Assembly (NCBI RefSeq): GCF_000473165.1
Contig: NZ_KI421504.1
Coordinates: forward strand, 3,981,070-4,045,069
DNA length: 64,000 bases
Source: Leisingera aquimarina DSM 24565
Lineage (GTDB): Bacteria; Pseudomonadota; Alphaproteobacteria; Rhodobacterales; Rhodobacteraceae
Direction: 5' to 3'
Shown here: piece by piece, positions 1 to 64,000 of the stretch
How positions within the stretch are numbered: position 1 is the stretch's first letter
How the letters are laid out: each line of letters starts with the position of its first letter
Program-made: the position numbers and the translations under genes
Notes under the pieces: generated by a model
Database searches by the model: none
What the model saw: only the letters and a program-made list of their open reading frames with translations
Told to the model about the DNA's origin: nothing

Positions 1-284
1 GGCGTTCACCCGCTTGTATCAGGCTGTCAGCCTGGCAACTGAAAATTCCCGGCTGATGCCGCCCTAATCCGGGCTGGCATACCGTGCCGGACCACCCAAT
101 TCTTGGGTCCCCATACGCTTGGGCGCGGGCGCCCTCTTTGACCTACAACTAATTTGCGAAACAGCTATGATCAAATTCAACTAAAATTCAACATTTATTT
201 CGGATGCACAAATTCGCATTGAAATCACCGCCGTAATTCCAGCGGTGATTTCAGTTTCTCAAAGGTCCTGCCGCCAGGTCCGCA
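1..284. other. Intergenic start of window, no gene seen
   Basis: I find no convincing coding region here. Positions 121-134 hold a short self-complementary GC run followed by TCTTTG, which could be the weak terminator of a gene lying before the window. The stretch 140-215 is AT-rich compared with the rest of the window. The hairpin at 221-252 is listed separately. Confidence 0.5.
221..252 (-). terminator. Perfect 11-bp inverted repeat after the HIT gene
   Basis: GAAATCACCGC (221-231) pairs exactly with GCGGTGATTTC (242-252) around a 10-nt loop. It begins 33 bp past the stop codon of the minus-strand HIT gene, so a terminator or mRNA 3' end is the likely role. The U-tract on the minus strand is poor, so termination is inferred from position and stem strength. 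Confidence 0.5.
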
Positions 285-710
285 TCAGTGCCCGGCGAGT
301 GCTGCGCGGATCTGTTCCGCCTGCGCCTGGATCAGCGCCTGATCCCCCATAGTTCCCGGCGGGCGCAGCCGGTCGCCCTCCTTGCGCGGCAGCACATGCA
401 TGTGCAGGTGAAAGACCTCCTGCCCGCCCGCGGCCTCGTTGAACTGCTGCACGGTCACCCCGTCCGCGCCAAAGGCCCTGATCACCGCATGCGACAGTTT
501 CTGCACCGTCTGCATCACCGCTGCCATTTGCGCGGGGCTGGCGTCCAAAAGGTTGCGGCACGGGGTTTTCGGGATCACCAGAAGATGCCCGTCGCTGCGC
601 GGCATGATATCCATGAAGGCCAGTGTATCGTCATCCTCATAGACACGGGCAGAGGGAATCTCACCGCGCAAGAGTTTAGCGAAGATATTGTCGGGATCAT
701 AAGCGGGCAT
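285..710 (-). CDS. HIT family nucleotide-binding hydrolase
   Basis: This 141-residue protein is a compact histidine-triad enzyme. The family hydrolyses nucleoside phosphoramidates and related adenylated substrates in the cytoplasm. The signature HLHMHVLP lies at residues 101-108, with His103 as the expected nucleophile, and the N-terminal half shows the usual NIFAKLLRGEIP segment. Length is typical for the branch. It is transcribed away from ctaD, with 235 bp between them, and a hairpin follows its stop. Family assignment is firm; the substrate cannot be read from sequence. Confidence 0.93.
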   Translation of the reverse strand: MPAYDPDNIFAKLLRGEIPSARVYEDDDTLAFMDIMPRSDGHLLVIPKTPCRNLLDASPAQMAAVMQTVQKLSHAVIRAFGADGVTVQQFNEAAGGQEVFHLHMHVLPRKEGDRLRPPGTMGDQALIQAQAEQIRAALAGH

Positions 711-825
711 GCGTCTGGCCTCCTGATTTTGGCATTGCTGCGGTTGTGCGCGCGCCGTGCGGCCAGGTCAAGCACCCCAGGGCGATGCTGCCTGCATGGC
801 ATTCAAGCCCCTGCGGCAATAAATC

Positions 826-839
826 TTGATCCAGATCAA
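826..839 (+). promoter_or_regulatory. FNR/FnrL-type box upstream of ctaD
   Basis: TTGATCCAGATCAA is a perfect match to the FNR consensus TTGAT-N4-ATCAA. It lies 107 bp upstream of the ctaD ATG, in the gap between HIT and ctaD. FNR-family regulators sense oxygen through an Fe-S cluster. The same perfect box occurs upstream of ctaC at 51004-51017. Whether it activates or represses depends on its distance from the start of transcription, which I cannot see. Confidence 0.75.
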
Positions 840-890
840 ACTCCGCCATTGAAGGCCCCGGCACGCCATTCTAATACTCCAAGGAATCCA

Positions 891-921
891 GGCCGCCCGG
901 AGTCCGTCTCCGGGGGCCTTT
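891..921 (+). promoter_or_regulatory. GC-rich leader hairpin before ctaD
   Basis: CCCGGAG (896-902) pairs with CTCCGGG (908-914). GGCC at 891-894 extends the stem with GGCC at 915-918 across a single bulged G, and TTTCGTT follows. The structure ends 24 bp before the ctaD ATG and just ahead of the Shine-Dalgarno run near 930-937. No plus-strand gene lies upstream for it to terminate, so it is probably a 5'-UTR structure: a stabiliser or attenuator. Confidence 0.5.
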
Positions 922-945
922 CGTTATGCAGCAGGAGGCACATAA

Positions 946-2619
946 ATGGCAGACGCAGCCATTCATGGTCACGGCCACGAGGACGAGCGGGGCTTTTTCA
1001 CCCGCTGGTTCATGAGCACGAACCATAAAGACATCGGCATTCTCTACCTCATCGTTTCGGCGATCGCAGGTCTCATCTCCGTTATTTTCACCGTCTACAT
1101 GCGGCTTGAGCTGATGGATCCCGGCGTTCAGTACATGTGCCTGGAAGGCGCACGCATGTTCGCAGACGCCTCTGCGGAATGTACGCCGAACGGCCACCTC
1201 TGGAACGTGATGATCACCGCCCACGGCATCCTGATGATGTTCTTCGTGGTGATTCCGGCGCTGTTCGGCGGTTTCGGCAACTACTTCATGCCGCTGCAGA
1301 TCGGCGCGCCGGACATGGCGTTCCCGCGGATGAACAACCTCAGCTTCTGGATGTATGTCGCAGGCACCTCGCTGGCGGTCCTCTCGGTTGTCTCCCCGGG
1401 CGGCAATGACCAGCTGGGCTCCGGCGTCGGCTGGGTTCTGTACCCGCCGCTGTCCGTGAACGAGGGCGGCTACTCGATGGACCTGGCGATCTTTGCCGTG
1501 CACGTCTCGGGCGCGTCTTCGATCCTGGGTGCGATCAACATGATCACCACCTTCCTGAACATGCGCGCCCCGGGCATGACCCTGTTCAAGGTGCCGCTGT
1601 TCTCCTGGTCGATCTTCGTCACCTCCTGGCTGATCCTGCTGTCCCTGCCGGTTCTGGCAGGCGCCATCACCATGCTGCTGATGGACCGCAACTTCGGCTT
1701 CACCTTCTTTGATGCAGCCGGCGGCGGCGATCCGATCCTGTACCAGCACATCCTGTGGTTCTTCGGCCACCCGGAAGTGTACATCGTGATCCTGCCGGGC
1801 TTCGGCATCATCTCCCACGTGATCGCAACCTTCGCACGCAAGCCGGTCTTCGGTTACCTGCCGATGGTCTGGGCGATCATCGCGATCGGCGTGCTGGGCT
1901 TTGTCGTCTGGGCGCACCACATGTACACCGTCGGCATGTCGCTGAACCAGCAGGCCTACTTCATGCTGGCCACCATGGTGATCGCGGTGCCAACGGGCGT
2001 GAAGGTGTTCTCCTGGATCGCCACCATGTGGGGCGGCTCGATCGAGTTCAAAGCCCCGATGATGTTCGCCTTCGGCTTCCTGTTCCTGTTCACCGTCGGC
2101 GGTGTGACCGGCGTGGTGCTGTCGCAGGCCTCCGTGGACCGCGCGTATCACGACACCTACTATGTGGTTGCGCACTTCCACTATGTGATGTCGCTGGGTG
2201 CTGTCTTCGCGATCTTCTCGGGCATCTATTTCTACTTCGGCAAGATGACCGGCCGCCAGTACAACGAGCTGGGCGCCCAGATCCACTTCTGGATGTTCTT
2301 CATCGGCGCCAACCTGACCTTCTTCCCGCAGCACTTCCTGGGCCGTCAGGGCATGCCGCGCCGGTACATCGACTATCCGGAAGGCTTTGCTTACTGGAAC
2401 AAGATCTCGTCGTACGGCGCGTTTCTGTCCTTTGCATCCTTCCTGCTGTTCTTCGGCGTGGTGATCTATTCGCTGCTGCGCGGCGCCCGTATTACCCAGA
2501 ACAACTATTGGAACGAATACGCGGACACGCTGGAGTGGACCCTGCCCTCTCCGCCGCCTGAGCATACCTTTGAAATCCTGCCCAAGCAGGAAGACTGGGA
2601 CCGCTCGCATTCCCACTAA
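946..2619 (+). CDS. ctaD: Cytochrome c oxidase subunit I, aa3 type
   Basis: This is the catalytic, heme- and Cu-binding membrane subunit of the aa3 terminal oxidase, which reduces oxygen and pumps protons. At 557 residues with about 12 membrane segments it has the usual length. Visible ligands are His93 (heme a), His275 with Tyr279 of HPEVY (Cu-B and the cross-linked Tyr), His324/His325 (Cu-B), His410 (heme a3) and His412 (heme a). D-channel residues Asp123, Asn130 and Glu277, and K-channel Lys353, are present. An AGGAGG-like site at about 931-936 supports the ATG at 946. The gene is alone, about 47 kb from the subunit II/III operon, with an FNR box and leader hairpin upstream and a strong terminator downstream. 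Confidence 0.98.
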
Positions 2620-2642
2620 GCGGTTGCGATACTGACATCAAT

Positions 2643-2677
2643 AAAAGGCCCCGGCGCAGATGCACCGGGGCCTTTTT
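2643..2677 (+). terminator. Rho-independent terminator of ctaD
   Basis: The stem GGCCCCGG/CCGGGGCC has a 10-nt loop and flanking A4 and T5 runs that extend it. It begins 23 bp after the ctaD stop. The A-tract on the left would let it work in both directions. Confidence 0.93.
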
Positions 2678-2773
2678 CATACGCACGCTCCGCGGTAAAA
2701 ACCCGCAGTGGAAATCCCACATTTCCGGCACATCATTTAATAGAACCCATTTTAGTCAACAGGCGTTGAACAG

Positions 2774-3256
2774 ATGCCCTACAACTGGACCCGTCCGCAG
2801 CACGGCGCCGAGCGCGAGCTGCACCTCTGGCCGCATCAATCGCTACCGCCCCATGGCTATGTGCGGTTCCTGGGGCTGACTGCGGCGCTGATCTGCGTGC
2901 CGCTGATACCCGTTCTGGGGTCTTTTCTGCTGTGGGGGCTGCTGCCCTTCCTGCTGCTGGCGCTGTTCGGAATGAAATGGGCGCTGGACCGCAACCGCCG
3001 CGACCATCAGATCATTGAGGTGCTGACCATCGGGAAAGAAGAGGCCCATCTGGAGCGCATCAATCCCGATGGCGGCCGTCAAAACTGGCGCTGCAACCGC
3101 TACTGGACCCGCGTCGAGATGCATGACCATGACGGCCCGGTGCCGCATTATGTCACCCTGCAGGGCGGCGGCCGCGAAGTGGAGATCGGGGCCTTCCTGT
3201 CCGAAGACGAACGGGTCGCGCTTTACGGCGACCTCAAATCAGCCTTTGCGCATTGA
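2774..3256 (+). CDS. DUF2244 family membrane protein
   Basis: This 160-residue protein has two closely spaced membrane segments (about residues 30-48 and 50-67) between short soluble regions. The C-terminal half carries the conserved NWRCNRYWTRVEM stretch that I associate with DUF2244 integral membrane proteins, often found near cytochrome oxidase genes in alphaproteobacteria. Position after ctaD fits a loose tie to respiration, but no biochemical role is known to me. A terminator separates it from ctaD, so it has its own promoter. Confidence 0.75.
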   Translation: MPYNWTRPQHGAERELHLWPHQSLPPHGYVRFLGLTAALICVPLIPVLGSFLLWGLLPFLLLALFGMKWALDRNRRDHQIIEVLTIGKEEAHLERINPDGGRQNWRCNRYWTRVEMHDHDGPVPHYVTLQGGGREVEIGAFLSEDERVALYGDLKSAFAH

Positions 3257-3307
3257 CCGGAAAAAGAAAAGGCCCGCAATGCGGACCTGTCCATTTCATC
3301 TTTGCAA

Positions 3308-3326
3308 AAATACTCCCGCCGGAGGC
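3308..3326 (-). repeat. AAATAC(Y)2CCGCCGGAGGC motif, copy 1
   Basis: This 19-bp motif recurs at 23354-23372 (minus orientation) and 37643-37661 with one or two changes. Read on the minus strand here it gives a short stem (CTCC/GGAG) followed by TATTTTTG, 22 bp past the yqeY stop, so it may end that transcript. Confidence 0.5.
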
Positions 3327-3348
3327 AGCGCGCCAGCGCGCCTTGCTA

Positions 3349-3822
3349 TCAGCAGCCGCCTTTGCTGCAAAGCTGGTCCTTGACCAATGGCCCGGCTTTG
3401 CCGAAATCCATCTGGCCGGTGTATTTCGCCTTCAGCGCACCCATCACCTTGCCCATGTCGCGAATCGATTCGGCGCCGGTTTCCGCCACCGCCGTGGTGA
3501 TCGCCTCTCCGACCTCCTCGTCGCTCAGCTGCTGCGGCAGAAACTCCTCGATGATGGAGATTTCGCCCAGTTCCCGCTCCGCCAGGTCCAGCCGCCCGCC
3601 CTCCTCATAGGCACGGGCGCTTTCGTTGCGCTGCTTGGTCATCTTACCCAAGATGGCAAGGATTTCCCCCTCGTCAATGCCGCCCTCCTCGCCATCGGCG
3701 CGGGCGGCGATTTCCCGGTCCTTGATCGCCGCGTTGATCAGCCGCAGCGTACACAGCCGCTCGGCCGCCTTGTCTTTCATCGCTTGCTTCAAGGCCTGAT
3801 TGACCTGTGTGCGCGTATCCAT
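3349..3822 (-). CDS. yqeY: GatB/YqeY domain protein
   Basis: This helical protein matches the YqeY family, related to the tRNA-binding tail domain of the GatB subunit of Asp/Glu-tRNA amidotransferase. The start is set at the internal ATG at 3822, giving 157 residues from MDTRTQVNQALKQAMKDK; the upstream ATG at 3852 would add ten poorly conserved residues. Family features are the KERLCTLRLINAAIKDREI-like helix and the QLSDEEV and MGKVMGALK segments. It is divergent from carA, an arrangement common in this group. The cellular role is uncertain. Confidence 0.88.
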   Translation of the reverse strand: MDTRTQVNQALKQAMKDKAAERLCTLRLINAAIKDREIAARADGEEGGIDEGEILAILGKMTKQRNESARAYEEGGRLDLAERELGEISIIEEFLPQQLSDEEVGEAITTAVAETGAESIRDMGKVMGALKAKYTGQMDFGKAGPLVKDQLCSKGGC

Positions 3823-3986
3823 CGTAATAAGCATCCCATGGTTGCCGGACACCGATGGTTATCCATTCTGCACCCGCTGTGCAAGTTTACTATAAACTTC
3901 CTATTCCGGACCCGGCGTCAGCCTGCCCGCTGCTGCAGGCTTGACCCGCTTGGGCGCTCCCCTTACAAGCCCATGAATTTCACCGC

Positions 3987-5162
3987 ATGGAGACTCGCGC
4001 AATGGCCGCTTCCGCCCCGTCCAAGCCCACCGCATGCCTGGCGCTCGCAGATGGCACCGTCTTTTACGGCACCGGTTTCGGCGCCACCGGCGACACCGTG
4101 GCCGAGCTCTGCTTCAACACCGCGATGACCGGCTACCAGGAGATCATGACCGATCCTTCCTATGCCGGCCAGATCGTCACCTTCACCTTCCCGCATATCG
4201 GCAACACCGGCGTGACGCCCGAGGATGACGAGACCGGCGACCCCGTCGCGGCCGGCATGGTGGTGAAGTGGGACCCGACCCTGGCCTCTAACTGGCGCGC
4301 CACGGAAGAGCTGAAATCCTGGCTGGCCCGCACCGGCCGCATTGCCATCGGCGGTGTCGACACCCGCCGCCTGACCCGCGCGATCCGCCAGCAGGGCGCG
4401 CCGCATGTGGCCCTGGCACATGACCCCGAAGGCAACTTCGACGTTGAGGCGCTGGTTGCCAAAGCGCGCGACTGGTCTGGCCTGGTCGGCCTCGACCTGG
4501 CCAAGGATGTGTCCTGCGCCCAAAGCTACCGCTGGGACGAAATGCGCTGGGCCTGGCCGGACGGCTTTGCCCGCCAGGAAGCGCCTGCGCACAAGGTTGT
4601 GGCCATCGACTATGGCGCCAAGCGCAACATCCTGCGCTGCCTCGCCTCGGCTGGCTGCGACGTCACTGTGCTGCCCGCAACCGCCACTGCCGAAGAGGTT
4701 CTGGCCCATAATCCCGACGGGGTGTTCCTGTCCAACGGCCCTGGCGACCCCGCAGCGACCGGTGAATACGCGGTGCCGATGATTCAGGACGTCTTGAAAA
4801 CCGAATTGCCCGTCTTCGGCATCTGCCTGGGCCATCAGATGCTGGCGCTGGCGCTTGGCGCCCAGACCGTCAAGATGAACCACGGCCACCACGGCGCCAA
4901 CCACCCGGTCAAGGAGCATTCCACCGGCAAGGTTGAGATCACCTCGATGAACCACGGCTTTGCGGTGGACGCGCAAACCCTGCCGGAAGGCGTCGAAGAG
5001 ACCCATGTCTCGCTGTTCGACGGCTCCAACTGCGGCATCCGAATCTCCGGCCGCCCGGTCTATTCGGTGCAGCACCACCCCGAAGCCAGCCCCGGCCCGC
5101 AGGACAGCTTCTACCTGTTCGAACGCTTTGCCGAGGCCATGGCTGCGCGCAAATCTGCGTAA
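3987..5162 (+). CDS. carA: Carbamoyl-phosphate synthase small subunit
   Basis: This is the glutaminase subunit that supplies ammonia to CarB for carbamoyl phosphate, used in arginine and pyrimidine synthesis. The 391-residue protein has the CPSase small-chain N-domain (about 16-145) and a class I glutamine amidotransferase domain (about 203-385). The catalytic triad is visible: Cys280 in FGICLGHQM, and His364 with Glu366 in QHHPEASPG. The ATG at 4002 is an alternative start. carB is not in the window, as is usual in alphaproteobacteria. A large palindrome follows the stop. Confidence 0.97.
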   Translation: METRAMAASAPSKPTACLALADGTVFYGTGFGATGDTVAELCFNTAMTGYQEIMTDPSYAGQIVTFTFPHIGNTGVTPEDDETGDPVAAGMVVKWDPTLASNWRATEELKSWLARTGRIAIGGVDTRRLTRAIRQQGAPHVALAHDPEGNFDVEALVAKARDWSGLVGLDLAKDVSCAQSYRWDEMRWAWPDGFARQEAPAHKVVAIDYGAKRNILRCLASAGCDVTVLPATATAEEVLAHNPDGVFLSNGPGDPAATGEYAVPMIQDVLKTELPVFGICLGHQMLALALGAQTVKMNHGHHGANHPVKEHSTGKVEITSMNHGFAVDAQTLPEGVEETHVSLFDGSNCGIRISGRPVYSVQHHPEASPGPQDSFYLFERFAEAMAARKSA

Positions 5163-5171
5163 AAAAGATAT

Positions 5172-5222
5172 TAACCATGCCGCCCGCCGGCATGGTTAAC
5201 GCTGCATTTACCAATTCTTAAA
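5172..5222 (+). promoter_or_regulatory. TTAACCAT palindrome and 11-bp-phased TTAA half-sites (CtrA-like)
   Basis: TTAACCATGCCG (5172-5183) forms a 12-bp stem with CGGCATGGTTAA (5189-5200), so it could be a carA 3' hairpin. The second arm also starts a run of half-sites TTAA (5197), TTTA (5208) and TTAA (5219), each separated by seven bases. That is the spacing of the CtrA consensus TTAA-N7-TTAA known from alphaproteobacteria. The run ends 43 bp before the glycosyltransferase start. CtrA control is inference. Confidence 0.45.
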
Positions 5223-5265
5223 CCCCCACCGCCAGCCTGAAGCCCTCAGGTGTTTTTGTTATGGG

Positions 5266-7233
5266 GTGGCGATGGGTTTTGTGTCTCAACCGCTGCGGCA
5301 GTTCCGGCCGCCGCAGCCCGCCGGGGAGCGATCTCCGGGGCTGCCGCCGTCGGTGAATGGCCGCAGCATGATGAAAGCGCTGGTGCTGCGCCAGCACCAG
5401 AAGGCCGCCCTTGGGCGGGTGCTGGTGGCCGAGGGGCTGGCCAGTGAAGACCAGGTCCAGGACACCCTGGCCCGGCAATACCGGATGCAGCGGGCCGATC
5501 TCAGCGGCCAGGTCGCCAATCCCCGGCTACTGGCCCGCAAGCCGGCCCAGTTCTGGCTCCGCCATTGCGCCATACCTTGGATGCAGCTGGGCCAGACTGT
5601 GACCATTGCCATTGCCTGCCCCGACAGGTTCGAAGCCCTGAAGGAAGAATTGCAGGACAGTTTCAGCACCGTAACGCCGGTACTCGCCTGCGAGGCGCAG
5701 ATCACTGCATTGCTGACCGCGCATTTCAGTCCTGTTCTGGTCCGCCAGGCCAGCTGTAGTGTAATCCCGCGGCAAAGCTGCCGCACGTTGCAGCCGCATA
5801 GGGGACGGGCCGTGCTGACAGCCTGCGCCCTGCCAGCACTCTACCTGGCCTTGACCGCCCCTGCAGCAGTGTTCACTGCCCTCAGCATGATGGCGCTGGT
5901 GTCGGTTCTATTGTTCACCGCTCTGAAACTGTGCGGCCTCGCATCTTACTGGTCTGCCAGAGCCCGCCGGAACCCGTCTGTGCCGCGGCTTGCTCCCCTT
6001 TCACCCGGCCAGGTTTCGCAACCGGTGATTTCTGTCATGGTCCCGCTCTACCGAGAGGCCGAGATCAGCCGGGCACTGCTCACCCGTATCCGTAAGCTCA
6101 GCTACCCTCCGGCCCTGACCGATGTGATCCTTGTGCTTGAGGAACATGACACTGTCACCCGAGCTGCCCTTGCAGGCACCCGGCTGCCGCCTTGGATCCG
6201 GGTGGTGGAGGTTCCGGCTTTTGGCGGGCTAACCACCAAGCCGCGGGCGATGAACTATGCGCTGAATTTCTGCCGTGGCGACATCATCGGTGTCTGGGAC
6301 GCCGAGGACGCGCCGCAGGCGGATCAGCTGGACCGGGTGGCGCAGGCCTTTGCCCGCGCTGGCAGAAACACTGTTTGTTTTCAAGGTGTTCTTGACTACT
6401 ACAACCCCGCCACCAACTGGATCTCCCGCTGCTTCACGCTGGAATATGCCAGCTGGTTCCGCATCGTTCTGCACGGAATTTCCCGGCTTGGCCTGGTGGT
6501 GCCGCTGGGCGGCACGACAATGTTCATCCGCCGCAAGGTGCTGGAGGAACTGGGCGGCTGGGATGCCCATAACGTTACCGAGGATGCGGATCTGGGTGTC
6601 CGGCTCTACCGCGCCGGTTACCGCACCGGAATGCTGCCAAGCACCACGTTTGAAGAGGCCAACTGCCGCCCCTGGCCCTGGGTCAAGCAGCGCTCGCGCT
6701 GGCTGAAAGGGTTCATGGTGACTTATCTGGTGCATATGCGCCAGCCGCTGCGCTTGCTGGCAGAGCTTGGATGGAAGCGGTTCCTAGGGTTTCAGGCGTT
6801 CTTTCTGGGCACCATCGGGCAGTTCCTGTTTGCGCCGGTTTTGTGGTCGTTCTGGCTGATTGCGCTTGGCCTGCCGCACCCCAGCGCCGGCAGCGTGCCG
6901 CCGCTGCTGCTGTCGCTGGCGGCCGCGGCGCTGGTGTTCTTTGAACTGCTCGGGCTGGTCATCAGCGCCACCGCCGCCTTTGCCATGGGGCGGCCCTGGC
7001 TGGCCGCCTGGGCGCCGGCGATGATCCTGTACTTTCCAATGGGGGCCGTTGCCGTCACCAAGGCCGCGCATGAGCTGCTCGTCCGTCCCTTTTTCTGGGA
7101 CAAGACAGCGCACGGCATCAAACCTGCTGCCAAACCCCGCTGCGTACACCGGCCTGGTTTCTGGCCAGAACTCTGGCTTGGGCTTTGGCGGCTTATCCCC
7201 GCCCGCTGGCATCCTGCTTCAGACGGGTCATGA
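5266..7233 (+). CDS. Membrane glycosyltransferase 2 with N-terminal MshEN/GspE-N-like domain
   Basis: This is a 655-residue processive-type family 2 glycosyltransferase, probably making or exporting an extracellular polysaccharide at the inner membrane. Residues 48-155 resemble the GspE/MshE N-terminal domain; the segment 49-71 follows its LG-x2-L-x3-G-x5-(9)-L-x2-Q pattern. Two membrane helices (about 183-223) lead into the catalytic domain with DAED (345-348), TEDADLG (438-444) and QRSRW (475-479), then C-terminal helices. The GTG at 5266 is used, but ATG at 5272 or 5370 is possible. Some MshEN domains bind cyclic di-GMP, so allosteric control is a reasonable inference. The 3' end overlaps the convergent GntR gene by 41 bp. 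Confidence 0.85.
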   Translation: MAMGFVSQPLRQFRPPQPAGERSPGLPPSVNGRSMMKALVLRQHQKAALGRVLVAEGLASEDQVQDTLARQYRMQRADLSGQVANPRLLARKPAQFWLRHCAIPWMQLGQTVTIAIACPDRFEALKEELQDSFSTVTPVLACEAQITALLTAHFSPVLVRQASCSVIPRQSCRTLQPHRGRAVLTACALPALYLALTAPAAVFTALSMMALVSVLLFTALKLCGLASYWSARARRNPSVPRLAPLSPGQVSQPVISVMVPLYREAEISRALLTRIRKLSYPPALTDVILVLEEHDTVTRAALAGTRLPPWIRVVEVPAFGGLTTKPRAMNYALNFCRGDIIGVWDAEDAPQADQLDRVAQAFARAGRNTVCFQGVLDYYNPATNWISRCFTLEYASWFRIVLHGISRLGLVVPLGGTTMFIRRKVLEELGGWDAHNVTEDADLGVRLYRAGYRTGMLPSTTFEEANCRPWPWVKQRSRWLKGFMVTYLVHMRQPLRLLAELGWKRFLGFQAFFLGTIGQFLFAPVLWSFWLIALGLPHPSAGSVPPLLLSLAAAALVFFELLGLVISATAAFAMGRPWLAAWAPAMILYFPMGAVAVTKAAHELLVRPFFWDKTAHGIKPAAKPRCVHRPGFWPELWLGLWRLIPARWHPASDGS

Positions 7234-7837
7234 AAGCGATAGAGATATGTTCCTTCAACGCCTCACCCGCCGCTGCCTCGTCGCGGCGGCCGATCGCGTC
7301 AACAATACCCTTGTGTTCGGACTGGGCAATCTCGCTGCGCCCTTCGGCAGCCAGCGAGGTTGTTGCCATCAGCGCCATGGTCCGGTGCACCAGGTCCAGC
7401 TGCTGCACCAAATAGCGGTTGTGCGATGCCAAATGGATCTGTTCATGGAACCGGCGGTTGGCCTTGGACAGCGCCGACGGATCGCCGATCAGCTGGTCAT
7501 CGGCCTCGACCATTTCCTTCAGCACCTTGATCTCTTCTTCGGTGGCATGGCGCGCCGCCAGCTGTGCCGCCAGGCCTTCCAGCTCGCGCCGCACCACATA
7601 CAGCTCGGCCATCTGGTTGTGGTCCAGCGAGGCGACGATCAGCGACCGCCCGTCACGCTCCAGCAGCGATTGCGTCTCCAGCCGCTGCAGGGCTTCGCGG
7701 ATCGGGGTGCGCGAGACGCCAAAGCGTTCGGCAAGATCGCTCTCCACCAGCCGGTCGCCAGGCTTGTAAACGCCAACGTCGATCGCCTCTAGGATCAGCG
7801 CATAGGCATCTTTCTGATTGCTGCGGCTCTGGCTCAT
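7193..7837 (-). CDS. GntR family regulator, FadR/FCD subfamily
   Basis: A winged helix-turn-helix domain (about residues 10-75, with LAERFGVSRTPIREALQRLE) is followed by an all-helical FCD ligand-binding domain (about 85-205) that contains the expected acidic/His pattern. Such proteins usually sense small organic acids. The start is placed at ATG 7837 (MSQSRSNQ), giving 214 residues; the upstream ATG at 7894 adds a segment unlike the family. No target gene is obvious nearby. Confidence 0.9.
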   Translation of the reverse strand: MSQSRSNQKDAYALILEAIDVGVYKPGDRLVESDLAERFGVSRTPIREALQRLETQSLLERDGRSLIVASLDHNQMAELYVVRRELEGLAAQLAARHATEEEIKVLKEMVEADDQLIGDPSALSKANRRFHEQIHLASHNRYLVQQLDLVHRTMALMATTSLAAEGRSEIAQSEHKGIVDAIGRRDEAAAGEALKEHISIAFMTRLKQDASGRG

Positions 7838-7979
7838 GGGTCTTCCTGTCTTTTCCGGTTTGCCAATCTCTACAGCCCAAGGGGCAGCAATCAACCCTGA
7901 TGGCGCTAAAGCGCTGAAAACCCGCAGTCAAAATGCGCTTTTAATTGCAATGGCGGCATCCGCCCCCTAATCCGGCACC

Positions 7980-8624
7980 ATGCCCAAGCAATCCTTTTCC
8001 CATGTCACCCAATGGGTGTTCGATCTCGACAACACCCTGTATCCGCCGTCGGCACGCCTGTTTGACCAGATCGAGGTCAAGATGACCGCCTATGTTATGG
8101 AGGCCCTTGGCGTGGATAAAGCCAAGGCTGACCACCTGCGCAGCCATTACTGGCGCGAACACGGCACCACATTGGCCGGGCTGATGCGCGAGCATGATCT
8201 GGATCCGGAACCCTATCTGGTTGCGGTGCATGACATCTCGATGGAGCCACTTGAAAAGGACGCAGCCCTTGCTGCGAACATCCGTAACCTGCCAGGCAAG
8301 AAGATCGTCTATACCAACGGCTCCGCCCCCTATGCCGAGCGGGTGCTGGCCGCACGCGGGCTGTCGGGGCTGTTTGACGGCGTCTTCGGCGTCGAGCACG
8401 CCGATTACCACCCCAAGCCGGAACGACGCGCCTTTGACCGGGTCTTTGCCCGCGCCGGCGTAATCCCGCAACAGGCGGCAATGTTCGAGGATGACGCACG
8501 CAACCTTGCCGCCCCGCACCAGATGGGAATGCGGACTGTGCATGTGGCGCCGGAACCGGTGCAAGCTGCGCACATTCATCACCATTCGGTCGACCTGGCG
8601 GGTTTTCTGGCTGCTCTGGCCTAA
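7980..8624 (+). CDS. HAD hydrolase, pyrimidine 5'-nucleotidase type
   Basis: This 214-residue HAD phosphatase resembles the SDT1/PhnN-like pyrimidine 5'-nucleotidase branch. Motif I is DLDNTL with Asp15 and Asp17, motif II is YTNGS with Thr112, the motif III lysine is Lys146 in HPKPERRAF, and motif IV is EDD at 170-172. A helical cap lies between motifs I and II. The product would dephosphorylate a nucleoside monophosphate or similar metabolite in the cytoplasm. It is divergent from the GntR gene. Confidence 0.88.
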   Translation: MPKQSFSHVTQWVFDLDNTLYPPSARLFDQIEVKMTAYVMEALGVDKAKADHLRSHYWREHGTTLAGLMREHDLDPEPYLVAVHDISMEPLEKDAALAANIRNLPGKKIVYTNGSAPYAERVLAARGLSGLFDGVFGVEHADYHPKPERRAFDRVFARAGVIPQQAAMFEDDARNLAAPHQMGMRTVHVAPEPVQAAHIHHHSVDLAGFLAALA

Positions 8625-8710
8625 GTTCCCGTCTCTGCAGGCGGCGCATTCAGGCGTCCTTTGCCGCTTCCAAGGATGTGTACAACAGCACACCGGCAAA
8701 TCTTTGCAAC

Positions 8711-8737
8711 TGCGGCAAAATATACCTGTTTGCCGCA
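8711..8737. promoter_or_regulatory. 9-9-9 inverted repeat, possible operator
   Basis: TGCGGCAAA (8711-8719) and TTTGCCGCA (8729-8737) are exact inverted copies separated by nine AT-rich bases that include TATACC. It lies 50 bp before the small membrane protein gene, where a promoter would be expected. I do not recognise the regulator. Confidence 0.45.
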
Positions 8738-8787
8738 TGTTTTCCTCCCTATATGCGCCCCGAAACCGAATGCCTGGAGCCCGACCG

Positions 8788-9036
8788 ATGAGCGCATATG
8801 CCCTTCCCGAACGCCTGACCCTGATGCAGCGCGCGCTGTTTGCCGTTCCGCTGCTGGGGCGGATGATCAAAGAGGTCGCCTATGGTCCGGAAGAGAACCT
8901 TTATTACGCCATTGCAACGCTGGTCAGCCTTTGGGGCTGTTCGATCCTGCTGTTCGGTATTCCCGGACTCTACATCCCGGCAGTCTGCATGGTGCCGGTC
9001 GTGTTCACCCTGCTGATCACCATTACCCGCGGCTAA
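8788..9036 (+). CDS. Small two-helix membrane protein of unknown function
   Basis: This 82-residue protein starts at the ATG at 8788 (MSAYALPERL). A short amphipathic N-terminus is followed by hydrophobic stretches at about 39-56 and 61-78, ending with Arg-Gly. I do not recognise the family. It stands between the HAD gene and the ubiH-like gene on the same strand, and a perfect inverted repeat lies just upstream. Base use is like its neighbours. Confidence 0.7.
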   Translation: MSAYALPERLTLMQRALFAVPLLGRMIKEVAYGPEENLYYAIATLVSLWGCSILLFGIPGLYIPAVCMVPVVFTLLITITRG

Positions 9037-9115
9037 CCGACCTATCTGCGGCTATCGGCTTGTCTTCCCCTGCTGTCCGGGCCTATTTCTGGCGGCAGAA
9101 CGGAGGGCTGACGAG

Positions 9116-10312
9116 ATGGCCGATACCTGCGATATCCTGATTTCCGGCGGCGGCATTGCGGGTCTGACCGCGGCCGCCGCTTTTGCCTCCAGCGGCTTCA
9201 GTGTGATCTGCACCGATCCTGCCCCGCCGGTGACCGAGCGCGACGCCGAAGGCTCCGACCTGCGCACCACCGCATTTCTGCAGCCCGCCCAAGCACTGCT
9301 GGAACGTTGCGGGATCTGGGCGCGGCTGGCGGACCACGCCGCCCCCTTGCAGATCATGCGCATCGTCGATGCCGGCGGCGCGCTGCCCGAACCGCGGGTG
9401 GTTAAGGATTTCAATGCCGCCGATATCTCCGGCCAGCCGTTTGGCTGGAACCTGCCCAACTGGCTGTTGCGGCGCGAGATGATTGCCCGGCTGGCAGAGC
9501 TGCCCAATGTCGATTTGCGCTTTGGCACCGGCACCACCGGCCTGTTTACCCGCACCGATGAGGCACGCGTCACCCTCAGCGATGGCAGCCAAGTGACCGC
9601 AAAAATGGTGGTGGCTTGCGACGGCCGCAACTCGCCGATGCGCGAGGCGGCGGGCATTCCGGTCAAGACAACCCGCTACGGGCAAAAGGCGCTGGCCTTT
9701 GCCGTCACCCATGTGGTGCCGCATGAAAATGTCTCAACCGAGATTCACCGCTCCGGCGGGCCGTTCACTCTGGTGCCGCTGCCCGATTACCGTGGGCAGC
9801 CGTCCTCCGCGATTGTCTGGATGGAACGCGGCCCCAAGGCGCAGGACCTCTTAAACCTGGAGCCAGCCGCCTTTGAGGCCGCCATGACCGAACGCAGCTG
9901 CGGTTTGTTCGGCGACCTGAAACTGGCCTCGCGCCGCACCATCTGGCCGATCATCAGCCAGTCGGCAGAGCGGCTGAATGGCGAACGGCTGGCGCTGATG
10001 GCCGAAGCCGCCCATGTGGTGCCGCCGATTGGCGCGCAAGGCCTCAACATGTCGCTGGGCGATCTGCGCAGCCTGCTGGAACTGGCCGAGGCCCGCCCCG
10101 AAGGTCTGGGCGATGCGCAGATGCTGGCGGCCTACCACAAGGCCCGTCACAACGAGATCATGCTGCGCGTGAAGGGCATCGACCTTTTGAACCGCACCTC
10201 GATGCTGGCGCCGCGCCCCCTGCGCGACCTGCGCGCCTTCGGCCTCAACGCGCTGTATTCGCTGACCCCGGTACGCCGGACGCTGATGCAGATGGGGCTT
10301 GGTGTGAAATAA
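9116..10312 (+). CDS. UbiH/UbiF/VisC family FAD-dependent hydroxylase
   Basis: This is a class A flavoprotein monooxygenase of the ubiquinone-hydroxylase family, 398 residues long. It has the N-terminal dinucleotide-binding loop GGGIAG (11-16), the ACDGRNSPMR segment (about 167-176), and a C-terminal FAD-ribose motif AEAAHVVPPIGAQGLN in place of the usual GDAAH. It probably hydroxylates a polyprenyl-benzoquinone precursor at the membrane face, though the ring position cannot be told from sequence. It is followed after one base by the M50-like gene, suggesting coupled translation. Confidence 0.9.
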   Translation: MADTCDILISGGGIAGLTAAAAFASSGFSVICTDPAPPVTERDAEGSDLRTTAFLQPAQALLERCGIWARLADHAAPLQIMRIVDAGGALPEPRVVKDFNAADISGQPFGWNLPNWLLRREMIARLAELPNVDLRFGTGTTGLFTRTDEARVTLSDGSQVTAKMVVACDGRNSPMREAAGIPVKTTRYGQKALAFAVTHVVPHENVSTEIHRSGGPFTLVPLPDYRGQPSSAIVWMERGPKAQDLLNLEPAAFEAAMTERSCGLFGDLKLASRRTIWPIISQSAERLNGERLALMAEAAHVVPPIGAQGLNMSLGDLRSLLELAEARPEGLGDAQMLAAYHKARHNEIMLRVKGIDLLNRTSMLAPRPLRDLRAFGLNALYSLTPVRRTLMQMGLGVK

Positions 10313-10313
10313 C

Positions 10314-11018
10314 ATGCGGGCAGCCGGACGCCTCCTCAAAGGCCACTGGCAGCTTCTCTGCCTGACCCTGGCCATTGCCATCCTCTGGCAAACCCCGGCG
10401 CTGCTACCCTTGCGCATCCTCACCGTATTCCTGCACGAACTGTCACACGCGGCAGCAACCCTGCTCACCGGTGGAGATGTGGTCAGCCTGACCATCGACC
10501 CCTATGAGGGCGGCAGGGTGATCTCGCGCGGCGGCAGTCGGTTCCTGACGCTCACGGCTGGCTACACCGGCTCGCTGCTGATCGGTTCTGCCCTGTTCGT
10601 GATTGCCCTGCGCACCGATTGGGACCGCAAGGTGCTCGCCGTCTTCGGTGCGATCACCCTCGCTGTTGCCGCTTTCTATGTCCGCGACCTCTTTGGGCTT
10701 GGCTTCACCCTCGCCACCGGCGCACTGATGCTGGCGGCATCCCGGTATCTAAGCCTGAATATCAATGACATGATCCTGCGGGTGATCGGGATCAGCAGCA
10801 TGATCTATGCGCCGCTGGACATCTGGGACGACACTATTGCGCGCTCCTATCTGCGCTCCGACGCGCGGATGATGGCCGAGGAGTTCGGCGGCACAACAAT
10901 GCTGTGGGGAGGCGTGTGGCTGGCAATCAGCCTCGGAGTGATCTGGCTCACCCTGCGCCATGGGCTGGGCCGCACAAGCAATATCCCCTTGCGCAGCCCA
11001 ATCCAGTTCCTTCGTTAA
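10314..11018 (+). CDS. M50-like intramembrane metalloprotease
   Basis: This 234-residue multi-pass membrane protein carries HELSH (41-45) inside its first helices, the zinc-binding HExxH of site-2/M50 proteases. Later helices lie near 78-100, 107-145 and 198-215. It matches the M50B-like group of small membrane proteases without a PDZ domain. A second metal ligand of the NPDG type is not obvious. Start is one base after the ubiH-like stop. The 3' end overlaps the convergent aminotransferase gene by 4 bp. Confidence 0.78.
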   Translation: MRAAGRLLKGHWQLLCLTLAIAILWQTPALLPLRILTVFLHELSHAAATLLTGGDVVSLTIDPYEGGRVISRGGSRFLTLTAGYTGSLLIGSALFVIALRTDWDRKVLAVFGAITLAVAAFYVRDLFGLGFTLATGALMLAASRYLSLNINDMILRVIGISSMIYAPLDIWDDTIARSYLRSDARMMAEEFGGTTMLWGGVWLAISLGVIWLTLRHGLGRTSNIPLRSPIQFLR

Positions 11019-12139
11019 AGCACCTGATCCACGACGGTCTTCAGCCGCGCGATGGTGGCGTCCACGTCATAAAGCTTATCCAGACCGAACAGCCCTAGGC
11101 GGAAGGTGCGGAAATCCGCAGGCTCATCGCATTGCAGCGGCACGCCAGCCGCGATCTGGGTGCCCAGCGCCAGGAATTTCTTGCCGTTTTGCACATCGGG
11201 GTCAGAGGTATAGCTCACCACCACCCCCGGCGCGCCAAAACCGTCCGCCGCAACCGAAGTGATGCCTTTTTCCTTCAGCAGCGCCCGCACACCATCGCCC
11301 AGCGCCCATTGCGCATCGCGCAGGCGGACAAACCCGTACTCCTTGGTCTCCAGCATGGTGTCGCGGAAGGCCTTCAGCGCATCGGTCGGCATGGTGGCGT
11401 GATAGGCATGACCGCCGTCTTCATAGGCCTTCATGATGGTGCGCCACTGTTTCAGGTTGATGGCGAAACTGTCCGAGGTGGTCTCTTCGAGCCGCGCCAG
11501 CGCCTTCTCCGAAAACATCACCAGACCTGCGGAAGGCGACGCGCTCCAGCCCTTCTGCGGGGCAGAGATCAACACGTCTACGCCGGTGGCCTTCATGTCG
11601 ATCCAGGCGCAGCCCGAGGCGATGCAATCAAGCACCACCAGCGCGCCGACCTCATGCGCAGCCGCCGCCATGGCGATCACATAGTCGTCGGGCAGGATCA
11701 CACCGGCTGCGGTTTCCACATGCGGGGCAAAGACGATATCCGGCTTCTGCTCTTTGATCGCGGCGACCACATCGGCAATCGGCGCAGGCTCAAACGGCGA
11801 GGCCGTTTCATTGCCGGTCCGGCGCGCCTTCATCACGGTCGAGGACGCGGTAAAGCCGCCGGCCTCGAATATCTGGCTCCAGCGGTAGGAGAACCAGCCA
11901 TTACGCACTACCAGCGCATTTGCACCGCGGGCAAACTGGCGCGCCACCGCTTCCATCGCATAGGTGCCGCCACCGGGCACCAGCGCCACGGCTTCGGCGT
12001 TGTACACCTCTTTCAGCATCTCATTGATGTCCAGCATCACGCCTTGGAAGGTCTTGGACATATGGTTGAGCGAACGGTCGGTGAAAACCACCGAGAATTC
12101 ATCCAGACCCTGCGGGTCAACGGTATCGAGCAATGCCAT
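11015..12139 (-). CDS. Class V PLP-dependent aminotransferase
   Basis: This is a fold type I aminotransferase of the serine-glyoxylate/alanine-glyoxylate/2-aminoethylphosphonate group. The start at ATG 12139 (MALLDTVDPQG) is chosen because GGGAGG lies just upstream, giving 374 residues; a longer frame to 12316 lacks family similarity. The PLP lysine is Lys196 in SAPQKGWSAS, the phosphate-binding PGGGTYAMEA loop is near residue 55, and VLDCIASGC holds the cofactor aspartate. Substrates cannot be fixed from sequence. Two Lrp/AsnC genes follow upstream on the same strand and may control it. Confidence 0.88.
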   Translation of the reverse strand: MALLDTVDPQGLDEFSVVFTDRSLNHMSKTFQGVMLDINEMLKEVYNAEAVALVPGGGTYAMEAVARQFARGANALVVRNGWFSYRWSQIFEAGGFTASSTVMKARRTGNETASPFEPAPIADVVAAIKEQKPDIVFAPHVETAAGVILPDDYVIAMAAAAHEVGALVVLDCIASGCAWIDMKATGVDVLISAPQKGWSASPSAGLVMFSEKALARLEETTSDSFAINLKQWRTIMKAYEDGGHAYHATMPTDALKAFRDTMLETKEYGFVRLRDAQWALGDGVRALLKEKGITSVAADGFGAPGVVVSYTSDPDVQNGKKFLALGTQIAAGVPLQCDEPADFRTFRLGLFGLDKLYDVDATIARLKTVVDQVL

Positions 12140-12315
12140 CTTGGCCTCCCTGAGATTCTTCATGAAACGGCTAGCCGGTGCCACGGGGTTTGGCAAAGCC
12201 TGCGTTGGCATACAACGGAGCAGCCGTTCTCCGAAGCGTGATATTGACTGCGGCCCGGCAAAAAGACAGCCCAAGCACGACAGAGAACACCCGCATTTGC
12301 GCCATGGCGGTTTCA

Positions 12316-12333
12316 CATCGGCAACAAAAGTGC
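12316..12333 (-). promoter_or_regulatory. 18-bp motif shared with the glyQ upstream region
   Basis: The 18-mer whose minus-strand reading begins GCACTTTTGTTG is identical at 28503-28520. Both copies lie upstream of minus-strand genes (177 bp before the aminotransferase, 122 bp before glyQ). It may be a promoter or operator element. I do not recognise it. Confidence 0.4.
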
Positions 12334-12337
12334 CGCT

Positions 12338-12796
12338 TCAGCCCAGCGGCCCCGGCCGGCGCTCCTCGCTCAGCAGCACATTGGCCTCGACATTGCCCAC
12401 CCCCGGCAGGGTCATCACCCGGCGCCGCAGCACCCGTTCGAAATCGGAGATGTCCCGCGCCGTCACCCGCAGCCGGTAGTCATACATGCCCAGCACATGC
12501 TCCACCGTCTGCACCTCGGGAATGGCCGAAACCGCGCGTTCGAAATCCTCCAGGCTGACCCTTCCCTTGGTGGCCAGCTTCACGCCAAGAAAGACAGTGA
12601 CGCCAAACCCCAGTTTCTCCTTGTCGAGATCCAGCTTGCGTCCGGCGATTATACCTGCCTCCTGCAACCGCTTGATCCGCCGCCAAGTGGCCGGCTGGCT
12701 AAGGCCCAGCTGCCGTCCCAATGCACCCGCAGATAAGGTCGCGTCCTCGGACAGCGCCCGCAGCAGGGCAAAATCGAGATCATCCAGCGTATTCAT
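12338..12796 (-). CDS. Lrp/AsnC family regulator
   Basis: An N-terminal AsnC-type helix-turn-helix (about residues 3-62, LGRQLGLSQPATWRRIKRLQEAGII) precedes a RAM/ASNC effector domain (about 68-148) with the EVQTVEHVLGMYDYRLRV strand pattern. Length 152 is typical. The ATG overlaps the stop of the upstream second Lrp gene by 4 bp, so the pair is co-translated. Lrp proteins usually bind amino acids and form octamers; a heteromeric pair is possible. Confidence 0.93.
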   Translation of the reverse strand: MNTLDDLDFALLRALSEDATLSAGALGRQLGLSQPATWRRIKRLQEAGIIAGRKLDLDKEKLGFGVTVFLGVKLATKGRVSLEDFERAVSAIPEVQTVEHVLGMYDYRLRVTARDISDFERVLRRRVMTLPGVGNVEANVLLSEERRPGPLG

Positions 12797-13269
12797 AGCG
12801 GCAGCACCTCGTCCGACTTGATCCGCGCCACATGCATCAGCGCTTCGATATCGGTAATATGCGGCAGGTTCAGAATGGCGGCGCGGTATATCTGCTGGTA
12901 ATGCGGCATGTCCCGTGCGATCACCGAGAGCCGCACATCGACCTGGCCAAGGAATGTCTGGATCTCGATCACCTCGGCAATGCCGCGGGCGGATTCAATA
13001 AATTCGTCAAATGCGCGCGGGTTAGTCTTGTCCAGCGTCACCCGCAGCGACACCTCCACCTCATACCCCAGCGCCCGCCAGTCGATTATCGCCCGCTGGC
13101 CCAGGATCACGCCCCCCTCGCGCAGCTTCTCCAGCCGTCGCGACAGCCGCGAGGCGGTGAGCCCGAGGTGTTCAGCCAAATCCGGAATCGATTGCGCCGG
13201 GTCGCTTTGCAGATGGCGCAGAATGCGCCGGTCGAGGTCATCAAGCATGATTTCATCAGTAACATACAC
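12793..13269 (-). CDS. Lrp/AsnC family regulator, paralogue of the downstream gene
   Basis: This has the same architecture as its neighbour: HTH (LAEHLGLTASRLSRRLEKLREGGVI, about 31-55) plus an effector domain with IQTFLGQVDVRLSVIARD. It is 158 residues from the ATG at 13269, with ATG 13248 (MLDDLDRRIL) equally good. The two proteins are clearly divergent in sequence. It is divergent from ilvC with 111 bp between starts, so it is a candidate regulator of branched-chain amino-acid synthesis, as Lrp homologues are elsewhere. Confidence 0.92.
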   Translation of the reverse strand: MYVTDEIMLDDLDRRILRHLQSDPAQSIPDLAEHLGLTASRLSRRLEKLREGGVILGQRAIIDWRALGYEVEVSLRVTLDKTNPRAFDEFIESARGIAEVIEIQTFLGQVDVRLSVIARDMPHYQQIYRAAILNLPHITDIEALMHVARIKSDEVLPL

Positions 13270-13347
13270 TTTGACGAATAACTATCGCAAAGAAACTGCT
13301 GAAATCACGCAGAACAGCAATCGCCTTCCCCGCGCACTTCCCTATGA

Positions 13348-14403
<1,056 letters not shown>

Positions 14404-14440
14404 GGCGCCCGCGGGAATATCCGCAGCCAGTTTCCTCTGC

Positions 14441-14465
14441 AGGGCGCTCCACTATGGAGCGCCCT
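14441..14465 (+). terminator. Stem-loop terminator of ilvC
   Basis: AGGGCGCTCC (14441-14450) pairs perfectly with GGAGCGCCCT (14456-14465) around ACTAT, 38 bp after the ilvC stop, followed by ATTCATTTG. The stem is strong; the U-tract is weak. Confidence 0.75.
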
Positions 14466-14493
14466 ATTCATTTGAATTGACTGAGATTTTCCG

Positions 14494-15402
14494 ATGCCAG
14501 ACTCTCCCGGTGCCGCCAATTGGGCCAAGCTCTTGTTCCTCGGTGTGATCTGGGGTGCCTCCTTCATGGCCGTGTCGCTGGCGCTGCGGGGCTTTTCGCC
14601 GATGACCATCGCCGCATTGCGGATTTCAATTGGCGCGCTATGCCTGCTGGCGGTGATTTCTGCGATGGGGATCGGATTGCCCTCCCTGCGCAGCCGCGAA
14701 GGCCGGATCATCTGGGCCTGTGCCATTGGCATGGGGTTCTTCTCCAACGCCCTGCCCTTCACACTGCTGAGTTGGGGGCAAACTTACGTGGCCAGCGGTT
14801 TTGCCGGAGTTTGCATGGCAGTCGTGCCGCTGTTTGTGCTGCCGCTGGCGCATGCCCTGGTACCGGGCGAGCATATGACCCTGCGCCGCACCATCAGCTT
14901 CCTCATCGGCTTTGCGGGCGTCGTCGTGCTGATCGGGCTGGATGCTTTCCGTTCCGCCGGCAGCGATTTTGAGTCGCTTGCCCGCCTTGCCTGCCTTGGG
15001 GCCTCGCTCTGCTATGCCATCGGCTCGATCATCACCCGGCTTTGCCCGCAGGTGAACATGCTGTCGCTCTCTGCCGCAGCGCTCCTGTGCGGCGCAGCCA
15101 TGATGACCCCGGCGGCACTCTGGGCCGAAGGCGTGCCCGAGCTGCCTGCCGCCCTGCCGCTGGGCGCAGTGATCTACCTCGGCCTCTTGCCCACGGCGCT
15201 GGCGCAAGTGCTGCTGGTCCAGGTCGCCCGCAGCGCCGGCCCTGCGTTCCTGTCCACTGTGAACTATCAGGTGCCGGTCTGGTCGGTGATCTTCGGCGCG
15301 GCCCTCCTGGGCGAGACCCTGCCGCCGCAGTTGTTTGCCGCGCTGGCGCTGATCCTTGGCGGCCTGCTCCTCAGCCGCCGCCGCCGCTCACGCGCGGTCT
15401 GA
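14494..15402 (+). CDS. DMT/EamA family transporter
   Basis: This 302-residue protein has ten predicted membrane helices arranged as two EamA repeats, the drug/metabolite transporter fold. It starts LFLGVIWGASFMAVSLALRGFSP, the usual first-helix pattern, and ends in a basic tail. Substrate is unknown; relatives export amino acids or metabolites. The next gene is a close paralogue: the segment near residues 86-150 here matches it nearly residue for residue (LPFTLLSWGQ against LPFMLISWGQ), showing tandem duplication. Confidence 0.9.
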   Translation: MPDSPGAANWAKLLFLGVIWGASFMAVSLALRGFSPMTIAALRISIGALCLLAVISAMGIGLPSLRSREGRIIWACAIGMGFFSNALPFTLLSWGQTYVASGFAGVCMAVVPLFVLPLAHALVPGEHMTLRRTISFLIGFAGVVVLIGLDAFRSAGSDFESLARLACLGASLCYAIGSIITRLCPQVNMLSLSAAALLCGAAMMTPAALWAEGVPELPAALPLGAVIYLGLLPTALAQVLLVQVARSAGPAFLSTVNYQVPVWSVIFGAALLGETLPPQLFAALALILGGLLLSRRRRSRAV

Positions 15403-15493
15403 CACGCAAACACTTCGATACATAACAAAGCAATTCCGTTGACCCCGCCCGCCCGGCGGGTTCTTGTCGCGCGGTGAACCGCAGGAGAAGACC

Positions 15494-16399
15494 GTGCCCG
15501 GCATCGCCCCGCGTTATTGGATGATGATTGCTGCCCTTGGCTTTGTCTGGGGTGCCACCTTTCTGCTGATCAAGCTGGCACTAGAGGGTATCACACCGTT
15601 CTGGCTGGCCGCCGGGCGGATCGGATTTGCTGCGCTTTTGCTCGGCGCAATCTGGGGCTGGCGCGGGTTCAAGCTGTTCAAATCTGAAACCAACTGGCCA
15701 TCACTGGTGATCATCGGCATCCTCAGCACCGCCCTTCCCTTCATGCTGATCTCCTGGGGCCAGCAGCATGTCTCCTCCGGCTTCACCGGCGTCAGCATGG
15801 CGGCAAACCCGTTGATGGTGCTGCCGCTGGCGCATTTCTTTGTGCCAGGAGAGCAGATGACCCTGCGCCGCCTGATCGGCTTTGCCATCGGCTTTGCAGG
15901 CGTCGCGCTGCTGATCGGCGGCAAGGCGTTTGAAACCAGCGGCGCCGCGCTGGAGCCTTATGGCCGGGCGGCCTGCCTGTCGGCAGCAGCCTGCTACTCG
16001 GTCAGCTCGATCCTGACCCGGCGCCTGCCACCAGTGGACCCGCTGGGGCTGGCTGCAATTTTCCTGGTGATCGGCTGCTTCATCATCTTCCCGGCAGCCT
16101 GGCTCACCGAAGGCCCGCCGGTGATGCCGGACACAACGACACTGGCGATTGCCGCCATCCTCGGCCTGATCCCCACCGCTGCTGCCAACCTGCTGCGGGT
16201 CATCGTGGTGCGGGAAGCGGGGCCAACCTTCATGACCTTGACCAACTATCAAGTGCCGGTTTGGGCCGTGGTGCTGGGCGCCGTCTTCCTGGGCGAGGAT
16301 CTACCGCCCTCGATGCTGCTGGCAATGGGGATGATCCTGGGCGGGCTTGGCCTCAGCCAGTTCGGCAAGCTGAGCCGTCTGTTCGGCAGAGGCGGCTGA
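15494..16399 (+). CDS. DMT/EamA family transporter, tandem paralogue
   Basis: Ten membrane helices in two EamA halves. The start is taken as GTG 15494, which has GCAGGAGAA just upstream, giving 301 residues; a longer TTG frame from 15464 has no such site. It is a diverged copy of the preceding gene (shared LPLAHFFVPGEQMTLRRLIGF-like block). Its stop lies 11 bp from the convergent glmM stop. Substrate cannot be assigned. Confidence 0.9.
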   Translation: MPGIAPRYWMMIAALGFVWGATFLLIKLALEGITPFWLAAGRIGFAALLLGAIWGWRGFKLFKSETNWPSLVIIGILSTALPFMLISWGQQHVSSGFTGVSMAANPLMVLPLAHFFVPGEQMTLRRLIGFAIGFAGVALLIGGKAFETSGAALEPYGRAACLSAAACYSVSSILTRRLPPVDPLGLAAIFLVIGCFIIFPAAWLTEGPPVMPDTTTLAIAAILGLIPTAAANLLRVIVVREAGPTFMTLTNYQVPVWAVVLGAVFLGEDLPPSMLLAMGMILGGLGLSQFGKLSRLFGRGG

Positions 16400-16410
16400 G
16401 CGCTCCAGCC

Positions 16411-17757
16411 TCATTCCGAGACGGCAGCCTCGACCGCAGCGACCACGCTGTCAACAGCCAGTGCCATCAGCCCGGCATCCTCGCTCTCCGCCATCACCCG
16501 CACAAGCGGCTCGGTGCCGGATTTGCGGATCAACAGGCGCCCCTGGCCGGTCAATGCTTTCTCAGCGGCGGCAATGGCCTCTTGCACCCGGGTATCCTCC
16601 AGCGGCGCCTGGCCAGTCCGGAACCGCACATTGCGCAGCCGCTGCGGCACGGTCTGGAACTGATGGGCCAGCTCTGAAGCTTTCCTCCCGGTTTGCACCA
16701 TCTCAGCCAGGAAATGCAGCCCTGCCATCAGCCCGTCGCCGGTAGTGGCATAATCCGACATCACGATATGACCGGACTGTTCGCCGCCGAGATTGAAGCC
16801 GCCCTCGCGCATCCGCTCCACCACATAGCGGTCGCCAACGGCTGTGCGCTCCAGGCCCAGGCCCTTGCTTTCCAGGTGCCGTTCCAGTCCGAGGTTCGAC
16901 ATCACCGTCGCGACCAGCGCACCGCCTGCCAACTGGCCCTGCTCCGCCCAGCGGGTGGCCAGCAAGGCCATCAGCTGATCGCCATCGGCCACCGTGCCGG
17001 TTTCGTCGATCACGATCACCCGGTCAGCATCGCCATCCAGACAAATGCCAACATGGGCTCCATGCGCCACAACCGCCTCAGCTGCGGTCTGCGGCTGGGT
17101 CGAGCCGCAGCCGCGGTTGATGTTCAACCCGTCCGGGGACACGCCGACCGGAATAACCTCAGCGCCCAGCTCCCAGAGGACCTCAGGCGCTGCCCGGTGG
17201 GCCGCACCATTGGCGCAATCGATCACCACCTTCAGCCCGTTGAGGCCAAGGTTGCGCGGCAGAGAGCTTTTGACCCGCTCACCGTAACGGAAACGGGCAT
17301 CATCGATCCGCTTGGCGCGGCCGATATTGGCAGCCTGCGCGGGTTCTACCCCCGCATCGATAAGGGCTTCGATCTCCATCTCGGCGCTGTCCGACAGTTT
17401 GAACCCGTCAGGGCCGAAGAACTTGATGCCGTTGTCCTCGGAAGGGTTGTGGCTAGCCGAGATCATCACCCCCAGGTCGGCCCGCATCGAACGGGTCATC
17501 AGCCCCACCGCGGGCGTCGGCACCGGCCCCAAAAGCAGCACATTCATACCGGTCGAAGTCAGCCCAGCCGTCAATGCGTTCTCAAACATGTAGCCGGACA
17601 GCCGGGTGTCCTTGCCGATCACCACCCGGTGCACGCCAGTGCCATCACGCCGGAAGTAACGTCCGACTGCAGCGCCGATGCGCAGCGCCATCTCGGCGGT
17701 CATGGGATGGGTATTGGCAGTGCCGCGCACGCCATCAGTGCCAAAGAGTTTACGCAT
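16411..17757 (-). CDS. glmM: Phosphoglucosamine mutase
   Basis: This enzyme converts glucosamine-6-phosphate to glucosamine-1-phosphate for UDP-GlcNAc, needed for peptidoglycan and lipopolysaccharide. The start is ATG 17757 ([12 protein letters not shown]), giving 448 residues, the family length; the frame continues upstream to 17871 without similarity. The phosphorylated serine is Ser102 in [12 protein letters not shown], and Mg ligands are Asp241, Asp243 and Asp245 in DGDADR. It follows folP by 22 bp, the same folP-glmM order found widely in bacteria, so folB-folP-glmM is probably one operon. Confidence 0.97.
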
Positions 17758-17779
17758 TATGCTTTTCCTGCCAAAAGCC

Positions 17780-18775
17780 TCAGCGGACGGCCTGCCAAAG
17801 TCGCAGGGCCTGAACCGTTTCAGCAACGTCATGCACCCGCAGGAATTGCACGCCTTGCCCCAGGGCCGCAAGCCCTACGGCAATTGAGCCCGGCGCACGG
17901 GCATCAGCGCGCGGCTCCTTGCCGATTTTGCCTATGAACCCCTTGCGGGACACGCCCAGCAAGATAGGGCAGCCAAGCCCGTGGAACAGGCTGAGATTGC
18001 GCAAAAGCGTCAGATTATGCACCTGCGTCTTGCCAAAGCCGATGCCGGGATCAATGACGATCTGTTCGCGGACCACCCCGATGGCTTCCAACCGGTCGAT
18101 CTGATCGCTCAGGAAATCATAGACGTCCAGCAGCACATTGGCGTAATGCGGAGCCTCTTGCATGGTGGCCGGATCGCCCTGCGCATGCATGATGCAGACC
18201 GGCACGCTGGCCTGGGCCGCCAACGGCGCCAGCGCCGGATCGAAAGTGAACCCGGAGACATCATTCAACAGGTTCGCCCCCGCCTCCAGCGCTTCCATGC
18301 CCACGGTGGCCTTGCGGGTATCGATGGAGACCGGCACCGGGCTGGCCGCCCGGATTGCTGCGATTACCGGCGCGGTGCGGTCTATTTCCTCGGCTTCGGA
18401 AACCTCTTCGGCGCCCGGCCGGGTGGATTCGCCGCCTACGTCGATGATCGCGGCGCCCTCTTCCACCATCCGCAGGGCTGCCGCCTTGCCGGTTTCGACA
18501 CCGGAATGCCGGCCGCCGTCCGAAAAACTGTCCGGAGTCGCATTGAGAATGCCCATGATCTGCGGCTGGGTCATATCCAGCCCGGCGATCGACGCACGCC
18601 GCGCGCTTAAGCGGCGGCGTTCCTTTTCAGGCACCAGCCCTGCCGGCGCGATCCGAGGCGGTGCGTCGCGGCTCAGGATTTCAACCTCGGTAAACCACAG
18701 GGCACTGCCTGCCAGCAGGACCGCACCTTCGGGGCGCGCCTCGCCATGCTGAACCAATGGCCGGTAATATATCAC
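17780..18775 (-). CDS. folP: Dihydropteroate synthase
   Basis: This enzyme condenses 6-hydroxymethyl-dihydropterin pyrophosphate with p-aminobenzoate in folate synthesis and is the sulfonamide target. The TIM-barrel core begins near residue 70 with [40 protein letters not shown] and the C-terminal [11 protein letters not shown] are all present. An N-terminal extension of about 65 residues precedes the core, as in several Rhodobacteraceae. The ATG overlaps the folB stop by 4 bp, showing translational coupling. Confidence 0.96.
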
Positions 18776-19692
18776 AGTAGTGTTTGCTCCACGCTGACGG
18801 CCCGTAAGGGGACACCGGGATTATCAGGCAAATCCCCGCCAAGCACAATCATTTCGCCCGCTTCAAAAGTCGCCGCAAACCAGGCCGCCAGCGCAACCGA
18901 GTTCGACGGTGGCGCCGAAGGGCCTTCCACCGCATCCAGCACGATCTTGGAAGGCGCCCAGACGCAAATCTGGCCGTTCTTCATCGCCCAGTCCAGCTCT
19001 GTCCGGGTCGAGACCACCACGCAACGGTCATCCTTGGCCGCAAGGCGCCAGGCATTCTGTTCGATTGCCAGCAGATCGATCCGGCGCTGGGTCCATTTGT
19101 GGCCGGTGGCGGGAACTTCCAGCAGGTGGGCGCCAACGCACAGGATCAGCGGCCGCTGGCGGCATTCCATCTGGTCGATCCAGGCGGTCAGGTTACCGCT
19201 GTCGATCGCGTCGTTCGAGAGATACATCAGCCGCGGATGCGGGCGCTCTTCCTCATCCACCGGATGGGTGATCTGGTCCTTGGAACGCACCACCTCGACG
19301 CCCAGCGCGCCAGGGCCGCGGTCCAGCTTCTCGATCCGCACAAAGGCGCGCACCGCCTGATGCTCCAGCAGGATCCGCTCGGCCACACGCTCGGCCAGGG
19401 TTTCCAGCAGGTTCAGCCGTTCGGCTGCCAGCTCATGCGCGATCGCCTCAGACACTTTGTCATAAGACAGGATCCGGTCGACATCGTCATCCAGATCCTT
19501 CGGCAGCGGCGAGATTTCCACCACCACATTGAAACAGATCCGCTGGGTGGTGCCGCGCTCTGCCTGAAACGCGCCGATCTCTACCTCGACCGTGTGGTCC
19601 CGCAGGGAAATACGGTCCAGCGGCCCCGGCGCGGCAGTGGCCACAGAACGCTCGGACGGGTGCGCAAAGGCAAGGCGGATTTCAGAGGGCAT
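18772..19692 (-). CDS. folB: Dihydroneopterin aldolase fused to an amino-acid-kinase-like domain
   Basis: Residues about 25-145 match FolB (ISLRDHTVEVEIGAF, LSYDKVSEAI, LLETLAERVAERIL), which cleaves dihydroneopterin in the folate pathway. FolB alone is about 120 residues, but this protein has 306. The extra 160 residues contain LILCVGAHLLEV and VWAPSKIVLDA followed by SNSVALAAWFA, a pattern that reminds me of the W-P-x-x-TSDSIAAWLA region of amino-acid-kinase-fold proteins. That reading is inference. The gene overlaps folP by 4 bp and leads the folB-folP-glmM run. Confidence 0.85.
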   Translation of the reverse strand: MPSEIRLAFAHPSERSVATAAPGPLDRISLRDHTVEVEIGAFQAERGTTQRICFNVVVEISPLPKDLDDDVDRILSYDKVSEAIAHELAAERLNLLETLAERVAERILLEHQAVRAFVRIEKLDRGPGALGVEVVRSKDQITHPVDEEERPHPRLMYLSNDAIDSGNLTAWIDQMECRQRPLILCVGAHLLEVPATGHKWTQRRIDLLAIEQNAWRLAAKDDRCVVVSTRTELDWAMKNGQICVWAPSKIVLDAVEGPSAPPSNSVALAAWFAATFEAGEMIVLGGDLPDNPGVPLRAVSVEQTLL

Positions 19693-19774
19693 GGGAAAAC
19701 GGGCCTTTGGCTGGCAGTGTCAGGTGATGGGACCCAACAATAGTATTTCAGCGCCGTCATAACAGGCCCGCAAA

Positions 19775-19811
19775 CGCCACGCCAGTGGCCGAAAGCGGCA
19801 CTGGTGTGGCG
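19775..19811 (-). terminator. Terminator of the SleB-type hydrolase gene
   Basis: On the minus strand CGCCACACCAGTG pairs with CACTGGCGTGGCG with G-U pairs, around a GC-rich loop, and TTTGCG follows. It starts 12 bp after the gene's stop codon. Confidence 0.7.
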
Positions 19812-19822
19812 CCTTCAGGCGG

Positions 19823-20476
19823 TCAGTTGCTCAGCGCCGTCCGGTAACGTTCGTCCCGGTAGAACAGGTGAACACCAATGCGCGTTGTGTTTGTGAAGGT
19901 GCGGCTCCAGCGCGGCCTGACCGCGGTGGTATGATAGTAGGTCGCGCCTCCAGTCAGCTCTGACTTCAGCCCGTCCAGCGCGGCACGCGCCACTTTGGCC
20001 ACGCGCTGATACGCCTTCTTTTCATTGATCACTTCCTTGTGGCCATCGCAGGTGTAGGTGAACTGGCACTGGTATTTGCGCCCGGTTCCCTGCTTGATCA
20101 CACCGCAAAGCGAATTCGGGAATTGCGCGCTCTTGACCCGGTTCAGGATCACTTCGGCCACTGCGAACTGTCCTTTGACAGTTTCGCCGCGGGCCTCGAA
20201 ATACAGCGCTTCGGCCAGACAAGCGAATTGCTCACCGCCGGCAGCTTTTGGCTGTGCATCCAACCAGGCCTTGCTGTATTCGATCTGCGGTCGTGCTTTA
20301 CGGCTCTTGAACGCGTTGTTGCGGATTCCGAAAAACCCGCTGAACTTCCGCGCCGGCACTGCACTCAAACTGGCTTGTTCACGCTCGATCAGCGTACCCA
20401 GACCGGTTTCGGCAGCAACACTCTTACCCATCGTGATGGTGGCAGCCATCACGGCAATCATAGTCAACAATTTCAT
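19823..20476 (-). CDS. Cell wall hydrolase, SleB (Hydrolase_2) family
   Basis: This 217-residue secreted protein has a signal peptide of about 22 residues (cleavage near SVAAE). The SleB/Hydrolase_2 core runs from about 83 to 205: CLAEALYFEARGE carries the conserved catalytic glutamate, followed by VILNRVKS, CGVIKQG and ATYYHTTAVRPRW. The family includes spore-cortex lytic enzymes, and in non-sporulating proteobacteria is thought to act on peptidoglycan. It has its own upstream gap of 170 bp and a terminator. Confidence 0.9.
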   Translation of the reverse strand: MKLLTMIAVMAATITMGKSVAAETGLGTLIEREQASLSAVPARKFSGFFGIRNNAFKSRKARPQIEYSKAWLDAQPKAAGGEQFACLAEALYFEARGETVKGQFAVAEVILNRVKSAQFPNSLCGVIKQGTGRKYQCQFTYTCDGHKEVINEKKAYQRVAKVARAALDGLKSELTGGATYYHTTAVRPRWSRTFTNTTRIGVHLFYRDERYRTALSN

Positions 20477-20647
20477 TCAGGGTTCCCCCGTCCTAGCAGC
20501 TTGTGCCCGGTTCCCCCAGCACATGCGGTCGCATCCCTTAAGGGAAAAGACCCGAAACGTCCAGCGTTCGGGCAACAACCGCAGCCTTGGGGAACACACT
20601 CACACCGCCGGTCTCACACCGGCGGCTGCTGAATGGCCCAGATTTTC

Positions 20648-23224
20648 TTAATATTTTGTGTATGTTGGCGCCGTCTGCCCGGTCTTTCCGGAAATTGCCA
20701 GCTGGGCTGCGGCCAAACGCGCAACCGGCACCCGGAAGGGAGAACACGAAACGTAATCAAAGCCCGCATCACGGCAAAAGGCAATCGATTCGGGGTTGCC
20801 GCCGTGCTCGCCGCAGATTGACAGGGTGATCTCCCCGTTTTCCGCCCGGCCGCGCTGCACACCCAGTTTCAGAAGCTCCCCCACCCCGTCAGTGTCCAGC
20901 ACATGGAACGGATCCTCGGGAAAGACCCCCTGGTTCACATAGTCCGACATGAACCGCCCGGCATCGTCGCGCGACAGCCCATAGGTCATCTGGGTCAGGT
21001 CATTGGTGCCAAAGCTGAGGAACGCAGTATGCGGTGAAATCTCGCCCGCCCTGAGCGCCGCGCGCGGTGTTTCCACCATGACACCAAGACGGTAGGTGAA
21101 GTCCTCGCCGCGCTCCGCTTTGACTGCCGCGGCCACCGCATCGATGCGGGCCTTGACCAGTTCCACTTCGCGCTTGGCCGAGACCAGCGGGATCATGATT
21201 TCAGGCACCACAGGCTCGCCTTCTTCCGAGGCCTCCAATGTGGCTTCAAAGATCGCGCGCGCCTGCATGTCATAGATTTCCGGAACCGTGACCCCCAGCC
21301 GCACACCGCGCAGGCCCAGCATGGGGTTGTATTCGCCCATTTCCTCAACCCGGCGGGTGACATCGCTGACCGGGATGCCCAGTGCCTCGGACAGTTCCCG
21401 CTGGCCGGTCCTGGTGGCAGGCAGGAATTCATGCAGCGGCGGGTCGAATAGGCGGATGCAGACCGGCATCCCCTCCATGATCCGGAACAGTTCGCGGAAA
21501 TCGTCGCGCTGCATCGGCAGCAGCCGCTCCAGCACCGCTTCGCGGCCCGACGGCGTCTCTGCAAAGATCATCTCCCGCATCACCGTCAGGCGGCCGGGTT
21601 CAAAAAACATGTGCTCCGTCCGGCAGAGGCCAATGCCCTGCGCATTGAATCTTCTTGCCGTTTCAGCATCTTCCGGCGTATCGGCATTGGCGCGGATGCC
21701 AATGTCGCGGGCATCGTCCGCCCAGGTCAGCAAGGTTTGCAGCGCCCCGTCCTGAGCCGCCTCCAGCATCGCCGGCTGGCCCGCCAGCACATGACCGCTG
21801 CTGCCGTCGATAGTGATGATGTCGCCGGCCCGGAACACCCGGCCATCGGCAGCCTCAAGCATTTTGCGCTTGCTGTGGAACTTCATGTTCGAAGCACCGA
21901 CTATACACGGCAGCCCCAGCCCGCGGCCGATCACCGCCGCATGGCTGGTCATGCCGCCCTTTTCGGTCAGCACACCGGCAGCGGCATGCATCCCGCGCAC
22001 GTCTTCGGGCGACGTTTCCCGGCGCACCAGAATACAGGGCTCCCCGCGGGACGCGCTTGCCTGCGCGCCGGCCGCAGTAAAGACCAGCTTGCCGGTCGCC
22101 GCGCCTGGGCTGGCGGCAATGCCGCGGCCGATCACGTCGCGTTCCGCATCCGGCGCCACTTGGCGGTGCAGCATCTCGTTCAGGATATGCGCATCCACCC
22201 GCATCAGCGCCTCTTCCTGCGGGATGATGCCGTCTTCGGCCAGCGCCACAGCGATCCGCACCGCAGCCTGCGCCGAACGCGCCACCCGCACCCCGTCCAG
22301 GATATGCACGCGGCCGCTTTCCACGACAAATTCCAGCTGCATTTCCTCACGCAGCTTCTTACGCATCAGCGCCGCGTGGGATTGCAGGTTCTCAAAGGCC
22401 TCCGGCGCCAGCTCCTCCAGCGACAGCCCGCGCGTGTCCTTGGCCAGATACAGCGCCTTGGCACCCGCCCCCAGCGCATCGCGCCCCTGGCTCTGACTCA
22501 GATAACGGCCGGTCAGCTGCGGGCAGCCGGTGGTTGAATTCACCAGCTGCAGCACGCCTGAGCCGCATTCGCCCTGGCCGACGCCGGGGATCATTTCCTG
22601 CACGACCAGCCCCAGCCCCGCATCTGCAGGCGCGCCTTTGGCCTGACGCAGAATCCGCGCCGAGGTGCCTTCCCAGGCCCGCGCCATCGACCGCAGCACC
22701 GCCGCCAGCTGTTCGCCCGGATCCTGCGGGAAAGGTTCATCCGTTTCCGCCTCATACGCATGCAGGATCTCGCTCAGCGCATCCGGGCCGCCGTCTTCAA
22801 CGTCGTCGAACACATCCGGATCCAGCCGCGCCACATGCACCGCGTAGGATTGCACGAACCGCAGATACAGCGCCGCCGCGGCCTGTCGCCCCAGGCTGTC
22901 GCACAGGTCCACATAGCGCGCGTCGTTCATGCCGATATTCAGGATCGCGCCCGGCCCCCCCCAGTCGGGGTCTTCCGAGGATGGGCGCACGCACAGCAGT
23001 GCCTCCGGGTCGAATTCGCTCAGCACCGCTGTCAGGTCCGGTATTTGGCCTTCGGCAATAGAATGCACCGCGTCAAAAGACAGCGCCACCGTGCGCGGCA
23101 CAGGCAGGTCCAGCCGTTCCAGCCGTTGCAGGCACTTCGCCCGCCCGCCATGGGTGGCGGTGGCAATCGGTGCGGTCGCGGTGATGAGGGAAGCCGGCGG
23201 GATCTGTTCAAAATCTTTCTGCAC
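20648..23224 (-). CDS. ppdK: Pyruvate, phosphate dikinase-like enzyme
   Basis: This protein is predicted to interconvert pyruvate and phosphoenolpyruvate. The start is put at GTG 23224, with AAGGAG ten bases upstream, giving 858 residues; an open frame continues to 23443 but overlaps the glyS 3' flank. The swivelling phospho-His domain has GGMTSHAAVIGRG with His428, and the PEP-binding barrel has GIGLCRTEHMFF and the catalytic Cys804 in CGEHGGNP. The N-terminal nucleotide-binding third is divergent: it lacks the usual GGKGANLAEM start and keeps only the RPSSEDPDWGGPGAILNIGMND-type loop. It could be a PPDK with altered donor use. Confidence 0.85.
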   Translation of the reverse strand: MQKDFEQIPPASLITATAPIATATHGGRAKCLQRLERLDLPVPRTVALSFDAVHSIAEGQIPDLTAVLSEFDPEALLCVRPSSEDPDWGGPGAILNIGMNDARYVDLCDSLGRQAAAALYLRFVQSYAVHVARLDPDVFDDVEDGGPDALSEILHAYEAETDEPFPQDPGEQLAAVLRSMARAWEGTSARILRQAKGAPADAGLGLVVQEMIPGVGQGECGSGVLQLVNSTTGCPQLTGRYLSQSQGRDALGAGAKALYLAKDTRGLSLEELAPEAFENLQSHAALMRKKLREEMQLEFVVESGRVHILDGVRVARSAQAAVRIAVALAEDGIIPQEEALMRVDAHILNEMLHRQVAPDAERDVIGRGIAASPGAATGKLVFTAAGAQASASRGEPCILVRRETSPEDVRGMHAAAGVLTEKGGMTSHAAVIGRGLGLPCIVGASNMKFHSKRKMLEAADGRVFRAGDIITIDGSSGHVLAGQPAMLEAAQDGALQTLLTWADDARDIGIRANADTPEDAETARRFNAQGIGLCRTEHMFFEPGRLTVMREMIFAETPSGREAVLERLLPMQRDDFRELFRIMEGMPVCIRLFDPPLHEFLPATRTGQRELSEALGIPVSDVTRRVEEMGEYNPMLGLRGVRLGVTVPEIYDMQARAIFEATLEASEEGEPVVPEIMIPLVSAKREVELVKARIDAVAAAVKAERGEDFTYRLGVMVETPRAALRAGEISPHTAFLSFGTNDLTQMTYGLSRDDAGRFMSDYVNQGVFPEDPFHVLDTDGVGELLKLGVQRGRAENGEITLSICGEHGGNPESIAFCRDAGFDYVSCSPFRVPVARLAAAQLAISGKTGQTAPTYTKY

Positions 23225-23325
23225 TGCAGCACGTCTCCTTTGAAAGTCACCATAAGGGGAAGACGCGATGGCGCAAGGGTCTTGTAACTGGGCAGTGACG
23301 GCTGAAGGCTTCGAAGCAAAGAAAA

Positions 23326-23353
23326 ACCGGCCTTCCCTTGCGGAAAGGCCGGT
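23326..23353 (-). terminator. Rho-independent terminator of the glyQ-glyS operon
   Basis: On the minus strand ACCGGCCTT pairs with AAGGCCGGT around a 10-nt loop and is followed by TTTTTC, starting 51 bp past the glyS stop. A copy of the AAATACCTCCGCCGGAGGC motif lies between them at 23354-23372. Confidence 0.9.
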
Positions 23354-23372
23354 GCCTCCGGCGGAGGTATTT
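23354..23372 (-). repeat. AAATAC(Y)2CCGCCGGAGGC motif, copy 2
   Basis: This is the second of three copies in the window (others 3308-3326 and 37643-37661). Here it lies in the glyS 3' flank between the stop codon and the terminator stem. Confidence 0.5.
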
Positions 23373-23403
23373 GGAACCAGAAAGAAGCGGCTGGTGTGTC
23401 CGT

Positions 23404-25644
23404 TCAGCCTTCGATCTTGGTGAGATCCGCGACCTGCCCGCAAACCTGGCGGATCTGGCTCAGGAGATTCAGACGGTTGCGGCGCACCACTTCGCTGTCC
23501 GCATTCACTTGCACTGCATCAAAGAAAGCATCAATCGGCGCGCGCAGGGCGGCCATGCCCCGCATGGCAGCCGCGAAATCTTCGGCCTCTATGGCCGGAG
23601 AGATCGCCGCCCCGCCTGCCTCCAACGCATCGAACAGCGCGGTCTCGGTGGCGTCTTCGACAAACTTGCGGTCAGCGCCATAGGAGTATTCGACGCCGTC
23701 CTTTTCCTCGGCCTGGGACAGGATGTTGTTGGCGCGTTTGAAGCCCTGCAGCAGGTTGGTGCCATCCTCGGTCTTCAGGAAATCCTCCAACGCGCGGGCG
23801 CGTTTGGCGAGCAGCGTGAGGTCGTCATTGCCGTCCATCGCGATACAGGCGTCGATCACGTCATGGCGGATGCCCTGATCGCGCAGGAAGACCTTGAGGC
23901 GGTCGTGGAAGAAGGAGAGAAGGTTGGCGGAGATGTCCGGAACTTTTGTGTCTAGCCCCTCTATTGGAGATGGCAAATCTGTCCCCCCAAGAGCACTGGC
24001 TTGCACCTCCTTAAATGCCGCTCCAAACACCCCGTGTTTAGCAATTTTGGCGATCAGATCATTGAGCATTGCCTGACCCATCGATCCTTCAGAATGATTA
24101 ACATTCATCTCAGTCCGCAGCAGCTGGCTGTCAAAGAACCTGTCCAGCGGCATCCGCACCTCATTTTCCAGCGCCAGCCGGATCACCCCCAGCGCCGCGC
24201 GGCGGAGGGCAAACGGATCCTTCGACCCCGTCGGCTTTTCATCAATCGCCCAGAAGCCGGTCAGCGTGTCCAGCTTGTCCGCAAGCGCCACGGCAACAGA
24301 CACCGGCTCCGACGGCACATCGTCGCCCGGACCCAGCGGTGAGTAATGCGCTTCGCAGGCGTTGGCGACTTCCTGCGGCAGGCCAGCGGCTTCAGCGTAG
24401 TAGCGGCCCATCAGCCCCTGCAGCTCCGGGAATTCATAGACCATCTCGGAGCTAAGGTCGGCCTTGGCCACCCGTGCTGCCTGCTCTGCCAGATCCGCAT
24501 CGGCACCCACCACCGGCGCGATCTCGCGGGCCAGCGCGGCGATGCGGTCAATGCGTGCGGCCTGGGTGCCCAGCTTATTGTGGAAGGTCACGTTGCCGAG
24601 GTTCTCGACCCAGGCGCTCATGCCCGCCTCGGAGTTGGCCACGCGCAAGTCGTTTGTCCAGAAGAACTTGGCATCGGCCAGACGCGCCGACAGAACCTTT
24701 TGGTTACCCGCCAGGATAGTCGCGCCATTGTCCGCGGTCTCGCAGTTGGCAACGGTGATGAACTTCTCAATCCGGCCCGTCTTAGGATTCCTGACCGAGA
24801 AGAACTTCTGATGCTCCTTCATGGAGGTCTGCAAAACCTCCGGCGGCAGCTCCAGGAATTCTTCGTCAATGGCGCCCATCAATACCACCGGCCATTCGAC
24901 CAGGCCGGCGACCTCGGCCAGCAGGCCCTTGTCCTCGACCACGTCCAGACCGTTGGCAAAGGCCTGATTGGCGGCTTCCTGCCAGATCGCCTCAGCGCGT
25001 TCGCGGGGGTCCAGCACCACATGCGCGCGCTTCAGCTTGGCGGCGTAGTCGTCAAAGCCGGTGACGGTGATCTCTTCCGGCGCCATGAAGCGGTGGCCGC
25101 GGGTGGTGCTGCCCGATTTGATGCCGTCGATGTCCAGATCCACAACTGATGCCCCGGCCTCATCCGACAGGATGCAGAGGATCGAATGCAGCGGCCGCAC
25201 CCAGCGCAAGCTCCCTGCGCCCCAGCGCATCGACTTGGGCCAGGGGAAATTGCGGATACAGTCTTCCAGCACTTCGGCGATAATCTCTGCTGCCGCACGC
25301 CCCGGCTTTTCGATCAAGGCGAAATAGACCGCGCCTTTGGGGGTGTCGCGTTCCTCCAGCTGATCACGGGTCAGACCCGAACCGCGCAGGAAGCCTTCGA
25401 TGGCCTTGTCCGGGGCGCCGACCTTGGGGCCTTTGCGCTCTTCGCGGATGGTGGGGCTTTCTGCTAGCAGGCCATCCACCGCCAGCGTCAGGCGGCGCGG
25501 CGTCGACAGCGCTGCGGCACCGGCATAGGTCAGACCCGCCCCGACCAGGCCATCGGTTACGCGTTTCTTCAGATCCTCAGCCGCGCGTGCCTGCATGCGG
25601 GCCGGGATTTCTTCGGAAAAGAGTTCAATCAGCAGATCGGGCAT
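23404..25644 (-). CDS. glyS: Glycyl-tRNA synthetase beta subunit
   Basis: This is the large subunit of the bacterial alpha2beta2 glycyl-tRNA synthetase. It binds tRNA-Gly and works with GlyQ. The 746-residue protein begins with the typical MPDLLIELFSEEIPARMQ and contains the HD-like central region (AAGLPQEVANACEAHYSPLGPGDD) and a helical anticodon-binding C-terminus. Length is slightly above the usual 690 residues. It follows gltS after 9 bp. Confidence 0.97.
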   Translation of the reverse strand: MPDLLIELFSEEIPARMQARAAEDLKKRVTDGLVGAGLTYAGAAALSTPRRLTLAVDGLLAESPTIREERKGPKVGAPDKAIEGFLRGSGLTRDQLEERDTPKGAVYFALIEKPGRAAAEIIAEVLEDCIRNFPWPKSMRWGAGSLRWVRPLHSILCILSDEAGASVVDLDIDGIKSGSTTRGHRFMAPEEITVTGFDDYAAKLKRAHVVLDPRERAEAIWQEAANQAFANGLDVVEDKGLLAEVAGLVEWPVVLMGAIDEEFLELPPEVLQTSMKEHQKFFSVRNPKTGRIEKFITVANCETADNGATILAGNQKVLSARLADAKFFWTNDLRVANSEAGMSAWVENLGNVTFHNKLGTQAARIDRIAALAREIAPVVGADADLAEQAARVAKADLSSEMVYEFPELQGLMGRYYAEAAGLPQEVANACEAHYSPLGPGDDVPSEPVSVAVALADKLDTLTGFWAIDEKPTGSKDPFALRRAALGVIRLALENEVRMPLDRFFDSQLLRTEMNVNHSEGSMGQAMLNDLIAKIAKHGVFGAAFKEVQASALGGTDLPSPIEGLDTKVPDISANLLSFFHDRLKVFLRDQGIRHDVIDACIAMDGNDDLTLLAKRARALEDFLKTEDGTNLLQGFKRANNILSQAEEKDGVEYSYGADRKFVEDATETALFDALEAGGAAISPAIEAEDFAAAMRGMAALRAPIDAFFDAVQVNADSEVVRRNRLNLLSQIRQVCGQVADLTKIEG

Positions 25645-25653
25645 CGGGGGTCC

Positions 25654-26862
25654 TCAGAAATTCACAATCGCCTGAATGACGATGGCATTGGCGATATCAA
25701 CAAAGAAGGCGGATACAAGGGGGAGCACAACAAAGGCAATAGGCGACGGCCCGTAGCGTTTGGTCACAGCGGTCATATTGGCAATGGCAGTGGGGGTCGC
25801 GCCGAGCGCAAAGCCGCCGAACCCGGCGGCCAGCACCGCAGCCCGGTAGCCGCGGCCCAGCAGCGGGAACAGAACAAACAGCACAAAGGCCACCGTGAAC
25901 AGCGTCTGCGCCAGCATGATGACGGCAATGGCCAGTCCCAGCCCGGCGATGGTCCACAGCTGCAAGGCCATCAGAGACAGGGCTAGAAAGGCGCCTAATG
26001 AGAACTCCGAGATCAGAGCCAGCGCCGGGGTGCGGGCCACCGGGGCGGCACTGGGCGCAATCAGGCTGCGCAGGTTGGCCAGCAGAATGCCGGCGATCAG
26101 GCAGGGCACAAATAGCGGCAGCTTCACCCCCGCAGCATCAAGTCCGAGGTAAGCAGAATACCCCAGAATGATCGCCAGGTTCAGGTACAGCATCACCCGC
26201 ATCAGATCGAGGTGGCCAACGCTTGCCGTCTCAGTATCCTCATGCGCCAGCCCGACGGTCTGTTCTTCTTCCGGCCGTGCAGGCGTCAGCCCATGCCGGT
26301 TGATCAGGTGCCGGGCAACCGGCCCGCCCACGAGTGCTGCCAGCACCAGCCCAAGGGTGGCCACCGCCACGCCCAATTCGGCAGCACCATCCAGCCCTGC
26401 AGCGGCGACCACATCGGGCGCCCAGGCAATGGCTGTACCATGCCCGCCAATCAGCGCGGCCGAACCGAACAGGACACCTGCCTGAACCGGATAGCTGAAC
26501 ATCACGACTCCGGCCGCGCCGATCACGTTCTGGGCCAGAATGGCCAGCAGGGTCAGCACCAACAGGATAACGAGAGGCCTGCCGCCGGCCACCAGGTCGG
26601 GAAGCCGCGCATTAAGGCCGATGCCGGCGAAAAACAGCACCAGCAGGTAGTCGCGGCTCTGCATCTCGAACTCGATTTGCAGACCGGTCAGGCTGTAGAC
26701 CAGCAGCACTGCAACCGAGGCGGCCAGCCCGCCAGTCACCGGTTCCGGGATATTGAACCTGCGCAGCACAGCAACCTTGGCATTCAGGCGTGCGCCCAGC
26801 AGAAAGACCGCAAACCCCAGTGTTACCGAGATGAAATCAGGTATGGTGATATGCGTTTCCAT
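25654..26862 (-). CDS. gltS: Sodium/glutamate symporter
   Basis: This 402-residue membrane protein of the ESS family takes up glutamate with sodium. Hallmarks are the two re-entrant repeats: SAALIGGHGTAIAWAP (about residues 135-150) and GFGGFALGATPTAIANM (about 341-357), each with the glycine-rich turn of this family. About ten membrane helices are visible. It lies between a small anchored protein and glyS in the glyQ-glyS run, an unexpected place for a transporter, with 9 and 33 bp to its neighbours. Confidence 0.93.
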   Translation of the reverse strand: METHITIPDFISVTLGFAVFLLGARLNAKVAVLRRFNIPEPVTGGLAASVAVLLVYSLTGLQIEFEMQSRDYLLVLFFAGIGLNARLPDLVAGGRPLVILLVLTLLAILAQNVIGAAGVVMFSYPVQAGVLFGSAALIGGHGTAIAWAPDVVAAAGLDGAAELGVAVATLGLVLAALVGGPVARHLINRHGLTPARPEEEQTVGLAHEDTETASVGHLDLMRVMLYLNLAIILGYSAYLGLDAAGVKLPLFVPCLIAGILLANLRSLIAPSAAPVARTPALALISEFSLGAFLALSLMALQLWTIAGLGLAIAVIMLAQTLFTVAFVLFVLFPLLGRGYRAAVLAAGFGGFALGATPTAIANMTAVTKRYGPSPIAFVVLPLVSAFFVDIANAIVIQAIVNF

Positions 26863-26895
26863 GTCCCGCGCGGCCTGCGCCTCTCAATGTTCCGG

Positions 26896-27423
26896 TTATT
26901 CGCCCGGCTCGGGCCGGGCCGGGCATTCTTCGCCCACCACGGTGCCGTCGTAGGCTTTCTGGCCGCATTTGTTCAGCTCGTGCCAGACATAGCCGCGGCC
27001 CTCGTCGGTGACGGCAACAACCCGGTCGACACCGAATGAGATGTTCTTGACCGACAGGAAGGATTTGGCCGAGCCATCTGCCAGTTTGGCGCCGATAGCA
27101 GCGGCATCAAAGCACTCGAACCAACCCGGCGCGTTGCGCGGTTCCAGCTTGTCCGTCAAGGTGAACAGCTGCGCCAGCGCGTCCGGTTTTACCTTGGTCG
27201 TGAAACAGGCGCGGTAGCGGATCGGCGAGCTGCCGGCGTCAATCGCCTCAAAGTCCGAATAGGCCACGGGCTGCGCCTCACCGCCGTCCAGCGGCACCAG
27301 CATCACGTCGCGGCCCGGCTGCAGCTCGACGTTATCGTAGAACGCGTAGATCTGCAGGTAATACATCGCTCCGCCGGCGGCGAGCGCCGACAGGATCAGG
27401 ATCAAAGCAAGAACTTTCCCCAT
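26896..27423 (-). CDS. Small membrane-anchored protein, DUF6446-like
   Basis: This 175-residue protein has one N-terminal membrane helix (about 4-26) and a soluble periplasmic domain with cysteines at CFTTKVKPD, WFECFDAAA and NKCGQKAYDG. The C-terminus (YVWHELNKCGQ) looks conserved. I recall a Rhodobacteraceae-specific family (DUF6446) between glyQ and glyS, but the number is from memory. Function unknown. It lies 16 bp after glyQ and so is in the operon. Confidence 0.72.
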   Translation of the reverse strand: MGKVLALILILSALAAGGAMYYLQIYAFYDNVELQPGRDVMLVPLDGGEAQPVAYSDFEAIDAGSSPIRYRACFTTKVKPDALAQLFTLTDKLEPRNAPGWFECFDAAAIGAKLADGSAKSFLSVKNISFGVDRVVAVTDEGRGYVWHELNKCGQKAYDGTVVGEECPARPEPGE

Positions 27424-27439
27424 ACCGTGCTTTCCCCGC

Positions 27440-28381
27440 TCAGGCCGCGTTCCCGGCGGTAAAACCGCCAGCCTCGGTCAGCACAAAAGCGTCGGCGCAT
27501 TGCTTGGCCAGCGCACGGACCCGGCCGATATAGGCCTGCCGTTCGGTGACCGAGATCACACCGCGCGCATCCAGCAGGTTGAAGATGTGGCTGGCCTTGA
27601 TGCATTGGTCATAGGCGGGATGCGCCATGATGATGCGCTTGCCAGTCTTCGGGTCCTGATGCTCCTGCGCCAGAATGGCGGCGCACTCGGCCTCGGCTTC
27701 TTCGAAATAGCGCAGCAGAACTTCGGTATTGGCCACGTCAAAGTTCCAGCGGGCGTATTCTTCCTCGGTCTGCTTGAAGATATCGCCATATGTTAGCGGG
27801 ATCATTGCATCCGGATCGTTGAACGGCATTTCCATCACGTGATCGACACCCAGCACATACATCGCCAAACGCTCCAGACCATAGGTCAGCTCGCCAGACA
27901 CGGGATGGCAGTCATGGCCGCCGACCTGCTGGAAATAGGTGAACTGCGAAACTTCCATGCCGTCGCACCAGACTTCCCAGCCCAGGCCCCAGGCGCCCAG
28001 CGTCGGGCTTTCCCAGTCATCCTCGACAAAGCGGATATCATGCATCGCCATATCGACACCGATGGCCTCAAGCGAGCCGAGATACAGCTCCTGCAGGTTC
28101 GGCGGCGAGGGTTTGATCAGCACCTGATACTGGTAGTAATGCTGCAGCCGGTTCGGGTTTTCACCATAACGCCCGTCGGTCGGACGGCGCGACGGCTGGA
28201 CATAGGCCGCGGCCCAGGCTTTGGACCCCAGCGAACGCAGCGTGGTCGCCGGGTGGAAGGTCCCGGCGCCGACTTCCATGTCATAGGGCTGCATCACCGC
28301 GCAGCCTTTGGCGGCCCAGTAATTCTGGAGCCTCAGGATAATCTCTTGGAAGGAGCGCGGCGCGCCGTTGGTCTGGGTCAT
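27440..28381 (-). CDS. glyQ: Glycyl-tRNA synthetase alpha subunit
   Basis: This is the catalytic class II subunit that activates glycine. The start is ATG 28381 ([15 protein letters not shown]) with AAAGGGAT upstream, giving 313 residues; the longer frame to 28441 is not supported. Diagnostic segments are [38 protein letters not shown] and [22 protein letters not shown]. It heads the run glyQ, DUF6446-like, gltS, glyS. An 18-bp motif shared with the aminotransferase promoter region lies upstream at 28503-28520. Confidence 0.97.
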
Positions 28382-28502
28382 CTCGTATCCCTTTGGGGGC
28401 ATCTGGGGCAGCAATTGCGGGGATCTTCCTATGCAAGGCAATGGGCAGGGTCAACGCCCTCTGGCCTTTGTGCAGGGCAGCCAGGGCCTGCACCCTGCAG
28501 CG

Positions 28503-28520
28503 CATCGGCAACAAAAGTGC
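28503..28520 (-). promoter_or_regulatory. 18-bp motif upstream of glyQ, identical to 12316-12333
   Basis: An exact 18-bp match to the motif ahead of the class V aminotransferase, in the same orientation relative to the downstream minus-strand gene. It may mark a promoter or a regulator site shared by two amino-acid-related genes. Confidence 0.4.
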
Positions 28521-28638
28521 AGGAATGCGGCAACGGGGCTGGAATTCCCCCTGCGATGAGGAGTTCCCTTTGCCGTGCCAAAATGCTTAACCTCCGCGGC
28601 AAAGAATAAGAGATCTTCCGGGATACGAGGCCCTGACA

Positions 28639-30411
28639 ATGAAAAAACTGTTTGCCGCTCTGGCGCTGCCGCTGATTGCGCTGGCCATTGCGTTCACCGC
28701 GCCTGTTTCGGCGCAAAGCAGCCGCGATGCGGTCTGGATCCAGATCGCCGCCCGCCCCTCCCTGCGCGAGGCCGAGGGCGAGGCCCGCACCTATGCCGCC
28801 CGCCTGCCGGATGTCTCCGGTTATGCGCTGGGCGGCGGCTGGTACGGTGTGGTTCTGGGCCCCTACGCCCGCGACGACGCCGAACGGGTGCTGCAGGTCT
28901 ACCGCGCCGAGGGCCAGATCCCGCGCGACAGCTTCATCGCGTTCCGCCGCAACCTGCGCAACCAGTTCTACCCGGTGGCGGCAGATGCAACTGCTCCGGA
29001 GCAACCGGCGCCCGCCCCCGCACCGGCGGCCCCTGCGGCGGCGAATCCCGCGCCGCAGCAACAGGCCGCCGTGCAGTCGAACTTGCCGGATGAGACCCCC
29101 GCCGAGGCGCAGCGCAGCGAACGCGCGCTGTCACGTGAGCAGCGGATGGAGCTGCAGGTCGCCCTGAAGGCCGCAGGCTTCTACAGCTCGTCCATTGACG
29201 GAGCCTTTGGCCGTGGCACCCGCGGCTCGATGAGCGATTGGCAGACGGCCCGCGGCTTTGAACCCACCGGTGTGCTGACCACCGCCCAGCGCCAGGTCCT
29301 GATGGATGAATACAACGCGCCGCTGATCTCGGTCGGCATGGCGCGGGTGGAAGATGCCAAAGCAGGCATCGCCCTGCAGATCCCGGCGGATGAGGTCGCG
29401 TTCGACCGCTATGAATCACCGTTTGCCCACTACGCCGCCAAGGGCGATCTGGGCGCCGAGGTGCTGCTGATCAGCCAGCCCGGCGATAAGCGCACGCTGT
29501 TCGGCCTCTATGACATTATGCAGACGCTTGAGATCGTGCCGCTGGAAGGTCCGCGCCAGCGCGGCAAGGACAGCTTCACCATCGAAGGCCGCAACAGCAA
29601 GATCGTCTCCTTTACCCAGGCCAGCCTGAAAAACGGCGAAGTGAAGGGCTTCACCCTGATCTGGCCGGCCGGCGACGAAGACCGCCGCACACGCGTTCTT
29701 GCGGCGATGCAAGCCAGCTTCACCCGCCTCGAAGGGGTGCTGGACCCGGCAGCTGGCGGCGATGCGGTGCAGAGCATTGATCTGGTCTCGGGCCTGGAAA
29801 TCCGCAAGCCGAAACTGTCGCGTTCCGGTTTCTTTGTCGATGGCGACGGCAGCGTGCTGACCACCTCCGACGTGGTGGCGGGCTGTACCCGGATCACATT
29901 GGACCACGGCTATCAGGCGGAAGTGGCGGCTAACAACACCGCAGACGGCATCGCCATCCTGCGCCCCGTCCAGGCGCTGGCGCCTGCCGCGGTTGGTGAA
30001 CTCAGCGCCGCCTCGCCGCGGCTGCAGTCTGAGATCGCTGTTTCCGGCTTTTCCTACGAGGGCGTCCTGGGCGCACCAAGCCTGACCTGGGGCAAGGTCG
30101 CAGACGTCAAAAGCCTGGATGGCGACACCGGCGTTGCCCGCCTGGAGCTGGCAGCCCAGCCCGGCGATGCAGGCGGTCCGGTTCTGGACAGCACCGGCGC
30201 TGTTCTGGGGATGCTGCTGCCGCGCACAATCGAAGGCAAGCAACTGCCCGAAGGCGTCAGCTTTGCCGTCAACGCCGAAGCCATCCGCAGTGCGCTGAAC
30301 ACCGCAGGCATGACCCCGGCAGCAAAGAGCGCGTCAGCAGGCAGCTTGCCCAATGCCGCTATGACCCGGCTGGCGTCCGGTATGACCGTGCTGGTCAGCT
30401 GCTGGGAGTGA
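28639..30411 (+). CDS. SPOR / peptidoglycan-binding / inactive trypsin-like protein
   Basis: This 590-residue exported protein has a signal peptide (cleavage near Ala25), a SPOR-like domain (about 30-112), a Pro/Ala linker (115-150), a peptidoglycan-binding fold (about 163-228, QVALKAAGFYSSSIDGAFGRGTR), and a trypsin-like domain (about 385-565). In the last, the expected His of the TNAHVV block is Asp411 (TTSDVVAGC) and the expected Ser of GDSGGP is Ala511 (GDAGGP), while Asp436 of DGIAIL remains. It should bind denuded glycan and wall but not cleave as a serine protease. A scaffold or envelope-division role is inference. Confidence 0.85.
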   Translation: MKKLFAALALPLIALAIAFTAPVSAQSSRDAVWIQIAARPSLREAEGEARTYAARLPDVSGYALGGGWYGVVLGPYARDDAERVLQVYRAEGQIPRDSFIAFRRNLRNQFYPVAADATAPEQPAPAPAPAAPAAANPAPQQQAAVQSNLPDETPAEAQRSERALSREQRMELQVALKAAGFYSSSIDGAFGRGTRGSMSDWQTARGFEPTGVLTTAQRQVLMDEYNAPLISVGMARVEDAKAGIALQIPADEVAFDRYESPFAHYAAKGDLGAEVLLISQPGDKRTLFGLYDIMQTLEIVPLEGPRQRGKDSFTIEGRNSKIVSFTQASLKNGEVKGFTLIWPAGDEDRRTRVLAAMQASFTRLEGVLDPAAGGDAVQSIDLVSGLEIRKPKLSRSGFFVDGDGSVLTTSDVVAGCTRITLDHGYQAEVAANNTADGIAILRPVQALAPAAVGELSAASPRLQSEIAVSGFSYEGVLGAPSLTWGKVADVKSLDGDTGVARLELAAQPGDAGGPVLDSTGAVLGMLLPRTIEGKQLPEGVSFAVNAEAIRSALNTAGMTPAAKSASAGSLPNAAMTRLASGMTVLVSCWE

Positions 30412-30475
30412 CCGGCTGGCCGTCATTCGTGTCATGCCCGCGGTGCCTTCAAAGGGCGGCAGCTCAATCACAGGC

Positions 30476-30630
30476 AGGTGCTCCCGCCCGGCAACGGGCC
30501 TTATCAGGCCCTATGCCCGTTGGGCATAGCACCGTGCCAGTGCACGGTGCCGCGCCGCGCATTTGCGCGGCGCCCGGCCCAAACCCGCCAAGGGGGCTGG
30601 CGCAGCCAGGCACCTGCGGGCGCGGGAGCT
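30476..30630. repeat. Composite intergenic repeat A (convergent half-elements)
   Basis: The plus half has CTCCCGCC (30481-30488), hairpin GGGCCT/AGGCCC (30496-30511) and CGTTGGGC (30518-30525), then a 9-bp stem (30529-30537 with 30542-30550). A 10-bp stem (30552-30561 with 30564-30573) separates it from the minus half: GCCCAAA (30577-30583), hairpin GGCTG/CAGCC (30595-30607) and GCGGGAG (30622-30628). CAACGGGC at 30492 could alternatively pair with GCCCGTTG at 30515. It fills the gap between two convergent stop codons. See copies at 40573, 43103 and 56728. Confidence 0.8.
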
Positions 30631-30654
30631 TCGGCCTGCTCTGCCGCAGCCGGT

Positions 30655-31296
30655 TCAATAGGGGTGTATGCGGCCGTCCCAAGTGTGAAAACAGCCGGTG
30701 GTATCCAGGTTCAGCACCGCGAACTCATTGATTAGCCCGGCGACAGACTCTTCCACCGTGATATCGCCTTCATGACCACCCATATCGGTGCGCACCCAGC
30801 CGGGATGATAAATCCCCACAGAGATCCCTTCCGGCTGCAGATCCGTCGCCAGATTGCGTCCGATGTTCAGCGCTGCCGCCTTGGAGGCGCGATAGGCATA
30901 GCTGCCCCCCGGCGCCCGCGCCTGGCTGGCCATCTGCGAAGACAGGATCGCGATCTTGGGTTCCTGTGCCAGCCGCAAATTGGGCAGCATCGCTTGCACC
31001 GTCAAAAACACGCCGGTCACATTGGCGGCCAGGGTCTTGGCCCAGACCTCGGCTGAGTAGTCTTCAAGCCCCATCGCCTTGTCGATATAGACCCCGGCAT
31101 TGCACACCAGCAGATCCACCGGCCGGTTCTTGATCTGGGCCGCAAAGCGCGCCTGCTGGCCGGGGTCGGAGACATCCAGCTTGACGCCCGAGGAGTGATC
31201 GCGCGAGGTGCCTGTCACCTCATAGCCCGCCTCCTGCAGCCGCTTCACCAGCTCCTTGCCGATGCCGCGGCTGGTTCCTGTTACAACTGCATGCAT
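30655..31296 (-). CDS. Short-chain dehydrogenase/reductase
   Basis: This classical SDR of 213 residues has the NAD(P)-binding GTSRGIGKE (7-15), LLVCNAG (about 63-69) and the catalytic Ser and YRASK pair (ILSSQMASQ... SYAYRASKAA). The arginine after GTS favours NADPH. No substrate can be named. It is the last gene of a minus-strand run with DUF1178 and EcsC proteins, 14 bp after the DUF1178 gene. Confidence 0.92.
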   Translation of the reverse strand: MHAVVTGTSRGIGKELVKRLQEAGYEVTGTSRDHSSGVKLDVSDPGQQARFAAQIKNRPVDLLVCNAGVYIDKAMGLEDYSAEVWAKTLAANVTGVFLTVQAMLPNLRLAQEPKIAILSSQMASQARAPGGSYAYRASKAAALNIGRNLATDLQPEGISVGIYHPGWVRTDMGGHEGDITVEESVAGLINEFAVLNLDTTGCFHTWDGRIHPY

Positions 31297-31310
31297 TTTT
31301 GCTCTGCCCT

Positions 31311-31823
31311 TCAGTTTGTTTTGCGCCCGGGACGGAACGGCAGCGGCATCACCGGCACGCCTTCCTCGATCAGTTCCCGCGCATCTTCCAGCTTTGCCTC
31401 GCCATGGATCGCCCGCTCCGGCGCCTCGCCCAGGTGCATTGCCCGTGCCTCTTGAACAAAACTGCCGCCGACGTAATCGGAGTTTTCCTCAACCTTCTTG
31501 CGCAGATCGGCAATAGCCTGTTCGACCTCACCCGAAGGACGGCTCAGCAAGCCGGGGCCTGCAGGGGGAGTCGCCGGAGCGGTTGACGGCACCGGAACGG
31601 GAGCGGCCGGCGCAGTTGTCTGCGGTTCCGGTTCGCCGACGGCAGACACCGCCTTGCGTCCGGGGCGCACCCGTGGCGCCATGATGGCTTTCTCCACCTG
31701 CGCGCCGCCGCAGACAGCGCAGGACACCAGGCCGGCCGCCGCCAGCTTGTCAAACGCCGCAGCCGATTGGAACCAGCTGTCGAAACTGTGGCCATCGGTG
31801 CATTTGAGGCTGTATTGAATCAT
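31311..31823 (-). CDS. DUF1178 family zinc-ribbon-like protein
   Basis: This 170-residue protein starts MIQYSLKCTDGHSFDSWF, with Cys8 and the CxxC pair Cys35/Cys38 (SCAVCGG) suggesting a small metal site. A Pro/Ala-rich linker (about 66-95) leads to a helical C-terminal part with LRKKVEENSDYVGGSFVQEARAMHLGE, the conserved DUF1178 block. Function unknown. Confidence 0.88.
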   Translation of the reverse strand: MIQYSLKCTDGHSFDSWFQSAAAFDKLAAAGLVSCAVCGGAQVEKAIMAPRVRPGRKAVSAVGEPEPQTTAPAAPVPVPSTAPATPPAGPGLLSRPSGEVEQAIADLRKKVEENSDYVGGSFVQEARAMHLGEAPERAIHGEAKLEDARELIEEGVPVMPLPFRPGRKTN

Positions 31824-31891
31824 GCTTTCCCTCTTAACAGGAAGGGATGATTAAATCTCCCTCTCAGGCAAGTGCAAGAGGTCTGTTGTAT

Positions 31892-32665
31892 CTACTGTGC
31901 CGCACCCGGACTTTGCAGCCGCTGCCGCAACTTTGCTGCCAGCTCCTCTTGCGGCAGATCTGCATCCACCGCCAGCCGCCGAAGTCCGAAATGCACATGC
32001 GCCATCTCGCGGTAATATCCTGCAAAGACGTAATTCACCGCGGCCCCGGCCACAGCCCCCGCAATCGGCACCGCCTGGGCTGCCAGCTTTTGCCCCAGCA
32101 CTGCACCCAGCTTGGGCGCCACCTGGGCAATCAGCTTGTGCAAGCCTCCTGGCAGCCCCAGCCGCACCGAGACAAAGCCCAGATCCGCGCCGTCATCCCC
32201 GGCCAAAGGGCCTGCCGCCGCAAACACCTGGATGCAGTCAAAGGTCACGCTTTCGGCCTCCGGATCGAACCCCTCCGCAGCTGCGGCGCCCTGAATAGTC
32301 CGGAGCAAAAACGCCGTTGTCGCAGGCAGCTCCACCAGTGCGCCCGGCAGGCCCGCGGCGCCGCCCGCAGCGCCCATGGCCGCGCTCACCACCCGGTCGA
32401 CGCCCGGTTTCTGATCCGCCACCAGACGGCGTGACTGGCTGGCCCCCTTCATGGCAACCCTGAGCGCGGTCTCAGTGGCGCCTGTCAGCCCGGCCCGCAC
32501 CGGTTCCGGCAGCCGCTCCAGCAGGCTTTCGCCGCTGCCGCCCAGCCGGTTCAGCAAATCCACGCCAATACCGCCCGCCGCCCGGTGGCGCTGCGCCAGC
32601 GCGTCCAGCTCAGACTCGATTTCCTGCGGGGTGAATTCCCGTGCTGTTGATAGAACGTCCGTCAA
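31892..32665 (-). CDS. EcsC family protein
   Basis: This 257-residue protein matches the EcsC family: a helical N-terminus, alanine/glycine-rich amphipathic helices (AAMGAAGGAAGLPGALVELPATTAFLLRTI, about 94-124), and the C-terminal AVPIAGAVAGAAVNYVFAGYY segment. EcsC is named from a Bacillus ABC-transporter operon, but its biochemical role is not settled. It lies in a minus-strand run with loose spacing (48-68 bp). Confidence 0.85.
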   Translation of the reverse strand: MTDVLSTAREFTPQEIESELDALAQRHRAAGGIGVDLLNRLGGSGESLLERLPEPVRAGLTGATETALRVAMKGASQSRRLVADQKPGVDRVVSAAMGAAGGAAGLPGALVELPATTAFLLRTIQGAAAAEGFDPEAESVTFDCIQVFAAAGPLAGDDGADLGFVSVRLGLPGGLHKLIAQVAPKLGAVLGQKLAAQAVPIAGAVAGAAVNYVFAGYYREMAHVHFGLRRLAVDADLPQEELAAKLRQRLQSPGAAQ

Positions 32666-32713
32666 ATGCGCCTCCTCTGCCTATCCAGAAGATCGGCAGC
32701 CAAGGGCGGAAAT

Positions 32714-33232
32714 TCAACCCTGCCAGCGGCGCACCTGCCCTTGAACGCCGTCCCAGGCCGCCTCTTGCAGCGCCAGTCCCAGCACCCGGTCCGGGTTGGT
32801 CGGCGGCGGCATTTCCACCCCTGTCAGTTTGGTGAACCCAAAGCGCCGGTAATAGGGCACATCGCCCACCAGCATCACCCGCGCCCAGCCGGTTTCCTCC
32901 GCCTTGGCGACGCTGTCGCGAATCAAAGACCCGCCCAGCCCCTCGCCCTGCCGCGTCGGGTGCACCGCAACCGGCCCCAGCAGCAGTGCGGGCGCTGCGC
33001 CAACCAGAACCGGCCAATACCGGATCGCCGCCGCCAGGATCCCGTCGCTGTCCCGGGCCACCTCGCTCAGCCCTGCAACCGGCGGCACCCCGTCGCGCAA
33101 CCGGTAAGACGACAACGCCTCGCGGCCCGGCGCAAAGCACAGGTCATACAGCGCCTCAACCTCCCACCGGTCGTCCGGCTGCTCTGCCATCAATTCGATC
33201 ACGCCGCCACGCCCCTGTTCCGGCCTCCGCAT
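32714..33232 (-). CDS. GNAT family N-acetyltransferase
   Basis: A GNAT fold of 172 residues from ATG 33232 (MRRPEQGRGG), with GTG/ATG alternatives at 33202 and 33190. The acetyl-CoA loop is GPVAVHPTRQGEGLGGSLI (about 88-106), and PYYRRFGFTKL is the typical strand-6 block of YhbS-like members. Substrate unknown. The starts of this gene and the flavin reductase gene are divergent. Confidence 0.88.
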   Translation of the reverse strand: MRRPEQGRGGVIELMAEQPDDRWEVEALYDLCFAPGREALSSYRLRDGVPPVAGLSEVARDSDGILAAAIRYWPVLVGAAPALLLGPVAVHPTRQGEGLGGSLIRDSVAKAEETGWARVMLVGDVPYYRRFGFTKLTGVEMPPPTNPDRVLGLALQEAAWDGVQGQVRRWQG

Positions 33233-33322
33233 TCTTCCCTGCAGGCTGGCATTCGGCCTAACACGCGCGTAAGCCTTGGGCAAACACCTAAGCCCCTGAA
33301 AACCCCAAAGCAGGAAGCAAGA

Positions 33323-33928
33323 ATGTTCTACCGCCCCGAGGACGGCCACGGCCTGCCCCACAACCCGTTCAACGCCATTGTCACGCCGCGGCCGATCGGC
33401 TGGATTTCGTCACGCTCCGCAGAGGGAGTGAACAACCTGGCGCCTTATTCCTTTTTTAACGCGGTCGCCTACACCCCGCCGCAGGTCATGTTTGCCTCCA
33501 CCAGCAGCAAGCCGGACCAGGAAGGCACCAAGGACAGTGTGGCCAATATCGAGGCAACCGGCGTGTTCTGCGTCAACGTGGTCTCTTACGCACTGCGCGA
33601 CGCGATGAACGCCAGCTCCGGCGCGCTGCCCAAAGAGACGAACGAGTTCGCCCACGCAGGGCTTGAAGCCGTGGAATGCGAAACCATTGCCTGCCCCCGC
33701 GTTGCCGCAGCCCCCGCCGCGCTGGAATGCCGGCTCACCCAAATCGTCACCCTGCCGGGCGAGGCCAACAAGGTGGTCTTCGGTGAAGTAACCGGCGTGC
33801 ATCTGCGCGATGATTGCCTGCGCGACGGCGCCTTCGACGTGACCGCATTTCAGCCGTTGGCCCGTCTCGGATATCGCGACTATTCGGTGGTGCGCGACCT
33901 GTTTTCCCTGTCCCGCCCCGGCGAGTGA
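33323..33928 (+). CDS. Flavin reductase-like FMN-binding protein
   Basis: This 201-residue protein starts at ATG 33323, preceded by CAGGAAG. It has the flavin reductase-like split-barrel: NAIVTPRPIGWISSRSAEGVNNLAPYSFFNAVAYTPPQVMF binds FMN, and SVANIEATGVFCVNVVSYALRDAMN follows. Similar proteins are often annotated DIM6/NTAB. Electron donor and partner are unknown. It is followed after 8 bp by the hexapeptide acetyltransferase, so the two are probably co-transcribed. Confidence 0.92.
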   Translation: MFYRPEDGHGLPHNPFNAIVTPRPIGWISSRSAEGVNNLAPYSFFNAVAYTPPQVMFASTSSKPDQEGTKDSVANIEATGVFCVNVVSYALRDAMNASSGALPKETNEFAHAGLEAVECETIACPRVAAAPAALECRLTQIVTLPGEANKVVFGEVTGVHLRDDCLRDGAFDVTAFQPLARLGYRDYSVVRDLFSLSRPGE

Positions 33929-33936
33929 GGTCCTCG

Positions 33937-34578
33937 ATGCCGCTTCCTGATCCCCGCAAGCGCAATCCGATCATCCTGCCGGACAGCACCCCGCACGCGG
34001 GCACCGTGATGCTCGCCCAGGTGCTGGATCATCCCAACATCCAGGCGGGCGACTACAGCTACGCCTCGGATTTCGACCCGCCGCAAAACTGGGCACAGCA
34101 CCTGGCGCCCTACCTGTTCCCCGGCGCCCGCGAACGGCTGCAAATCGGCCGCTTCTGCCAGGTCGCGCACGGGGTGCGCTTCATCACCGCCTCGGCCAAC
34201 CACGCCCAGGACGGGCTCAGCTGCTATCCCTTCCCGGTGTTCAACCCTGCGCAAATGGCGGGCTACCAGCCCGACACCCGCGACACGGTGATCGGCAATG
34301 ACGTCTGGATCGGCTACAACGCGCTGATCCTGCCAGGCGCGCGCATCGGCGACGGCGCCATCATCGGCGCAGGCGCCGTGGTGCGCGGCTCCATCCCGCC
34401 TTACGCCATCGTCACCGGCAACCCCGGCACGGTGCAGAGCTTCCGCTTTTCCAAACCGCAGATCGTCCGCCTGCTCAGCCTCAAATGGTGGGATTGGCCG
34501 CCCGAGCTGATAACCCGCGCCGAGCCCGCCCTGCTCACAGGCGACCTCGACATGCTCGAAACTCTCGCCCCCGACTGA
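33937..34578 (+). CDS. Xenobiotic-acetyltransferase-type hexapeptide transferase
   Basis: This 213-residue left-handed beta-helix acetyltransferase starts at ATG 33937 (MPLPDPRKRNP). It resembles CatB/Vat (XAT) enzymes: IGRFCQVAHGVRFITASANHAQDGLS contains the catalytic-type His, and VIGNDVWIGYNALILPGARIGDGAIIGAGAVVRG is the hexapeptide coil. Members acetylate chloramphenicol, streptogramins or unrelated small molecules, so resistance should not be assumed. It lies 8 bp after the flavin reductase gene. Confidence 0.9.
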   Translation: MPLPDPRKRNPIILPDSTPHAGTVMLAQVLDHPNIQAGDYSYASDFDPPQNWAQHLAPYLFPGARERLQIGRFCQVAHGVRFITASANHAQDGLSCYPFPVFNPAQMAGYQPDTRDTVIGNDVWIGYNALILPGARIGDGAIIGAGAVVRGSIPPYAIVTGNPGTVQSFRFSKPQIVRLLSLKWWDWPPELITRAEPALLTGDLDMLETLAPD

Positions 34579-34752
34579 ACCCCGCCCCAAGTATTTGCTG
34601 GTCCGGAGCCGCCGTCGCCTGAGACCGGACAGCCGCGCGGGGAGACGGCTATTTTCCTTGGCTCGGTGCGGACCGGGTGGCAGGCAAGGATCAGGGGATG
34701 GGGGATCCGGACCAGCGTTTGCTGGTATGGTGAGCCAGAGCCCCTTTCAAAC

Positions 34753-34787
34753 AAAAAAATCCCGCGGCTCGCAAGACCCGCGGGTTT
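34753..34787 (-). terminator. Bidirectional terminator between the XAT and SulP genes
   Basis: CCCGCGG (34761-34767) pairs with CCGCGGG (34778-34784). A seven-A run lies on the left and TTT on the right, so the structure ends the minus-strand SulP transcript with a U-tract and may also stop plus-strand transcripts. Confidence 0.85.
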
Positions 34788-34807
34788 CTCTTTCAAACGA
34801 TCAGGCG

Positions 34808-36448
34808 TCAATGGCCGCCCAGGATCCCGGTCTTGACCGAGTAATCCACCGCAACCTCATAATCCGGATCGTCATCGCTATCGACCATCAGATGCCCCGC
34901 CTTGGTCAACAGCTGGTGGCAGTCGCGGCTGAGGTGCCGCAGGACCAGCGATTTGCCCTCGGCCTCATACTTGCCCGCCAGCGCTTCGATTGCCTGCAAG
35001 GCTGATTGGTCGACCACCCGGCTGCGGGCAAAGTCCACAATCACATGATCCGGATCCCCCGCCACGTCAAACAACTCGATGAATCCGTCGGTGGAGCCAA
35101 AGAACAGCGGCCCCTCGATCTCATATACCTTGGCGCCCTTATCGCTTTCGGATTCGCGGGTATAGGCATGAATGCGGCGCGCATTGTTCCAGGCATAGGC
35201 CAGCGCCGAGACGATCACGCCCACCACAACCGCAATCGCCAGGTCGGTCATCACCGTCACCACGGTCACCAGCACAATGACAAAGGCATCCATCAGCGGC
35301 ACCTTGGTCATCACCTTGAAACTGTTCCAGGCAAAGGTCCCGATCACCACCATGAACATCACACCCACCAGCGCCGCCAGCGGGATCTGCTCGATCAGCG
35401 GCGAAGCCACAACGATAAACGCCAGCAGGAACAGCGCTGCAGCAATGCCCGCGATCCGTGTCCGGCCACCGGATTTCACGTTGATCATTGACTGGCCGAT
35501 CATTGCGCAGCCGCCCATGCCGCCAAAAAAGCCGGTCACCACATTGGACGCGCCCTGCGCAATGCACTCCTGGCTGGCACCGCCGCGCTTGCCGGTGATC
35601 TCGCCCACCAGGTTCAGGGTCAGCAGGCTCTCGATCAGGCCAATGGCGGCCAGGATCACCGCATAAGGCAGGATGATCCATAGTGTTTCCAGCGTGAACG
35701 GCGCCAGGGCAGCGCCATAAAGGCCTTCGCCGCTTCCAAAAGGATTATGGAAGGAGGGGAACCCGCCCTTGATCGAGGCCATGTCTCCTACGGTCGGCAC
35801 ATCAATTCCAACGGCAATCACCAGTGCTGCAACAATGCCGATCCCCGCCAGCGGTGCCGGAATGATCGCGGTGATCTTTGGCGTGCCCCAGATAATCAGC
35901 ATAGTCAGCCCCACCAGCCCCAGCATCATCACCAACTGCGAGCTTGCCAGCCAGGCCTCGGTGTTCTCCGGATCCTTGAACTGGGTCAGCTGCGCCAGGA
36001 AGATCACGATCGCCAGGCCGTTCACAAAACCCAGCATCACCGGGTGCGGCACCAGCCGGATGAATTTGCCCCAATGCATCACACCCGCGATGATCTGCAG
36101 GATCCCCATCAGGACCACTGTGGCAAAGAGGTATTCCACCCCGTGCTGCGCCACTAGCGCCACCATCACCACCGCCAAGGCACCCGTCGCGCCCGAGATC
36201 ATCCCCGGCCGCCCGCCGAACACTGCGGTGATCAGACCCACCATGAAGGCCGCATAAAGCCCGACCAGCGGATGCACGCCCGCAACAAAGGCAAAGGCCA
36301 CTGCTTCGGGCACCAGCGCCAGTGCCACGGTGAGGCCCGACAGCAATTCAGTGCGCACGCGGGCCACGGTAAAGCCCTCGTCCTGCATGATGGAGAGGTT
36401 GGGCGGGGAAATCTGCTTGGCCAGCAAAGCCATGGCTGCGCGTCTCAT
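34808..36448 (-). CDS. SulP family anion transporter with STAS domain
   Basis: This 546-residue protein starts at ATG 36448 (MRRAAMALLAKQ). The SulP core has about 12-14 membrane segments, beginning LLSGLTVALALVPEAVAFAFVAGV with the family's early-helix signature, and includes GGMGGCAMIGQSMINVKSGGRTR. The C-terminal STAS domain (about 440-540) has VIVDFARSRVVDQSALQAIEAL. SulP proteins move sulfate, bicarbonate or C4-dicarboxylates; this branch could be a sodium-bicarbonate type, but this is unproved. Two palindromic operators lie upstream. Confidence 0.92.
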   Translation of the reverse strand: MRRAAMALLAKQISPPNLSIMQDEGFTVARVRTELLSGLTVALALVPEAVAFAFVAGVHPLVGLYAAFMVGLITAVFGGRPGMISGATGALAVVMVALVAQHGVEYLFATVVLMGILQIIAGVMHWGKFIRLVPHPVMLGFVNGLAIVIFLAQLTQFKDPENTEAWLASSQLVMMLGLVGLTMLIIWGTPKITAIIPAPLAGIGIVAALVIAVGIDVPTVGDMASIKGGFPSFHNPFGSGEGLYGAALAPFTLETLWIILPYAVILAAIGLIESLLTLNLVGEITGKRGGASQECIAQGASNVVTGFFGGMGGCAMIGQSMINVKSGGRTRIAGIAAALFLLAFIVVASPLIEQIPLAALVGVMFMVVIGTFAWNSFKVMTKVPLMDAFVIVLVTVVTVMTDLAIAVVVGVIVSALAYAWNNARRIHAYTRESESDKGAKVYEIEGPLFFGSTDGFIELFDVAGDPDHVIVDFARSRVVDQSALQAIEALAGKYEAEGKSLVLRHLSRDCHQLLTKAGHLMVDSDDDPDYEVAVDYSVKTGILGGH

Positions 36449-36591
36449 GGGGGTACCTGTACTCGGGAGGAAGGGTGTTGCGCCCGCCCCTAGCGGAAAT
36501 ACGCCAACGGGGCAAGGGCGCGGGGTGCTGGCGCCCCCTCCGCAAAGGGGTCCGCACCGCAAAGCCGCAAACAGGTCAGCAATATTGCCCC

Positions 36592-36613
36592 AATGTTTCG
36601 CGCGCGAAACATT
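36592..36613. promoter_or_regulatory. 22-bp perfect palindrome, likely operator
   Basis: The half AATGTTTCGCG (36592-36602) is followed directly by its exact complement (36603-36613). It lies between the divergent SulP gene (144 bp away) and Imm11-like gene (135 bp away). A dimeric regulator site is likely; I do not recognise the regulator. Confidence 0.65.
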
Positions 36614-36621
36614 TAGTCAAA

Positions 36622-36646
36622 AGCGCTAGCGCTAAACTTTAGCGCT
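36622..36646. promoter_or_regulatory. Overlapping AGCGCT palindromes, LacI-like operator
   Basis: AGCGCTAGCGCT (36622-36633) is a perfect 12-bp palindrome. It overlaps AGCGCTAAA (36628-36636) - C - TTTAGCGCT (36638-36646), a perfect 9-1-9 palindrome. Central CG with flanking A/T arms is typical of LacI-family sites. It lies 8 bp from the 22-bp palindrome. Confidence 0.6.
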
Positions 36647-36748
36647 TGTTAATCATCAAAGCCAACCGCCCAGATTGCGGTCAACCAGCCAATGTGCTTC
36701 AACCTCCTAAACAGCGGGGTCAATTCGAGCTCAACGGGAGAAAGCGCA

Positions 36749-37439
36749 ATGGCAAAGGTTCTGCGAGAAAGCAGCGATCCCAAATTCTACGGCAAGTTTC
36801 GTTTGGAACTCTGTGACCCTGCGGATCAGTTGCGGGTCCAAGCCGGTAAAGATTGGCTCAAAGCCGAAGAAATGGCCGCTTTGGAGGAAACCCACGACGG
36901 CTACTTAATTGAATTCCGGCGCTCAGAGCGTCCTTGGCGGGCGGAGTTCTTGCCTCAAAAACTATGCATGACCAAAGGCAAGGAGTTACCGGACTATACA
37001 AAGTCAATTCCAGGCTGCAAAAATGAATACTCACACGGTAGTTTGGTGAGCTCAAAGCTCAAGTCGGTGATCGAAAACCACCAGTCAGAGCACGATGGCT
37101 GGCTATTCTCTCCAGTCGAGATTCTGAACAAGGACGGATCAGTACACGGCACCCGCTATATTTGGTGGGTTCACAAGGTCGTTGATGCAATTGATCCAAC
37201 GTCGGAAGGCATAAAAACGGTAGGTGGACCAGTGGATGGCAAACATCGCTGGACACACATTGGGAAAAAATCCAGTACGTCTAAAGTTGCGGAAATCCGC
37301 GGTCAGCGGCCTAACAGCTTGGCTCGATTTGCGATACTTTTCAGGGCGTAGGGTGTTCGTTTCTGTTTCCCTATTTGCGTCGATGGAAGAAGCAGGAATT
37401 TCCTATTTCCGCGCCGACTCGATCTGGTCCGAGGTCTGA
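36749..37439 (+). pseudogene. Imm11/DUF1629-like protein, frameshifted
   Basis: The frame from ATG 36749 (after GGGAGAAAG) reads about 200 residues to a stop at 37351. Its GSLVSSKLKSVIENH, WLFSPVEI and VHKVVDAIDPTSEG resemble the N-terminal half of Imm11 (DUF1629) proteins, often polymorphic-toxin immunity proteins. The expected C-terminal block appears in another frame as RRVFVSVSLFASMEEAGISYF, ending at 37439. A +1 shift near 37315-37340 would join them. GC content is visibly below the surroundings and no toxin gene is adjacent, suggesting an acquired, decaying orphan. A sequencing error would give the same picture. Confidence 0.5.
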
Positions 37440-37801
37440 ACCCTGCCTACAAGGGCCAAGCGTGAAACCCTCAATGCAGCGGAACGGCCATTGCAGCAAG
37501 CCCGGGCAAATTTGGCGCAGAAAGCAGCTCTGGCAACCGCACTAGATGTTATTAACGCTGGCCGGATCGCCACCGCCCTCGGCGCGGCGGCGCTGACCGG
37601 GATCATCCGGCGCAAATACCCTTCTCTCTTTCATCTTGCCGAAAATACTTCCGCCGGAGGCTCCCGCGCCCGCGGCCCCCTCCCGGTGCACGGGCGGTGC
37701 ACAGAGGATGCACGCTTGCCACCCCCGGTTTATCACCTTGCTCTTGCCAAATCCGGCGCCGCTTGCGCATATCCAAGACAACAGCATCAGGAGGGCAGCA
37801 C
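37440..37801. other. Intergenic region before mtnP
   Basis: No gene is supported here. Positions 37643-37661 hold a third copy of the AAATAC(Y)2CCGCCGGAGGC motif, directly followed by CTCCCGCGCCC, which resembles the outer box of the composite repeats and may be a remnant. The promoter and AGGAGG site of mtnP lie at the 3' end. Confidence 0.45.
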
Positions 37802-38692
37802 GTGACCGCAGCAGAACCCCGTGAAACCATGATTGCCGTGATCGGCGGCTCGGGTATTTATGAGATCGACGGGCTGGAAGGCGCCGAATGGGTCTCGGTC
37901 GAAACGCCTTGGGGGGCGCCATCGGATCAAATCCTGACCGGTTCCCTGGACGGGGTGAAAATGGCCTTCCTGCCCCGCCACGGCCGCGGCCATGTGCATT
38001 CGCCGACCGAGGTCCCCTACCGCGCCAACATCGACGCACTGAAGCGGCTGGGGGTGACGGACGTGTTCTCGGTCTCGGCTTGCGGATCCTTCCGCGAGGA
38101 AATGGCACCGGGCGATTTTGTTGTTGTGGACCAATTCATTGACCGGACCTTCGCGCGCGAAAAGAGCTTCTTCGGGACCGGCTGCGTGGCCCATGTAAGC
38201 GTGGCGCACCCGACCTGCGAGCGGCTCTCGGACGCGGCCGAAGCAGCGGGAAAGGATGCAGGCATCAACATCCACCGCGGCGGCACCTATCTGTGCATGG
38301 AGGGGCCGCAGTTCTCCTCGATGGCGGAAAGCAAGATGTACCGCGAGCAATGGGGCTGCGATGTGATCGGCATGACCAACATGCCCGAAGCCAAACTCGC
38401 CCGCGAGGCTGAGCTGTGTTACGCCTCCATTGCCATGGTCACCGATTACGACAGCTGGCATCCGGAGCACGGCGCTGTGGAAATCACTGATATCATTGCA
38501 ACATTGCAGGGCAACTCTGCCAATGCCCGCGAACTGGTCCGCCGCCTGCCTGGTCTGCTGGGCCAGGATCGTGCGGAGTGCCCGCATGGCTGCGACAAAG
38601 CGCTGGAATATGCCATCATGACTGCACCCGAGAAACGCGATCCTGCTCTGCTGGCCAAGCTGGACGCCGTGGCGGGCCGGGTTCTGGACTGA
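37802..38692 (+). CDS. mtnP: S-methyl-5'-thioadenosine phosphorylase
   Basis: This enzyme splits methylthioadenosine into adenine and methylthioribose-1-phosphate. The GTG at 37802 is chosen because AGGAGG lies 7 bases upstream, giving 296 residues. Family blocks are GGSGIYEIDGL, RHGRGHVHSPTEVPYRANI, SACGSFREEMAPGDFVVVDQ and GGTYLCMEGPQFSSMAE, then the purine-site NMPEAKLAREAE and SWHPEHGAV. The next metabolic gene, apt, would use the adenine released, so the cluster fits adenine salvage. Confidence 0.95.
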   Translation: MTAAEPRETMIAVIGGSGIYEIDGLEGAEWVSVETPWGAPSDQILTGSLDGVKMAFLPRHGRGHVHSPTEVPYRANIDALKRLGVTDVFSVSACGSFREEMAPGDFVVVDQFIDRTFAREKSFFGTGCVAHVSVAHPTCERLSDAAEAAGKDAGINIHRGGTYLCMEGPQFSSMAESKMYREQWGCDVIGMTNMPEAKLAREAELCYASIAMVTDYDSWHPEHGAVEITDIIATLQGNSANARELVRRLPGLLGQDRAECPHGCDKALEYAIMTAPEKRDPALLAKLDAVAGRVLD

Positions 38693-38720
38693 TCCAAGGC
38701 TGCAACAGTTTTGAACTATC

Positions 38721-38750
38721 GGGGCGGTCTTCGCAGGGCCGCCTCTTTTC
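38721..38750 (+). terminator. Terminator of mtnP
   Basis: GGGGCGGTC (38721-38729) pairs with GGCCGCCTC (38737-38745) with G-U pairs, followed by TTTTC, 28 bp after the mtnP stop. Confidence 0.8.
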
Positions 38751-38820
38751 TTTGCCGGGTTGCGTCCCTTTATCCTTCTGCAGACCTTGCTTCGACGTTG
38801 CAGATTTCAGGATCTCTTTC

Positions 38821-39831
38821 ATGCGCCTTCACGGATTGGACATCGCCCGCTTCCTTGCCTTTTGCGGCATGGTTCTGGTTAACTTCCGCATTGCGGCGCA
38901 GGTGGCGCCGGGAACCGATGCCGTATCTTTGTTCACCAACAGCCTGGAGGGCCGCGCTGCCGCGCTGTTTGTGGTGCTGGCGGGGATCGGGGTATCGCTG
39001 GGCAAACCGGACCGGGCAACGATGTTCCGGCGCGCTGTGTTCCTGTTTGTGATCGGCCTCTTGAACCTGACCATATTCGACGCCGACATCCTGCACTTCT
39101 ATGCGCTGTATTTCCTGGTGGCGCTGCCGTTCCTGACGGCCTCCAGCCGGACGCTGCTTTGGGCCGCTGCGGGCACGCTGGCAATCGGGCTGGCAGGGCT
39201 GCTGGTGCTGGATTACGAGGCACATTGGAACTGGGACACACTGACCTACGCGGAATTCTGGACGCTGGAAGGCTTTCTGCGCCATTCCTTCTTCAATGGC
39301 TGGCATCCGGTGTTTCCTTGGGTCGCTTTCCTGTTTCTGGGCATGTGGATCGGCCGCTTGGATCTGGCCAGCCGCCGGGTGCAGGCCCGCATGGTCTTCT
39401 GGGGCGCGGCAGCGGCAGTGCTGGGCGCCTTGCCCGGGATGCTGCTGCAGGATCCGGAGCTGGCCGAACTCTTCGGCACCAGCGCCATTCCCCCTGGACC
39501 GTTCTACATTATCGCAGCCTCCGGCACCGCGGTTGCCGTGACCGGGCTGATGCTGGCAATCGGCCCTGCGCTGGACAAGGCTGGACTGGGTGAATGGCTG
39601 GCGGCGCCGGGCCGGCAAGCCCTGAGCCTCTATGCGGCGCATATCCTGTTGGGAATGGGCACACTGGAAGCCATGGGCCAGCTCGACGGTTCTCTCGACA
39701 CCTCTCAGATCTTCGGCTACTCGCTTGGCTTCTGCGCTCTCTCGATGGTGCTGGTCTGGGTTTGGAACATCTTTGCGAACAACGGGCCGCTGGAAGCGCT
39801 GATGCGCTGGAGCACCCGTTTTCCCCGGTGA
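38821..39831 (+). CDS. DUF418/YeiB-like membrane protein
   Basis: This 336-residue membrane protein starts at ATG 38821 (MRLHGLDIARFLAFCGMVLVNF), the RLxxLDxxRGxALxGM-type opening of the DUF418/heparan-acyltransferase-like group. About ten hydrophobic helices follow. The C-terminal DUF418 region includes PGRQALSLYAAHILLGM and ends WNIFANNGPLEALMRWSTRF. Function is unknown; it may move acyl groups or export a metabolite. Confidence 0.85.
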   Translation: MRLHGLDIARFLAFCGMVLVNFRIAAQVAPGTDAVSLFTNSLEGRAAALFVVLAGIGVSLGKPDRATMFRRAVFLFVIGLLNLTIFDADILHFYALYFLVALPFLTASSRTLLWAAAGTLAIGLAGLLVLDYEAHWNWDTLTYAEFWTLEGFLRHSFFNGWHPVFPWVAFLFLGMWIGRLDLASRRVQARMVFWGAAAAVLGALPGMLLQDPELAELFGTSAIPPGPFYIIAASGTAVAVTGLMLAIGPALDKAGLGEWLAAPGRQALSLYAAHILLGMGTLEAMGQLDGSLDTSQIFGYSLGFCALSMVLVWVWNIFANNGPLEALMRWSTRFPR

Positions 39832-40007
39832 CTCCTCCCAGCGCCGCTGCCCCGGCCCGCGGCCAGTTCCAGCAGGCCTCCTGCCGCAGCCCCGAACCGC
39901 ATGCTCACGGTTCCCCCTTGCATGACAGCGCTGCATCGGCCAAACCGCCCATGGCCTGGTAACGCTGCCGGGCTGCTGTCTCAGTTGCGCCAAGGGGAGC
40001 CAAGCCG

Positions 40008-40547
40008 ATGCCCAAGAAGCCCGCCGTCAAGGATTACATCCGCACCATCGTCGACTTCCCGCATGAAGGGATCTTGTTCCGCGACGTGACCACGCTGTTT
40101 GCTGATCCGCGCGGGTTCCGCATGGCAATCGACCAGATGCTGCACCCCTATGCCGGGGAACGGATCGACAAAGTGGTGGGTCTTGAAGCACGCGGCTTTA
40201 TCCTGGGCGGCGCGATAGCGCATCAGCTGAGCGTCGGCTTTGTGCCGGTCCGCAAGAAAGGCAAGCTGCCCGGCACCACCATCAGCGAAGAGTACAAGCT
40301 GGAATACGGCGAGGCGATTGTCGAAATCCACGACGACGCCATTAAGCCGGGCGAGAAGATTCTGGTGGTTGATGACCTCTTGGCCACCGGCGGCACTGCG
40401 GGCGCGGGCATTAAGCTGATTGAGCGGCTGGGCGGCGAAATTGTCTCTTGCTCCTTCATCGTGGACCTGCCGGAACTGGGTGGCCGCAAGCTGTTGGAGG
40501 ACATGGGCATGGATGTGCATGTGCTGTGCGAATTCGACGGCCTCTGA
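40008..40547 (+). CDS. apt: Adenine phosphoribosyltransferase
   Basis: This enzyme makes AMP from adenine and PRPP. The 179-residue protein has the PRPP-binding [14 protein letters not shown] (118-131), [14 protein letters not shown] (58-71) and the flexible hood [26 protein letters not shown] precedes the ATG. It is likely to recycle adenine freed by mtnP two genes upstream. The composite repeat B begins 26 bp after the stop. Confidence 0.97.
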
Positions 40548-40572
40548 GCACTGTAAGGACAGCGCCCGGTCC

Positions 40573-40738
40573 GGGGGCTCCCGCCGGTCAAACGCCATTC
40601 TTGCGAACGGCTCTTCCCGTTGGGCCTAGTCCTTTCCGCCCCGCAAGGGCCTGAAAGGGCACGCCGCGCAGATGCGCGGCGCAGGGCCCAAAGCCGCCAG
40701 GCGGTCCGGCGCAGCCGGGCTGATGCAGCTGCGGGAGA
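40573..40738. repeat. Composite intergenic repeat B (convergent half-elements)
   Basis: The plus half has CTCCCGCC (40578-40585), hairpin GCCATTC/GAACGGC with one mismatch (40594-40611) and CGTTGGGC (40618-40625). Inner stems are CCTTTC/GAAAGG (40631-40658) and CGCCGCGCA/TGCGCGGCG (40662-40681). The minus half has GCCCAAA (40686-40692), hairpin GTCCGGC/GCCGGGC (40704-40720) and GCGGGAG (40731-40737). It lies between convergent apt and the FAD oxidase gene. Confidence 0.8.
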
Positions 40739-40759
40739 TCTTGGGAATGCCCGGGCGGG

Positions 40760-42178
40760 TCAGCCGGCCCTGAGCACCGCGCCAGGATTCATGATGCCGT
40801 TGGGGTCCAGTGCCTGCTTGATTGCCCGCATGGCCGCCAGCTTGGCCGGGTCGCCATAGCGTTCCAGGTCACCCGTTTTCATCCGCCCGACCCCGTGCTC
40901 AGCACTGAAAGAGCCGCCAAAGGCATGAACCAGATCATGCACCGCCGTTTTCACTGCTTCACGCATGTGCCTGAACTGGTCGCGGGACTGCCCCTTTGGC
41001 GGGAACACATTGTAATGCAGGTTGCCGTCCCCCAGATGGCCAAAGCAGTTGATGCGGAAATCGCCAAGGCCTGCGACCACCTCTCTGCCCCGTTCGATGA
41101 AGGCGGGAATATCCGAGATCGGCACTGAGATGTCGTGGCTGGAAACCGATCCGATTGCCTTGTTGGCCAGCGGAATATTCTCGCGCACCGCCCACAGCGC
41201 CTGCCGCTGGGATCCGGACTGGGCAATCACGCCATCCGCAACCAGTCCTGCCTTTTCGGCGGCTTCGAACAAATCTGCCAGAGCGTCCTCAGCGACCACG
41301 CCCTGCGGCAATCCCAATTCGATCAGCACGCACCACTCGGGCGCCTCGGCAAACGGCTGGCGGATCTCCGGCAGAGCCTCCGCCAAAAACGCCAGACCTT
41401 GCCGGTGGATCAGTTCAAAGGCACTGACAGTTTCACCGGCGTGATCACGGGCCAGAGCCAGCAGCGCAATGGCAGCAGCAGCGTCCTTCACTGTGAACAG
41501 CGCGGTTCCCTGCGCGACAGGGACCGGCAACAGCTTCAGCGTGGCGGCAGTGATCACCCCCAGCGTGCCCTCGGCTCCGATCAGCAGGTTTTTCAGGTCA
41601 TAGCCCGTGTTGTCTTTGCGCAAACGCGACAACCCGTGCCAGATGTCTCCCGAGGGCAGCACCGCCTCCAACCCCAGGCAGAGATCGCGTGCATTGCCGT
41701 AGCGCAGCACGTTAACGCCGCCGGCATTGGTCGAGAGGTTCCCGCCGATCCGGGCTGATCCCTCTGCCGCCAGCGACAGGGGAAACAGCCGCCCTGCCCC
41801 TTCTGCCGCGGCCTGGACATCCGCCAGAATGGCTCCTGCTTCGGCAATCAGGACATTTTCCTGCGGGTGAACGGACCGGATTGCCGCCATCCGTTCCAGC
41901 GACAGCACCAGTGGCGCCGGGCCGTCCGGCATTACCTGGCCACCGACCAGGCTGGTGCCGCCGCCATAGGGCACAACCGGCACCCAAGCGGCACTGGCTT
42001 CGCGAATCAGAAGTGAGACTTGCTCAGCTGTTTGCGGCAAGGCCAGCACCCCCGCCTGCCCCTGGTAGCGCCCGCGCGGTTCCTCCAGATAACGCGGCTC
42101 TGGCGGCCGCAGCACGCCTTCCGGCAGCAGGTTCGAGAGATGGTTGGCAAAGGCAGTATCTGCGGGGTTCAGCATCAT
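40760..42178 (-). CDS. FAD-linked oxidase, GlcD/D-2-hydroxyacid dehydrogenase type
   Basis: This 472-residue flavoprotein has an FAD_binding_4 domain (about 40-225) with VPVVPYGGGTSLVGG and GGNLSTNAGGVNVLRYGN, and a FAD-oxidase C domain (about 230-470) with GHLGDGNLHYNVFPPKG, then SAEHGVGRMKTGDLERY and LDPNGIMNPGAVL. It resembles D-lactate or D-2-hydroxyglutarate dehydrogenases that pass electrons to quinone or ETF. The substrate is not fixed by sequence. The MBL gene lies 41 bp upstream. Confidence 0.92.
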   Translation of the reverse strand: MMLNPADTAFANHLSNLLPEGVLRPPEPRYLEEPRGRYQGQAGVLALPQTAEQVSLLIREASAAWVPVVPYGGGTSLVGGQVMPDGPAPLVLSLERMAAIRSVHPQENVLIAEAGAILADVQAAAEGAGRLFPLSLAAEGSARIGGNLSTNAGGVNVLRYGNARDLCLGLEAVLPSGDIWHGLSRLRKDNTGYDLKNLLIGAEGTLGVITAATLKLLPVPVAQGTALFTVKDAAAAIALLALARDHAGETVSAFELIHRQGLAFLAEALPEIRQPFAEAPEWCVLIELGLPQGVVAEDALADLFEAAEKAGLVADGVIAQSGSQRQALWAVRENIPLANKAIGSVSSHDISVPISDIPAFIERGREVVAGLGDFRINCFGHLGDGNLHYNVFPPKGQSRDQFRHMREAVKTAVHDLVHAFGGSFSAEHGVGRMKTGDLERYGDPAKLAAMRAIKQALDPNGIMNPGAVLRAG

Positions 42179-42219
42179 GCCCTATCCATGCCGTAAGTGG
42201 CACGGGCTGGCAAGGCAGG

Positions 42220-43065
42220 TCACTCTTCTTCAGCTAGGTACTTCGGCTGCAGCACATGGATCGTCGGGCGGCTGGGCAGGCTGCGCAGGGAGAGCGTAAG
42301 GGCGCTGTTGCCTTCATTCACGACATCAAACTCAGGCCCGATCCGGGCCAGGAAGCGCTGCAGCGATGCGTCACTGAACCAATGCATCGGAATTATGACG
42401 GAGGAACGCAGCCGCCCCAGAACTTCCAGCATCTGATCCAGCGGCAGGGTTATGCCGCCATCCACCGCCGCCATCACCACGTCGAGCCGCCCCAGCGCCG
42501 CATATTGTTCCGGGGTCGGCACATGGTGGAGATGACCCAAATGGCCGATACAGAGGCCAGCCGCCTCGAAAACGAAGATTGAGTTGCCTTGCGCTTCCAC
42601 GCCTCCGAACATGTTGCGGATGTCAGTGGAGACATTGCGGATCAGCATTTCGCCAAGGTCCAGATGGTGTTCTATCCCGCCCCCAAGCGGCCCCCAGCCC
42701 CGTAACACATGGGGAATGGCTGGATCGGGATGCGCCGTCCAGTGGGTTTCATGGGCGTGGTTCATGGTGACCACATCCGGGATCAGCGGCGCAGCGCCAG
42801 TGAAGCCCGTGAAATCGGTAACCACATTCAGCCCGCCTTCGGTGCGCAGCAGGAAGGAGGCATGCGCGATGTAGCGGATCTGCACGCTGTCCTGGGCAAC
42901 CGGGTCCTGCCAACTGGCTTGGTGCAGATACTCCAGGCCAGGGGTTGCCCCGGCCAGTGCGATACAATGGCTTGCCCGCCGCTCCTGGGCCTGGAGGGCA
43001 GTGGTACAGAGGATCAGCCAAAAGAGACAGCAAAAGCCGCGCATGAAGCAGGTTCTAGGGCGCAA
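42220..43065 (-). CDS. Exported metallo-beta-lactamase-fold protein, UlaG-like
   Basis: This 281-residue protein has an N-terminal signal peptide (start at ATG 43065, or 43044 giving MRGFCCLFWLILCTTALQA). The fold is seen in YIAHASFLLRTEGGLNVVTDF, then NHAHETHW with His103, His105 and His108, GHLGHLHH (about 186-193) and a late PMHWF. The classic HxHxDH has Thr in place of Asp, so the second metal site may be altered. Probably a periplasmic hydrolase of unknown substrate. Confidence 0.78.
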   Translation of the reverse strand: MRPRTCFMRGFCCLFWLILCTTALQAQERRASHCIALAGATPGLEYLHQASWQDPVAQDSVQIRYIAHASFLLRTEGGLNVVTDFTGFTGAAPLIPDVVTMNHAHETHWTAHPDPAIPHVLRGWGPLGGGIEHHLDLGEMLIRNVSTDIRNMFGGVEAQGNSIFVFEAAGLCIGHLGHLHHVPTPEQYAALGRLDVVMAAVDGGITLPLDQMLEVLGRLRSSVIIPMHWFSDASLQRFLARIGPEFDVVNEGNSALTLSLRSLPSRPTIHVLQPKYLAEEE

Positions 43066-43102
43066 ACCGCAGTTGTCAGCCCCCAGGGCGGAAAATCGCG
43101 CC

Positions 43103-43302
43103 GGGCGCGCTCCCGCCTGTTCCAGCAGAATTGAAAATTCTGCCTCTCAGTTGGGCGTGGCGCCGGGCCTGCGGCCCGGCGCAGCCATGGCAGGCCGCGA
43201 AGCTCTTTCCGGCCGAAAGACCGGGTGGCGCCGCACCGCAGGTGCGGCGCCACCCCCAACGGGAGCGGGGCATTTCAATGCACCAGCGACGGGCGGGAGC
43301 GC
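43103..43302. repeat. Composite intergenic repeat C (convergent half-elements)
   Basis: The plus half has CTCCCGCC (43110-43117), perfect hairpin GCAGAATT-gaa-AATTCTGC (43125-43143), GTTGGGC (43150-43156) and a 10-bp stem (43160-43169 with 43173-43182). The minus half has a 15-bp perfect stem (43223-43237 with 43241-43255), CCCAACG (43255-43261), hairpin GGGGCATT/AATGCACC (43267-43284) and GGCGGGAG (43292-43299). This is the clearest of the four copies. It ends 23 bp from the RimJ-like gene's stop. Confidence 0.85.
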
Positions 43303-43324
43303 CCGGCTGCCTGTGCCTCTGCGA

Positions 43325-43915
43325 TCAGGCCTGCCCGGCCAGTGTCTTGCCCCGCCGGTCGTGGCGCAGCGAAGCGTACAAAACATGGGTCCGCCACCGG
43401 CCGTTGATCTGAAGATAGGACTGAGCAACGCCTTCGTATTTGAAGCCGGATTTTTCCAAGAGACCGCGGGAGGCTTCGTTTTCTGGCAGGCAGGCGGCCT
43501 CGATCCGGCTGAGATCCAGCTTGCTGAAGGCATGATGCACCACCGCGCCGATCGCCTCGCGCATGTAGCCGTGGCGGGCAAAGGGCAACCCGGTCCAGTA
43601 CCCCAGCGTTCCCGCCTGGGCCGGTCCGCGGCGGATGTTGTCCAGCGTGATTGCACCCGCCAGCATATTGTCGGACCGCCGGATCAGGAACAGCGGCAGC
43701 GCCGTGCCCCCAGCCACCGAACGGCGGGCCCAATAGACCCGGTTGGTGAACGACTTGCGGCTGAGGTGGTCCGCCGCCCAGCTGGGCTCCCACGGCGTCA
43801 AATACGGCTGGCTCTGCAGCCGCAGCGCTGCCCAGCCGTGAAAATCCGCATGCACCGGCGGCCTGAGAGTCAGGCGTTCGGTTTCAATGCGGACCTTGCG
43901 GCGGTTCAGCAGCAT
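43325..43915 (-). CDS. RimJ/RimL-type GNAT acetyltransferase
   Basis: This 196-residue GNAT protein has the RimJ-like opening IETERLTLRPPVHADFHGW, the strand YWTGLPFARHGYMREAIGAVVHHAF and the block RIEAACLPENEASRGLLEKSGFKYEG. RimJ/RimL enzymes acetylate the N-termini of ribosomal proteins, and paralogues have other targets. The ATG overlaps the M16 peptidase stop (TGATG), making it the last gene of the extended cox-thrC run. Confidence 0.92.
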   Translation of the reverse strand: MLLNRRKVRIETERLTLRPPVHADFHGWAALRLQSQPYLTPWEPSWAADHLSRKSFTNRVYWARRSVAGGTALPLFLIRRSDNMLAGAITLDNIRRGPAQAGTLGYWTGLPFARHGYMREAIGAVVHHAFSKLDLSRIEAACLPENEASRGLLEKSGFKYEGVAQSYLQINGRWRTHVLYASLRHDRRGKTLAGQA

Positions 43916-45177
43916 CAGGCGGCGCGCCTCTCCTGCAGCCTCTCCAGCGCCGGGGCATCTGCGACCGGACCGTAAAGCGCAAGTGCCGCCGGCGCGGAAA
44001 CCGCCATCTCCTCAGCCATGCTGCGCACATCCTTGGTGCTCACAGCCTCAATCCGCTCAACCGTGTGTTCCAGTGACGGCACCTTGCCCCAGATCTGCAC
44101 CAGGCGGGCCAGACGTTCAGCCCGGTTCGACGGGCTTTCCAGCCCCATCAACATCCCGGCTTTCATCTGGGCGCGGGCGCGCTCGACCTCGGCCTCAGTC
44201 ATATCGTCGGCGGCACGTTTCATCTCGTCGATGGTGATGCCTGCAAGCTCTTCCAGCTGATCGCCTGAGGTGCCGGCATAGACAGTCATCGCGCCAGTAT
44301 CGGCATAAGATCCGGCCTGCGCAAAGATAGTGTAGCACAGGCCGCGTTTTTCGCGCACTTCCTGGAACAGCCGCGAGGACATGCCTCCGCCAAGCGCACT
44401 GGCATAGATCTGCGAGGTGTACATCGACTGGTCGCGGTAGCTGGGGCCTTCGAACGCCAGCGCAAAATGCGCCTGCTCCAGGTCTTTGACCTGCCGCGCT
44501 TCGCCGCCGGTGAACAGCGCGCCTTCGGCGTTGAAATCGGGCTTGGCTTCCATATGGCCAAACAACCGCTCGGCTAGTTTCACCAAGACATCGTGATCGA
44601 CGCCGCCAGCGGCCGCCAATATCATCTGGCCGGGACCGTAGTGCTCACCCACGAAGCCTTGCAGGTCTTCGCGGCTGAAGCTGCTGACGCGCTCTGCCGG
44701 GCCCAGAATGGTGCGGCCCAAAGGTTGGCCGCGGTAGCTTTCTTCCTGCAGCCAGTCAAAGATCACATCATCCGGCGTGTCCAGCGACTGGCCAATCTCC
44801 TGCAGGATCACGCCGCGCTCGACCTCGATTTCGCGCTGATCGAACACCGGGTTCAGCAGGATGTCCCCGATCACATCCACGGCCAACGGCACATCGTCCT
44901 TGAGCACACGGGCGTAATACGCCGTCACCTCACGCGAGGTGTAAGCGTTGATGTAACCGCCTACATCCTCGATCTCTTCGGCGATTTGCAGGGCCGAGCG
45001 GGTCTTGGTGCCCTTGAAGGCCATATGCTCCAGGAAGTGGGCAATGCCGTTCTGTTCAAGCCGCTCGTGACGGCCGCCGGCGTTGACCCAGATCCCGACC
45101 GCCGCGGATTCCAGCCCTGGCATATGCTCGGAGACGATGCGGAACCCGTTGGCGAGTGTGTGCTGCTGAACTGTCAA
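43915..45177 (-). CDS. M16 family zinc metallopeptidase
   Basis: This pitrilysin/MPP-beta-like peptidase has the inverted zinc motif HFLEH (His47, Glu50, His51) with the downstream glutamate in EVERGVILQEIGQSLDTP. Two repeated M16 halves make 420 residues, close to mitochondrial processing peptidase beta and bacterial PqqF-like relatives. The GGGMSSRLFQEVREKRGLCY block is typical. It is co-translated with thrC (4-bp overlap) and with the RimJ-like gene. Substrates are unknown. Confidence 0.93.
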   Translation of the reverse strand: MTVQQHTLANGFRIVSEHMPGLESAAVGIWVNAGGRHERLEQNGIAHFLEHMAFKGTKTRSALQIAEEIEDVGGYINAYTSREVTAYYARVLKDDVPLAVDVIGDILLNPVFDQREIEVERGVILQEIGQSLDTPDDVIFDWLQEESYRGQPLGRTILGPAERVSSFSREDLQGFVGEHYGPGQMILAAAGGVDHDVLVKLAERLFGHMEAKPDFNAEGALFTGGEARQVKDLEQAHFALAFEGPSYRDQSMYTSQIYASALGGGMSSRLFQEVREKRGLCYTIFAQAGSYADTGAMTVYAGTSGDQLEELAGITIDEMKRAADDMTEAEVERARAQMKAGMLMGLESPSNRAERLARLVQIWGKVPSLEHTVERIEAVSTKDVRSMAEEMAVSAPAALALYGPVADAPALERLQERRAA

Positions 45178-46562
45178 TTCGCGATGTTCTTTCTGATGTG
45201 ATCCTCAAGGGCCGCCAGATCACTGCTGATCCGGGTTACCCGTTCCGGCCTGTCATACAGATCTGCCATCCGCGGAGGAAGAGGCGGATGAATGCCGCTG
45301 GCATCTTCTACGGCAGCCGGGAATTTCGCCGGGTGGGCAGTGGCGAGCGTGATCATCGGCACATCCGCCTCGCGGTGCTCGTTCGCGACCTTCACGCCAA
45401 CGGCTCCATGCGGACAAAGCAGCTCGCCCGAGGCAGCCAGTTCGGATTTGATTGTGGCCAGGGTTTCTTCCTCAGAGGTGCGGCCCGAGGCATAGGTTTC
45501 GCTCAGCGCCTGCATGGCCCCTTGCGACACGTCGAAGCCGCCGTTCTTCAGCTCATCCATCAACTGGGCAATGGCCTTGCTGTCTTGGCCATAGGCGTAG
45601 AACAGGGCACGCTCGAAGTTCGACGACACCTGAATGTCCATCGACGGGCTGATCGAGGGTTGGGTGTCGCCCTTGTAGTACCCCTGCCCCGACAGGCAGC
45701 GGTGCAGGATGTCGTTCTGGTTGGTGGCAACCACCAGCTGATCGATCGGCAGGCCCATCTGCTTGGCAATGAATCCCGCGAAGATGTCGCCGAAGTTTCC
45801 AGTCGGCACGGTGAAGCTCACCTTGCGGTCCGGCGCCCCCAGAGAGACGGCGGCGGAGAAGTAATAAACGACCTGCGCCAGAACGCGGGCGATGTTGATC
45901 GAGTTCACGCCCGCCAGTTTCACGCCGTCGCGGAAATCGAAGTCGTTGAACATATCTTTGACGCGCGCCTGGCAGTCGTCAAAGTCGCCATCAACGGCCA
46001 GCGCATGGACGTTGGCATCCTGCGGGGTGGTCATTTGGCGGCGCTGCACTTCGGAGACCCGGCCGTGCGGATACAGGATGAAGACGTCAACGTTGCTGAG
46101 GCCCCGGAAGGCCTCCATCGCTGCCGAGCCGGTGTCGCCGGATGTCGCGCCCGCAATGGTCACCCGGTCGCCGCGCCGCTCAAGAGCAGCCTGGAACAGC
46201 TGGCCGATCAGCTGCATGGCGAAGTCCTTGAACGCCAGCGTGGGGCCGTGGAACAATTCCAGCAGGAAGTGGTTCGGTGCCAGCTGCTTCAGCGGTGCGC
46301 GGGCGGCGTGGCCGAAGCCCTCGTAAGCGCGGGCGATGATGGCGCGGAATTCCTCGTCGGTGAAGCAATCGCCGATGAAAGGGCGCATGACGCGGAAGGC
46401 GGTTTCCTCATAGGACAGGCCCGCCAGTGCCGCGATCTCATCCTGGGGCATCTGCGGGATTTCGGCCGGCACATACAGGCCGCCGTCGCGCGCGAGGCCG
46501 GTCAGCATTGCGTCTTCAAAGGTCAGCTCGGGCGCTTGGCCCCGGGTCGAGATATATTTCAT
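45174..46562 (-). CDS. thrC: Threonine synthase
   Basis: This PLP enzyme converts O-phosphohomoserine to threonine. The 462-residue protein is the long fungal/proteobacterial form, with the N-terminal MKYISTRGQAPELTFEDAMLTGLA and the PLP lysine Lys112 in FHGPTLAFKDFAMQ. IAGATSGDTGSAA and TVPTGNFGDIFAGFIA bind the cofactor phosphate. It is 19 bp after surf1 and overlaps the M16 gene by 4 bp, so it is transcribed with the oxidase assembly genes. Confidence 0.97.
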   Translation of the reverse strand: MKYISTRGQAPELTFEDAMLTGLARDGGLYVPAEIPQMPQDEIAALAGLSYEETAFRVMRPFIGDCFTDEEFRAIIARAYEGFGHAARAPLKQLAPNHFLLELFHGPTLAFKDFAMQLIGQLFQAALERRGDRVTIAGATSGDTGSAAMEAFRGLSNVDVFILYPHGRVSEVQRRQMTTPQDANVHALAVDGDFDDCQARVKDMFNDFDFRDGVKLAGVNSINIARVLAQVVYYFSAAVSLGAPDRKVSFTVPTGNFGDIFAGFIAKQMGLPIDQLVVATNQNDILHRCLSGQGYYKGDTQPSISPSMDIQVSSNFERALFYAYGQDSKAIAQLMDELKNGGFDVSQGAMQALSETYASGRTSEEETLATIKSELAASGELLCPHGAVGVKVANEHREADVPMITLATAHPAKFPAAVEDASGIHPPLPPRMADLYDRPERVTRISSDLAALEDHIRKNIAN

Positions 46563-46581
46563 CGCCTTCAGCTCTTCTGGT

Positions 46582-47250
46582 TCAAGGGCGGCTGCGCCGC
46601 AGGAAGTAGACGGTCATTGCGGCCCAGATGAAGGCCAGCGAAAACCAGGTGATCGAATATTGCAAGTGGTTGTTCGGGATGGAGGCCGTGTCGACAGGCA
46701 CTGGCAACAAGTCGGCCTCGCCTTGGGGATTGCGCCTTAGAACAATCATGGCAGGCTCGGTACCAAGATAATCGGCCATCTGTTCGGCGTCACGGGCAAA
46801 CCAAATGTTATCCACCCAATCCGGTTTAGGCGTGTAGCTGTCGGTTTCTTGCGGCCAGTGCAGGTTGCCTTCAATCTCCGCGGGGCCAAAGTAACGGTCA
46901 TCCGGCCTGTCAGCCTGCGTTACAAACCCGCGGTCGATCAGAACCTTACGGCCGTTCGCCAAGGTGAAATCGGAGACCACACGAAACCCTGGCCCCAGGT
47001 CCTTAAACGAAGAAAGGACGTGCAGCTCATTTTCACCGATGTCGCCGGAAAGACGAATGGGGCGGTACTTGTCCACTTCAGGATCAAAGTCTGAGGGAAG
47101 CACAGTTACGGGTTCTTCCGCGATCCGTGCCTCGATGGTAGCGAGGATATCTTCTTTCCAGGCCATGCGCTGCAGCTGCCAGGTGCCCAGGCCGATAAGA
47201 ATGGCAAGGCCCGCGCCGCTGATGATCAACAGGAAGATGACACGCCGCAT
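46582..47250 (-). CDS. SURF1 family oxidase assembly protein
   Basis: This 222-residue protein has two membrane helices, one at each end (about 4-22 and 198-217), around a periplasmic domain, the layout of SURF1/Shy1. Conserved segments are LGTWQLQRMAWKE, YRPIRLSGDIGENELHV and the C-terminal HLQYSITWFSLAFIWAAMTVYF. SURF1 helps insert heme a into subunit I. It follows ctaE across a 119-bp gap that contains a strong hairpin. Confidence 0.93.
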   Translation of the reverse strand: MRRVIFLLIISGAGLAILIGLGTWQLQRMAWKEDILATIEARIAEEPVTVLPSDFDPEVDKYRPIRLSGDIGENELHVLSSFKDLGPGFRVVSDFTLANGRKVLIDRGFVTQADRPDDRYFGPAEIEGNLHWPQETDSYTPKPDWVDNIWFARDAEQMADYLGTEPAMIVLRRNPQGEADLLPVPVDTASIPNNHLQYSITWFSLAFIWAAMTVYFLRRSRP

Positions 47251-47274
47251 CCGGGCTGCTCCGCTTCAATAGTA

Positions 47275-47307
47275 AAGGCGCGCAGAGCCTGCTGCCCTGC
47301 GCGCCTT
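47275..47307 (-). terminator. Hairpin between ctaE and surf1
   Basis: AAGGCGCGCAG (47275-47285) and CTGCGCGCCTT (47297-47307) form an 11-bp stem. On the minus strand TTTACT follows, so it may partly terminate or process the message between oxidase structural genes and surf1-thrC. A smaller stem (47326-47331 with 47337-47342) lies just before it. Confidence 0.65.
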
Positions 47308-47369
47308 GCTCATTAATGTCTGTCCGCGGTTTTTGGAACCGCAAACATGTAACCATTACATTCCCGGGA

Positions 47370-48179
47370 TCAAAAGCCCGAGGTGCCCCAGATGTAGACG
47401 GCAACAAACAGGAACAGCCAGACGACGTCCACAAAGTGCCAGTACCAGGCCGCGGCCTCAAAGCCGACGTGCTGTTCCGGGGTGAAGTCGCCCTTCATCG
47501 CGCGGATCAGGCAGACAGTCAGGAAGATGGTGCCGATCACAACATGGAAACCGTGGAAGCCGGTGGCCATGAAGAAGTTCGAGTAAAACTCATCTTCGCC
47601 GAACTTCCAGCCTTCGTGCAGCAGGTGATAGTATTCATAGCCCTGCAGCGCGGTGAAGGCGATGCCGAAAGCGATACCGATGGCCAGGCCCTGGACCAGC
47701 GCCTTGCGGTCGTTGTTATGGACCAGCGCGTGGTGTGCCCAAGTCACGGCACAGCCGGACAGCAGCAGCAGCAGCGTATTGATCAGCGGCAGGTGGAACG
47801 GATCGACAGCCACGATTTCCGGCGCGATGTACTCGGTGCCGATATAGGTCTCCATCGGGTAAATGGCGTGTTTGAAGAACGACCAGAACCAGGCGAAGAA
47901 GAACATCACCTCGGACATCACAAACAGGATGAAGCCATAACGCAGACCGATGCGGACAACTGGCGTGTGATCGCCGACTTTGCTTTCGGCGACGACTTCG
48001 GACCACCAGGCGAAGGCAGAATAGAGAACCGCAACAAAGCCGATCCAGAACGCCCAGGCAGTGATGCCCTTCATCCAGAAAACCGCGCCGACCAGCATGA
48101 CAAAAGTGCCCAGCGATGCGGCCAGCGGCCAGATCGACGGCGGCAGAATATGATAATCGTGATTTTTAGCGTGCGCCAT
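47370..48179 (-). CDS. ctaE: Cytochrome c oxidase subunit III
   Basis: This seven-helix integral subunit of the aa3 oxidase is 269 residues long. It starts [22 protein letters not shown], and the conserved C-terminal segment [28 protein letters not shown] closes the protein. The middle [16 protein letters not shown] and [17 protein letters not shown] segments are typical. It lies 24 bp after ctaG. Confidence 0.97.
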
Positions 48180-48203
48180 TCAAGTGTCCCTCACCAAAGC
48201 GGC

Positions 48204-48791
48204 CTAGTTCGTGGTTGAACCTGCCCCGGTGTTATCCCCGGTGTCGAGGGCTGCGTAACCCTCGGGCAGATCGATTTCATGAAACGTGTACGAAAGCGTG
48301 ATCGTATGCACGTATTTTGCGTCCCGGTCGTCAATGATTTCCGGATCAACATAGAAGGTCACGGGCATCTGCACCCGCTCCCCCGGCTGAAGCACCTGCT
48401 CGGTAAAGCAGAAGCAGTCGATTTTCTCAAAGAAATACCCGGCTTGATAAGGCGTCACATTGTAGGACGCCTGGCCCGCAACGGGGCGGTCGGTCGGGTT
48501 ATAGGCCTCGTAAAAGGCCAATCCGGTTTCACCCAGCTTGATCTCCATCTCGCGCTGGGACGGCTTGAACTCCCACGGCATGCCGCGCTGTTTGGAGCCG
48601 TCAAAGCGCACCGTGATGGTCTGATCCAGAACAGTATCGGAACCGGCATTGGCCACCTGGGTGACACCGCCGAAACCGGTGACCCGGCAGAACCAGTCGT
48701 AAAACGGCACCGAGGCCCAGGACAGGCCGCCCATCAGGACAACAACGCCCACCAGCTGGACAACAGTTTTCTGCGGCCCCTGCAGCGCCAT
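48204..48791 (-). CDS. ctaG: Cytochrome c oxidase assembly protein CtaG/Cox11
   Basis: This copper chaperone delivers Cu to the Cu-B site of subunit I. It has one N-terminal membrane anchor (about 10-28), YDWFCRVTGFGG with Cys35, and the copper-binding CFCF with Cys126 and Cys128 (KIDCFCFTEQ), then a cupredoxin-like beta domain. 195 residues is the usual length. Its ATG overlaps the stop of the 54-residue gene before it (TGATG). Confidence 0.96.
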   Translation of the reverse strand: MALQGPQKTVVQLVGVVVLMGGLSWASVPFYDWFCRVTGFGGVTQVANAGSDTVLDQTITVRFDGSKQRGMPWEFKPSQREMEIKLGETGLAFYEAYNPTDRPVAGQASYNVTPYQAGYFFEKIDCFCFTEQVLQPGERVQMPVTFYVDPEIIDDRDAKYVHTITLSYTFHEIDLPEGYAALDTGDNTGAGSTTN

Positions 48792-48955
48792 CAGTTCTGC
48801 TCTCCCTGGGCGTCCGGGAATTTGAAGCTGGCGGAAGTCACCTTGACCATGGTCAGCGCCATCACCAGCACCACAAAGGCGCCCAGCAGGATGCCGACCC
48901 CTTTGTTGAGGCCAGAGCGGCGTTTGTGGATCTCATGTTCTTTGCGTAAAGCCAT
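48791..48955 (-). CDS. Small single-helix protein in the cox operon (CoxF-like)
   Basis: A 54-residue protein runs from ATG 48955: MALRKEHEIHKRRSGLNKG, then one membrane helix (about 19-38) and a short polar tail ending GEQN. Charged residues before the helix put the N-terminus inside. It lies 1 bp after ctaB and overlaps ctaG by one base. A small protein of this size and place is known in alphaproteobacterial cox operons; I call it CoxF-like from context, not motif. Confidence 0.8.
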   Translation of the reverse strand: MALRKEHEIHKRRSGLNKGVGILLGAFVVLVMALTMVKVTSASFKFPDAQGEQN

Positions 48956-48956
48956 C

Positions 48957-49898
48957 TTACCAGCCTCCCAGTCCGTAGGGCTTCAGCAGGGCTTCAGCCA
49001 GGATCGCACCGAAATGCAGGAACAGGTACAGCAGCGACAGTTTGAAGAAGCTGCGTTCGACCTTGAAGTTGTCCGCCTCGGAGTCGTCTTCATCGCGGCG
49101 GGTGATCTTCCAGGCCCCGTGCAGAAACAGCGCGTTCATGACCAGCGCTGCGGCCAGATACAGCGGGCCGCCGATACCCGAGAACGCGGTGCCAACGGCC
49201 AGAACAGCCAGCAGCGCGGTGTAAACCAGGATATGGACGCGGGTGGCGCGGCGGCCGTGGGTCACGGTCAGCATCGGCACGCCGGCATCGTCATAGTCCG
49301 AGCGCATGAACAGCGCCAGCGCCCAGAAATGCGGCGGTGTCCACATGAAGGTGAGCAGGAACATCAGCCAGGGCTCAACCGACATTGTGCCGGTGGCGGC
49401 AATCCAGCCGATCACCGGCGGGAAGGCCCCCGCAGCACCGCCGATCACGATATTCTGCGGCGTCGCGCGCTTGAGCCACATGGTGTAGACCACCACGTAA
49501 AAGAAAATGGTGAAGGCCAGGAAGGCGCCGGCAAAGACATTGGCGGCCAGCGCCAGCATGATCACCGACAGGCCCGACAGCGCCAGACCCAGCGCCAATG
49601 CCTCGCCCGGCTCGACTTTACCGGCCGGGATCGGGCGGCCCCGGGTGCGCTTCATCACCTTGTCGATATCGGCGTCCCACCACATGTTGAGCGCACCGGA
49701 GGCACCGCCGCCGATGGCGATGAACAGGATGGCACAAAAGCCGATGACGGGATGCACACCCACCGGCGCCGCCAGCAGCCCGACCAAAGCGGTGAACACC
49801 ACCAGCGACATGACACGGGGTTTCAGCAGGGCGAAGTAATCGCCGAAACTGGCCTCGTCCTCATACGCCCGGCTTGCGTTGATGCTTGCGTCGCTCAT
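48957..49898 (-). CDS. ctaB: Protoheme IX farnesyltransferase (heme O synthase)
   Basis: This UbiA-superfamily prenyltransferase farnesylates heme b to heme O, the precursor of heme a. The 313-residue protein has about nine helices and the Asp-rich site NMWWDADIDKVMKRTRGRPIP (about 104-124), with a second YDDAGVPML site near 208-216. It is between ctaC and ctaG, the standard order. Confidence 0.97.
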   Translation of the reverse strand: MSDASINASRAYEDEASFGDYFALLKPRVMSLVVFTALVGLLAAPVGVHPVIGFCAILFIAIGGGASGALNMWWDADIDKVMKRTRGRPIPAGKVEPGEALALGLALSGLSVIMLALAANVFAGAFLAFTIFFYVVVYTMWLKRATPQNIVIGGAAGAFPPVIGWIAATGTMSVEPWLMFLLTFMWTPPHFWALALFMRSDYDDAGVPMLTVTHGRRATRVHILVYTALLAVLAVGTAFSGIGGPLYLAAALVMNALFLHGAWKITRRDEDDSEADNFKVERSFFKLSLLYLFLHFGAILAEALLKPYGLGGW

Positions 49899-49920
49899 CT
49901 TGGGTCCTTTGGCAGCAACA

Positions 49921-49940
49921 GGTGCGCAAAGCTGCGCACC
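49921..49940 (-). promoter_or_regulatory. 8-bp hairpin between ctaC and ctaB
   Basis: GGTGCGCA pairs with TGCGCACC around AAGC within the 96-bp ctaC-ctaB gap. There is no U-tract on the minus strand, so it is more likely an mRNA processing or stability element than a terminator. Confidence 0.5.
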
Positions 49941-49994
49941 CTGGTCTTTTCACTATACCCTATGAAGCTCCCTCAAGCTTCACAAAGCCAGTTC

Positions 49995-50840
49995 TCAGTT
50001 GGAGGCGACCTGGTAGGCCTGCGGCAGACCCGCGTATTCTGCCTTGGCGCCTTCCAGCCAGGCGTCGTATTCTGCCTGGGTCACAACCTTGACGGTGATC
50101 GGCATATAGGCGTGGTCCTTGCCGCACAGCTCAGAGCACTGGCCGAAGTAGATGCCTTCTTTGCCTTCATCGACGTTGAACCACAGTTCCGCCAGTCGGC
50201 CGGGAACCGCATCCTGCTTCACGCCGAACGCCGGAATGGTCCAGGAATGGATCACGTCAGCCGCAGTCACCTGCATCACAACGGTCTTGCCCGAGGGCAC
50301 CACAACGGCAGTGTCGGTGGCCAGCAGCCACTCGTCTTCGGCATAGCCGTTTGCAGCCAGCTCTTCTTTCGGCAGCAGGAAGCTCTCAAAACCAAATTCG
50401 TGGTCAGTGTATTCATAACCCCAGTACCACTGGTAGCCAGTCACTTTGATGGTGATGTCCGCCTTGGGGATTTCCTGCTGGGCAAACAGCTGCGGCAGCG
50501 AGAAGGAGCCGATAAACACCAGCACCAGGATCGGGATAATGGTCCAGGCGATCTCAACCGGGGTGTGGTGGGTGAACTTTGCCGGGGTCGGGTTGGCCCG
50601 CTTGTTAAAGCGGACAATGGCGTAAAGCATCAGACCAGCAACAAAAACACAGATCACGGTGATGATCACCAGGATCATGTAATCCAGTTTCTGCAGACCA
50701 TCCGCCAGCGAGGTCGCCGCCGGCTGGAAGTTCAGGCCGCCGTCAACCGGCTTGCCAATGGTTTTCAGGCCTTCTTGCGCCATTGCTGGAAGGCTTGAAA
50801 GGCCGGCGAAAAGGCCCGAAAGCATCAAAGCGTTTTTCAT
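49995..50840 (-). CDS. ctaC: Cytochrome c oxidase subunit II
   Basis: This subunit accepts electrons from cytochrome c through the dinuclear Cu-A center. It has a signal peptide (about 1-21), two membrane helices (about 53-75 and 98-118) and a periplasmic cupredoxin domain with Cu-A ligands His198, Cys235, Glu237, Cys239, His243 and Met246 (GQCSELCGKDHAYMP). The aromatic YQWYWGYEY (136-144) is the electron entry patch. It heads the ctaC-ctaB-ctaG-ctaE-surf1-thrC-M16-rimJ run. A perfect FNR box lies 164 bp upstream. Confidence 0.98.
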   Translation of the reverse strand: MKNALMLSGLFAGLSSLPAMAQEGLKTIGKPVDGGLNFQPAATSLADGLQKLDYMILVIITVICVFVAGLMLYAIVRFNKRANPTPAKFTHHTPVEIAWTIIPILVLVFIGSFSLPQLFAQQEIPKADITIKVTGYQWYWGYEYTDHEFGFESFLLPKEELAANGYAEDEWLLATDTAVVVPSGKTVVMQVTAADVIHSWTIPAFGVKQDAVPGRLAELWFNVDEGKEGIYFGQCSELCGKDHAYMPITVKVVTQAEYDAWLEGAKAEYAGLPQAYQVASN

Positions 50841-51003
50841 GTTCTGTCCTGATCGGTTGATCGCATTGTTCTTGCGGCAGCACGAAATGCAGGGGAATCA
50901 TTGATTCCCACAAAACGCACCTGCCCCGTTGTCTTTGACGCTGGTTAAAATCATATTCGGGGACACAGATAAAGAGGCAGCCAAGCGTCAAACCGTCGCT
51001 TTC

Positions 51004-51017
51004 TTGATTTAGATCAA
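51004..51017. promoter_or_regulatory. FNR/FnrL-type box between ctaC and tldD
   Basis: TTGATTTAGATCAA matches TTGAT-N4-ATCAA exactly. It lies 21 bp before the tldD ATG and 164 bp upstream of the divergent ctaC, so it could repress tldD by covering its promoter, control ctaC, or both. A second palindrome, GGGAATC-att-GATTCCC, lies at 50893-50909 nearer to ctaC. Confidence 0.72.
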
Positions 51018-51037
51018 AAAAATCCGAGGACCGTGCC

Positions 51038-52459
51038 ATGGAAAACCCAGCCTTCCGTCCCTTTGAAACCGCGCTCCCCGAGGATGAGGCCCTCGCCAGC
51101 TTGCGCGATGCCCTGAACGGTGCGGAGGATGGGGAGATCTTTGCAGAGCGCCGCAAATCCGAAGCGTTGTCCTTTGATGACGGGCGGCTGCGCAGCGCCA
51201 GTTATGATGCCTCCGAAGGCTTTGGCCTGCGGGCGGTGAACGGTGATGTAGCCGGGTATGCCCATTCTACCGACGTCTCCATTGCGTCGCTGAAGCGGGC
51301 GGCAGAAACGGCCCAGCTGGCGATCGGAACCGGCGGCGGCACCTATTCGGATGCACCGCAGGCCACCAACGCCAAGCTGTACACCGATGCCGACCCGATC
51401 AGCGCCATGCCGTTTCCAGTGAAGGTGGAGACCCTGCGGGAAGTCGATGCCTATGCCCGTGATCTGGATCAACGCGTGGTTCAGGTATCTGCGTCTTTGG
51501 CCGCCTCGCTGCAGGAGGTGGAAATCCTGCGGGCGGACGGAACACGGGTGTGCGACATCCGCCCGATGGCACGGTTCAACGTGTCGGTGATCGTCGAAAA
51601 GGACGGCCGCCGCGAGGGCGGCTCGGCCGGCGGCGGCGGGCGGCTTGGGCTTGACGGGCTGGTCGACCCTGAACACTGGCACGCCCAGGTGCAGGAGGCA
51701 TTGCGGATCGCGCTGGTGAATCTGGACGCGGTTCCGGCACCGGCGGGCGAGATGGATGTGGTGCTTGGCCCCGGCTGGCCCGGCATTCTGCTGCATGAGG
51801 CGATCGGCCACGGGCTGGAGGGCGACTTTAACCGCAAAGGCTCCTCGGCCTTTGCAGGTTTGATGGGCCAGCAGATTGCCGCCAAGGGGGTCACCGTGCT
51901 GGATGACGGCACCATCCCGGACCGGCGCGGTTCGATCACGGTGGACGACGAGGGCACCCCCAGCCAGAAAACGACGCTGATCGAGGACGGCGTGCTGGTC
52001 GGCTTCATGCAGGACCGCCAGAACGCGCGGCTGATGGGGGTCTCTCCCACCGGCAACGGGCGGCGCCAAAGCTATGCCCATGCGCCGATGCCGCGGATGA
52101 CCAATACCTATATGCTAGGCGGCGAGGCTGATCCGGGCGATCTGGTGGCGGGGATCAAGGACGGCATCTGGGCTGTGGGATTCGGCGGCGGCCAAGTGGA
52201 CATTACCAATGGCAAGTTCGTGTTCTCCTGCACCGAGGCCTATAGGGTGAAGGACGGCAAGGTCGGCGCACCGGTCAAGGGCGCCACGCTGATCGGCGAC
52301 GGCGCAACTGCGCTGAAACAGATTCGCGGGCTTGGCAACGACATGGCGCTGGATCCTGGCATGGGCAATTGCGGCAAGGCGGGCCAATGGGTGCCGGTCG
52401 GCGTCGGCCAGCCTTCGGTGCTGATGGGCGGCCTGACGGTGGGCGGCTCAGCGGCCTGA
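51038..52459 (+). CDS. tldD: Metalloprotease TldD
   Basis: TldD works with TldE (PmbA) as a zinc protease that trims unfolded peptides and matures some peptides such as microcin B17. The 473-residue protein has the HExxxH motif at 253-258 (HEAIGH) followed by GLEGDFNRKGSSAF, and TNTYMLGGEADPGDL near residue 365. The partner tldE is not adjacent. The short leader with an FNR box suggests oxygen-linked control, shared with or directed at ctaC. Confidence 0.95.
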   Translation: MENPAFRPFETALPEDEALASLRDALNGAEDGEIFAERRKSEALSFDDGRLRSASYDASEGFGLRAVNGDVAGYAHSTDVSIASLKRAAETAQLAIGTGGGTYSDAPQATNAKLYTDADPISAMPFPVKVETLREVDAYARDLDQRVVQVSASLAASLQEVEILRADGTRVCDIRPMARFNVSVIVEKDGRREGGSAGGGGRLGLDGLVDPEHWHAQVQEALRIALVNLDAVPAPAGEMDVVLGPGWPGILLHEAIGHGLEGDFNRKGSSAFAGLMGQQIAAKGVTVLDDGTIPDRRGSITVDDEGTPSQKTTLIEDGVLVGFMQDRQNARLMGVSPTGNGRRQSYAHAPMPRMTNTYMLGGEADPGDLVAGIKDGIWAVGFGGGQVDITNGKFVFSCTEAYRVKDGKVGAPVKGATLIGDGATALKQIRGLGNDMALDPGMGNCGKAGQWVPVGVGQPSVLMGGLTVGGSAA

Positions 52460-52501
52460 GGCAGCGCAAAATATCGATAAAGCTATGTTTTGCCCCTGAA
52501 A

Positions 52502-52535
52502 AACCGGGCCGGAGGCCAATGTTTCCGGCCCGGTT
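52502..52535 (+). terminator. Stem-loop after tldD
   Basis: AACCGGGCCGGA (52502-52513) pairs perfectly with TCCGGCCCGGTT (52524-52535) around 10 nt, 42 bp past the stop. The U-tract is poor. Confidence 0.7.
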
Positions 52536-52649
52536 CGCTGTCAAGCACACCGCCGCCACCCGTATGGGAACTGCAATTTTCCATTTAATCTGGCTACTTA
52601 GGATAATTTTCGGGAAATTGCCCAAAAACATTCTGACGTTCACCACCTG

Positions 52650-52668
52650 TTAACCCCCTTAAGGTTAA
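52650..52668. promoter_or_regulatory. TTAACC-N7-GGTTAA inverted repeat upstream of dprA
   Basis: TTAACC (52650-52655) and GGTTAA (52663-52668) are inverted copies, with another TTAA between them at 52659. It lies 31 bp before the dprA ATG. TTAACC is the half-site of the CtrA regulator in alphaproteobacteria, but the spacing is not the classical direct TTAA-N7-TTAA, so this is tentative. Confidence 0.4.
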
Positions 52669-52698
52669 TTCTGGTTCTGCAAACAGGCGGAGCTGCGG

Positions 52699-53880
52699 AT
52701 GACTGAAGAAGCACATTCTTCCACTCACCCCCCACTCCCACCCACCACGGAAGATACCCGGTTTTCCTGGCTTCGCCTTTTGCGCTCCAAACGGGTCGGC
52801 CCGGTGACCTTCCACCGGCTGCTCGCCGAATATGGTTCAGCGCAGAACGCGCTGGATGCGTTGCCCGAAGTGGCACGTTCCGCAGGTATCAAAGGGTATG
52901 AAACATGCCCTGCCAAAGCGGTGGACGCTGAAATAAAGACCGCAAAAGCCGCCAAAGCGCGGCTTTTGTGCTTTTCTGATCCCGAATACCCCGAACTCCT
53001 CAGGAGCCTGAAAGATGCGCCGCCGCTGTTGTGGGCCATTGGCAACCTTGCGGCGTTGCAGCGTCCGATGATTTCCATGGTCGGCGCCCGCAACGCCTCA
53101 TCCCTGGGGCTGCGCATGGCCAGAACGCTGGCGCACAACCTGGGCGAGGCTGGCTATACTGTCGTCTCCGGCATGGCTCGCGGTATCGATACCGCCGCAC
53201 ATCAGTCAGCGCTGCAAACAGGAACAATTGCTATTCTGGCTGGCGGCGCCGATGTGATCTATCCGGCAGAAAATGCACGGCTTGCCGAAGACATTACCGG
53301 ATCCGGGCTGCGCCTGTCAGAGCAGCCGATGGGCAAGACACCGCAGGCTCGGGACTTTCCCAAACGCAACCGGATCATTGCCGGCATGTCCCGTGCCGTT
53401 GTGGTGGTGGAGGCGGCCGCCAAATCCGGCAGCCTGATCACTGCCCGGGACGCGCTGGATTACGGGCGCGAGGTATTGGCGGTCCCCGGACACCCTTTTG
53501 ATGCGCGTAGTTCGGGCTGCAACAGGCTGATCCGCGACGGCGCCCTGCTAGTCCGCAATGCCGCCGACGTGCTGGAGGCGCTGCCGCCGCAATGCCAGCC
53601 TCAGGAAGATGCGCCTGCAGCAGGCAGCCAGCAGCAGATCCTGGCCGGCCTGCCGCCGCAGCCGCCCGAACGGCGCAGCCTGACGCAAACCAACGCCCTG
53701 CATCAGCAGATCCTCGGCAGACTGGGACCCTCTCCCACGTCTGAGACCGACCTGCTGCGAGACCTCTCCTTGCCACCGCAGAAACTGGCCCCGGCGCTGA
53801 CCGATCTGGAGCTTGAAGGCGCAATCCGGCGCCAGCCGGGCGGGCTGCTGTCCAAGGTCTTTCCGGAGGAAAAAGACTGA
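52699..53880 (+). CDS. dprA: DNA-processing protein DprA
   Basis: DprA binds incoming single-stranded DNA and loads RecA during natural transformation and gene-transfer-agent uptake. The 393-residue protein has a SAM-like N-domain (about 15-75), the Rossmann core with SMVGARNASSLGLRMA, VVSGMARGIDTAAHQSAL and FPKRNRIIAGMSRAVVVVEAA, and a C-terminal winged-helix (about 335-390, TETDLLRDLSLPPQKLAPALTDLELEG). It stands alone, 239 bp after tldD and 195 bp before topA. Confidence 0.96.
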   Translation: MTEEAHSSTHPPLPPTTEDTRFSWLRLLRSKRVGPVTFHRLLAEYGSAQNALDALPEVARSAGIKGYETCPAKAVDAEIKTAKAAKARLLCFSDPEYPELLRSLKDAPPLLWAIGNLAALQRPMISMVGARNASSLGLRMARTLAHNLGEAGYTVVSGMARGIDTAAHQSALQTGTIAILAGGADVIYPAENARLAEDITGSGLRLSEQPMGKTPQARDFPKRNRIIAGMSRAVVVVEAAAKSGSLITARDALDYGREVLAVPGHPFDARSSGCNRLIRDGALLVRNAADVLEALPPQCQPQEDAPAAGSQQQILAGLPPQPPERRSLTQTNALHQQILGRLGPSPTSETDLLRDLSLPPQKLAPALTDLELEGAIRRQPGGLLSKVFPEEKD

Positions 53881-54075
53881 ACCTGCGCGTATCGCTTTGC
53901 CCCTGCCCTCCTCCCCGGACTGCAGGAACAGGCTGCCGTGATCCGTTGGAATACTACCGTTAACGGCCTGTTCCCGGCCCCGTCCATTGAACTTGGATTG
54001 ACAATCTCCCCTTGCGCCCCACATCCTGCGCCGCCATAGAACCCGCAGAAGCGGTCCGAAGAGGTTACAGAATTT

Positions 54076-56703
54076 ATGCCAGTAGTCGTTGTCGAATCCC
54101 CGGCCAAAGCAAAGACAATCAACAAATATCTTGGCTCCAACTATACGGTTCTGGCGTCCTACGGGCATGTGCGCGACCTGCCGGCCAAGGATGGTTCGGT
54201 CGATACCGAAGCTGATTTCGGCATGACCTGGGAGGTCGGCAATGATTCCCGCAAGCACGTCAAGGCAATCGCCGACGCGCTGAAAGAGGACAATGCGCTG
54301 ATTCTCGCCACCGACCCTGACCGCGAGGGAGAGGCGATCAGCTGGCATTTGCAGGAGGCGCTGACCAAACGGCGTTCGATCAAGAAAGACACCGCGGTCA
54401 GCCGGGTGACCTTCAACGCGATCACCAAGGAAGCGGTGACCGAGGCGATGCAGAACCCGCGCGAAGTCGACATGCCGCTGGTCGAGGCCTATCTGGCCCG
54501 CCGCGCGCTGGACTATCTGGTGGGCTTCAACCTGTCGCCGGTTCTGTGGCGCAAGCTGCCGGGCGCGCGGTCCGCGGGCCGGGTGCAATCCGTTTGCCTG
54601 CGTTTGATCGTCGAGCGCGAGATGGAGATCGAAGCCTTCAACGCGCAGGAATACTGGTCGGTACGGGCCCAGATGGCGACCCCGCGCGGCCAGGAGTTCG
54701 AAGCCCGCCTGACGGTGCTGGGCGGCGACAAGCTGGACAAATACAGCCTGAAGACTTCCACCGCTGCCGAACTCGCAGTGCAGGCCGTGGCCTCGCGCCA
54801 GCTGTCGGTGCTGTCGGTCGAAGCAAAACCCGCTTCCCGCAACCCCTCTGCCCCGTTCATGACCTCAACCCTGCAGCAGGAAGCCAGCCGCAAGTTCGGC
54901 ATGGGTGCGCGCCAGACCATGAATGCCGCGCAGCGCCTGTATGAGGCGGGCCACATCACCTATATGCGGACCGACGGCATCGACATGGCGCCCGAGGCGG
55001 TGCAGGCCGCCCGTGCCGAGATCGAAACCCGCTACGGCGCTGAATATGTGCCCTCCTCGCCGCGGATCTATAAAAACAAGGCGAAGAACGCCCAGGAAGC
55101 GCACGAATGTATCCGTCCCACGGATATGAGCCGCGACGCGGCCAGCCTGAAGGTGACGGATGATGATCAGCGCAAGCTCTATGACCTGATCTGGAAGCGC
55201 ACGCTGTCGTGCCAGATGGAAGGTGCCCGGCTGGAGCGCACCACCGTCGATATCGGCTCGGATGACAAACAGGTGGTGCTGCGCGCCACCGGCCAGGTGA
55301 TGCTGTTTGACGGCTTCATGCGCGTCTACGAGGAAGGCCGCGATGATGTCGCCGACGAAGACGACAAGCGCCTGCCGCAGATCATGCAGGGCGAAGCGCT
55401 GAAGTTTGCATCCTCGCTGGCCGCGCAGGCTGACAAGGCCGGCAAAGAGGCGTCCGTGCTCTCTGATGACGGCGCTGTGCTGGCGCTGCAACACCACACC
55501 CAGCCGCCGCCGCGTTACACCGAAGCAACCTTGGTCAAGCGGATGGAAGAGCTTGGCATCGGCCGCCCCTCGACCTATGCGTCCGTGATCACCACGATCC
55601 AGGACCGCGAGTATGTCCGCAAGGACAAGAACCGCCTGTTCCCCGAGGACAAGGGCCGGATCGTCACCATCTTCCTGCTGAATTTCTTCCGCAAATACGT
55701 CGGCTATGAATTCACCGCCAACCTGGAAGAAGAGCTGGATGACGTCAGCGCCGGAAACGGCGACTACAAGGAATTGCTGGGCAAGTTCTGGCGCGATTTC
55801 TCGGCGGCCATTTCGGAAACCTCCGAGCTACGTATCACCGAAGTGCTGGATGTGCTGGACGCGGCACTTGCACCGCAGCTCTATCCGCCGCGCGAAGACG
55901 GCACCGACCCGCGCGTCTGCCCCAAATGCGGGGCGGGCCAGCTGCATCTGAAAACCTCACGAACCGGCGGTTTTGTCGGCTGCGGCAATTACCCGGAATG
56001 CACCTACACCCGCCCCATTGCCGGCGAAGGCGCTGATGGCGACGAGCGGCTGCTGGGCATGGACGGCGAAGATGAAATCCACCTGAAGGCCGGCCGCTTT
56101 GGGCCCTATGTGCAGCGCGGCGAAGCAACGCCCGAGATCAAGAAGCCGCCGCGCGCCAGCCTGCCCAAGGGCTGGAGCAAGGACGATATGGACTTGGCAA
56201 AGGCGCTGACCCTGCTCAGCCTGCCGCGCCAGATCGGCGATCATCCCGAAGGCGGTGTGATTTCTTCGAACTTCGGCCGCTTCGGCCCCTATTTGATGCA
56301 CCAGCTGCCGGAAGAGGAAAAACCGGTTTACGCCAACCTCAAGGACCCCAACGACGTCTTTGAAATCGGCATGAACCGGGCGGTAGAACTGTTGGCAGAA
56401 AAGCGCGCCAACCCGGGCCGACGCGGCAGCCGGGCTGCGGCCAAACCGTTGAAGGAGCTGGGCGAGCACCCCGACAGCGGCGGCGCCATCAACATCATGG
56501 ATGGCCGTTACGGGCCGTATGTCAAATGGGAAAAGGTCAACGCCACCCTGCCCAAGGACGTGGAGCCCAAGGACGTGACCATGGAGATGGCGATGGAGCT
56601 GATTGCGGAAAAATCCGCAAAAGGCGGCAAGAAAAAAACCGCGGCCAAAAAGCCCGCAGCCAAGAAAAAGGCAGCCGCCAAAAAGGCAGCCGCCAAAGAC
56701 TGA
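54076..56703 (+). CDS. topA: DNA topoisomerase I
   Basis: This type IA topoisomerase relaxes negative supercoils. The 875-residue protein has a Toprim domain (VVESPAKAKTINKYLG, DPDREGEAISWH at 80-91), SAGRVQSVCLRLIVERE, and the active-site Tyr296 with Arg298 in YMRTDGIDM. A zinc-ribbon CPKCG...GFVGCGNYPEC (about 615-640) is followed by further C-terminal repeats (GRFGPYVQ, GRFGPYLM, GRYGPYVK) and a Lys/Ala tail (about 850-875) that may aid DNA binding. Composite repeat D begins 24 bp past the stop. Confidence 0.97.
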   Translation: MPVVVVESPAKAKTINKYLGSNYTVLASYGHVRDLPAKDGSVDTEADFGMTWEVGNDSRKHVKAIADALKEDNALILATDPDREGEAISWHLQEALTKRRSIKKDTAVSRVTFNAITKEAVTEAMQNPREVDMPLVEAYLARRALDYLVGFNLSPVLWRKLPGARSAGRVQSVCLRLIVEREMEIEAFNAQEYWSVRAQMATPRGQEFEARLTVLGGDKLDKYSLKTSTAAELAVQAVASRQLSVLSVEAKPASRNPSAPFMTSTLQQEASRKFGMGARQTMNAAQRLYEAGHITYMRTDGIDMAPEAVQAARAEIETRYGAEYVPSSPRIYKNKAKNAQEAHECIRPTDMSRDAASLKVTDDDQRKLYDLIWKRTLSCQMEGARLERTTVDIGSDDKQVVLRATGQVMLFDGFMRVYEEGRDDVADEDDKRLPQIMQGEALKFASSLAAQADKAGKEASVLSDDGAVLALQHHTQPPPRYTEATLVKRMEELGIGRPSTYASVITTIQDREYVRKDKNRLFPEDKGRIVTIFLLNFFRKYVGYEFTANLEEELDDVSAGNGDYKELLGKFWRDFSAAISETSELRITEVLDVLDAALAPQLYPPREDGTDPRVCPKCGAGQLHLKTSRTGGFVGCGNYPECTYTRPIAGEGADGDERLLGMDGEDEIHLKAGRFGPYVQRGEATPEIKKPPRASLPKGWSKDDMDLAKALTLLSLPRQIGDHPEGGVISSNFGRFGPYLMHQLPEEEKPVYANLKDPNDVFEIGMNRAVELLAEKRANPGRRGSRAAAKPLKELGEHPDSGGAINIMDGRYGPYVKWEKVNATLPKDVEPKDVTMEMAMELIAEKSAKGGKKKTAAKKPAAKKKAAAKKAAAKD

Positions 56704-56727
56704 CTCCCAGCGGCATGGATCTAGGCG

Positions 56728-57045
56728 GGGCGCTCCCGCCGGTTCCAGGCGCATTGACATGCGCCCTTACCGTTGGGCCCGGCGCCGCTAACGCGGCGTG
56801 AACCATGTCCTGCGCGCTTCCTTCTCTGTTCTGCAGCGGGTCAAGGGCGGCTCTGCCGCTGCGTCAGCGGCTTGCCCTTGACGCGGCGCAGAACAGTTTC
56901 ACTCTCGCGAATGCCCAATAAGTGCATAGCTGCCCTTATTGGGCTTCTCAGCAAGACTTTCTTTTGCGCCGTAGAGCGGCGCCACGCCCAAGGCTGATGG
57001 AGCATTTGCCAGAGGCAAATGCTCCGGGAAGGCGCGGGAGCCTCC
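56728..57045. repeat. Composite intergenic repeat D with central cruciform
   Basis: This fills most of the 444-bp gap before scoA. The plus half has CTCCCGCC (56733-56740), hairpin GGCGCAT/ATGCGCC (56748-56765), CGTTGGGC (56771-56778) and CGCCGC/GCGGCG (56783-56798). The center has a two-part stem: GTTCTGC (56828) with GCAGAAC (56888), and inside it GTCAAGGGC (56840) with GCCCTTGAC (56874). Next is GCCCAATAAG (56913) with CTTATTGGGC (56935). The minus half has GCGCCG/CGGCGC (56966-56982), GCCCAAG (56986-56992), a 12-bp hairpin (56999-57025, loop AGA) and GCGGGAG (57034-57040). Confidence 0.8.
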
Positions 57046-57147
57046 CCCTCTCTGTTCTCCGTAGAAATACGTGCCCGTCTCCGTATTCATTGACTCTGCT
57101 CCAGCCGGCAGCCAGAAATCCCGCAACCGGCATACTGGGAGAACTCC

Positions 57148-57870
57148 ATGAAGAAGGTATATTCCAACGCTGCTGAAGCGCTCGACGGGCTGCTTCACGA
57201 CGGCATGTTCATCGCTGCGGGCGGTTTCGGCCTCTGCGGCATCCCCGAGCTGCTGCTGCAGGCGATCAAGGACGCAGGCACCAAGGATCTGACTTTTGCC
57301 TCCAACAACGCCGGCGTCGATGATTTCGGCATTGGCATCCTGCTGCAGACCCGGCAGGTGAAAAAGATGATCTCGTCTTATGTGGGCGAAAACGCGGAGT
57401 TCATGCGCCAATACCTGAGCGGTGAGCTGGAGCTGGAATTCAACCCGCAAGGCACTCTGGCTGAACGCCTGCGCGCGGGCGGCGCAGGCATCCCCGGTTT
57501 CTTCACCAAGACCGGTGTTGGCACCGTGATCGCTGAAGGTAAATTCGAAAAACAGTTCCCTACCGGCCCCGACGGCGCCATGGAGGACTACATCATGGAG
57601 GAAGGCATCTTTGCCGACCTCGCCATCGTCAAGGCCTGGAAAGCGGACGAGACCGGTAACCTGGTGTTCCGCAAGACCGCCCGCAACTTCAACGCCCCTG
57701 CCGCCACCTGCGGCAAAACCTGCGTGGTTGAGGTTGAGGAAATCGTGCCCACCGGCTCTCTGGATCCGGATTCGATCCACCTGCCCGGCATCTATGTGCA
57801 CCGCATCATCCAAGGCGATCACGAGAAACGCATCGAACAGCGCACCGTGCGCAAGCGGGAGGAAGCATAA
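57148..57870 (+). CDS. scoA: 3-oxoacid CoA-transferase subunit A
   Basis: This is subunit A of succinyl-CoA:3-ketoacid CoA-transferase, which moves CoA from succinyl-CoA to acetoacetate in ketone-body or polyhydroxybutyrate use. The 240-residue protein has [20 protein letters not shown] and [16 protein letters not shown], with [27 protein letters not shown] 57148 follows GGGAGAAC. The stop overlaps the scoB start by one base (TAATG), so the two subunits are translated together. Confidence 0.96.
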
Positions 57871-58499
57871 TGCCCTGGGACCGTAATCAAATGGCAGCAC
57901 GCGCCGCGCAGGAGCTGCAGGACGGCTGGTATGTGAACCTCGGCATCGGCATCCCGACCCTGGTCTCCAACTACATCCCCGAAGGTGTGGAAGTGACCCT
58001 GCAATCGGAAAACGGCATGCTGGGCATGGGCCCTTTCCCCTTTGAGGGTGAGGAGGATGCCGACCTGATCAACGCCGGCAAGCAGACCATCACCGAGCTG
58101 CCGCAGACCGCCTATTTCGACTCGGCGCAGTCGTTCGCGATGATCCGCGGCGGCAAGATCGCGATGGCGATTCTAGGTGCGATGGAAGTGGCCGAGAACG
58201 GCGACCTGGCCAACTGGATGATCCCCGGCAAGCTGGTCAAGGGCATGGGCGGCGCCATGGATCTGGTGGCAGGCGTCGGCCGCGTGGTTGTGGTGATGGA
58301 CCACACCAACAAGCATGGCGACAGCAAGGTGCTGAAGGACTGCACCCTGCCGTTGACCGGCAAGGGCGTGGTGGATCGGATCATCACCAATCTGGGGGTT
58401 CTGGACGTCGTGGATGGCGGCCTGAAGATCGTTGAGTTGGCGGATGGTGTCAGCGAAGACGATATCCGCAGCGCGACCCAGGCCACCCTGGTGGACTGA
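57870..58499 (+). CDS. scoB: 3-oxoacid CoA-transferase subunit B
   Basis: Subunit B carries the catalytic glutamate, Glu47 in [12 protein letters not shown], that forms the glutamyl-CoA intermediate. The 209-residue length is standard, and [20 protein letters not shown] and [20 protein letters not shown] are conserved blocks. A strong terminator follows. Confidence 0.96.
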
Positions 58500-58525
58500 T
58501 CCCGGATTAGACCTGATAATCAGGG

Positions 58526-58553
58526 CCCGCCGGTTTCCGGCGGGTCTTTTCTT
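58526..58553 (+). terminator. Rho-independent terminator of scoAB
   Basis: CCCGCCGG (58526-58533) pairs with CCGGCGGG (58537-58544), followed by TCTTTTCTTT, 26 bp past the scoB stop. Confidence 0.92.
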
Positions 58554-58571
58554 TGCAAATCCGGTTGGCAG

Positions 58572-59042
58572 TCAAACCCCGGCAGCAGGCCCAGGCCGTG
58601 CGCGCGGACGCTGCGTGTGCCAGATAGCGCCTTCGGGCGGGTTGACGATTTCATACATGTAGACACGCTTATCGTACCAATTGACGATCTTCTCCTGGCC
58701 GTCTTCGAACACCACCACGCAATAACTGCCCATGGCCGGATCACAGCTGTCGCGGCCAAGCAGGGTAACGGTGACCGGATCCACCAAATGCCGGTTGAAC
58801 AGTACAATCGCCTTGGTCTGCTTACCCGAAACATACAAAGCGCCAGCAAACAGGCCTGCGGCCAGCAGCACAAAACCCAGGCCCGAGAAATTCCGGAACG
58901 GGTTGACCTTTGCAAGTCCCGGAGCAAAGGCGACAAACACCATCCGCCCGAATATCCCGGCAAAAGCAATCAGGCCGAGCATTGCAAGTGTGCTGGTGGC
59001 CTCTTGTGAACCCGCGGCAAGAGCCGCCGGATCAATTCCCAA
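58572..59042 (-). CDS. Two-helix membrane protein of unknown function
   Basis: The protein is placed from TTG 59042, with AGGA seven bases upstream, giving 156 residues; no ATG fits, and TTG 59048 or an extended frame to 59135 are alternatives. Two hydrophobic helices (about 16-38 and 50-67) are followed by a beta-rich soluble part with RDSCDPAMGSYCVVVFEDGQEKIVNWYDKRVYMYEI and a Pro/Arg tail. I do not recognise the family. It is divergent from the TetR gene. Confidence 0.6.
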   Translation of the reverse strand: MGIDPAALAAGSQEATSTLAMLGLIAFAGIFGRMVFVAFAPGLAKVNPFRNFSGLGFVLLAAGLFAGALYVSGKQTKAIVLFNRHLVDPVTVTLLGRDSCDPAMGSYCVVVFEDGQEKIVNWYDKRVYMYEIVNPPEGAIWHTQRPRARPGPAAGV

Positions 59043-59286
59043 ATCCAATTCCTGTCTCCAATCTCTCAAAGCCAAATGAAGCGGCTTAATCCTGTCAATT
59101 CCTGCACCATAGCGGCAGCGGCAGGAATAGGACAAAAACTTTGCAGAAAACGCACCATTTCAAGACATTGCGGACAGGCGGCTGGCAGAACTCCGGTTAT
59201 GCCCTGCTTTCGCTTGTCAAACTGATTTGAGTTGCCTGCCCCATCCTCCGCCAATATGAACAGACCGGTACACACAGAGATGGATT

Positions 59287-59856
59287 ATGCGCCCGAACAA
59301 ACGAGACGAATTGGTCAGCAAAGCCCTGGACGTGTTTTACCGCAGCGGTTTTCACGCGACGGGAATGGACACGCTGGTCAAGGAAACCGGCGTCTCAAAG
59401 ACCTCCATGTACAAGCATTTTCGCACCAAGGATGACCTGATCATTGCTGTGCTGCAGCTGCGCGACGAGAACTTCCGCAACTGGCTCTTTGGCCGTATGG
59501 AGGACCTGTCGAACACACCGGCGGGACAGTTGATCGGTGTTTTCACCGCTCTAGGAGAGTGGTTCGCCAAGCCCGAGTTTGCCGGCTGCATGTTTGTAAA
59601 GGCCAGCTCCGAATTTCAAAACCATGCCCATCCGGTGTACCGGCAGTCCAGCGCACACAAACAGATGCTGCTGGACCATTTCACAGCGCTGGCCCAATCA
59701 GCCGGGGTGCCTGATCCGGCGGCATTGGCCCGGCAGCTTTTGATGCTGAAGGAAGGTGCCATTGTCCTGGCCGCGATGTCAGTCACCCCTGACCCGGCGG
59801 GCGACGCGCTGCAAACCGCCCAGATGCTGTTGCAGCCTTATCTGAAAGACAGCTGA
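59287..59856 (+). CDS. TetR/AcrR family regulator
   Basis: This 189-residue regulator has an N-terminal HTH (about 5-55, ATGMDTLVKETGVSKTSMYKHFRTKDDLI) followed by a helical ligand-binding domain with AGCMFVKASSEFQNHAHPVY. It has the compact form of TetR proteins that control nearby efflux or reductase genes. Its likely target is the divergent membrane protein or itself. The stop lies 7 bp from the convergent lytic transglycosylase stop. Confidence 0.93.
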   Translation: MRPNKRDELVSKALDVFYRSGFHATGMDTLVKETGVSKTSMYKHFRTKDDLIIAVLQLRDENFRNWLFGRMEDLSNTPAGQLIGVFTALGEWFAKPEFAGCMFVKASSEFQNHAHPVYRQSSAHKQMLLDHFTALAQSAGVPDPAALARQLLMLKEGAIVLAAMSVTPDPAGDALQTAQMLLQPYLKDS

Positions 59857-59863
59857 CCGCGCC

Positions 59864-60673
59864 TTACTTGCCCAACCTGAAAACGCATCCGTCGGACAAA
59901 AACTGCGGCGGTGTCATGCACAGGCCGCGCGCCACCTGATAGGCGGCCAGTACCTTGGGCACGTAGTCGCGTGTCTCGGCAAAGGGCGGCACCCCTTGAT
60001 GCGAGCGCACAGCCCCTTCGCCGGCATTATAGCCTGCCAGGACCAAAATCGGATCGCCGCCGAATTCCCCCATCAGCCAGTCGAGATACTGAATACCGCC
60101 AGCAATGTTCTGCCGCGCCTCCAGCGCGTCACTCACCCCAAAACGTTTGGCAGTATCGGGCATCAGCTGCATCAGCCCCTGCGCCCCGACAGAGCTGACC
60201 GCATCGGACTTGCCGGCGGATTCGACAGCGATCACTGCCAGGACCAAGGCCGGCGACACCTCGGTGCCCAGGCTTTCGGTCAGGATCTGCACACCGCGTT
60301 CCTGCACAATATCCTGCATCAGTTGCAGCCGCGGGGCCGCCAGGCCTTTGGCTCCGCTCAAGGCCTGCAGGGCGTCATCCAGACGCCCCGGCCCCGATCC
60401 CTCTATTCCAAAGGCAACCTTATCCCAGAACCAGCCATAACGGCCGGCCGGCTTTGCACCGCTGTCTGCGGCAGTCTCCGCAGCGAGCGCCATGGGGGCT
60501 GGCTCAGGTTCCGGCTCAATCTGTATTGTAATGCGCTTGCCTGTGCCCGGCGCCGGCGGCTTGATGCGTTTTGCCTCGAACTGCGGAAAAGGCCGGGGCT
60601 GCACCTCCTGCGCCACTGCAACCAGTGGCATGGCACAGGCTGCCAGTGCCAATACAGCGTTCCCGAATGACAT
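59864..60673 (-). CDS. Lytic transglycosylase, SLT family
   Basis: This secreted 269-residue protein has a signal peptide (cleavage near Ala21) and a Pro-rich linker. The SLT domain (about 130-250) has VIAVESAGKSDAVSSVGAQGLMQLMPDTAKRFGV, in which the Glu of ESAG is the catalytic residue, and LVLAGYNAGEGAV. It cuts peptidoglycan glycan strands to anhydromuropeptides. Its place next to the tad/flp genes suggests it may open the wall for the pilus, though this is inference. Confidence 0.92.
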   Translation of the reverse strand: MSFGNAVLALAACAMPLVAVAQEVQPRPFPQFEAKRIKPPAPGTGKRITIQIEPEPEPAPMALAAETAADSGAKPAGRYGWFWDKVAFGIEGSGPGRLDDALQALSGAKGLAAPRLQLMQDIVQERGVQILTESLGTEVSPALVLAVIAVESAGKSDAVSSVGAQGLMQLMPDTAKRFGVSDALEARQNIAGGIQYLDWLMGEFGGDPILVLAGYNAGEGAVRSHQGVPPFAETRDYVPKVLAAYQVARGLCMTPPQFLSDGCVFRLGK

Positions 60674-60856
60674 TGCCCTGCCTGCCTGTGGTTCCAGTTC
60701 GTTCCAATCTGTGAAAATTAACGCCAGAAGGCCAGTATTCCTGCCCCGGAATCTGGCGCAACCGCCTTATTTGCCCCGGACTGGCGCTGAAATATCACGG
60801 AGCACGTTGCGGTAATAAAAAATTAACACCGCAAAAACAACGAGATATGAAAGTTA
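60674..60856. other. Divergent intergenic region before the flp cluster
   Basis: No gene is supported. It is AT-rich and holds two TTAAC half-sites (about 60718 and 60822), too far apart to be one classical CtrA box. The promoter of the lytic transglycosylase gene must lie at the left end. Confidence 0.45.
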
Positions 60857-61028
60857 TTGCCGAAAAGTAAAAATTGGGCGGCTAATTCCGGATTTCAGCC
60901 CAAATCCTGCCACGCTGCACTGGCTATATGTATTCATCCAAGCCGGACAGTGGTCGAGCAGGTGAGAGAGCAGACCCTGGCGAGATGGCGGGATTACACA
61001 TTCAGAGATCCTTTGGAGGGACCGAACC

Positions 61029-61220
61029 ATGATCAAGTTTTTCAAAAGCTTTCGCAAAGACTTCCGCAAAGACGAATCCGGCGCCGTGACCGTTGACTGG
61101 GTTGTGCTGACCGCCGCTGTCGCCGCACTGGGCGGCGTGGTCTACACCGCCGTTCAGGATGGCGCGTCCACCTTGTCGAGCGACACCGGTTCCTACCTGA
61201 AAGGCAAGAAGCCGACCTGA
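61029..61220 (+). CDS. flp: Flp/Fap-type pilin 1
   Basis: This 63-residue prepilin has a basic leader (MIKFFKSFRKDFRKDESG) with expected cleavage after Gly18 and a 20-residue hydrophobic stretch. The usual Flp signature G/XXXXEY reads here as G/AVTVDW, with Asp23 at +5 and Trp24 at +6. The tail GASTLSSDTGSYLKGKKPT is short and basic. It should form the Tad pilus after processing. GGAGGGA precedes the ATG. A near-identical copy is 585 bp downstream. Confidence 0.93.
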   Translation: MIKFFKSFRKDFRKDESGAVTVDWVVLTAAVAALGGVVYTAVQDGASTLSSDTGSYLKGKKPT

Positions 61221-61264
61221 TCGCAGGCGGCGGCATCGAAGCCGCATCGTGACACCGCAGTTCG

Positions 61265-61292
61265 GGCCGCTCTCTTCGGAGGGCGGCCTATT
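61265..61292 (+). terminator. Terminator after flp1
   Basis: GGCCGC (61265-61270) pairs with GCGGCC (61283-61288), followed by TATTTC, 45 bp past the stop. The same structure follows flp2, with a G-U pair (GGTCGC with GCGGCC). Confidence 0.75.
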
Positions 61293-61293
61293 T

Positions 61294-61440
61294 CGTTTCC
61301 GGTCCCTTGCGGGAAAGCCCGGACCTGCGTCTTCAACCGGCTGGAACTTTGGAAGTCCAGGCACGCGGGAAGATCAGCCAAACCCGCAATGTTTCTTCCG
61401 CATAGCCGCAGCAGACGCCCTGCCTGACGCATGCAGCTTC
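61294..61440. other. Spacer between the two flp repeat units
   Basis: About 147 bp of non-repeated sequence between the direct repeats. I see no gene or clear signal; it is GC-rich and includes CAGCAGACGCCCTGCC. Confidence 0.4.
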
Positions 61441-61613
61441 TTGCCAAAAAGTTAAAATTGGGCAGCCAATTCCGAATTCTCGCCCCAATCCTGCCATGCT
61501 CCGCTGGCTATATGTACTTACCCAAGCCGGTCAGTGGTCCAGCAGGTGAGAGAGCAGACCCTGACGCAACGGAAAGACAACACCTATTCATAGATCCTTT
61601 GGAGGGACCAGCC

Positions 61614-61805
61614 ATGATCAAATTCTTCACCAAATTCCGCAAGGACTTCCGCAAAGACGAATCCGGCGCCGTGACCGTTGACTGGGTCGTGCTGACCGCA
61701 GCTGTCGCTGCACTGGGCGGCGTGGTCTACACAGCTGTTCAGGATGGCGCATCCACCTTGGCCAGTGACACCGGTTCCTACCTGAAAGGCAAGAAGCCGA
61801 CCTGA
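61614..61805 (+). CDS. flp: Flp/Fap-type pilin 2
   Basis: This 63-residue copy differs from pilin 1 at only three residues (Lys6 to Thr, Ser7 to Lys, Ser50 to Ala), so the cleavage site and G/AVTVDW signature are unchanged. ATG 61614 has GGAGGGA upstream. Having its own promoter region and terminator, it is transcribed separately from pilin 1 and could raise or tune pilin supply. Confidence 0.93.
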   Translation: MIKFFTKFRKDFRKDESGAVTVDWVVLTAAVAALGGVVYTAVQDGASTLASDTGSYLKGKKPT

Positions 61806-61849
61806 TCGCAGGCGGCGGCATTTAATCCGCACCGCGGCGCAGCAATTCG

Positions 61850-61877
61850 GGTCGCTCTCTACGGAGGGCGGCCTTAT
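61850..61877 (+). terminator. Terminator after flp2
   Basis: GGTCGC (61850-61855) pairs with GCGGCC (61868-61873) with one G-U pair, followed by TTATTTATT. Confidence 0.72.
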
Positions 61878-61879
61878 TT

Positions 61880-62149
61880 ATTCGGCACCTCTGCAATGAG
61901 GCCGATCCCCCGTAAAGTTTAGTGGCGAATTCAGCCGATTTTGATGAGCATAGGACGTAGGAAGCAAGACGAACTCTGTGCCGAAAAAGGCTTCCTTTCT
62001 GACCTCTCACATTAATAGGCTATTAGGCAAAAAACTCAGGATTACGCCCCATTAACGCCCCATTCATGAAGCTTAATGATACTAACACGGGATTGCTCTC
62101 AGCAGGCGATCCTATCCCTTGACCCCCTTTGGGCAGCGAGGTCCGCCAC
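61880..62149. other. Intergenic region before flp3
   Basis: No gene is supported. A short direct repeat, ATTACGCCCC then ATTAACGCCCC, lies at 62041-62061. The promoter of the third pilin and cpaB should be here, but no clear box is visible. Confidence 0.4.
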
Positions 62150-62326
62150 ATGAAGAAACTATGGTCATTCATTGCCAGCGACGACGGGGCGATAACCGTT
62201 GACTGGGTTATCCTGGCCGCCGCCGCAATCGGGCTTGCTGTTTTGATTGCCGGAATGACGCAAGACGGCGCGCTTGGACTGGCCCAGGGGCTGGCAGACT
62301 TTATGAGCAACTGGAACTTTGGCTGA
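62150..62326 (+). CDS. flp: Flp/Fap-type pilin 3, divergent
   Basis: This 58-residue prepilin starts at ATG 62150 (MKKLWSFIASDDG). Cleavage after the Gly of DDG would leave AITVDWVILAAAAIGLAVLIAGM, again with VDW instead of the classical EY. The tail GALGLAQGLADFMSNWNFG is unlike the other two, lacking the lysine end. It lies 139 bp upstream of cpaB. It may be a minor pilin or pseudopilin. Confidence 0.85.
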   Translation: MKKLWSFIASDDGAITVDWVILAAAAIGLAVLIAGMTQDGALGLAQGLADFMSNWNFG

Positions 62327-62465
62327 GGCTTGGCGGACACCACCAATTGCCGCCTGCCCCGCCGCAGGTCCGGCAAGCGGGCAGGCAATGCCGCCACAGT
62401 TCGAGTGATCCAGCAGCCGGTTCCGCCCCACGGGGCGCCGGCTGAAATCTATGAGAGGTAACACA

Positions 62466-63323
62466 ATGCGTGCAGTTTTCGGACTTGTACTGATCGTCGG
62501 TGTGGCCCTCGCGGGCGGCGCCGTCATGATGGCCAAAAACTATATCTCGGCCTATCAGAATGAACTGGCGCGCGAACGCGCTGCCCGCGCCGAAGCGGTG
62601 CCATTGGTAGATGTTTTTGTCGCCACCAAGCCCTTGAAATACGGCGAGCGGCTATCTCAGGACGCAGTGCGCACTGTGCGCTGGCCCGAAGATGCTATTC
62701 CCGAAGGTGCCTTTACCACCCATGAAGAGCTGTTTCCGCCGCATAACGGTGATGATCTGCGGGTGGTGCTGCGCGCCATGGAGACGGATGAGGCCATCAT
62801 GGCCCTCAAGGTCACGGCACCTGGAAAAGACGCTGGCATCACATCGCGGTTGCAGCGCGGCATGCGTGCCTTTGCAATCAAGGTCGATGTCTCCTCAGGC
62901 GTTTCGGGTTTCCTGCGGCCTGGAGACAAAGTGGACGTTTATTGGACCGGTATGATGCCGGGATCGGCCGGCGACCGCGGTGAGGTCACCCGCTTGATTC
63001 AGACCAACGTGGAACTGGTGGCCGTGGATCAAAGCGCCGGCGGCGACATCAACGAAGCCATCATCGCCCGGACCGTTACCGTTGCGGCCCACCCCAGGCA
63101 AGTCGCCGCGCTGGCACAGGCGCAAACCACCGGACGCCTGTCGCTTGCCCTGGTCGGCGCCGGGGATGACACCATCGCTTCGGTTGTTGAAGTGGACCAG
63201 CGCACGCTTCTGGGCCTGGGCGCACTGGAAGCGCCGCAAGAGGTGGAAAAGGAAAAAGTATGCACCATCCGCACCCGCCGCGGTGCTGAGGTGGTGGAAA
63301 TTCCGATCCCATGCACCAACTAG
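62466..63323 (+). CDS. cpaB: Flp pilus assembly protein CpaB
   Basis: This 285-residue protein starts at ATG 62466 (MRAVFGLVLIVG) with GAGAGG upstream. It has an N-terminal membrane anchor and an SAF-like domain (about 46-115, VATKPLKYGERLSQDAVRTVRWPEDAIPEGAFT), then an RcpC/CpaB domain with GMRAFAIKVDVSSGVSGFLRPGDKVDV and VELVAVDQ. CpaB works with the outer-membrane secretin CpaC in the Tad system. Two C-terminal cysteines (VCTIRT, IPCTN) could form a disulfide. Confidence 0.93.
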   Translation: MRAVFGLVLIVGVALAGGAVMMAKNYISAYQNELARERAARAEAVPLVDVFVATKPLKYGERLSQDAVRTVRWPEDAIPEGAFTTHEELFPPHNGDDLRVVLRAMETDEAIMALKVTAPGKDAGITSRLQRGMRAFAIKVDVSSGVSGFLRPGDKVDVYWTGMMPGSAGDRGEVTRLIQTNVELVAVDQSAGGDINEAIIARTVTVAAHPRQVAALAQAQTTGRLSLALVGAGDDTIASVVEVDQRTLLGLGALEAPQEVEKEKVCTIRTRRGAEVVEIPIPCTN

Positions 63324-63356
63324 GAAATTCATTTCTGCGCAGACGGTTAACAGGCT

Positions 63357-63386
63357 CAGCCGCCCCTTTTCAGCGAAGGGCGGCTG
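63357..63386 (+). terminator. Hairpin between cpaB and cpaC
   Basis: CAGCCGCCC (63357-63365) pairs perfectly with GGGCGGCTG (63378-63386), followed by TTCTGCC. It lies 34 bp after the cpaB stop, inside what should be one operon, so it may be a partial terminator or attenuator. Confidence 0.65.
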
Positions 63387-63538
63387 TTCTGCCTGTTGCG
63401 CAGCCCCCACAATGGCCTCCGGTCAGGAACATCCCCGAAGCCATTGATTCTTGCAATAATTCGGGATCTGCACCACAGTGCCCGAAAGAGCGGGCAAAAA
63501 GACCCGGATTTTGAGGCGTGATCGGAAAGGCAGGTCAC

Positions 63539-64000
63539 ATGGCAATTGGACGGTTCGTAGCGGCGGCCCTGCTGGGGCTATCGCTTGTTGGTATGCCTCA
63601 GGCAGATGGGGCATCAGCGCAATCCTTGCGAGTGGTGAAAAAAGGCACGGCATCCAGGCTGGACGTGCCGATGAACCGCGCCGTGGTGGTTGAAAGCGAA
63701 ACCCCTTTTGCTGAGCTCAGCATCGCCAATCCCGGTATTGCTGATATCTCCTCCCTTTCCGACCGCACGATCTATGTGCTGGGCAAATCACCCGGCCTGA
63801 CCACACTGACGCTGCTGGACGGCTCCGGCCGGCTGATCACCAATGTCGATGTGCGGGTGGCCGCGGATGTGACCGAGTTCAAGGAACGTCTGCGCCAGAT
63901 CCTGCCCAATGAAAAAATCGAAGTCCGCACCGCCAATGACGGCATCGTGCTGTCCGGCACCGTGTCCAGCGCAATACGGCTGCAGCGGGCGCTGGACCTG
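63539..64000 (+). CDS. cpaC: Tad secretin CpaC/RcpA, N-terminal part, cut by window end
   Basis: The frame from ATG 63539 runs open to the window end (154 codons). After a signal peptide (about 1-28, cleavage near SAQ) it has the secretin N0-like domain of the Tad secretin: LDVPMNRAVVVESETPFAELSIANPGIADISSLSDRTIYVLGKSPGLTTLTLLDGSG, then a BON-like part (FKERLRQILPNEKIEVRTANDGIVLSGTVSSA). The order flp-cpaB-cpaC fits a Tad pilus locus. The gate domain lies beyond the window. Confidence 0.92.
   Translation, partial: MAIGRFVAAALLGLSLVGMPQADGASAQSLRVVKKGTASRLDVPMNRAVVVESETPFAELSIANPGIADISSLSDRTIYVLGKSPGLTTLTLLDGSGRLITNVDVRVAADVTEFKERLRQILPNEKIEVRTANDGIVLSGTVSSAIRLQRALDL

Follow-up and report, generated by a model that had tools for sequence, protein, structure and literature searches.

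What are the CTCCCGC and GTTGGGC motifs that recur in pairs, with hairpins between them, in the gaps between genes of Leisingera aquimarina DSM 24565? We addressed this question starting from a 64,000-nt stretch of contig NZ_KI421504.1 (hereafter the window), for which a preliminary description had reported four composite elements, each carrying CTCCCGC..GTTGGGC followed by the inverted set. All four were located at the places given there (Table 1). A covariance model recovered six of the eight window halves, and the right halves at 30578 and 40687 were found to represent a second subtype, GCCCAAR..GCGGGAG (R). The elements had also been described as starting 23-65 bp from a stop codon; the distance stands, but at 43103 the near stop codon lies to the right, where it ends a minus-strand gene (43325-43915) 25 nt off the right half, and the left neighbour is a minus-strand gene whose start lies there. 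At 30481 the left distance to the stop codon is 69 nt. Composites occupy two of the five convergent gaps in the window, two of the 30 tandem gaps and none of the nine divergent gaps.

Table 1. Half-units and nested repeat of the four composites, in window coordinates.
Feature	Position	Strand	Basis
Left half-unit, site 1	30481..30525	+ (CTCCCGC strand)	sequence and covariance model
Right half-unit, site 1, R subtype	30578..30628	-	sequence
Left half-unit, site 2	40578..40625	+	sequence and covariance model
Right half-unit, site 2, R subtype	40687..40737	-	sequence
Left half-unit, site 3 (flagged element)	43110..43156	+	sequence and covariance model
Right half-unit, site 3, left-half subtype	43254..43299	-	model match 43249-43299, 46.3 bits
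Left half-unit, site 4, 29 nt past the stop codon of a topA-like gene	56733..56778	+	sequence and covariance model
Nested second repeat, GGTCAAGG..CCTTGA module inside the long composite	56839..56881	+	pattern
Right half-unit, site 4	56987..57040	-	weaker model match 56981-57040, 30.6 bits

Copy number and host range

The exact pattern CTCCCGC-N(5-35)-GTTGGGC occurs 70 times in the 5.34-Mb genome, against two matches for the reversed control; in a few of these 70 matches, which may be due to chance, the spacer is unusually short. When the spacing between the boxes was set to 22-38, the counts were 74 and 2. All copies but one lie on the 4.25-Mb chromosome contig (69/70), with a single copy on the remaining 1.09 Mb. 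A covariance search, which the preliminary description had proposed as a check, did find further copies. The model, for which 60 halves of the host genome served as the training set (among them the four left halves of the window), gave 87 matches in that genome, 39-132 in nine other copy-rich genomes and none in eight copy-poor members of the family (150 candidates scored per genome).

Within the host's genus, the pattern is present in all 21 genomes searched, at 38-115 copies each (control 0-5). Across the Rhodobacteraceae, at least one match was found in 124 of 295 genomes, mostly as background, and 24 genomes, including that of the host and of one genus mate, carried at least nine copies and at least three times the control count. 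The highest copy number among the 295 genomes was 142 (genome G073), and the reversed control reached 13 in one genome. A scan of named genomes returned, among the matches listed, Leisingera, Phaeobacter, Ruegeria, Tritonibacter, Tropicibacter, Epibacterium, Shimia and others, together with isolated matches in unrelated taxa that resemble chance. Three contigs titled Nocardioides marinus DP1N28-1 (L073, L131 and L135) also match the pattern. Strains with similar DP names are Leisingera (L163) and Seohaeicola (L077), so this assembly may carry the wrong label or contain contaminating sequence.

Structure of the unit

In each unit a hairpin of about 47 nt is succeeded by NNGGC and then by a GC-rich second hairpin. 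The 60 halves from the host genome align over 55 columns; the two boxes, having been the selection criterion, are invariant, and near-invariance extends to C8 and to the GC of NNGGC. Among 66 minimum-energy folds computed for orthologous halves, 53 pair the CCC of CTCCCGC with the GGG of GTTGGGC. The two feet, which do not vary, are predicted to form the base of the hairpin and to enclose a fixed 2x2 loop. When two composites were folded whole, the outer boxes paired across the composite instead. An exact GCGGGAG box 70-450 nt from the start is lacking in 96 of 156 halves (38/69 in the host genome), and in these halves pairing within the half would be the only option that the boxes can have; mutated partner boxes are missed by the exact search, so solitary units are somewhat overcounted. 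The convergent pairing that the preliminary description took to be constant therefore holds for the four window sites but not for the family. For the other 60 halves, an exact second box lies no more than 450 nt away, giving the inverted pairs and mosaics by which BIMEs are recognized. Units come in three arrangements, namely solitary units, compact pairs in which the central hairpin is common to both halves and one half is of the R subtype, and long pairs with other repeats inside.

The variable stem of the first hairpin (hairpin 1) scored 0.236 for covariation against 0.131 in shuffled alignments, and none of 500 shuffles scored as high. Sliding the structure by one column gave a nearly equal score of 0.224, and stem pairs changed on both sides were not unusually frequent (14 against 12.9 in shuffles). 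The energy of each 5' arm with its own 3' arm was far better than with swapped partners (z of -12.7 and -10.7). These computations support a stem that is free in sequence yet kept complementary, between feet that are fixed. A G-rich stretch precedes the first box in the flank logos; its pairing with the 5' box was considered and rejected as generic (z of -0.7 in the host genome and +0.6 in the others).

That the family is an artefact of GC-rich intergenic sequence was also considered. The boxes are indeed GC-rich, some matches in unrelated taxa resemble chance, and the control count reaches 13 within the family. The excess of 70 matches over two in the host genome, the absence of model matches from the eight copy-poor genomes and the covariation nevertheless refute this explanation, to which we give practically no weight. 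The composites belong to a real repeat family of a known general kind, apparently unnamed and found in numerous marine bacteria of the Roseobacter type.

Strand carrying the structure

How the reading direction of a structured RNA can be told is the subject, judging from the available excerpt, of PMC1892782. For hairpin 1, the reverse complement of the CTCCCGC strand folded better in 134 of 156 halves and the given strand in 21. The preference was found in convergent gaps (80/92), in tandem gaps with the element in sense (27/28) and in tandem gaps with the element in antisense (21/25), and right halves showed the same sense (22/24 R-type and 24/24 left-like halves, some of them also among the 156). 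As a control, 29 of 30 tRNAs folded better on their known strand. DNA folding parameters returned the same preference (144/156), so the structure may be borne by RNA or by single-stranded DNA.

Mismatches point the same way. Non-Watson-Crick pairs inside hairpin 1 that have three flanking Watson-Crick pairs comprised, in 200 halves, 4 G.T, 20 A.C and 16 others on the given strand; with two flanking pairs the counts were 23, 65 and 177, compared with about 34, 38 and 165 in shuffles, and the bias had the same direction in all gene contexts. Terminator-like control hairpins had 50 G.U, 20 A.C and 49 other pairs, and tRNA acceptor stems had 10 G.U (18.7 expected) and one A.C (11.7 expected). Unpaired internal-loop bases of the given strand were 82% pyrimidine (860/1044). 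A stem pair at 43110 varies among species, being A-T in five, A.C in seven, G-C in four and C.C in one, and never G.T. Other counts are less uniform: in basal pairs of fixed register both G.U and A.C are under-represented (36 and 30 among 936 cells, with 87 and 78 expected), and hairpin 2 leans the opposite way in energy (94 against 57) and in a looser count (G.U 153, A.C 115), with a strict count of 7 against 15. We consider that the strand bearing the structure of hairpin 1 is probably GCCCAAC-hairpin-GCGGGAG, opposite to the strand read in the preliminary description.

Gene context and persistence

Gene context was assigned with a custom codon-usage gene caller. The 69 halves of the host genome comprise 41 in convergent gaps, 15 tandem sense, 11 tandem antisense, one divergent and one inside a called gene; for 87 halves from other records the corresponding numbers are 51, 13, 14, three and six. 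The box starts at a median of 27 nt past the upstream same-strand stop codon in the host genome (57 halves) and 18 nt in the other records. Gaps bearing an element were convergent in 39 of 64 cases in the host genome and 67 of 108 elsewhere, against 10 of 154 and 59 of 485 element-free gaps, in a non-random sample of gaps, since the loci were chosen for their elements. REPs are likewise found in convergent and tandem gaps near gene 3' ends, and the available excerpt of PMC3733652 describes them with this same gene-end placement. In the other genomes, terminator-like hairpins were rarer in convergent gaps with an element than in those without (12/67 vs 23/59, p 0.01). The host genome gave 13 of 39 vs six of 10, which is not significant, and in tandem gaps elsewhere the contrast was reversed (9/37 element-bearing vs 31/296).

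We compared the four window sites across 20 genus mates, seeking left halves with a slightly relaxed box pattern. A left half was present at the orthologous site in 21 of 21 genomes for 40578, 18 for 30481, 17 for 43110 and 10 for 56733; at the last of these the other 11 genomes mostly have a different sequence after topA, within a compared stretch that is too limited for them to be read as absences. The feet are 0.984-1.000 identical between orthologues, values raised by the detection rule (all 21 genomes passed it at the first of these sites), and the arms are 0.70-0.84 identical. Fourfold sites of a neighbouring gene have a median identity of 0.60 (10-90%: 0.52-0.76); the spacer ahead of the box is 0.34 and 0.52 identical at two sites. 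Between orthologues the arms change compensatorily around near-invariant feet. What genome G310 is missing at 43110 is precisely the left unit, a loss that can be put down to excision or to slippage at a short GGCGC repeat. The family would mostly be inherited vertically. At 30481, inspection by eye showed a terminator-like hairpin between the stop codon and the element in most relatives; the host genome lacks it (window 30411-30480).

Comparison with known elements

Consistent with the preliminary description, which knew of no name for the elements, the window had no Rfam match above the gathering score (five sub-threshold matches fell in 40560-43320), and our literature searches found no paper naming such a family in Rhodobacteraceae. 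Its suggestion of a REP/BIME-like or structured repeat family is borne out by copy number, 3'-end placement, inverted pairs and covariation. In the broad sense of REP, these are short palindromic repeats with many extragenic copies, and we support filing them as a new REP/BIME-like variant. They resemble GTAG REPs and BIMEs with RAYT, as portrayed in the excerpt of PMC3733652, in being high-copy extragenic hairpins that form inverted pairs and follow genes in both convergent and tandem gaps. GTAG REPs differ in having a GTAG foot, a RAYT and a shared stem sequence, whereas here several copy-rich genomes have no RAYT, the stem is free and the unit is longer, with a second hairpin. No GTAG tetranucleotide was seen at the foot in the flank logos of these box-selected halves, whose feet are CTCCCGC and GTTGGGC.

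The same excerpt presents the CGTC REPs as alphaproteobacterial, including Neisseria dRS3 and Rickettsia RPE, and without an associated transposase, with the same placement at gene ends, all of which recalls the present family (PMC3733652). It gives them a CGTC tag, stems of 8-9 bp whose first positions are AT, and a tail resembling CCA. The present units have CTCCCGC and GTTGGGC feet, internal loops and a length of about 47 nt, and the alignment of 60 halves departs from that description in tag, stem and tail, so we rejected this assignment as far as the excerpt defines the class.

Two other candidates were set aside. An intrinsic terminator does not fit, as the logos show no T run on either side of hairpin 1; the 3' edge of hairpin 2 was read by eye. 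Integron attC sites have RYYYAAC and GTTRRRY feet paired in one hairpin and lie in cassette arrays. The likeness is that GCCCAAC fits RYYYAAC and that conserved feet flank a variable folded middle, but GCGGGAG does not fit GTTRRRY, and the copies are scattered rather than arrayed.

Function and mobility

The position of units at gene ends, their fixed feet and compensated stems, and their persistence together argue for a role at the level of the host, and placement and conservation would fit the role at transcript 3' ends that the preliminary description had raised. Our preferred reading, to which we assign a probability of about 0.5, is of a REP/BIME-like family, mostly vertically inherited and without a RAYT, that forms a reverse-complement-strand structure at gene ends, between convergent genes. 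The computations support units that, single or in inverted pairs, remain at gene 3' ends across long spans of evolution; selection would see the folded strand GCCCAAC-hairpin-GCGGGAG; and the hairpin may shield transcript 3' ends and, as an insulator, keep transcription out of the opposite gene. If true, this reading would bring to light a widespread repeat family in a much-studied marine group, exemplify REP-like elements that are maintained through their structure and not by a RAYT, and yield a strand-specific prediction on gene-end RNA. Several observations count against it: the strand bias is as strong in tandem sense gaps, where the better-folding strand would be antisense; hairpin 2 leans the other way; basal pairs avoid both wobbles; the one-column slide scores almost as well; outer boxes pair across whole composites; the terminator contrast is not significant in the host genome and reversed in tandem gaps elsewhere; and most relatives have a terminator-like hairpin before the element at 30481. 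It is unlikely, in our view, that the family acts genome-wide through the strand antisense to the preceding gene, as a structure-conserved folded RNA or single-stranded DNA at gene ends that blocks head-on or antisense transcription from entering genes.

A less probable alternative is that the family is mobile and non-autonomous, with some enzyme spreading it as folded single-stranded DNA (or RNA); the strand bias would then mark the active strand and the 3'-end placement would reflect target choice and survival. Its patchy distribution, the large copy-number differences between genera, the hairpin variants common to several copies within G073 and a strand bias independent of gene context all favour such mobility, as does the missing left unit in G310, which slippage could also explain. 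Orientation relative to replication (origin at about 0.8 Mb and terminus at about 2.9 Mb, from the GC skew of element loci) also shows a leading-sense excess among solitary units (29/38) and convergent-gap halves (29/41, p 0.012), but over all 68 placed halves (46 vs 22) it is not significant against gene orientation (p 0.066). For an IS608-like enzyme, moreover, the lagging-strand template would carry the other strand. Near-confinement to the chromosome contig and persistence at orthologous sites with constrained feet further oppose this explanation, and the transposase-mobilised origin entertained in the preliminary description did not hold for a RAYT: in a profile search of 50 genomes, Y1_Tnp was no commoner with the repeats (6/28 copy-rich vs 5/22 copy-poor genomes), several of the copy-richest genomes had no match (none in G073, G200, G295, G303 and G310), and the loci, of about 3.3 kb, of the host's three IS200-type TnpA copies (L009, L010 and L011, alike by eye) contain no paired boxes. 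A RAYT is not needed now to keep the family; some other mobiliser, past or present, may be involved. One of the three IS200-type copies has an internal stop. We regard as quite improbable a DNA-level element, either a cruciform or a protein or gyrase site absorbing supercoiling between convergent genes. Convergent enrichment and the strand preference under DNA parameters agree with it, but a cruciform extrudes both strands and by itself explains neither the excess of A.C over G.T nor the fixed orientation to the stop codon.

Other repeats in the composites

The exact TGCTGAGAAG..CTTCTCAGC module had no match, though looser forms of it can be made out by eye within long composites. A second double-hairpin repeat, GGTCAAGG..CCTTGA, occurs in or near long composites; its pattern has 12 matches in the genome against six for the reversed control, so that several of the 12 are probably chance. 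Besides the window copy in Table 1, copies lie at G000:C1 464653, 498691, 2638341 and 3211892.
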